Shown piece by piece: positions 1 to 21,390 of a stretch of 21,390 nucleotides of DNA. Source of the stretch: a virus. Each line of letters begins with the position of its first letter. Positions within the stretch are counted from its first letter, which is position 1. The translations under genes and the position numbers were made by a program. The notes below the pieces were generated by a model. It ran no database searches and was not told the DNA's origin. It was given only the letters and a program-made list of their open reading frames with translations. The stretch spans positions 1-21,390 of IMG/VR virus record IMGVR_UViG_3300046674_000376; one strand, 5' to 3'.

Positions 1-160
1 GTTCGGCCTTGCCGTCGGCGAGCGCCTTGCCGCGCCGTTCGAGCGCTCCGGACAGTTGCGATTGGAGCTGTTCCACCAGCTCTTCCTCACGCCTGAACCG
101 GACCCGCCAGGGTTCCTCGGTCACAGCAGAGAGACTATCACGGGGGGCCGTTATAGTCAC
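1..160 (-). CDS. Partial unknown early protein (N-terminal part)
   Basis: An open frame starts with GTG at 160 and runs off the left edge, giving about 53 residues beginning VTITAPRDSL. The GTG overlaps the TGA of the preceding gene in a GTGA junction (157-160), which suggests translational coupling and decides the start. The visible part is charged and probably helical (around RFRREEELVEQLQSQL), with spacing that would suit a coiled coil. I do not recognise the family. It is the last visible gene of the early leftward operon. Confidence 0.6.
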   Translation of the reverse strand, partial: MTITAPRDSLSAVTEEPWRVRFRREEELVEQLQSQLSGALERRGKALADGKAE

Positions 161-783
161 GCGTTCTCCTTCGGCTGCAGCCGAGCCAGGGTGAGGAAGT
201 CCCGCTCCCCGTAGACGCATTGGCACCACGGGCAGACGAGCCGCGTCTCCCCAGGCAGATGCCGGATCGTCGCCCCACACACCACCCCAGAGACGTCGAC
301 CGCCACGCACTGCCCGATCCGCCGGCCACGCTCCCGGGTGGCGCCCACGATGGAGAGCGCCGCCCCCTCCAGGTCGCGTACCTCGCGAGCCAGATCGCCT
401 GCCGCCGGGTACGCCGTGGTGATCCACTCCAGGTTCGCGCCCAGGGACCGTGCGGCCTGCCGGACACGGTGCTCCATACCGCCCTCGACTGTGGGCTGCC
501 CCCAGCCACGACACGCCTGGACATCGGACAGCCACGACTCCAGCACGAGAGTGATCCCCCCGTACCGAAGGTCGAGGACCGCCTCATTCACGGGCAAGGA
601 GCTGGATCCGCGCCCACTGGAGGGGCGTTCACCACCCCCGTGGACTCCCGGAGCCAGGAACCCTTCGAGAGCCGCGTACAGCCGCGGCATACGGTCCAAA
701 CGCTCCGCCAGGGCGAGCGTGTCACCCGGGCAGAGGTAGCCGGCCTCCAGGTCGCGGTCGCAGAGTCCGCATGCCGCGGTCAC
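157..783 (-). CDS. Cys-rich early phage protein, probable zinc binding
   Basis: 208 residues, GTG start overlapping the upstream TGA (GTGA, 780-783). Two cysteine clusters frame a helical middle: near the N-terminus C5, C8 and C18 (ACGLCDRDLEAGYLCPGD), and near the C-terminus C159, C169, C184 and C187 (with C189), ending in VCPWCQC. The second cluster is spaced like a zinc ribbon. The middle (about 100-150) carries arginine-rich helices. Similar two-cluster proteins are frequent in Streptomyces phage early regions, but I know no function for them. DNA or RNA binding is only an inference from the zinc ribbon. It sits four genes downstream of ssb-region transcription and is coupled to both neighbours. 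Confidence 0.75.
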   Translation of the reverse strand: MTAACGLCDRDLEAGYLCPGDTLALAERLDRMPRLYAALEGFLAPGVHGGGERPSSGRGSSSLPVNEAVLDLRYGGITLVLESWLSDVQACRGWGQPTVEGGMEHRVRQAARSLGANLEWITTAYPAAGDLAREVRDLEGAALSIVGATRERGRRIGQCVAVDVSGVVCGATIRHLPGETRLVCPWCQCVYGERDFLTLARLQPKENA

Positions 784-1061
784 AGCATGCCCTCCCGTCG
801 GGCAGCGTCTCCGAAGCGGTCCACGGCGGTGCGCAGGTCCAACTCGAAGCCGCGGGCGGACGCTTCGAGCAGCTCGGCCGGATGTGGCTCGACCGAGACG
901 TCTTGCGTGCGCAGATCTGCGCGAGTTGATGTAGGCGGAGAGTTACCGCGCCGGGCGGCGGCGCGGCAGCCACGCCAGCCGAGGAAGGCGTTCAGCCCGT
1001 TCACCAACTGCGCACCCATGACCAGGCCACAGATCAGGGCCTGGATCTCGTTCGGTGTCAT
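780..1061 (-). CDS. Small unknown protein with N-terminal hydrophobic segment
   Basis: 93 residues from ATG at 1061, with AAGGGAT as a plausible ribosome site just upstream. The longer frame to 1181 would run back through the ssb gene and was rejected. Residues 5-29 (IQALICGLVMGAQLV onward) are hydrophobic with few charges and could form one membrane segment, followed by a basic stretch (RGCRAAARRG). The C-terminal half is acidic and helical. The gene begins 14 bases after the ssb stop and overlaps the next start by GTGA, so it belongs to the ssb operon. Function is not known. Confidence 0.65.
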   Translation of the reverse strand: MTPNEIQALICGLVMGAQLVNGLNAFLGWRGCRAAARRGNSPPTSTRADLRTQDVSVEPHPAELLEASARGFELDLRTAVDRFGDAARREGML

Positions 1062-1075
1062 CGGAGATCCCTTGA

Positions 1076-1600
1076 TCAGAATGGGGGCTGGTCGCTGTAG
1101 CCGGTGCCCGGCGCGGCGGGCTGCTGGTTGCCCCAGCCGCCGTTCTGCTGCTGGCCGTTCGCGGGTCGGCCGTTCGACCACGGGTCGACTGATTCATTTC
1201 CCTGGGCGGATGAATCAGTAGCGCGCCCGCCGCCCGCCGGGTTCTTGGTGACCTTGGCGGTGGCGCGGGCGAGAGTCGGCCCGACCTCGTCGACGTCCAA
1301 CTCGTACACGGTCCGCTTCACGCCCTGCCCGTCCTCGTAGGACCGCTGCTTGAGGCGGCCCTGGACGATGACCCGGACGCCCTTGGCGAGGGACTCGGCG
1401 ACGTTCTCGGCGGCCTGACGCCACACCGAGCAGGTGAGGAACAGGCTGTCGCCGTCCTTCCACTCGTTGGCCTCGCGGTTGAAGACGCGCGGGGTGGACG
1501 CGATGCGGAACTTGGCGACCGCCACGCCAGCCGGGGTGAAGCGGAGTTCGGGATCATCGACCAGGTTGCCGACGACGGTGATGACGGTCTCGCCTGCCAT
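1076..1600 (-). CDS. ssb: Single-stranded DNA-binding protein
   Basis: 174 residues starting at ATG 1600, which follows AAGGAG by 8 bases; the extension to 1642 reads through a palindrome and lacks a ribosome site. Residues 1-112 are a bacterial-type SSB OB fold: [19 protein letters not shown], then [27 protein letters not shown], and [18 protein letters not shown] flexible Gly/Gln/Asn/Pro tail follows, ending SDQPPF. That end resembles the acidic tip by which SSBs recruit replication proteins, but it has fewer acidic residues. It probably coats single-stranded phage DNA during replication with the primase and ATPase encoded upstream. A perfect palindrome at 1622-1644 lies just before it. Confidence 0.95.
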
Positions 1601-1621
1601 GGCGGGGCTCCTTCTGGGGCG

Positions 1622-1644
1622 AGGTGTCTCAAGTTGAGACACCT
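1622..1644. promoter_or_regulatory. Perfect palindrome upstream of ssb, candidate operator
   Basis: Two 11-base arms, AGGTGTCTCAA and TTGAGACACCT, flank a single central G. The site ends 22 bases before the ssb ATG and about 9 bases before its ribosome site. There is no T-run after it on the minus strand, so an operator for a dimeric repressor or an RNA structure over the leader seems more likely than a terminator. No protein in the window can be assigned to it. Confidence 0.6.
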
Positions 1645-1660
1645 GGGATGCTGGACGGGT

Positions 1661-1687
1661 GGCCGGCCCGATTCCCGCGGGCCGGCC
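1661..1687 (-). terminator. GC hairpin between DUF3846-like gene and ssb
   Basis: Ten-base arms GGCCGGCCCG and CGGGCCGGCC with a 7-base loop, just after the stop of the 1701-2042 gene. No U-tract follows, as is usual for actinomycete hairpin terminators; it may only attenuate or protect the mRNA end. Confidence 0.5.
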
Positions 1688-1700
1688 GTTGTCGTGCGGG

Positions 1701-2042
1701 TCAGTCGTTGATGTCGTTCAGCTCACGGAGGATGCCGCCGGCGGTCTCCTCGGGAAGGGCCTTGACGTGGGCCCCATACCCGGTGATCAGTGCGGGACCG
1801 GAGAGGCTGTTGGTGAAGCCGTACCGGTTGACGAGAGCGTCGATGAGCGCGTTGTAGCCCCAGCGCCCGTGGCCCTCTTCGTCGACCCAGACGACCACGC
1901 CTTCAGCGAGATCGAACGCCTCGATGGTGGTGCAGCGGAGGACGGCGGCGGCGTACTCCGCGAAGTGCTCGCGGTTGGCCGGCAAGTCGAGAGTGATGAT
2001 CGTCCCGTCCTCGATGACGAGGATGGCGTCAGCGTGCTTCAC
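1701..2042 (-). CDS. DUF3846-like small phage protein
   Basis: 113 residues, GTG start at 2042 with AAGGAG six bases before it. The layout matches the DUF3846 pattern as I remember it: an N-terminal strand ([16 protein letters not shown]), a helix, a loop with [23 protein letters not shown], and an end of the form [11 protein letters not shown]. Such proteins are common in phages and plasmids of Gram-positive hosts and have no established function. It is flanked by two GC hairpins (1661-1687 and 2062-2085), so it may be transcribed or processed as its own unit. The family name is from memory of the pattern, not from a search. Confidence 0.75.
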
Positions 2043-2061
2043 GGGGTTCTCCTTCGGGTTG

Positions 2062-2085
2062 GCCGGCCGTCGGGTGACGGCCGGC
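2062..2085 (-). terminator. GC hairpin after the 139-residue zinc protein gene
   Basis: Ten-base arms GCCGGCCGTC and GACGGCCGGC with the loop GGGT, 10 bases downstream of the TGA at 2096. Same GGCCGGC core as the hairpin at 1661-1687. No T-run follows. Confidence 0.5.
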
Positions 2086-2095
2086 TGGTTGTGGG

Positions 2096-2515
2096 TCAGA
2101 TGACCCGGCCGCCGTGGTGCTCGGGCAGCAGCATGGACAGCGGCTGCCGACGGAGCCGTTCGATCGCCGGGGTGGTGCGCCCGTCGGCGATCGCAATCCG
2201 CTGCGCATCCGAAGCCCGACGCATCCGGCCCCAGACGGCAGACAGCGGGAGGTTCGTAACGGCAACGAGGTATCCCGTCTCCTCCCAGAGGCCGCCTCGA
2301 ATGCAGTGGGGATACCTGTGCAGAACGTCGCCAGGTTTGTTCGAGGCGTCACCATGGCGGTGCCAGCCGGCACACCGGGGGCACCAGGCGAATACCTGTG
2401 TGAAGGCGGCAGGCTCGCCAGGCCTCTTCCCGAGGAAGCCGTACAGGGTTGGCGCGTTGAGCCGGGCGCACGTCATGCAGTCTCCGCAGAAGCAGGTGCC
2501 GGGCTGGTGGGGCAT
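2096..2515 (-). CDS. Small Cys/His-rich protein, probable zinc binding
   Basis: 139 residues from ATG 2515, preceded by AAGAAAGGA; the longer frame to 2614 enters the repeat block and was rejected. The N-terminus packs four cysteines (C8, C10, C13, C16 in TCFCGDCMTC). A second cluster has C45, C48, H52, H54 (WCPRCAGWHRH), followed by H66, H70 and C71. The C-terminal half has no Cys and is basic (WGRMRRAS, IERLRRQPL). Such a pair of clusters suggests two zinc sites, possibly for nucleic acid binding. It is the first gene downstream of the iteron-like block, so its transcription may start there. No family recognised. Confidence 0.75.
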   Translation of the reverse strand: MPHQPGTCFCGDCMTCARLNAPTLYGFLGKRPGEPAAFTQVFAWCPRCAGWHRHGDASNKPGDVLHRYPHCIRGGLWEETGYLVAVTNLPLSAVWGRMRRASDAQRIAIADGRTTPAIERLRRQPLSMLLPEHHGGRVI

Positions 2516-2548
2516 GAGGTTCCTTTCTTTATCGGCGAGGTTGATGGT

Positions 2549-2595
2549 GTGTGTCCGTCCCCACCCCCCTAAAGGGGTGTGGGACGAACACACAC
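2549..2595. promoter_or_regulatory. Long imperfect dyad upstream of the 139-residue gene
   Basis: Outer arms GTGTGTCCGTCCC (2549-2561) and GGGACGAACACAC (2581-2593) match at 12 of 13 positions. The centre is CCCC-TAAA-GGGG (2566-2577). It lies about 35-80 bases before the ATG at 2515. The outer arms resemble the 10-bp repeat of the adjacent block, so it may bind the same protein. As RNA it would form a strong hairpin in the leader. Confidence 0.5.
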
Positions 2596-2596
2596 A

Positions 2597-2812
2597 AGTG
2601 CGTCCGGGACTCACTGGGACGCACTGGGACGCGCTAGGGGTTTCGGGGCATTTCCGCAGGTCAGGGGCCGTGAGAGCGCGTCCCGTGACAGGCCATCAGA
2701 TGTAGGCTGCACCGGTTTCCAAGATCGGGACGCACTTACAGCCCCCTTGACCTGCGGAAATGTCGCCCGGCGCAAGACTGACGATCCGTCACGGGACGCA
2801 CTGGGACGCACA
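2597..2812. repeat. Iteron-like cluster of 10-bp GGGACGCACT repeats
   Basis: Three copies stand directly end to end at 2606-2635 (GGGACTCACT, GGGACGCACT, GGGACGCGCT). Two more are end to end at 2793-2812, with a single copy at 2727-2736. Inverted copies are at 2597-2606 (one mismatch) and 2675-2684. The 10-base phase puts tandem copies on the same DNA face, as in arrays bound by initiator or repressor proteins. The block fills the roughly 300 bases without a confident gene between the ATPase gene and the 139-residue gene. A replication origin or control region is inferred from its position beside primase, ATPase and ssb. Confidence 0.6.
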
Positions 2813-2823
2813 CGAACCCTCAC
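2611..2823 (-). CDS. Doubtful 70-residue frame across the repeat block
   Basis: An open frame begins with GTG at 2823 and overlaps the ATPase stop in the same GTGA junction used by several true gene pairs here. That is the only positive evidence. By hand count only about 60 percent of its codons end in G or C, far below its neighbours. Its residues largely translate the repeats (RPSAS, FPQVKG and PLTCGN come from the repeats and the inverted repeat). I think the DNA repeats are the functional element and the frame is probably chance, although a coupled small protein cannot be excluded. Confidence 0.25.
   Translation of the reverse strand: MRVRVRPSASRDGSSVLRRATFPQVKGAVSASRSWKPVQPTSDGLSRDALSRPLTCGNAPKPLARPSASQ
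2649..2762. repeat. 14-bp inverted repeat inside the iteron-like block
   Basis: CATTTCCGCAGGTC at 2649-2662 is repeated exactly inverted as GACCTGCGGAAATG at 2749-2762. The arms are exactly 100 bases apart centre to centre. The core GACCTGCGG appears again at 9546-9554 upstream of the integrase gene. The function is unknown. Confidence 0.6.
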
Positions 2824-3995
2824 TGCTCGACACCCCCCGCCCCGGCCAGAGCGTGCAGCATGGCCCCCTTCGGCCCCGCCGTTGCCACGACCTCGCCCGC
2901 CTGCACGAGACGCGCCAGCGCCCGTCGGGTCACCGACGCCCTGCCAGGCACGAGATCTTCGATCGTGCGGCCGCTCAAAGGCCCCGGCGCCTGCCTCAAC
3001 GTGGCGAGCACCTTCGGCTTCCGGGCTTCGGTATCTGCCTCCTGCTTGGCGTCTGCCTCCTGATCGGCTTTCGCCTCCTCCTCCGTCTGCCGCTCGATCG
3101 GCGCGTAGAGCAGCGCCTCGACGGGTCCCGGTCCTGTGGCGTCTACGACCAGATCGGCGAACCAGAACAGCCCGGACTCGTGCGGCAACGCCTCCTTGCG
3201 GAGCTGGCCCGGCCGGTCCTTCGCGATCCTGATCCGGGAACGGCCTTTCACCCCGATACCGAACGGCTGGACGTTCTCCATCAGGTACATCACGCCGTTG
3301 AGACCGTTGAGCTTGTGGACGCCGCCGATCGCGTAACGGCCCCGGTTGTCGGTCGACTTCACAACGTGGTCGAGTGTCACGACCGCCGGGCCCGCATCTT
3401 GGAGAGGACGCAGCACCTTCCGGCCAAAGACCGCGACGTCCTTGTTGTCGTTGATGTTGAGCCCGTGCAGCGACATGCCCTCGGTGACACCATCCACCAC
3501 AGCCAGCGAGGGCCGCAGGGCCAGGATCTCGGCGAGGTCGACCATGTCCGCAAGGCCGAGCGGCTCCTCGGGGCGGACGTAGTGAAATCGCTCCAGCAGA
3601 GCGTCAGCGTCCGCGCCCATCGCCAGGAGTCGCCCGACGACACCCGCGGCCTCATCCTCGAAGTCGAGGAAGAGAACATGGTTGCCGCGGTTCAACTCCT
3701 GGATGGCGAGGATCATCGCGAACCAGGTCTTGCCCGCCTCGGACTCCGCAGCGACGGTGCTCATGCGCCCCGGGTAGAGCACACCCACCCCGTCGGCGCG
3801 CGCCCCCACAGTGGGCGTCGCGGGCTTGTGCGAGCCGTCTACAAATGTAGCCAGGTCTTGCCCGCGCCAGGATCTGCGACCGCCCTGGGTAGCCTCCTCG
3901 CCCCGCTCGTCTGGCTGGTAGCTGCTGGGCAGGATCAGCCCGACAGCACCACCCTTCGGGGACGCGTGGGGAAGCCACAGCGGTTCGTCGCTCAC
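2820..3995 (-). CDS. RecA-like AAA ATPase, probable replicative helicase (RepA type)
   Basis: 391 residues from GTG 3995, which overlaps the primase stop (GTGA). The Walker A motif is AESEAGKT at about 83-90, with Ala in place of the usual first Gly. A strand with acidic residues, HVLFLDFEDE, follows at 106-115, then LAVVDGVTEGMSLHG and VVTLDHVVKS, which fit the later strands and sensor of the RecA-like core seen in RepA/DnaB-type hexameric helicases. The C-terminal 70 residues look like a winged helix (VLATLRQAPGPLSGRTIEDL onward) after an acidic, Ala-rich linker. Its place directly after the primase argues that it unwinds DNA, or loads the machinery, for phage replication. A recombination or packaging role is less likely. 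Confidence 0.85.
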   Translation of the reverse strand: MSDEPLWLPHASPKGGAVGLILPSSYQPDERGEEATQGGRRSWRGQDLATFVDGSHKPATPTVGARADGVGVLYPGRMSTVAAESEAGKTWFAMILAIQELNRGNHVLFLDFEDEAAGVVGRLLAMGADADALLERFHYVRPEEPLGLADMVDLAEILALRPSLAVVDGVTEGMSLHGLNINDNKDVAVFGRKVLRPLQDAGPAVVTLDHVVKSTDNRGRYAIGGVHKLNGLNGVMYLMENVQPFGIGVKGRSRIRIAKDRPGQLRKEALPHESGLFWFADLVVDATGPGPVEALLYAPIERQTEEEAKADQEADAKQEADTEARKPKVLATLRQAPGPLSGRTIEDLVPGRASVTRRALARLVQAGEVVATAGPKGAMLHALAGAGGVEQ

Positions 3996-4855
3996 GCACG
4001 CACCGCCGGGTCCTCCGGGTGCGGAACCGGGGCCCACACCTGCACGAACTCGGCGTCCTTGTGTCCGGCGGCGAAGTGGTCGGCCGCGTCCTTCCCGGTC
4101 TTCGCCTGCACCACGTAGACGGTCCGGGCCAGGCCGCGCAGGGACTCGACGACAGCACGCGCGTGCTTCTCACCCTGCTCGTCCCGGTCGGCGACGATGG
4201 TGACGTCCGCACCCTCCATGAATGCCGCGTGCTCGGCGGTCCACTTCCCCGCGCCGGCCGCGTTGCAGGTGGCGGGCAGCCCGTGGTCGATGAGTGCGTG
4301 GACGTCCTTCTCGCCCTCGGCGATCCAGATGACGCGGTCCGCTTCCTTCGCGGCCAGCAGCTCGGGGAGCCGGTACGGGACCAGGGGCACGAGCCGGTTG
4401 CCCTCCTTGTCGTTGAGGGACCAGCGCCGTCCAGAGCGGGTGCTGTTGTCGGGACGCCACTGGGCGAAGCACTTGTGGTCGCACCGGGTCACGCCGTGGA
4501 TGACCGCCTTGTTCTCGTTGCGGTAGACGTACTGGGCGACACGCTTGTGGCCGCGGTCCTGGCAGGGGATCCACATGTCGTCGGCGGGCCGGTCGTGCGC
4601 CCGCTCCAGTGGCTCGTCGAACAGGTCGGCTTCGGTCCATCCGATCGCCGTGAGGAACTCGGCGTTGCCGTCGCACTTGTGGCAGTGGATGACGACGCCG
4701 CCGTTGTTCCCGCGCCGGATGGCCACGGTGCCCGGGGAGTCCCCGTCATGGCAGATACCGCGGGTGCGGAGGGCTCCGCCCTGGTAGCGGGTGGGCTCGC
4801 CCCGGTCGCGCAGGAGGTCGGCGAGCTTGTTAAAGGCGATCCCGTCGGTGGTCAC
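3992..4855 (-). CDS. DNA primase with zinc-finger and Toprim domains
   Basis: 287 residues from GTG 4855, overlapping the previous TGA (GTGA); a longer frame upstream lacks coding character. The N-terminal part has a CHC2-like zinc site with C35, H36, C58 and C61 (GICHDGDSP then VIHCHKCDG). A second Cys/His patch lies at C98, C125, H127 and C129. The Toprim core follows: IWIAEGEKD (E180) and VTIVADRDEQG (D223, D225), the acidic residues that hold catalytic metal. It is shorter than bacterial DnaG and lacks the helicase-binding domain, which suits a phage primase acting with the separate ATPase encoded next to it. It should lay RNA primers for phage DNA synthesis. Confidence 0.9.
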   Translation of the reverse strand: MTTDGIAFNKLADLLRDRGEPTRYQGGALRTRGICHDGDSPGTVAIRRGNNGGVVIHCHKCDGNAEFLTAIGWTEADLFDEPLERAHDRPADDMWIPCQDRGHKRVAQYVYRNENKAVIHGVTRCDHKCFAQWRPDNSTRSGRRWSLNDKEGNRLVPLVPYRLPELLAAKEADRVIWIAEGEKDVHALIDHGLPATCNAAGAGKWTAEHAAFMEGADVTIVADRDEQGEKHARAVVESLRGLARTVYVVQAKTGKDAADHFAAGHKDAEFVQVWAPVPHPEDPAVRA

Positions 4856-5154
4856 GCGGCCACCTCCGGGAAGTAGTACGTGCCTGTCGGTCGTCCGACG
4901 CACCGGGAGCGTCGGGGGCAGACGCGTGGTGCGGAGGCGAGGCCGGCGGAGTGGACGTGCTGGCTGTCGCAGAACGGGCAGTCGACGACGAGCAGTACGC
5001 GATGCTCGCCGTCCTTGAACTGGGTGTCCCGGTAGGCGACGAGGCGGGCCGCGGCGGCGGCCATGCCGAGAGCAGACGGCGGCGACTGGATCGGCGCCTC
5101 GTCCTGCTCGGTGTCCTCCCCGAAGATCGGGAGGACGGTGGTGGTGCTGTTCAC
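4852..5154 (-). CDS. Small Cys-rich protein, probable zinc binding
   Basis: 100 residues, GTG start at 5154 with a weak GAAGAGAG ribosome site nine bases upstream. After a variable, acidic N-terminus, residues 50-85 hold VVDCPFCDSQHVHSAG (C59, C62, H66, H68) and RVCPRRSRC (C79, C85), a likely zinc site. It ends at the primase start in a GTGA junction, so the two are probably translated together. Small proteins of this kind before phage primases are known to me only as hypothetical proteins. A role in handling DNA or helping the primase is inferred from position alone. Confidence 0.75.
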   Translation of the reverse strand: MNSTTTVLPIFGEDTEQDEAPIQSPPSALGMAAAAARLVAYRDTQFKDGEHRVLLVVDCPFCDSQHVHSAGLASAPRVCPRRSRCVGRPTGTYYFPEVAA

Positions 5155-5247
5155 GAACGTGCTCTCTTCTACGAGCGGGGCCAGTGGTGTTCGTGAGTGC
5201 GCAAGCAGCCCCGAGCCAGGGGGGATTGGCCCGGGGCCGCGTCTGCG

Positions 5248-5267
5248 CTCCCGGGATCAGCCGGGAG
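5248..5267 (-). terminator. Short hairpin over the end of the 147-residue gene
   Basis: CTCCCGG and CCGGGAG pair across a 6-base loop that contains the stop codon of the 5257-5700 gene. About 100 bases without a gene follow before the next start at 5154. The strand is short and lacks a T-run, so it is a weak call. Confidence 0.3.
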
Positions 5268-5700
5268 TTCGGATGTTCAGCAGGAACGTCTCGTGCTCGC
5301 TGACCATCGACCGGGCCTCGCGCGCTACCTCTCGGCCGAGGTGCTCGGCGAGCAGGTGCCCGGCCGGAACGTGGACCTCGATGGCCTGGGCCGAGAGGTA
5401 GAAGACTCCGGCGATGGCGCGCGCCAGCAGCAGGCTGTGGCGGAGCGCGTCCTCGCCGAGGCGGACGATCGCCGTGTGGCAGTCGGTGTTCCGCCGAGTC
5501 TGCTGCCGCAGGTCCTCGTGGACCTCGTTCGAGCTGTCGTAGCTGCCGGTGAGGTCGACGGTGACGACGAGGCGGACCTCCGGCACGGGCACCTTGACCG
5601 GGGACGGGTCGTGGGGCGGTTGTCCGCCGCCGTCCGGGACGACGGTGAGGGGGACGGGGCTGAGTCCGGCCGGCCACTCGCCGGGGCGGTGATCAGTCAT
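5257..5700 (-). CDS. Unknown early phage protein
   Basis: 147 residues from ATG 5700, which overlaps the TGA of the gene before it (ATGA, 5697-5700). The N-terminal third is Pro/Gly-rich and probably disordered. It is followed by a strand (VRLVVTVDLTGSY), a charged helix with QQTRRNTDC, and a helical stretch with DALRHSLLLARAIAGVFYL. There is no Cys cluster or known catalytic motif. Codon use is typical of its neighbours. It belongs to the early operon running from the Cro-like gene toward the primase. I do not recognise its family. Confidence 0.7.
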   Translation of the reverse strand: MTDHRPGEWPAGLSPVPLTVVPDGGGQPPHDPSPVKVPVPEVRLVVTVDLTGSYDSSNEVHEDLRQQTRRNTDCHTAIVRLGEDALRHSLLLARAIAGVFYLSAQAIEVHVPAGHLLAEHLGREVAREARSMVSEHETFLLNIRTPG

Positions 5701-5909
5701 GCGGCTGCCCTCCGCGGGTCGGACTGGAACGCGGCCCTGATCACGGCGCGCTGATGGTCGGTGAAGGGCGGCGCCGCGTCGACGATCGCGTCGATGCGAG
5801 CCCAGTACGCGGCGTTCCGCGCGGGGTCGGGGTCGCGTACGGGCCGGTCGGGGCGGGCCGGGCGGCCGGAGGTGTCTCCGGCCGCCACGGGGTTCGTCGG
5901 GGGAGTCAC
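5697..5909 (-). CDS. Small unknown early protein
   Basis: 70 residues from GTG 5909, fixed by a GTGA overlap with the upstream stop; the much longer frame to 6635 is only the shadow of the neighbouring gene. The first 30 residues are rich in Pro, Arg and Asp. The C-terminal 40 (NAAYWARIDAIVDAAPPFTD and after) form two likely helices. It also overlaps the next gene by ATGA, so three genes in a row are stop-start coupled. The function is unknown. Confidence 0.65.
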   Translation of the reverse strand: MTPPTNPVAAGDTSGRPARPDRPVRDPDPARNAAYWARIDAIVDAAPPFTDHQRAVIRAAFQSDPRRAAA

Positions 5910-6487
5910 TCGCCCGCCTGCTCGCCGAGGTGGGCGCGGAGCTGGTCCAGGACCTCGTGCGCGGTCATGCTGTGCGGCACGAGGACGAGCCCGGACTCGG
6001 GCCAGACGATGATCTGTCCGTCGAACTGGTCGTCGGCGCTCGCGTTCGCCCGCGCCAACCGCAGGTTGTTCTCCGCGGCGATCTGGTTGGCCATTGCCTG
6101 GAAGATGGCTTCGAGGACGAGGTCGACGTCGTTGGCCTCGATGACCATCTCGCCGAAGGTGTTCAGGCACTTCTCGTACCGGGCGTCCCAGCGTCCGGCG
6201 TCCTTCGCGGCCTGCTTGTCGAGCTCGATCTGCGCGAGTGCGCGGGTCACCTGCGGGGACCGGTCGGGCTGGCTCAGCTCGGCCGCCGTCCGGGCGGCGA
6301 TGGCGGCCGCGACCTCGGGCGTGTAGTGCTCCGGGAGCGCCTTCCGCATGGCCTCGTCGACAGCCTCGGGCAGGGCCTCGATGACCTTTGCCCGGTTCCC
6401 GACGAGGCTGCGGTCCGCCGTCTCGTCGGCGGGGGAGTGCTCGGCCGCCGGGGCATGAGACGGGGTCGGCTGTACCGTTGTGCTCAT
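5906..6487 (-). CDS. Unknown early phage protein, helical
   Basis: 193 residues from ATG 6487, 14 bases after the Cro-like stop; the ribosome site is weak (AAGAAGCGAG). Residues 35-145 are mostly helical and charged (AVDEAMRKALPEHYTPEVAAAIAAR, with DAGRWDARYEKCLNTFGEM). The last 45 residues form strands (FDGQIIVWPESGLVLVPHSM) and a closing helix. It has one Cys and no motif I can name. Being the first gene after the Cro-like regulator, it is expected to be made early in lytic growth. Confidence 0.75.
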   Translation of the reverse strand: MSTTVQPTPSHAPAAEHSPADETADRSLVGNRAKVIEALPEAVDEAMRKALPEHYTPEVAAAIAARTAAELSQPDRSPQVTRALAQIELDKQAAKDAGRWDARYEKCLNTFGEMVIEANDVDLVLEAIFQAMANQIAAENNLRLARANASADDQFDGQIIVWPESGLVLVPHSMTAHEVLDQLRAHLGEQAGE

Positions 6488-6501
6488 GAGCGTCTCGCTT
6501 C

Positions 6502-6813
6502 TTACTTGTGGGTAGGTGCGGACTCGCTCGACAGAGGCGACCCGGCTGGACCCCGGGTCGCTTCGTCGTTTCCAGTGGCGGTCGCTCCCGACTGGACCTC
6601 GGGAGCAGAGCCGCCCTCTTCGGCAATGACCTCATTGATCAAGCAGCCGAGTGCGTCGGTGATCTTCTTGAGCGTCTCGGGGCGCGGTTGCCGCTGGCCG
6701 TTCTCGATGCGGCTGAGTGCGGCCCCGCTGATCCCCGCCAGCGCAGCGAACCGGTTCATGCCATGACCCAGCTCGATGCGCCGACGCCGGATCAGGGTTC
6801 CGTTCGTCTTCAC
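6502..6813 (-). CDS. XRE-family Cro-like DNA-binding protein
   Basis: 103 residues from ATG 6813. Residues 7-64 are a complete XRE/Cro-C1 helix-turn-helix: IRRRRIELGHGMNRFAALAG, then ISGAALSRIENGQRQPRPET, then LKKITDALGCLINEV. The C-terminal 35 residues are low-complexity and likely disordered. It is the first gene of the leftward early operon and is transcribed away from the plus-strand repressor. That makes it the natural Cro counterpart, though it could instead be an early activator. Its own promoter overlaps the first of two operator-like repeats. GAGG lies seven bases before the ATG. Confidence 0.85.
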   Translation of the reverse strand: MKTNGTLIRRRRIELGHGMNRFAALAGISGAALSRIENGQRQPRPETLKKITDALGCLINEVIAEEGGSAPEVQSGATATGNDEATRGPAGSPLSSESAPTHK

Positions 6814-6850
6814 GCCTCAGACGTTACCCACAATCTGGCGACGATGCCAA
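6814..6850 (-). promoter_or_regulatory. Candidate early leftward promoter
   Basis: On the minus strand TTGGCA (6845-6850) and TAACGT (6821-6826) are separated by 18 bases. A transcript starting seven bases beyond the -10 box would begin almost at the ATG at 6813, so the mRNA may be leaderless or nearly so. The -35 box lies inside operator copy 1. Confidence 0.45.
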
Positions 6851-6859
6851 GCGTTGACA
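6845..6859. promoter_or_regulatory. Operator-like repeat, copy 1
   Basis: TGCCAAGCGTTGACA matches the copy at 6950-6964 at 14 of 15 positions. It contains TTGACA on the plus strand and TTGGCA on the minus strand, so it covers possible -35 boxes in both directions. A repressor bound here could block both. Confidence 0.65.
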
Positions 6860-6949
6860 CCAGAAACATTGGTATCGAATCCAGGCAACAGTGCCAGACG
6901 GGGTGGACACGAGCGGCGTCTCGCTGCCAGAGTCATACGCTGTTGCCGT

Positions 6950-6964
6950 TGCCAATCGTTGACA
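6950..6964. promoter_or_regulatory. Operator-like repeat, copy 2, next to the repressor ribosome site
   Basis: TGCCAATCGTTGACA, one mismatch from copy 1 at 6845-6859 and 105 bases from it. It touches the GGAGGG ribosome site (6965-6970) of the repressor gene, so binding here could shut off repressor synthesis. An additional 8-base inverted repeat, GGCAACAG (6884-6891) and CTGTTGCC (6940-6947), lies between the copies. Confidence 0.65.
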
Positions 6965-6976
6965 GGAGGGCATGCC

Positions 6977-7930
6977 GTGGCCGGCGTGACTCAGGACCCA
7001 GAAGCGTGGACCAAGCTTGGCCAGGCGTTCCGCGAGAGCAGGGAGGCGAGGGGGAGTAGCCGCAAGGCGTTGGCCGAAATGGCTGGCGTGTCAGAGAAGA
7101 GCATTCAGGTCGCGGAAGAGGGGCGGGTTCCCCGAGGTCGCATGCCGCAGTCCCTTGCCAGAATCGCAGGTGCCCTTGGGTGGCCCCCGGGCGCGGTGAC
7201 TGACATTCTCTCGGGTGCTGAGCCTGGAGTCGTACTCATGCAGCCGAGCCTCTTTGACTCGGTCGAGCGTGACCAGAAAGAGGGGCGTGTCACCCAGCAG
7301 GCGGATAGCGCACCGACGATGCCGACGCGGGTTGGATTTCGAGATCTCGAACTGATGGAGTCCTCAATCCTCGCCCAAGACACTTTCATGCGGCAGATGA
7401 AGCGTTACCGAAAAAAGCAAGGGGTGTCGCTTGCTGAGGTGGCGCGCTCGATCGCTGAACTGCAAGGCGACCTGCCGCCAGGCGAGTCCCTCGGGGTGGC
7501 TGAACTGGAGAAGCTTGAGAACGGCACGCGACTGCCGAAGGGGGCGGAAGGAGAACTCATCGCGAATGCCCTCGGGACAACGGTTGAGTGGCTCCTAGGC
7601 TCAACGTTCATGGATGGCGTGCCGGAGTACCTCAAGGAACCGCCCACAGATGAGGAATTGCAGGCCGAGGCTAAAGCCATGGAACAGCGAATGGTCCGCG
7701 TCGGCATGCGCGTCAACGGGGCGCGAAATCAATACGCCATGGCACGAGAGAGGGAAGACGAAGCCCGACGCCAAGCTAGCTGGGCGCAAGCGATCCTCGA
7801 AAACGCGGCGAGCGAGCAGCGCAAGCTTGAGCAGCAGTATCAATACTTGCTCGGGAGGATCGACTCGATCCGTGCAGCGAAGGGCGAAGATCTGGTTGTC
7901 CAGGTGCACCCCGTTTATGGAGACGATTAG
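6977..7930 (+). CDS. Immunity repressor with two XRE helix-turn-helix domains
   Basis: 317 residues. GTG 6977 is chosen because GGAGGG stands six bases before it; the open frame continues upstream only through the control region. Two separate HTH domains are visible: residues 11-80 (WTKLGQAFRESREARG, KALAEMAGVSEKSIQVAEEG) and 137-210 (MRQMKRYRKKQGVSLAEVA, ELEKLENGTRLP, ALGTTVEWLLG). A long charged helix at 225-300 probably forms a coiled coil that joins subunits. There is no S24 peptidase domain, so RecA-triggered self-cleavage is not expected. It faces the Cro-like gene across shared operators and converges on the integrase, the usual place of a phage maintenance repressor. GC at third positions looks lower than in its neighbours. 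Confidence 0.8.
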   Translation: MAGVTQDPEAWTKLGQAFRESREARGSSRKALAEMAGVSEKSIQVAEEGRVPRGRMPQSLARIAGALGWPPGAVTDILSGAEPGVVLMQPSLFDSVERDQKEGRVTQQADSAPTMPTRVGFRDLELMESSILAQDTFMRQMKRYRKKQGVSLAEVARSIAELQGDLPPGESLGVAELEKLENGTRLPKGAEGELIANALGTTVEWLLGSTFMDGVPEYLKEPPTDEELQAEAKAMEQRMVRVGMRVNGARNQYAMAREREDEARRQASWAQAILENAASEQRKLEQQYQYLLGRIDSIRAAKGEDLVVQVHPVYGDD

Positions 7931-9423
7931 GCGTGAGTGGCGCCGCGCTTCCACTCGAACTGCACCGCGTCGTAGTCGAAGTACCCGCCGTCAGGCATCC
8001 GCCCCGACCGCGGCTTCACCAGCGTGACGACGAGCGCCGCCCGCAGCACGTTGCGCTTCTGCTCCAGCTCCAGTGCCTTCCACGCCTTCCGCACGTCCGG
8101 CGCACCCACCAGGCCGACGAGCGGATCCACCGTCGCCGCGCGCGCCAACTGCCTCGTCACGCCCTCCAACTGGGCGCGGGCCGTGTCGGTGCCCTTCGTG
8201 AACTGCACCATGTCGATCTTCCCAGCACCGAACATGCCCGCCAGGTCGGTCATCCGCCGGCGAATCTGCTCACTCTCCGCCTGCAGCCCGGCGACGTCCA
8301 CATCGTCGGGGCCGGGCAGGAGCAGATCCTCCGCGTCGTCCCGTGACAGCCGCTCGACGATGGTGTCCTCAACGTACTGGTCAACGATCTCCGCACGCCG
8401 GCCGCCGCCGTGTCCGGTCGGGCACTTGTAGCTCGGGTACTGCCGTCCGCCGGACTGGGTCACCGTCATTCCGTGGCCGCACCCCTCGCGGCCGCACAGG
8501 TACAGCAGCGATCCGACCCACCGAGGCTGTGCGCCACGGTTCGAGACGCGCGAGGGATCGGCCAGGATCGCCACGACGGCCCTGAACTTCTCCTCCGGGA
8601 CGATCGGCTCCCACAGTCCGCGCCCGACCTCCTCGTCCTTGTACACGGCGATCCCGGCGTTCCTCGGGCGCCTGAGCATCGCCCGCAGATCCGTGTGGCT
8701 GATCGCGTTGCCGCGAGGCGTGGTGAGCCCCTTGTCCGCGGCCCACTTCACGCACGAACGGACGGACCCGCCCGACAGCAGCGTGTCCGTCCAGTGCAGG
8801 ACGGCCGCGGCCTCCTCGGGCATGGGCTTGGTCATGTCGAGGACGGGCACCTCGACTTCCTCGCCCGTCGTCCGGTCGGTCTTCTTCTTCGTCTCGTCGG
8901 TGGGCACGCCCCAGCCGAACGGGCGGATCCCGCCGGCCCACTCGCCGGCCATGGCCTTCTGCTGGCGGGCGCGGGCGACGCGGTGGCCCTTGTGCTCGGA
9001 CTCCTGGCGGGCGACGGCGCCGAGGATCCGTGCGGTCATCCGCCCGGACGGCGTGGCGAGGTCGACGGTCCCGGCCTGCACGGTGTGTGTGGAGACGCCG
9101 CGGGTCTCGGACAGGGCGATGTACTTCTCCAGCTCGGTGGGCGAGCGGTGCAGCCGGTCGGTGTGCCAGGCGATGACGACGGTGGCTGTGCCCTCTTCCA
9201 GGTCGTCGAGCATCCGCGAGTAGTCCTTGCGCTTTTTCCCGGAGTACGCGGAGACGTCGTTGTCGACGTACACCTCGACGACGTCCCAGCCGTTGCGTTC
9301 CGCGAGGGCCTCGCAGTCCTGGCGCTGCCGCTCGACTCCGAGGCCGGCGCCCGTGCGGTCCTGCGAGATCCGGCAGTAGATGACGGCGCGCGTCCGGCTG
9401 ACAGCCGTCTGGGTGGTCTTCAT
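7927..9423 (-). CDS. int: Large serine integrase
   Basis: 498 residues from ATG 9423; the frame could extend to GTG 9495, but that part overlaps the candidate attP and has no ribosome site. The resolvase domain begins RAVIYCRISQDRTGAGLGVE, with the nucleophile at Ser20 and its arginine at 18. It goes on through AWHTDRLHRSPTELEKYI and ARILGAVARQESEHKG. A recombinase domain follows (LRRPRNAGIAVYKDEE, then EEKFRAVVAIL), then a zinc ribbon at about 305-345 (CGREGCG and KCPTGHG, with His as likely fourth ligand). The last 130 residues include a coiled coil (LQAESEQIRRRMTDLAG). It should join attP to a host attB without other proteins. Its TAA overlaps the repressor TAG in the opposite direction. 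Confidence 0.95.
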   Translation of the reverse strand: MKTTQTAVSRTRAVIYCRISQDRTGAGLGVERQRQDCEALAERNGWDVVEVYVDNDVSAYSGKKRKDYSRMLDDLEEGTATVVIAWHTDRLHRSPTELEKYIALSETRGVSTHTVQAGTVDLATPSGRMTARILGAVARQESEHKGHRVARARQQKAMAGEWAGGIRPFGWGVPTDETKKKTDRTTGEEVEVPVLDMTKPMPEEAAAVLHWTDTLLSGGSVRSCVKWAADKGLTTPRGNAISHTDLRAMLRRPRNAGIAVYKDEEVGRGLWEPIVPEEKFRAVVAILADPSRVSNRGAQPRWVGSLLYLCGREGCGHGMTVTQSGGRQYPSYKCPTGHGGGRRAEIVDQYVEDTIVERLSRDDAEDLLLPGPDDVDVAGLQAESEQIRRRMTDLAGMFGAGKIDMVQFTKGTDTARAQLEGVTRQLARAATVDPLVGLVGAPDVRKAWKALELEQKRNVLRAALVVTLVKPRSGRMPDGGYFDYDAVQFEWKRGATHA

Positions 9424-9442
9424 GTCCTGAGTGTCGCTCAGC

Positions 9443-9496
9443 AGTGGTGTCACTGTCTCAGGTTCGGGAACCCCAATATGGCTTTGTGCCACCACT
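9443..9496. other. Candidate attP site
   Basis: AGTGGTGTCAC (9443-9453) is mirrored by GTGCCACCACT (9486-9496) with one mismatch. This gives a 54-base imperfect dyad that ends 20 bases upstream of the integrase ATG. A second small dyad, GGTTC-GG-GAACC (9461-9472), is near the centre. Serine-integrase attP sites are about 50 bp, imperfectly symmetric and usually beside int, so size and place fit. The crossover dinucleotide cannot be read without attB, attL or attR. Confidence 0.45.
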
Positions 9497-9615
9497 CAAA
9501 GGATCTTGGCTTGAGCTGCTCCAGAGAGGGGGAAGTTACGCCTCTGACCTGCGGTTTCTCTGTGGATTGCGGCGACGTTCGTGATCGCCTTCGAATCCAA
9601 GGTTGGGCACTAAAC

Positions 9616-9647
9616 GGCCCCGGCCGGATCGGCGTCCGGCCGGGGCC
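9616..9647 (-). terminator. Strong hairpin terminator before the integrase region
   Basis: Perfect 13-base arms, GGCCCCGGCCGGA and TCCGGCCGGGGCC, with a 6-base loop; on the minus strand GTTTAG follows. It lies about 40 bases after the stop of the last zinc-protein gene (9685) and would keep late or accessory transcription out of int. Confidence 0.75.
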
Positions 9648-9684
9648 CACCCGCTCCCGGCACCGCCGCGCCGGGAACGGGAGC

Positions 9685-9828
9685 TCAGAAGTTCGTGCGG
9701 CTGTACGGGTGGTAGTGCAGCCCGGCGTGCCCCCGAGGGAGGCAGCAGTGCAGGCCGCCGCCGGATTGCTCGGCCCAGCAGTAGTCGGACATGGGGCCGG
9801 TGTACCGGGGCAGGGTCTTCTTGCTCAC
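9685..9828 (-). CDS. Tiny Cys/His protein (47 residues)
   Basis: GTG start at 9828, in a GTGA overlap with the previous stop (9825-9828). The possible metal ligands are packed in DYCWAEQSGGGLHCCLPRGH and HYH: C17, H27, C28, C29, H34, H38 and H40. Short proteins with a Cys, then HCxLPxGHxGxH, are common as hypothetical proteins in Streptomyces genomes. That suggests zinc binding, but no function is known to me. It is the last gene of the three-gene accessory operon, before a strong terminator. Confidence 0.65.
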   Translation of the reverse strand: MSKKTLPRYTGPMSDYCWAEQSGGGLHCCLPRGHAGLHYHPYSRTNF

Positions 9829-10052
9829 GGGAGCTCTCCGTTCTGCGAGGGTCGCCGGGGCCGCATCGGGCAGCTCGGCCCGCACTCGTACACCTCGACG
9901 GACAGGTCGTGTACGCCGCTCATCCCCGTGGCCCGGCCGGCAGACCGGGCGCCGCTCCGAAGGCGGGTGCCGCACCAACAGCAGGCGTGCCCCGAGTGCT
10001 GCGCCCCGGTCAACCTGCGGGCGGACGGCGGCCGGGGGGTCCACGTCACCAT
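9825..10052 (-). CDS. Small Cys/His-rich protein (75 residues)
   Basis: It starts at ATG 10052, or at GTG 10049, which forms GTGA with the upstream stop; both lie within the overlap. Metal-binding candidates are H19, H22, C24, C25 and C27 (HSGHACCWCGTRL), then C57 and C61 (ECGPSCP). The middle and ends are basic and Pro-rich. I do not recognise a family. Translation coupled to both neighbours suggests that the three small proteins are produced in fixed proportion. Confidence 0.65.
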   Translation of the reverse strand: MVTWTPRPPSARRLTGAQHSGHACCWCGTRLRSGARSAGRATGMSGVHDLSVEVYECGPSCPMRPRRPSQNGELP

Positions 10053-10243
10053 CGGTCGGCCATCGGGACGAGGCCGCGCTGTTCACGGCACGGCGCACAC
10101 GCGTACAGCGGGTGCGGTGGTGCGGAGTTCTTCTCGATCGCGTCCACCAGGACCGCGGTCTGCGAGGGCCCCTTGTGCCAGTGACACCACTGGCCGGGCG
10201 CCTGCTCTGTGCTGGGTGCCGGGGGATGCGTAGGCTTTGCCAT
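10046..10243 (-). CDS. Small Cys/His-rich protein (65 residues)
   Basis: ATG 10243, with GGAG five bases before it. Ligand candidates are C20, H21 and H23 (QWCHWHKGPS) and C49 and C52 (YACAPCREQRGL), which would fit one small zinc site holding two short strands around a helix (VLVDAIEKNS). The closing ACAPCREQRGLVP looks like a motif I associate with Streptomyces hypothetical proteins. It is the first gene of the accessory operon and is transcribed away from the GntR gene, so the CTAGG repeats between them may control it. Confidence 0.7.
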   Translation of the reverse strand: MAKPTHPPAPSTEQAPGQWCHWHKGPSQTAVLVDAIEKNSAPPHPLYACAPCREQRGLVPMADRW

Positions 10244-10318
10244 GTCGACTCCAACCAGTCGTCCACGCCCGGGGCCGTTAGCGCGGCCGCCGGGGTTTTC
10301 CGTATCCGCAGCGTAGCC

Positions 10319-10340
10319 CTAGGTAGCTAGGGTAGCTAGG
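10319..10340. promoter_or_regulatory. Triple CTAGG array, candidate GntR operator
   Basis: CTAGG occurs three times (10319-10323, 10327-10331, 10336-10340), joined by TAG and GTAG, which also makes TAGCTA palindromes at 10324-10329 and 10333-10338. It lies in the divergent region between the GntR gene and the three-gene zinc-protein operon. Binding by the GntR protein is inferred from position. Confidence 0.55.
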
Positions 10341-10395
10341 CGTGTCAGGCAATCTCGTCTCGCCGGGTAGGCCTGTCCTGCCTAGCGTCGAGATC

Positions 10396-10632
10396 ATGGA
10401 CTGGAAGCCGGACATCCCGCGATGGCAGCAGGTGTACGAGATCATCGAGGCGCGCATCGCAGACGGCACGTATGCGCCGGGCGCGCAGCTGCCGGGCGTC
10501 CTCGCCCTCCACGCCGAGTTCGGCATCGCGCAGATGACCGCGCGCCGGGTGCTCTCCGAGCTGAGGGACGCCGGCCTGGCGCAGATGCAGCCGGGCATCG
10601 GCACGTTCGTGACCGAGCTGCCCAAGCCGTAG
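10396..10632 (+). CDS. Short GntR-type winged-helix regulator
   Basis: 78 residues from ATG 10396. The typical GntR DNA-binding domain fills the whole protein: WQQVYEIIEARIADGTYAPG, QLPGVLALHAEFGIAQMTA, RRVLSELRDAGLAQMQPGIG. No effector or dimerisation domain follows, unlike full-length GntR proteins of more than 200 residues. An extension back to GTG 10342 is possible, but it runs through likely promoter DNA. No ribosome site precedes ATG 10396. TAGCGT (10383-10388) lies seven bases before it, so a leaderless transcript is possible. It probably represses itself and the divergent zinc-protein operon. Two strong hairpins follow it. Confidence 0.85.
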   Translation: MDWKPDIPRWQQVYEIIEARIADGTYAPGAQLPGVLALHAEFGIAQMTARRVLSELRDAGLAQMQPGIGTFVTELPKP

Positions 10633-10657
10633 GGGTACTCACGATCTGAGTACCCCT
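10631..10657 (+). terminator. Perfect hairpin overlapping the GntR stop codon
   Basis: AGGGGTACTCA and TGAGTACCCCT form an 11-base perfect stem over the loop CGATC, and its first bases overlap the TAG of the GntR gene. It would end plus-strand transcription, though it lacks a T-run. A regulatory palindrome is the alternative. Confidence 0.6.
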
Positions 10658-10664
10658 GGACGCA

Positions 10665-10716
10665 CGAAAGCGGCCCCGCCCTCCCACGTGGGGAGAGCGA
10701 GGCCGCTCGGCTTTCG
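10665..10716. terminator. Bidirectional terminator between GntR gene and lysis genes
   Basis: A long stem can form from CGAAAG/CTTTCG (outer), CGGCC/GGCCG (middle) and CTCCC/GGGAG (inner), with small bulges. The A-rich and T-rich outer ends suit termination from either side. It lies between the convergent GntR gene and the last lysis-cassette gene. Confidence 0.65.
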
Positions 10717-10730
10717 TTTCGGATTTCGTG

Positions 10731-11033
10731 TCAGCCGTGGCGCTGGGCCCGCCACATCGCCCGGGTCCCCTGCAGCAACAGGCCGGCGACGGTGAGCAGC
10801 AGGACGGTACGGACAAGACGCAGCACGGTGGCCGCGGGCCCGTCGACACCGACCGCCATGATGACGACGGTGTACGCGCCGAGCATGCCGATCGTCACGA
10901 CGAACGACATCAGATACCAGCCGACTCCCGAGCCGCGCCACGGGGCAAGCCGGTGGTACGTCACGACGAACACCATCGCGCACAGGGCGACGAGCCCTGA
11001 CACCGCGGTGTTCGCCCACTCCGCGAGGGTCAT
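10731..11033 (-). CDS. Membrane protein with three or so spans, holin-like
   Basis: 100 residues from ATG 11033, overlapping the preceding stop as ATGA. Three hydrophobic segments are visible: about 10-28 (AVSGLVALCAMVFVVTY), 39-62 (WYLMSFVVTIGMLGAYTVVI) and 70-90 (VLRLVRTVLLLTVAGLLL). The C-terminus is basic (RAMWRAQRHG). Small three-span proteins at the end of actinophage lysis cassettes are often listed as putative holins. Since a separate r1t-type holin is present, this could be a second holin, an antiholin or an unrelated membrane protein. Confidence 0.75.
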   Translation of the reverse strand: MTLAEWANTAVSGLVALCAMVFVVTYHRLAPWRGSGVGWYLMSFVVTIGMLGAYTVVIMAVGVDGPAATVLRLVRTVLLLTVAGLLLQGTRAMWRAQRHG

Positions 11034-11266
11034 CTGCCCCCACCCCCCAGCACGGTTGCTCTGATCAGTTCGGCGAAGTGGTTCCGTTCACGGATGCCCC
11101 GCCACTGCGCTGCCGCCTCGTCGACGGCGGGACGACGATCTGCTGCCAGCTGGCGGGCAGCCTTCGCCCGCACCAGGGCCGCGTCCGCAGCCTTCTGCCC
11201 CTCGGACACCGACGGCTCGTCCTGCTCACGACGGCGGCCCAGCAGGCGCTTGATCCAAGCCAGCAT
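11030..11266 (-). CDS. Small unknown protein with amphipathic N-terminus
   Basis: 78 residues from ATG 11266, preceded by a strong GGAGGT site eight bases away. This start is 41 bases inside the end of the previous gene, in another frame. The N-terminus (MLAWIKRLLGRRREQ) would form an amphipathic or weakly membrane-attached basic helix. The rest is a charged Ala-rich helix (DAALVRAKAARQLAADRRP). Its position in the lysis cassette suggests a role at the membrane, but no function is known to me. Confidence 0.7.
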   Translation of the reverse strand: MLAWIKRLLGRRREQDEPSVSEGQKAADAALVRAKAARQLAADRRPAVDEAAAQWRGIRERNHFAELIRATVLGGGGR

Positions 11267-11567
11267 CCGCGGTCACCTCCCCGGCCTGTGGGAGCGCCTT
11301 GTAGAAGTGGCCGGCCGTGCGGGCCAGCTCAAGGAGCTCGCCCGCCTGGTCCTGCGCCTCACGCCGCGCCTCCTCGGAGACGCGGTGTGCCTCGCGCCAG
11401 GTCGTCTTCTCCTCCCGCTCGGCGGCGATGAGCGCGTCCTTGTCGGCGCGGACGTCGTCGAGTTGGCGCCGGGTGACGAGCTGCCCGCGCAGGACCATGA
11501 GGACGATGAGGCCGACGAGTGCGACGGCCCCAAGGTCGGTCGGTCTGAATCCGAGGAGGTCGGTCAT
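11226..11567 (-). CDS. Single-span membrane protein with coiled coil, lysis cassette
   Basis: 113 residues. ATG 11567 is preferred because GGGAGG stands six bases before it; GTG 11573 would abut that site. One membrane span lies at about 11-27 (LGAVALVGLIVLMVLRG). A long charged coiled coil follows at 34-80 (RRQLDDVRADKDALIAAERE, then EEARREAQDQAGELLELA), ending in a Pro/Ala-rich tail. Actinophages often carry such single-span proteins beside endolysin and holin. They are thought to help lysis, but their mechanism is not settled. Its 3' end overlaps the next gene by 41 bases. Confidence 0.7.
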   Translation of the reverse strand: MTDLLGFRPTDLGAVALVGLIVLMVLRGQLVTRRQLDDVRADKDALIAAEREEKTTWREAHRVSEEARREAQDQAGELLELARTAGHFYKALPQAGEVTADAGLDQAPAGPPS

Positions 11568-11586
11568 CGGCACCCTCCCTCACTGG

Positions 11587-11814
11587 TCAGGCGTCGGAGC
11601 GCGGGGTGTGGGGTGCCGCCCATCCGGCGACCCATGCCGCGGCGGCGGGGACGAGGGCGAGGACGAACGGCTCCAGCGCGTCGGGCATGCCGGAGATCAG
11701 GGACGGGTCGTTGGTGACGCCGCCGAGGACGGCCAGTCCGGCGAGGCTCGCCAGGTAGGCGAGCGCGGTGCTGGCCTTGACCTTCTTCTCGATGGGGGCA
11801 GAGGGAGATGCCAT
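11587..11814 (-). CDS. Holin, r1t-like type
   Basis: 75 residues from ATG 11814, one base after the endolysin stop; AAGGGT serves as the ribosome site. A basic start (IEKKVKAS) is followed by two hydrophobic helices, about 17-33 (TALAYLASLAGLAVLGG) and 47-68 (PFVLALVPAAAAWVAGW), and the ending APHTPRSDA. Two spans and this final APHTPR match the r1t holin pattern of Gram-positive phages as I know it. It should open the membrane at a set time to release the amidase to the cell wall. The GTG/ATG further upstream lies within the endolysin gene and was rejected. Confidence 0.85.
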   Translation of the reverse strand: MASPSAPIEKKVKASTALAYLASLAGLAVLGGVTNDPSLISGMPDALEPFVLALVPAAAAWVAGWAAPHTPRSDA

Positions 11815-11815
11815 G

Positions 11816-12583
11816 TCAGGAACCCTTCTTCTCAAGCACGGTGACGCGATTCTCCAGAGCGGAGAGACGCTGTTCGGTGGTCTGCGTCGGCTTCGGGGCC
11901 GGGCCCGGCAGTGGGGCGGGGAGAGTGGTCGGCTTCGACCAGGAGGCCGGATGCGTCAGCCGCTCGGCGACGTCCTTGCGGAGCTGGGCCATGGTGAAGG
12001 TGAACTTGCCGCGGGTGCCGTAGCCCTCGACCGGTCCGGCCGGGTCGATCTTCCCCTCGACGCTGGTCTCCAGGTGGCCGGCGACCGAGCCCGAGCCCCA
12101 GTCGTGGTGCCTGCAGATCGCCGCGTTCCAGCGGACCCAGGTGTCGTACTGCGCCCGCGTGTACACGTCGCGGCCGTTGCCGAGGTTCTCCGTCTCGATG
12201 CCGTACAGCTGGTCGTTGCCGTCGACCGTGCTCGACTTGTCCTGCTTGGGCAGCGGCTTCTCTGCGGTGATCGCCGCCATGACGTTCGCGGCGGCCAGGC
12301 CCGCGTGGTTGGCGCGGTGGCAGGAGACCAGGACGGCGACGCCCGACTTGGGCAGGAACGTGTGGCAGAGCGGCGGCGGGAGGCTCGGCGCCCCGCCGGT
12401 GGTCACCGCCTTCAGCGAGTCGGACCCGGCCGTGTGGTGGTTGAGGACGCCGTGGACGGGGCCGAACGGCTTGCCGGTCGCGGAGTCGCGGCCGCGGGTG
12501 GTCCAGCCGTCGAACTCGGTGTACTTCACACCCTCGTCCTTGAGCGCTGCCCGCCATTCGGCAGGGGTCATCGGTGTGGCCAT
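11816..12583 (-). CDS. Endolysin: N-acetylmuramoyl-L-alanine amidase (Amidase_2 type)
   Basis: 255 residues from ATG 12583, with GGAG about nine bases before it. Residues 40-185 form an Amidase_2 (T7 lysozyme-like) fold. The first zinc ligand is in HGVLNHHTAG (H49 or H50). The fold continues through AVLVSCHRANHAG and LYGIETEN. The other ligands are in AGHLETSVEGKIDP (H170, D180, with K178 in the usual catalytic place). It cuts the bond between muramic acid and the stem peptide. A Pro-rich linker (220-234) leads to a short heptad-like end (TEQRLSALENRVTVLEKK) in place of a recognised wall-binding domain. The holin follows one base later. Confidence 0.93.
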   Translation of the reverse strand: MATPMTPAEWRAALKDEGVKYTEFDGWTTRGRDSATGKPFGPVHGVLNHHTAGSDSLKAVTTGGAPSLPPPLCHTFLPKSGVAVLVSCHRANHAGLAAANVMAAITAEKPLPKQDKSSTVDGNDQLYGIETENLGNGRDVYTRAQYDTWVRWNAAICRHHDWGSGSVAGHLETSVEGKIDPAGPVEGYGTRGKFTFTMAQLRKDVAERLTHPASWSKPTTLPAPLPGPAPKPTQTTEQRLSALENRVTVLEKKGS

Positions 12584-12605
12584 GCAGGTCTCCAGACGCG
12601 AAGAA

Positions 12606-12629
12606 GCCCCGGGCCGGTCGGCGCGGGGC
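12606..12629 (-). terminator. Small hairpin before the endolysin gene
   Basis: GCCCCG and CGGGGC can pair across a 12-base loop, between the tail-gene stop at 12648 and the endolysin start at 12583. It could lower read-through from structural to lysis genes. The stem is short and the call weak. Confidence 0.3.
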
Positions 12630-12647
12630 GGGCGGCGTGGGGGATGG

Positions 12648-13139
12648 TCAGAGGGCAGGCGTGTACCGGCGGACGGTGAGTTGTCCGTAGTCCCGATCGA
12701 CGGTGATCGACTGCCCGTCGGCGGCGGTGGACATGGCGTCGCCGCGCAGCACAACGACCATGCGGTGCCCGGCAGGCCAGCTGTCCGGAACCGTGTACAC
12801 GGTGTCGGTGTACAGCGGCATGTGATGCCGCACCCGGTCCACGTTGTCGCCGCACCAGGAGCTGATCCGCGTCCACGGGCTGGCGCTTCCCTGCCCGTTG
12901 TCGCAGTCGTACTGCCACAGGTGGTAGCCGACCCCGACTACGTAGCCCGGCGAGGTGTCGTTGGTGACGCGGGCGCGGGCGGTGACGTCCAGGACGTCAC
13001 CCGCCACGACAGGGACGACGGCCCGCAGGAGCGTCCGGTAGCCGAGTCCAGCAGACAGTCCGATCGGCAGCGAACTGGCAGGAACCTCGTCGGTGGCGTA
13101 CAGCCCGGTGAGGGTGCAGCCTTCAAGAGACGTGATCAC
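12648..13139 (-). CDS. Unknown beta-rich protein, likely tail-associated
   Basis: 163 residues from GTG 13139, with AAGGAG nine bases upstream; the frame to 13190 extends into the previous gene. The sequence is rich in predicted strands (RTLLRAVVPVVAGDVLDVTA, then TVYTVPDSWPAGHRMVVVLR and ITVDRDYGQLTVRRY) with conserved-looking Trp and Tyr. This suits a jelly-roll or similar beta-sandwich surface protein. It lies between fibre-like genes and the endolysin, where receptor-binding or baseplate decoration proteins are usual. I do not recognise a family, and host binding is only an inference from position. Confidence 0.7.
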   Translation of the reverse strand: MITSLEGCTLTGLYATDEVPASSLPIGLSAGLGYRTLLRAVVPVVAGDVLDVTARARVTNDTSPGYVVGVGYHLWQYDCDNGQGSASPWTRISSWCGDNVDRVRHHMPLYTDTVYTVPDSWPAGHRMVVVLRGDAMSTAADGQSITVDRDYGQLTVRRYTPAL

Positions 13140-13152
13140 AGATAGACGCTCC

Positions 13153-13650
13153 TTACGATGCGGCTTCGTAGGTGATGGACCCGCGCACAATGTGTCCGGC
13201 GGCCAGCGTTGCGGGAGTGGTCGGCGTCATGTTCGACCCGGTTGCCGGGGTGGCCGACGTCGGGAAAGTGGCGTTCACCACGGACTGCCCCGCGCCGAGG
13301 GTGAGTTGCCCGATGTAGGTGGATCCGGCGGTGGCGCGGGCGCCGCCGATGGTGTCCACGCCAGCGTTGGCTGCGGCCGCCGGCATGCTGAAGCTGTAGG
13401 TTCCCGCCCCGTAGGTGGTGGTGCCGCCGGCGGTGAGGGTGAACCCGGCGATCACCGTGCGGCCGATTTTCAGGTACCTGCCGAGAAGAGTTCCGTTGTT
13501 CAGGACCGGGTTGGTGGTAGCCGCGGTCCATGCCGGGGTGTACGCCGTCCACGCCCCGAAGAAGGTGTTGAACTGATCGCGGATCTCCTGGTTCAGGAGC
13601 GCGGCGGTGACGACCTCGCCGACCACCCAGGTACGCGGGGCGAACGTCAC
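13153..13650 (-). CDS. Tail fibre-like minor tail protein
   Basis: 165 residues from GTG 13650, in a GTGA overlap with the zinc-ribbon gene. The N-terminus, FAPRTWVVGEVVTAALLNQE followed by IRDQFNTFFGAWTAYTPAWT, is a pattern I associate with actinophage tail tip and fibre proteins, where it serves as the attachment part. The rest is low in charge and rich in Thr, Ala and Gly. Its many short strands (VIAGFTLTAGGTTTYGAGTY) are typical of trimeric phage fibres that reach the cell surface. It is short for a complete fibre. Confidence 0.8.
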   Translation of the reverse strand: MTFAPRTWVVGEVVTAALLNQEIRDQFNTFFGAWTAYTPAWTAATTNPVLNNGTLLGRYLKIGRTVIAGFTLTAGGTTTYGAGTYSFSMPAAAANAGVDTIGGARATAGSTYIGQLTLGAGQSVVNATFPTSATPATGSNMTPTTPATLAAGHIVRGSITYEAAS

Positions 13651-14156
13651 TGTGCCTCCTCGATCGCGGGCGAGAGCGAGGATCGCCGGGCGCCGGCCAG
13701 TAGCCCGGCGGCAGCCGCGGACTCGGCGACCATGCCGTCCAGGACCGGATCCTCAGATGGCGGTGGCGGCCGGTCCCAACTCGGATCCTCGGGATGCCAC
13801 CAGTTCCGTTCGTGCGGCAGCTGGTCAGCGACAGACGCCTCGGCTGCGGCAACGTCCTCGGGGAAAATGAGCCGGATCCAGCCGAGCCCGCACTCGGTGC
13901 ATGCCATCCGCGGGTCGGACGGCGTCACCACCTGCGCCGACCCGCACGGGCAGTCGGCGACCCATCTGTTGTGATTGATTCGGGCGTAGGCCTGCTGGCC
14001 GAGGATGTAGCCGTCGGGCGGGACCAGGCGCCGCTGCTGGCGGTGCTCCGCCCACCGGAACACCCGCGCTGCTGGCGGGACCTGCGACCAGTCCTCGGGG
14101 TGGCGCGCGGGCGGCGGCAGATAGAAGGCTTCCGCCCGGATGACGGGGATGGACAC
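13647..14156 (-). CDS. Zinc-ribbon protein in the tail operon
   Basis: 169 residues from GTG 14156, with AAGGGG six bases before it. A central C69, C71, C86, C89 arrangement (ADCPCGSAQ and ACTECGLGW) makes a clear zinc-ribbon-like knuckle. The N-terminus is rich in Pro and aromatic residues (FYLPPPARHPEDW), and the C-terminus carries an acidic, Pro-rich stretch (HPEDPSWDRPPPPSEDP) then an Ala-rich helix. A zinc ribbon among tail genes is unusual, since these domains more often bind nucleic acid; here it may just stabilise a structural protein. No function is established that I know of. Confidence 0.75.
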   Translation of the reverse strand: MSIPVIRAEAFYLPPPARHPEDWSQVPPAARVFRWAEHRQQRRLVPPDGYILGQQAYARINHNRWVADCPCGSAQVVTPSDPRMACTECGLGWIRLIFPEDVAAAEASVADQLPHERNWWHPEDPSWDRPPPPSEDPVLDGMVAESAAAAGLLAGARRSSLSPAIEEAQ

Positions 14157-14167
14157 GACGGCCCCTT

Positions 14168-16630
14168 TCAGTAGGCGAGCCGGGTCGTGGACCCAAGGAC
14201 GGCATAGGTCGCGTCGTCCAGGACCCAGACGCTGTCGGTGACCGACGCCGAGGTGTGGAACTGGATGACGTGCGACCGGTCCTTGAGCGTCTCGGTGTAG
14301 CCCTCGACGGTGGCGCGGACGGACGACGCCGGCGCCTGCGCGGGCATCGAGGTGACGGTGAAGTAGCTGGAGACGTCGGCGTCGAGGATGTCGAGGTAGG
14401 CGGCCAGGGTGTACGCCTCGACGACCACCTCGCGCATCTCGGGCATGGGGTTGGCGTAGCGGGACACCAGCCAGTACGCCGCGTCGAGCACGCTGTTGTC
14501 GGAGGTCTTGATGACGTCGAGCTGCTGCGGATACTCGCCGAACGCCAGGACTGACGAGGGCGCGGTGACCTTCTGCGTGGCGCCGCCGGGCCGCGAGGCC
14601 TCGACGGAGTTGATCAGCTTCTGGTCGTCGTCCGCGTAGTTGCTGCCCGGCTCCAGATCGGCGTAGGCGATCGTGAAAACTTCCGTGCTCGGGTCGGGGT
14701 TGTAGCGCAGGTCGCGGGACTGATAGGCGAGCCCGTAGAAGTCACGCTCGGCGTAGAGCTTGCCCGACTCGGTGGACTCGACCTCCCGCATGCGCGCGAC
14801 GACGCCGGTGCCGCCGGGCCCCTGTGAGGCGATCGCGTCGTGTGTGGTGCCCAGGATCGTCACCGACGGGATGCCGGCATAGCGGGCCAGCCGCTGCATC
14901 CGAACGTCCGCGTCCTCGCCAGAGAAGCCCGAGGTCGCGGCCTGGTAGTGGGACGGTGAGATGGTCGCGCCGATGCTGCCGGTGACCGAGGTGACCGCGA
15001 CGTGGGCGATCTGCCCGGAGAACAGCCGGGCCCCGCGATATCCGCCGATGTGCATCGTGCGCAGGCCGAACATGTCGACCACGCTGCTCGTGAAACTGGA
15101 GGCGACGCCGTCCACGTAGAGCTGCTTGGTGGGGTAGCCGTCGTGCACGACGTGATGCCAGGCCCCGTCGTTCAAGGCGGCCCCACCCGAGGCGTAGACG
15201 GTGAGCGTGCCACCACTGTCGGTGTGCTCGATGGTGAGGACACCGCTGGCATTCAGGGCGTAGACGATCTGGTGATCGAGGCCCGGCTCGAACATCCCCA
15301 GGATCGCGCGCGACACCGTCGTCGTCTTGATCCAGAACTCGACGGTCTGCCAGTACGTCGTCGAGTCGGCCGCGAACTGGGCGCCCAAGTCGCCCGTCAA
15401 GTACTTGCCCGCGCTGGCGCTGGCAGGGGTGAACGTGACCGAGCTATCGCCCGTGTCCGCGAGCCCGTCCGTGCCGAACTCCAGCGTTCCGCCGGCGCCG
15501 ACCTGGGTGACGGCGAGCGCCCCGCTTCCTCGCCCGGACAGGTCGCCAGCCGCCGTCGAGCCGGACGGCTCGGTGAGCGGGTAGTACGCGGACACGAAGT
15601 CCGTGACGCCCGGCACGTCCTGCGTGAGGATCTCGCAGGCGAGCATGCTCTTGAGGACGGGCAGTCGGTTGAGCCGCTTGAACAGATCGGTGCACGAGAT
15701 CCGCACCGTGGAGAGCAGGCCTTCCCACTCGATGGGCCATTCGTTGACCATGCCGTAGAAGCGGGGCCGGACCTCGGCGCCGATCAGCTTCCACTCGATG
15801 TAGTCGGCCGTGCCGCCCGTGCGGGTGGTCGGGAAATCGACGGCGTGAGTCTGCGAGGTGACCCACGCAGGGGTGGCCAGGGTTCGGCGGGTCGTCCACT
15901 CCCAGCCGTCGCCGGATGTCTCCCAGTACACGGTCCCGCCGGACTCCCGCACCCGCAGCCACGCGTGGTCGATCGCGCTGTACGTGAGGTTGGTCGGGGC
16001 CCCGTCGGCGAACCCGGTCTGCGACTGAGCACTGATCACACCGGTGCCCGCGTCGTAGCGCCAGCCGATGCGCGTACCCGAGGTGGTCGAGGTGACCCAC
16101 ATCGAGGCCGCGCAGTTGCTGCTTCCGTTGAGCGCGGGCACCGCGGCGAGCTTCGCCGTCAGCTTGCTACCCACCAGATTCCAGGTGCGGGCGCTGGTGA
16201 AGTTGGTGTCGACGCCGGGAGCCATGGGAATGCGCAGTCGGCTGTCGCTGGTCTCGATGGCGGGGCCGGTGTTCGTCGTCCACAGGGTGGAGTCGACGCG
16301 CTGGTCGTCGAACGCGTCGCCCAGCATGGCCATCGGGTACGGCGCCGACCCGGACCGCGTGGGCATCACGGCCTGCGAGATCCGGATCGGGGCGTTGCGC
16401 CGCACGAACGGGTAGTACGGCGAGCTGCTGTTGCCCGGCGTGAACCGTCCGTCCTGGTTGTCGAGGCTCAGCGTCGCCGTGCCGGCCTGCGTCTCGGAGC
16501 GCTCGTCGGAGGCGCCCCGGGCGATGACGACTCCGATCGTGTCGTCGGAGTAGGGGCTGATGTCCGTCCAGGTGATGGTGGACGGCAGCTGTACGAGACC
16601 GCCCCAGCCCACCTCTACGAGCACGGGCAT
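14168..16630 (-). CDS. Minor tail protein with LamG-like domain (tail tip)
   Basis: 820 residues from ATG 16630, four bases after the tape-measure stop, with a GGGGGGTGAG ribosome site. The N-terminal 90 residues (TWTDISPYSDDTIGVVIARG, then GTATLSLDNQDGRFTPGN) resemble the start of actinophage tail tip proteins. A first beta-sandwich follows at about 110-275 (DAFDDQRVDSTLWTT, WLRVRESGGTVYWETSGDG). At 345-550 is a LamG/concanavalin-like domain (AYYPLTEPSGSTAAGDLSG, YWQTVEFWIKTT, GAWHHVVHDG, KQLYVDGVASS). The C-terminal 270 residues look like a tail hub. As the only large gene after the tape measure, it may combine the distal-tail and tail-lysin positions and bind host glycans. Confidence 0.88.
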   Translation of the reverse strand: MPVLVEVGWGGLVQLPSTITWTDISPYSDDTIGVVIARGASDERSETQAGTATLSLDNQDGRFTPGNSSSPYYPFVRRNAPIRISQAVMPTRSGSAPYPMAMLGDAFDDQRVDSTLWTTNTGPAIETSDSRLRIPMAPGVDTNFTSARTWNLVGSKLTAKLAAVPALNGSSNCAASMWVTSTTSGTRIGWRYDAGTGVISAQSQTGFADGAPTNLTYSAIDHAWLRVRESGGTVYWETSGDGWEWTTRRTLATPAWVTSQTHAVDFPTTRTGGTADYIEWKLIGAEVRPRFYGMVNEWPIEWEGLLSTVRISCTDLFKRLNRLPVLKSMLACEILTQDVPGVTDFVSAYYPLTEPSGSTAAGDLSGRGSGALAVTQVGAGGTLEFGTDGLADTGDSSVTFTPASASAGKYLTGDLGAQFAADSTTYWQTVEFWIKTTTVSRAILGMFEPGLDHQIVYALNASGVLTIEHTDSGGTLTVYASGGAALNDGAWHHVVHDGYPTKQLYVDGVASSFTSSVVDMFGLRTMHIGGYRGARLFSGQIAHVAVTSVTGSIGATISPSHYQAATSGFSGEDADVRMQRLARYAGIPSVTILGTTHDAIASQGPGGTGVVARMREVESTESGKLYAERDFYGLAYQSRDLRYNPDPSTEVFTIAYADLEPGSNYADDDQKLINSVEASRPGGATQKVTAPSSVLAFGEYPQQLDVIKTSDNSVLDAAYWLVSRYANPMPEMREVVVEAYTLAAYLDILDADVSSYFTVTSMPAQAPASSVRATVEGYTETLKDRSHVIQFHTSASVTDSVWVLDDATYAVLGSTTRLAY

Positions 16631-16634
16631 GTGC

Positions 16635-19600
16635 TCACCCCCCGAGGTTGAGTCGCACGGTCGCGCCCTGCGCGCGGCCGAACTGCAGAAGGACACGCTG
16701 GATTTCGCGGCCGACGGCGACCGGGTCCATCGCCTGCTCGATGCGAACGTTGACGACCATGCCGCCGCCGCCGACGCCCGGTGCGGCAGGCCGTCCGAGG
16801 ACGGGCCGGGTTCCGGCGACCCGGCCGGCCACCACACCGAGTGCTCGGTCGAGGTGGGGGACCGCGTCGACCAGGCCGTGGGCGAGCCCCTTCGTGGAGA
16901 AGCGGCCGAGCTCCGCCATCACGGTGCTGGGGCTCTTGATGCCGAGCGCCTTCTTGATCGCCTTCTGCATGCCCTTGGCGATGGACATCATCAGTTTCTC
17001 GATGTCCTTCTGCTGGCCCTCCAGTCCCTTCAAGAAGCCCCGGCCAGCGTTCTTACCCGAGTCGTACATCCGGTCGGCGCCGACCTGCCCGAGGGTCGCC
17101 GTCGATTTGTTCAGCTGCGTTTCCAGCGAGTTGATCGAGTTGAAGGTGTTCTTATCCGCGCCGACCAGGGCCGAGGCGTAGGCGTAGCCGGCCTCCGGGC
17201 CCATGTTGAGGATCTGGTGCAGGAGGCTCTTGTTGAGCCCCTTCTTGGCCAGCATGTCGATGTACTTCGTGAACTGCTTGATCTGCGCCAACTTGCTGGC
17301 CAGGCCGCCCTTGATGCCGCCCGCGGTGACCTGGTCCGGCTCCATGCCGAGATTGGACAGACCCGCGCCCTCGCGTGCGTTCTTCGTGACGTCACTCGCG
17401 AAGGCCTTCGCCTCGGCGATCTTCTTGACCAGGGCGTCGCGCTTCTTCGCCGCGGTCAGGAGCTTGTTGGTCTCCCGGTGGACGTAGGCCACCAGGCGGT
17501 TGTCCTTGCTGCCGGTGAACGCCGCCCAGATGTCCTTGGCCAGCGCCTTCGACGTCGCCTTGATCTTGTCCTGCGAGCCCGTGAGCCCGACGATCAGTCC
17601 CTTGCCGATGTCTGCCGCCAGCGCCTTCGTTTTCTTCGACGGGGAGGCGATCTGCAGCTCGGCCTTGATACCGGTGACGACGGCGGCCGCCATGGAGCGG
17701 GCGGCCGAGTCGACCCTGGACGTGGAGCCGGCCATGCCGGACATGAGGCCCTGCGCCACAGCGGCACCGGCGCCGGGCATGCCGCGGCCGCCGCCGAGGC
17801 TGTCGGCATTGATGGCCTCAATGAGACTGCGGTGCTTCGCTGTAGAGCGAGCGTTGATCATGTACTCGCCGTTGGACGCCATGATCGGGATGCTGTCCGA
17901 GGTGCCGGTTCCCGGGCCGCTGATCGGGCCGCCGCCGGGGAATCCGACCGGGCCGCCGCTCGCGTAGTTGCCGCCCTCGTGGAAGACCGTGCCCGCGTTC
18001 GAGGTCTTCGTCTGCATGACGATGTAGGTGACGGCGGTCTTCCCGTCGATCTCGTTCAGGCGCCGTTGGGCGCGCGAGACTTCGTAGAGCAGGTTGGAGA
18101 TGTCGCCCTTGACGGCCGCCTTCTTCGAGGCCGGCACCGTCGAGAGCTTCTTCTTCGCCGCGGTGACCTTCGCCTCAAGGTCCTCGATGTTCCCCTTCAG
18201 CCGGGCAGTCTTGTCCGGCGTCCGGAGAATCTGATCCGCGAGCGCTTTCGCCTGGCTCTTCGTCAGACCCATGGCCTGGGCCGACTCGATGAGCTTCTCG
18301 CGGCCGCGGGCGTAGACCCGGTTGGCGGCCTCCCACGATCCGGTGGACTGCCGGGTCTGTGCCGCGGCTTCGTCGGTTTTCGCGGCCAGGTCGTTCAGCG
18401 CGGTCGCGGCCGCCTGCGCCTTCGGCGAGTTGAGGTCCAGCTCGCCGTTGATCATGTGGAGAGCGCCGTGGTTCTCCTTGGCCGCCTTCGCCGCAGCGTC
18501 GATGCTCGCCTCGAACCCGATCATCCCGCCGATGCCGGCGCGCTGCGCGTCATTGAGCGCCTGGATCGACTGCCGCAGACCGTCGGCACTCTGCTTCTGC
18601 GCGGCGAGAGCGGCCTGCGCCGACTGTGCCTGCTTGCCGAAGAGGCCCTGCGCCTCGGCCGCCAGGTCCTGCTCGAACTTGGCGTCGGCCAATGCCGACT
18701 TGTACGAGCTGAGCCTGCGCGTGAAGTCCGTGACGTCGTGGCCGCCCTTGCCGTACTGGGCCGACATCCGCTTCAGCGCCACTGCCGCCAGGTCCGCCTT
18801 GCCGCCACGCACCAGGGTGGTCAGACCCTTGTCGATCGCGTCCAGCTTCTCCTTCGCCTCGTTGTGAGGCGTGGAGTCCGCCATGCCCAGCGAGAACACC
18901 TTGACCAGGCCCTGCTGAACCTTGTCGGTGGTGCTCGCATCAGTGATGTTCCGGATGCCGTCGTACAAGCCGCCGAGGTCTTTGCCGAAGACCCGCGCGG
19001 CCTCGCCGGTCGCCTTGCCCGTGCGGGCGAGATTGCCCAGCGAGGTGGTCAGCTTGTCGACGTCCGGAGGCGCCGCCTTCCCGACCTTCGACAACTGGAT
19101 CATCGCCACCGTGAACAGGCCGATACCGACGGCCGCCAGGTTGAGCTTGGCCTGAGTCGACAGCGTCCCGGCCGCCCTGCGCAGCGACCCCATCGTGGTG
19201 GCCGATCCCAGGGCCGCCGTTCCCATACCGCGGATCGCCGTCGCTGCCGCGTCAAAACCGCCCACCAGCAGCTGGATTCCGGAGCCTGCCAGCTTCACCG
19301 CACGGATCGCGACGGCTGTCTGCATGAGCACCGTGACGAATCCCGGCGGCAGCGACGCGACCAGCGAGGCCGCGGCGTTCGCGAGCTGGAGCACGCCCAC
19401 GCCCACACCGGATGCCGCCTGCAGCAGGTTGAGCGCCGCGGAGGCGACGTTCTTCAGCGTCTCCGCCAGGAGCGGGCCCTGGGCACGCGCGTAGTCCATG
19501 AACTCGGACAGGGCTCCGCCGACCTTGCCCGTGTCGAGGGTGCGCATCAGGTGCACGAGTCCGTCGTTCGCTCGCCGCAGCGAGCCCGTCGCGAAGTCTG

Positions 19601-20183
19601 CGAACTTCTTCGAGAGCCCGTCGAGGGCCGGGCTCATCATGCCGCCGGCCACCGTCGTCATGAAGCGGTCCAGCTCGGTGGATGCCCCCTTCACCAGCGG
19701 GGTCAACTTCGGCAGCATCGCCGAGGCGACCGCCAGGCCCTTGGTGAAGACGGGCATCGTGTCCTTGGCCAGACCGTCCGACCAGGCCGCGTACTGCTTC
19801 TTCAACGTCGACAGGCCGGCCGCCGCCTCGCGGGTGGCGGCCGGCATCTTCTGGATCTGCTGCTGGAACTCGGCCTGCGCCGTGATCGCAGCCTCGGACG
19901 TCGCGCCCGACTTGGCGACAGCATCCTCGTACTTCTTCTGCGCTTCGCTCGCATCGGACAGTGCGCCGATCTGCGGGATCACGGCTGCGCCGAAAGCCGC
20001 GACCGCAACGGCTGCCGCACCGGCCTGAGCGGCGAGCGGTGCCAGCGCGGCCGCGGCCGGGATCGCACCGCTGGCGAGCAGGAGCTTCTTGTGCAGGTCG
20101 CCCGCCGAGTCGCCCGCCCTGTCGAGAACGCGGCTCAGCCGGTCGCGGCCCTCCAGCGTGAACGTCAGGTGCGTGCCGGCCAT
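16635..20183 (-). CDS. Tail tape measure protein
   Basis: 1182 residues from ATG 20183 with GGAGGT upstream; the ATG shares a base with the stop of the chaperone fusion frame. It has the usual make-up of a tape measure. Hydrophobic Ala-rich stretches lie near 34-75 (AAALAPLAAQAGAAAVAVAA) and at about 280-320. Long helices rich in Ala, Lys and Gln follow. A Gly-rich break (FHEGGNYASGGPVGFPGGG, then SDSIPIMASNGEYMINARS) lies near 735-790, with repeated SPSK/SPST segments at about 845 and 1085. It sets tail length during assembly and passes into the host membrane at DNA entry. At the usual 0.15 nm per residue, the tail would be about 175 nm long. Confidence 0.95.
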   Translation of the reverse strand: MAGTHLTFTLEGRDRLSRVLDRAGDSAGDLHKKLLLASGAIPAAAALAPLAAQAGAAAVAVAAFGAAVIPQIGALSDASEAQKKYEDAVAKSGATSEAAITAQAEFQQQIQKMPAATREAAAGLSTLKKQYAAWSDGLAKDTMPVFTKGLAVASAMLPKLTPLVKGASTELDRFMTTVAGGMMSPALDGLSKKFADFATGSLRRANDGLVHLMRTLDTGKVGGALSEFMDYARAQGPLLAETLKNVASAALNLLQAASGVGVGVLQLANAAASLVASLPPGFVTVLMQTAVAIRAVKLAGSGIQLLVGGFDAAATAIRGMGTAALGSATTMGSLRRAAGTLSTQAKLNLAAVGIGLFTVAMIQLSKVGKAAPPDVDKLTTSLGNLARTGKATGEAARVFGKDLGGLYDGIRNITDASTTDKVQQGLVKVFSLGMADSTPHNEAKEKLDAIDKGLTTLVRGGKADLAAVALKRMSAQYGKGGHDVTDFTRRLSSYKSALADAKFEQDLAAEAQGLFGKQAQSAQAALAAQKQSADGLRQSIQALNDAQRAGIGGMIGFEASIDAAAKAAKENHGALHMINGELDLNSPKAQAAATALNDLAAKTDEAAAQTRQSTGSWEAANRVYARGREKLIESAQAMGLTKSQAKALADQILRTPDKTARLKGNIEDLEAKVTAAKKKLSTVPASKKAAVKGDISNLLYEVSRAQRRLNEIDGKTAVTYIVMQTKTSNAGTVFHEGGNYASGGPVGFPGGGPISGPGTGTSDSIPIMASNGEYMINARSTAKHRSLIEAINADSLGGGRGMPGAGAAVAQGLMSGMAGSTSRVDSAARSMAAAVVTGIKAELQIASPSKKTKALAADIGKGLIVGLTGSQDKIKATSKALAKDIWAAFTGSKDNRLVAYVHRETNKLLTAAKKRDALVKKIAEAKAFASDVTKNAREGAGLSNLGMEPDQVTAGGIKGGLASKLAQIKQFTKYIDMLAKKGLNKSLLHQILNMGPEAGYAYASALVGADKNTFNSINSLETQLNKSTATLGQVGADRMYDSGKNAGRGFLKGLEGQQKDIEKLMMSIAKGMQKAIKKALGIKSPSTVMAELGRFSTKGLAHGLVDAVPHLDRALGVVAGRVAGTRPVLGRPAAPGVGGGGMVVNVRIEQAMDPVAVGREIQRVLLQFGRAQGATVRLNLGG

Positions 20184-20799
20184 CACTCACCTCCAGTTGC
20201 TTGGGCCTGCGCGGCCACGTGTCGGTCGACCCAGACGACGGCCTGGAGGAACCGGGCGCGTGGCATCGCTTCGAGCTCGGCGGGGCCGATGTGCAGGAGG
20301 TGGGCGATCAGGGGCCAGTACTCGTCGAGGAGGGCTCCGATGCGGCGTCCGGCGAGGGGACCGGCGCCGGCGCCAGGGGAGTGGCGGCGGCCGGGCCTTT
20401 TGGGGCCAGCTCGGCGAGCGCCTTGTCGACGTCGGCCTCGTCGTGCGCCATGACCCGAATGAAGCCCGTCATCCGCTCGACGGCCTCGTCCGTCGACTCG
20501 GGACTCTTCAGCAGGGCCTCGGCCATGTCGAGGATCTCCGGGTACTCCAGCCGGGCCTTGGTCCGCCGCTTCCACCCAGGCAGGTCGAAGTCGGTGAACC
20601 GGAGCGTGGGCTGCTGCCGCTTGCGGAACACCCACAGCACGGCGCGCATCGCGGTCGGCGCCTGCTGCCGCAGCGCGCTGTCGACGTCGTCCCAGTCCAG
20701 GCCGGTGGCGGACTCGATGACGGACGACTCGATCGCGGACAGGTCGTCGGTCGAGACCTCGTCGACGGTGCCGTCTTCGTGGCGGTAGGAAACGATCAC
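20183..20799 (-). CDS. Tail assembly chaperone, long form made by -1 frameshift
   Basis: The gene is read in the short-form frame from GTG 20799 to the slippery site at 20398-20404, then in the -1 frame to TGA at 20183-20185, giving about 205 residues. The -1 frame part (RPGRRHSPGA, then LLDEYWPLIAHLLHIGPAEL and FLQAVVWVDRHVAAQ) has no good start of its own and ends exactly at the tape measure start. This is the G/GT arrangement of lambda-like phages, where both forms chaperone the tape measure until the tail tube is built. The protein is present in assembly but usually absent from the particle. Confidence 0.85.
20308..20799 (-). CDS. Tail assembly chaperone, short form (gpG-like)
   Basis: 163 residues. 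GTG 20799 is chosen because CAGGAG lies six bases before it and the preceding gene stops at 20813; a farther GTG at 20847 lies inside that gene. The sequence has an acidic front (VIVSYRHEDGTVDEVSTDDL), a middle with RAVLWVFRKRQQPTLRFTDF and WKRRTKARLEYPEILDMAEA, and an acidic helix (AHDEADVDKALAELAPKGP) before a Pro/Ser-rich end. The position just before the tape measure, plus the slippery site, identifies it better than the sequence does. It should bind the tape measure and keep it soluble. Confidence 0.85.
   Translation of the reverse strand: MIVSYRHEDGTVDEVSTDDLSAIESSVIESATGLDWDDVDSALRQQAPTAMRAVLWVFRKRQQPTLRFTDFDLPGWKRRTKARLEYPEILDMAEALLKSPESTDEAVERMTGFIRVMAHDEADVDKALAELAPKGPAAATPLAPAPVPSPDAASEPSSTSTGP
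20398..20404 (-). other. Slippery heptamer for programmed -1 frameshift
   Basis: On the minus strand the sequence is C CCA AAA with zero-frame codons CCA AAA (Pro, Lys), a perfect X XXY YYZ heptamer. Slipping gives CCC AAA and then AGG, entering exactly the frame of the C-terminal extension. The position is about 100 bases before the short form stops. Confidence 0.85.
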
Positions 20800-20812
20800 G
20801 GGTTGCTCCTGG

Positions 20813-21319
20813 TTATTCGAGGCGACGGCGGACGTCGTCGAGGACACGGGCGGCTTCGCGTTCCATGCGGGGGCGGCCCTTGCGCACGGTGTTGTCCCAC
20901 CACAGGGGGGTGGCGTTCTGCTGCACCCAGCGCCTGCGGTTGCCGTAGACGGGGTGGCGGATGCGGCCGGTGTTGAGGGCGCCCGGCATCTTGTGCAGGT
21001 CAGGTGGCAGGCGGGCCTTGTCGACCCAGACGCGGGCGCCGGGGTTGCCCGACGTGCGGACGCTGATCCGGATCGCCTCGGCGATCGTGGCCCGCAGCGG
21101 GCGGGTCGTCGGGGACGGGCCGCCCGGCCGGCCGCGGCGCCCCTGCGAGCTGATGTCCAGCCCGCGGATCGCGGACTGCAGCTCGTCCCGCAGGGGCTCG
21201 GCGGCGTGGCGTAGGCGGCGCTGCATAGAGGCGCGGATGTTCTCGTGACCGGCAGCCCGAAGTCGGCGCTGCAGTTCGATCAGGCTGCCGGTGTTGGTGA
21301 TGCGGATGTCGGAGACCAC
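20813..21319 (-). CDS. HK97 gp10-like tail completion protein
   Basis: 168 residues from GTG 21319, with GAGGTGA overlapping the upstream stop. The layout fits the HK97 gp10 group: an N-terminal strand, then the long helical segment LIELQRRLRAAGHENIRASM, then LRDELQSAIRG. Strands follow near TIAEAIRISVRTSGNPGARV, and the end is HPVYGNRRRWVQQNATPLWW with a final basic helix. Proteins of this group join head and tail or finish the tail end. Its place just before the chaperone gene suits a head-tail role, although in many phages the major tail protein lies between. The assignment is by pattern only. Confidence 0.65.
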   Translation of the reverse strand: MVSDIRITNTGSLIELQRRLRAAGHENIRASMQRRLRHAAEPLRDELQSAIRGLDISSQGRRGRPGGPSPTTRPLRATIAEAIRISVRTSGNPGARVWVDKARLPPDLHKMPGALNTGRIRHPVYGNRRRWVQQNATPLWWDNTVRKGRPRMEREAARVLDDVRRRLE

Positions 21320-21328
21320 GACGTCACC

Positions 21329-21390
21329 TCACAGCGTGACGTCCGTGGACATGTACTCGATCTTCACCGGGTTCGTTCCGTCGTACAGGG
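21329..21390 (-). CDS. C-terminal end of an upstream structural gene
   Basis: The right edge holds the last 19 or so codons of a minus-strand gene, ending LYDGTNPVKIEYMSTDVTL and TGA at 21329-21331. The stop is followed nine bases later by the GTG of the next gene. The visible part is too short to name; its place in the map would suit a head-tail or tail protein. Confidence 0.5.
   Translation of the reverse strand, partial: LYDGTNPVKIEYMSTDVTL

Follow-up and report, generated by a model that had tools for sequence, protein, structure and literature searches.

What does a short stretch of repeats between two viral genes do, and which protein reads it? This question is raised by an IMG/VR virus record of 21,390 bases, whose completeness is unknown and which is referred to as the window in the following. 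Its named genes, all on the minus strand, encode a large serine integrase (7927–9495, from the gene scan of the window), an amidase, a single-strand DNA-binding protein (SSB; 1076–1642, Pfam SSB, E 7.6e-30), a Toprim (DnaG-type) primase (3992–4855, Pfam Toprim_2/3) and a 391-residue RecA/KaiC-fold ATPase with a C-terminal winged helix (2820–3995, Pfam AAA_25, E 5.5e-9), a gene set that fits a temperate Streptomyces-type phage. Read along the minus strand, the primase (4855 to 3992) is followed by the ATPase, which starts with a GTG at 3995 that overlaps the primase stop as GTGA and ends with its stop at 2820, then by the repeat block and the next gene (2096–2515). This gene likely starts with the ATG at 2515 behind an AAAGGA ribosome site, which we preferred over a GTG at 2614 inside the array, so that the repeats occupy a 304-bp gap between the ATPase stop and the next gene. 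Between the latter and SSB lies a small protein (1701–2042) with a DUF3846 match slightly under the Pfam cut-off. A sequence-only reading had left two options for the repeats, a phage replication origin or the binding array of a regulator encoded elsewhere in the genome.

The repeat unit is the decamer GGGACGCACT, or AGTGCGTCCC in its coding-strand form. Allowing for at most one mismatch, an inverted copy (2597–2606, minus) abuts three direct copies that stand end to end and form the core of the array (2606–2635, plus; starts at 2606, 2616 and 2626). These are followed by a second inverted copy (2675–2684, minus), a single direct copy (2727–2736, plus) and an end-to-end direct pair on the ATPase-proximal side (2793–2812, plus; starts at 2793 and 2803). 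Eight of the nine matches in the whole window fall within 2597–2812, and this clustering is far above chance expectation: the top 8-mer among the 330 nt that follow the ATPase has five copies, versus 1.95 on average and at most 3 in 200 dinucleotide shuffles. With up to two mismatches, the whole window contains 29 matches versus 41 expected; as there is no overall excess, the signal lies in the clustering.

Next to these copies is a hairpin (2547–2595), whose arms are an inverted pair of degenerate decamers (2552–2561, minus; 2581–2590, plus) and whose tip reads CCCC-TTTA-GGGG. Folded as single-stranded DNA, it reaches -23.5 kcal/mol (z -6.6), and given the two degenerate copies in its arms, the block spans about 2547–2812. 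Within it, an exact 15-bp inverted pair, CATTTCCGCAGGTCA (2649–2663) and TGACCTGCGGAAATG (2748–2762), sits in imperfect 37-nt arms and carries a second element, TGACCTGCGNAAA, which is found in other arrays, too. Counted as TGACCTGC, this type of element occurs in 15 of 113 loci versus 4.4 expected; since the arrays at these loci have different decamers, a second, conserved binding factor may exist.

We found no clear AT-rich opening element in the block and no Rfam match. There are also no DnaA boxes (TTGTCCACA) in the region, which sets it apart from a DnaA-dependent iteron origin; the lone match with one mismatch in the window is at 16276. For an open reading frame at 2611–2823, neither Pfam nor PHROG gave a match, and tblastn found none in related loci. 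The GC skew changes sign near 2700, yet swings of similar size near 600 and 4300 make this non-diagnostic. Most of what the sequence-only reading had described was thus confirmed, namely about eight decamers with two inverted, three of them end to end and two more likewise, the poor coding character of the 2611–2823 frame, and the vicinity of ATPase, primase and ssb genes. Its bordering 47-bp dyad held as well and maps to the hairpin at 2547–2595, while its 14-bp inverted repeat held but is an exact repeat of 15 bp.

A nucleotide search with the array returned no phage match at low stringency, and an exact 19-mer was absent from viral contigs; as the repeats apparently diverge fast, relatives were sought via protein sequences. 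A search of viral contigs with the ATPase alone found nothing, and relatives were found through the primase and then through an ATPase alignment. The resulting comparison set, gathered from viral contigs, GTDB genomes and one plasmid, comprises 112 non-identical ATPase homologue loci from phages, plasmids and actinobacterial chromosomes. The underlying genome survey is a sample (for instance, 9/395 genomes in the Streptomyces family, 33/295 and 26/301 in two other families).

Scoring as an array any 8-mer with at least four copies in a 400-nt stretch at the 3' end of the ATPase gene, we found one in 81 of the 112 loci, and in 78 of these none of 100 dinucleotide shuffles reached it. The same test gave 3/112 inside the gene and 0/107 at 0.7–1.1 kb downstream. 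Most of the 31 loci without an array by this test either represent distant homologues or carry their array within the 3' end of the gene. By contrast, the genes behind the array vary among relatives, with SSB in L023, for instance, and other proteins elsewhere. The sequence-only reading had named relatives that lack the repeats while keeping an intact protein in the 2611–2823 frame as its refutation, and had suggested searching for tandem decamers next to ATPase and primase genes. The refutation did not materialize: loci with a related ATPase keep an array, often of other sequence, and no relative of a protein in the 2611–2823 frame turned up. The array sequence varies between lineages.

Across loci, the consensus units are decamers with a CCC end. 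Most Streptomyces elements have ACCTCGTCCC, while the window shares AGTGCGTCCC with L046, L106 and L108; further units are AGTGGGTCCC (L105), AGTGTGTCCC (L110), AGTGGTTCCC (L112, L114), ACTGGGTCCC (L029), CCGTGTCCC (L030, L033, L094), CCGGTTCCC (L039) and ACCTCGCCCC (L037, L044, L080). Despite these changes, the layout recurs: direct copies stand end to end, an inverted copy abuts them, and a short spacer leads to a hairpin with an iteron on each arm and a CTTTAG-, TTATAG- or TTAAG-like tip. The arrangement of three direct copies and one inverted copy seen in the window is likewise found in many relatives. Convergent iteron pairs within 26 nt, typically around the tip, are present in 76 of 82 loci; 64 of the 82 have divergent pairs. 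As the local iteron is present on both arms, the hairpin can change in sequence without losing its stem.

Not all members of the phage lineage have the array. In most sibling phages related through their primase (L004–L020), the ATPase slot is occupied by a DUF3987 protein and such an array is missing, as expected for a swapped cassette, whereas L009 and L010 have an ATPase of another subfamily that is directly followed by an array of other sequence, TCTCGTCA. In two siblings, other slot proteins come with other repeats at the same place, namely a TGACAGAAC array of six copies after DUF3987 in L018 (6661–6900) and a GGGGGGAC(A) array of nine copies after another slot protein in L019 (7128–7200), so that array and slot protein seem to be exchanged together. 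As a separate observation, L004 has an AT-rich, dyad-rich stretch (TTGATTACTTACAG...AGTAATTATTACTCTCTGTAATCA; 10559–10690) directly after its DUF3987 gene in a GC-rich genome, and the same element is found in L006, L011, L012, L013, L015, L017 and L020; it is conceivable that it represents a different type of origin.

If array and ATPase belong together, the reader of the array might be part of the ATPase itself. Its core is assigned to RecA/RAD51/KaiC proteins by profile, with AAA_25/KaiC as the sole Pfam family, and the predicted AlphaFold2 model (pLDDT 88) shows a KaiC-like core with a Z score of about 20. The C-terminal domain (2820–3110, minus), modelled alone, is predicted with a pLDDT of 90, and its Foldseek matches are mostly winged-helix proteins. 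We tested each sufficiently filled alignment column (about 300) against each iteron base, using manually called decamers from 43 representatives, which had been collapsed at a core identity above 70% with identical decamer. The best columns all fall in the winged helix: 293 with base 4, 296 with base 5, 307 with base 6 and 303 with base 7. In the window, these HMM columns carry R, E, R and A, respectively, and lie on helices a2 and a3. Arg293 goes with G4 (15/16 vs 6/27, Fisher P 4.9e-6) and Arg307 with G6 (27/28 vs 6/15, Fisher P 7.5e-5), and the decamer covaries far less with the core of the ATPase.

A concern with such an analysis is that decamers and helices had been compared by eye ahead of the first formal test, and that the P values account for shared ancestry only in part. 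The signal for bases 4–6 remains after dropping 13 ambiguous loci, and automated decamer calling retains columns 293, 296 and 307 for these bases. As it loses the signal for base 7, we make no claim for column 303. The better control for ancestry is a comparison of close pairs: among disjoint closest-relative pairs that differ at the respective base, concordant and discordant cases number 17:1 for base 5, 8:0 for base 6 and 8:2 for base 4. We therefore propose the pairs Arg–G4, Glu–C5 and Arg–G6, with which the window, having R, E and R for G, C and G, agrees. The window and L046 share both the decamer and the residues R, E and R, although their ATPases are only 35–38% identical. In L112, whose decamer is AGTGGTTCCC, the three columns carry R, R and V. 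Exceptions to the code are L034, L094, L044 and L102. In the absence of binding data, recognition of the decamer by the winged helix is strongly inferred from this covariation.

The company that the ATPase keeps is that of a replication protein. Its gene overlaps that of a Toprim primase in the window and is fused to one in L037, while in L022 and L046 it is found beside or fused to Prim-Pol, a primase unrelated to Toprim; likewise, the nearest viral structures are Prim-Pol/helicase (primase-helicase) proteins. The ATPase with its own array is also present on a 7.9-kb Streptomyces plasmid (L021), and on the Kineococcus plasmid pKRAD02, GGGAACCACC repeats lie within the 3' end of the gene. Among isolated phages, Dagobah (ACCGGTTC, nine copies), MinS1 (CCTCGTCC, nine) and P8625 (TATCGGCA, seven) show the same arrangement, which is absent from KimJongPhill. 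In the Streptomyces phage Dagobah (L149, about 3690–3870), a ACCGGTTCA array enters the 3' end of a 'RadB-like' gene, where its translation yields EPVGEPV repeats, and is accompanied by a hairpin with a TTTAG tip and two CTGACCTGC copies; the word 'iteron' does not occur in the Dagobah genome paper. In the Verrucomicrobia phage P8625 (L153, 3476–3590), CTATCGGCA repeats directly follow the primase/helicase gene at the genome end, which extends the arrangement beyond actinobacteria. We did not find it described in the open-licence literature that we searched, although earlier work in subscription journals could exist.

In our view, the region 2547–2812 is in all likelihood a phage replication origin that is read by the C-terminal winged helix of the adjacent ATPase, an inference that has not been subjected to a bench test. 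The origin option of the sequence-only reading is thus well supported, because the array accompanies the ATPase at most of its loci, a primase keeps it company in the loci examined and the winged helix covaries with the repeats; replication activity itself is only inferred. The same is true for the putative role of the ATPase as a replicative helicase that loads itself at the array, for which there is no helicase or replication assay. As a ring-forming helicase of the RecA/KaiC type with a fused winged helix, it would bind the end-to-end decamers through helices a2 and a3 of several subunits, a step strongly suggested by the covariation. More speculatively, direct and inverted copies would set ATPase rings face to face around the hairpin, as judged from the conserved layout, and ATP hydrolysis would then open the duplex; opening, or else strand start and priming, would likely take place at the hairpin tip. 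Finally, as inferred from gene order and fusions, the co-translated Toprim primase would prime the exposed strands together with the phage SSB. With an initiator that carries its own site reader and a site that adjoins its gene, the pair would travel as one cassette and change its specificity jointly.

The alternative that survives best is an operator, through which the winged helix of the ATPase or another phage protein would regulate downstream transcription or end it at the hairpin. In its favor, the array sits between two genes, and the hairpin at 2547–2595 looks like a strong terminator stem. However, the downstream genes vary between relatives while the array stays with the ATPase, and the many end-to-end and inverted copies around a tip are more elaborate than a typical operator. 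Moreover, the hairpin has neither a sigma-70 promoter-like site nor a T-tract, and the sole terminator-like site (2509–2523) is on the opposite strand. We therefore regard a mere operator as unlikely, although a dual role as origin and operator cannot be excluded.

A second alternative is that a separate protein, be it a host factor or an early phage protein, reads the array, and that the ATPase merely gains from its proximity. The TGACCTGC element shared by arrays with different decamers would fit a second binder, but the decamer itself covaries best with the winged helix of the ATPase, and no DnaA box is available in the region. Furthermore, no replication-initiator family such as a RepC-like separate iteron binder was detected among the window ORFs scanned, albeit in a possibly incomplete record. 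We consider this alternative very improbable, and the regulator encoded elsewhere is not supported, since the best candidate reader is encoded immediately beside the array. Equally improbable is a parS-like partition site or a DNA-transfer site like clt, where the hexameric ATPase TraB of Streptomyces plasmids reads 8-bp repeats with helix a3 of its C-terminal winged helix (PMC3583192, citing Vogelmann et al.): despite this similar logic, the ATPase core is RecA/KaiC-like and not an FtsK/SpoIIIE translocase, no FtsK, ParA/ParB or relaxase domain was found in the window ORFs scanned, and the recurrent partner of the ATPase is a primase.

The origin reading has precedents in several known systems. 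In SaPI Rep and SCCmec Cch2 of Staphylococcus, the C-terminal domain of an initiator helicase reads short iterons that immediately follow the helicase gene (PMC7581432). Likewise, the array described here lies directly 3' of the putative helicase gene, and the C-terminal domain appears to set iteron specificity, as judged by covariation only and not biochemically. The cores are different, however: Cch is related to SaPIbov1 Rep with DUF927, and Cch2 and SaPI5 Rep have Primase_Cterm/D5_N, whereas the window ATPase has neither and is RecA/KaiC-like (AAA_25), with the primase usually a separate gene. By analogy, the ATPase may also work like P4 alpha (PMC4234260), with which it shares the combination of Toprim primase, helicase and a winged helix that binds repeats (here inferred from covariation only), all fused in L037. 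The helicase core of P4 alpha belongs to superfamily 3; no such core was found in the window ATPase. By core fold, the ATPase stands outside both families, even if it may work in a comparable way.

Similarities extend to RSF1010 oriV, with its RepA helicase, RepC iteron binder and RepB' primase with ssi hairpins, in that a ring helicase (predicted for the window), a separate primase, iterons and an adjoining hairpin come together. In RSF1010, however, a separate RepC reads the iterons (PMC4234260), whereas the reader in the window appears to be fused to the ATPase. RSF1010 RepA is not among the closest structures listed for the RecA/KaiC fold of the ATPase, which does not exclude it. The pRN1 protein ORF904 has a C-terminal winged helix and a stem-loop origin 3' of its gene (PMC4234260), but it combines Prim-Pol with superfamily 3, and pRN1 has no iterons. 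Lastly, RepA of the Streptomyces theta plasmid pWTY27 binds TTCCCAC/GTGGGAAC repeats of 7–8 bp that lie within a long dyad (PMC3583192), a replicon type with short repeats and a dyad as in the window; its iterons (about 338–606), however, lie outside repAB on a separate fragment (321–620), apparently before the rep genes.

A bolder reading, which we consider likely, is that these loci belong to a class of replicons that is widespread among phages, plasmids and integrated elements and has so far gone undescribed. In this class, the origin reader would be part of a RecA/KaiC-type helicase and follow a nearly readable code (residues 293, 296 and 307 to bases 4, 5 and 6). If true, helicase and origin shift their specificity together and thereby create replicon compatibility groups. 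The sequence alone would then predict the origin and initiator of many actinobacterial phages, small plasmids and integrated elements that lack an annotation of their replication, and the code would also predict which origins cross-react. An 'AAA family ATPase' of unknown role would become a candidate for an initiator helicase, with a residue-to-base code that can be tested. For Streptomyces vectors, the system could yield compact, orthogonal origin–initiator pairs. Finally, a winged helix that is fused to a helicase and reads the origin seems to have arisen not only on superfamily 3 and related cores, but on a RecA/KaiC-type core, too.
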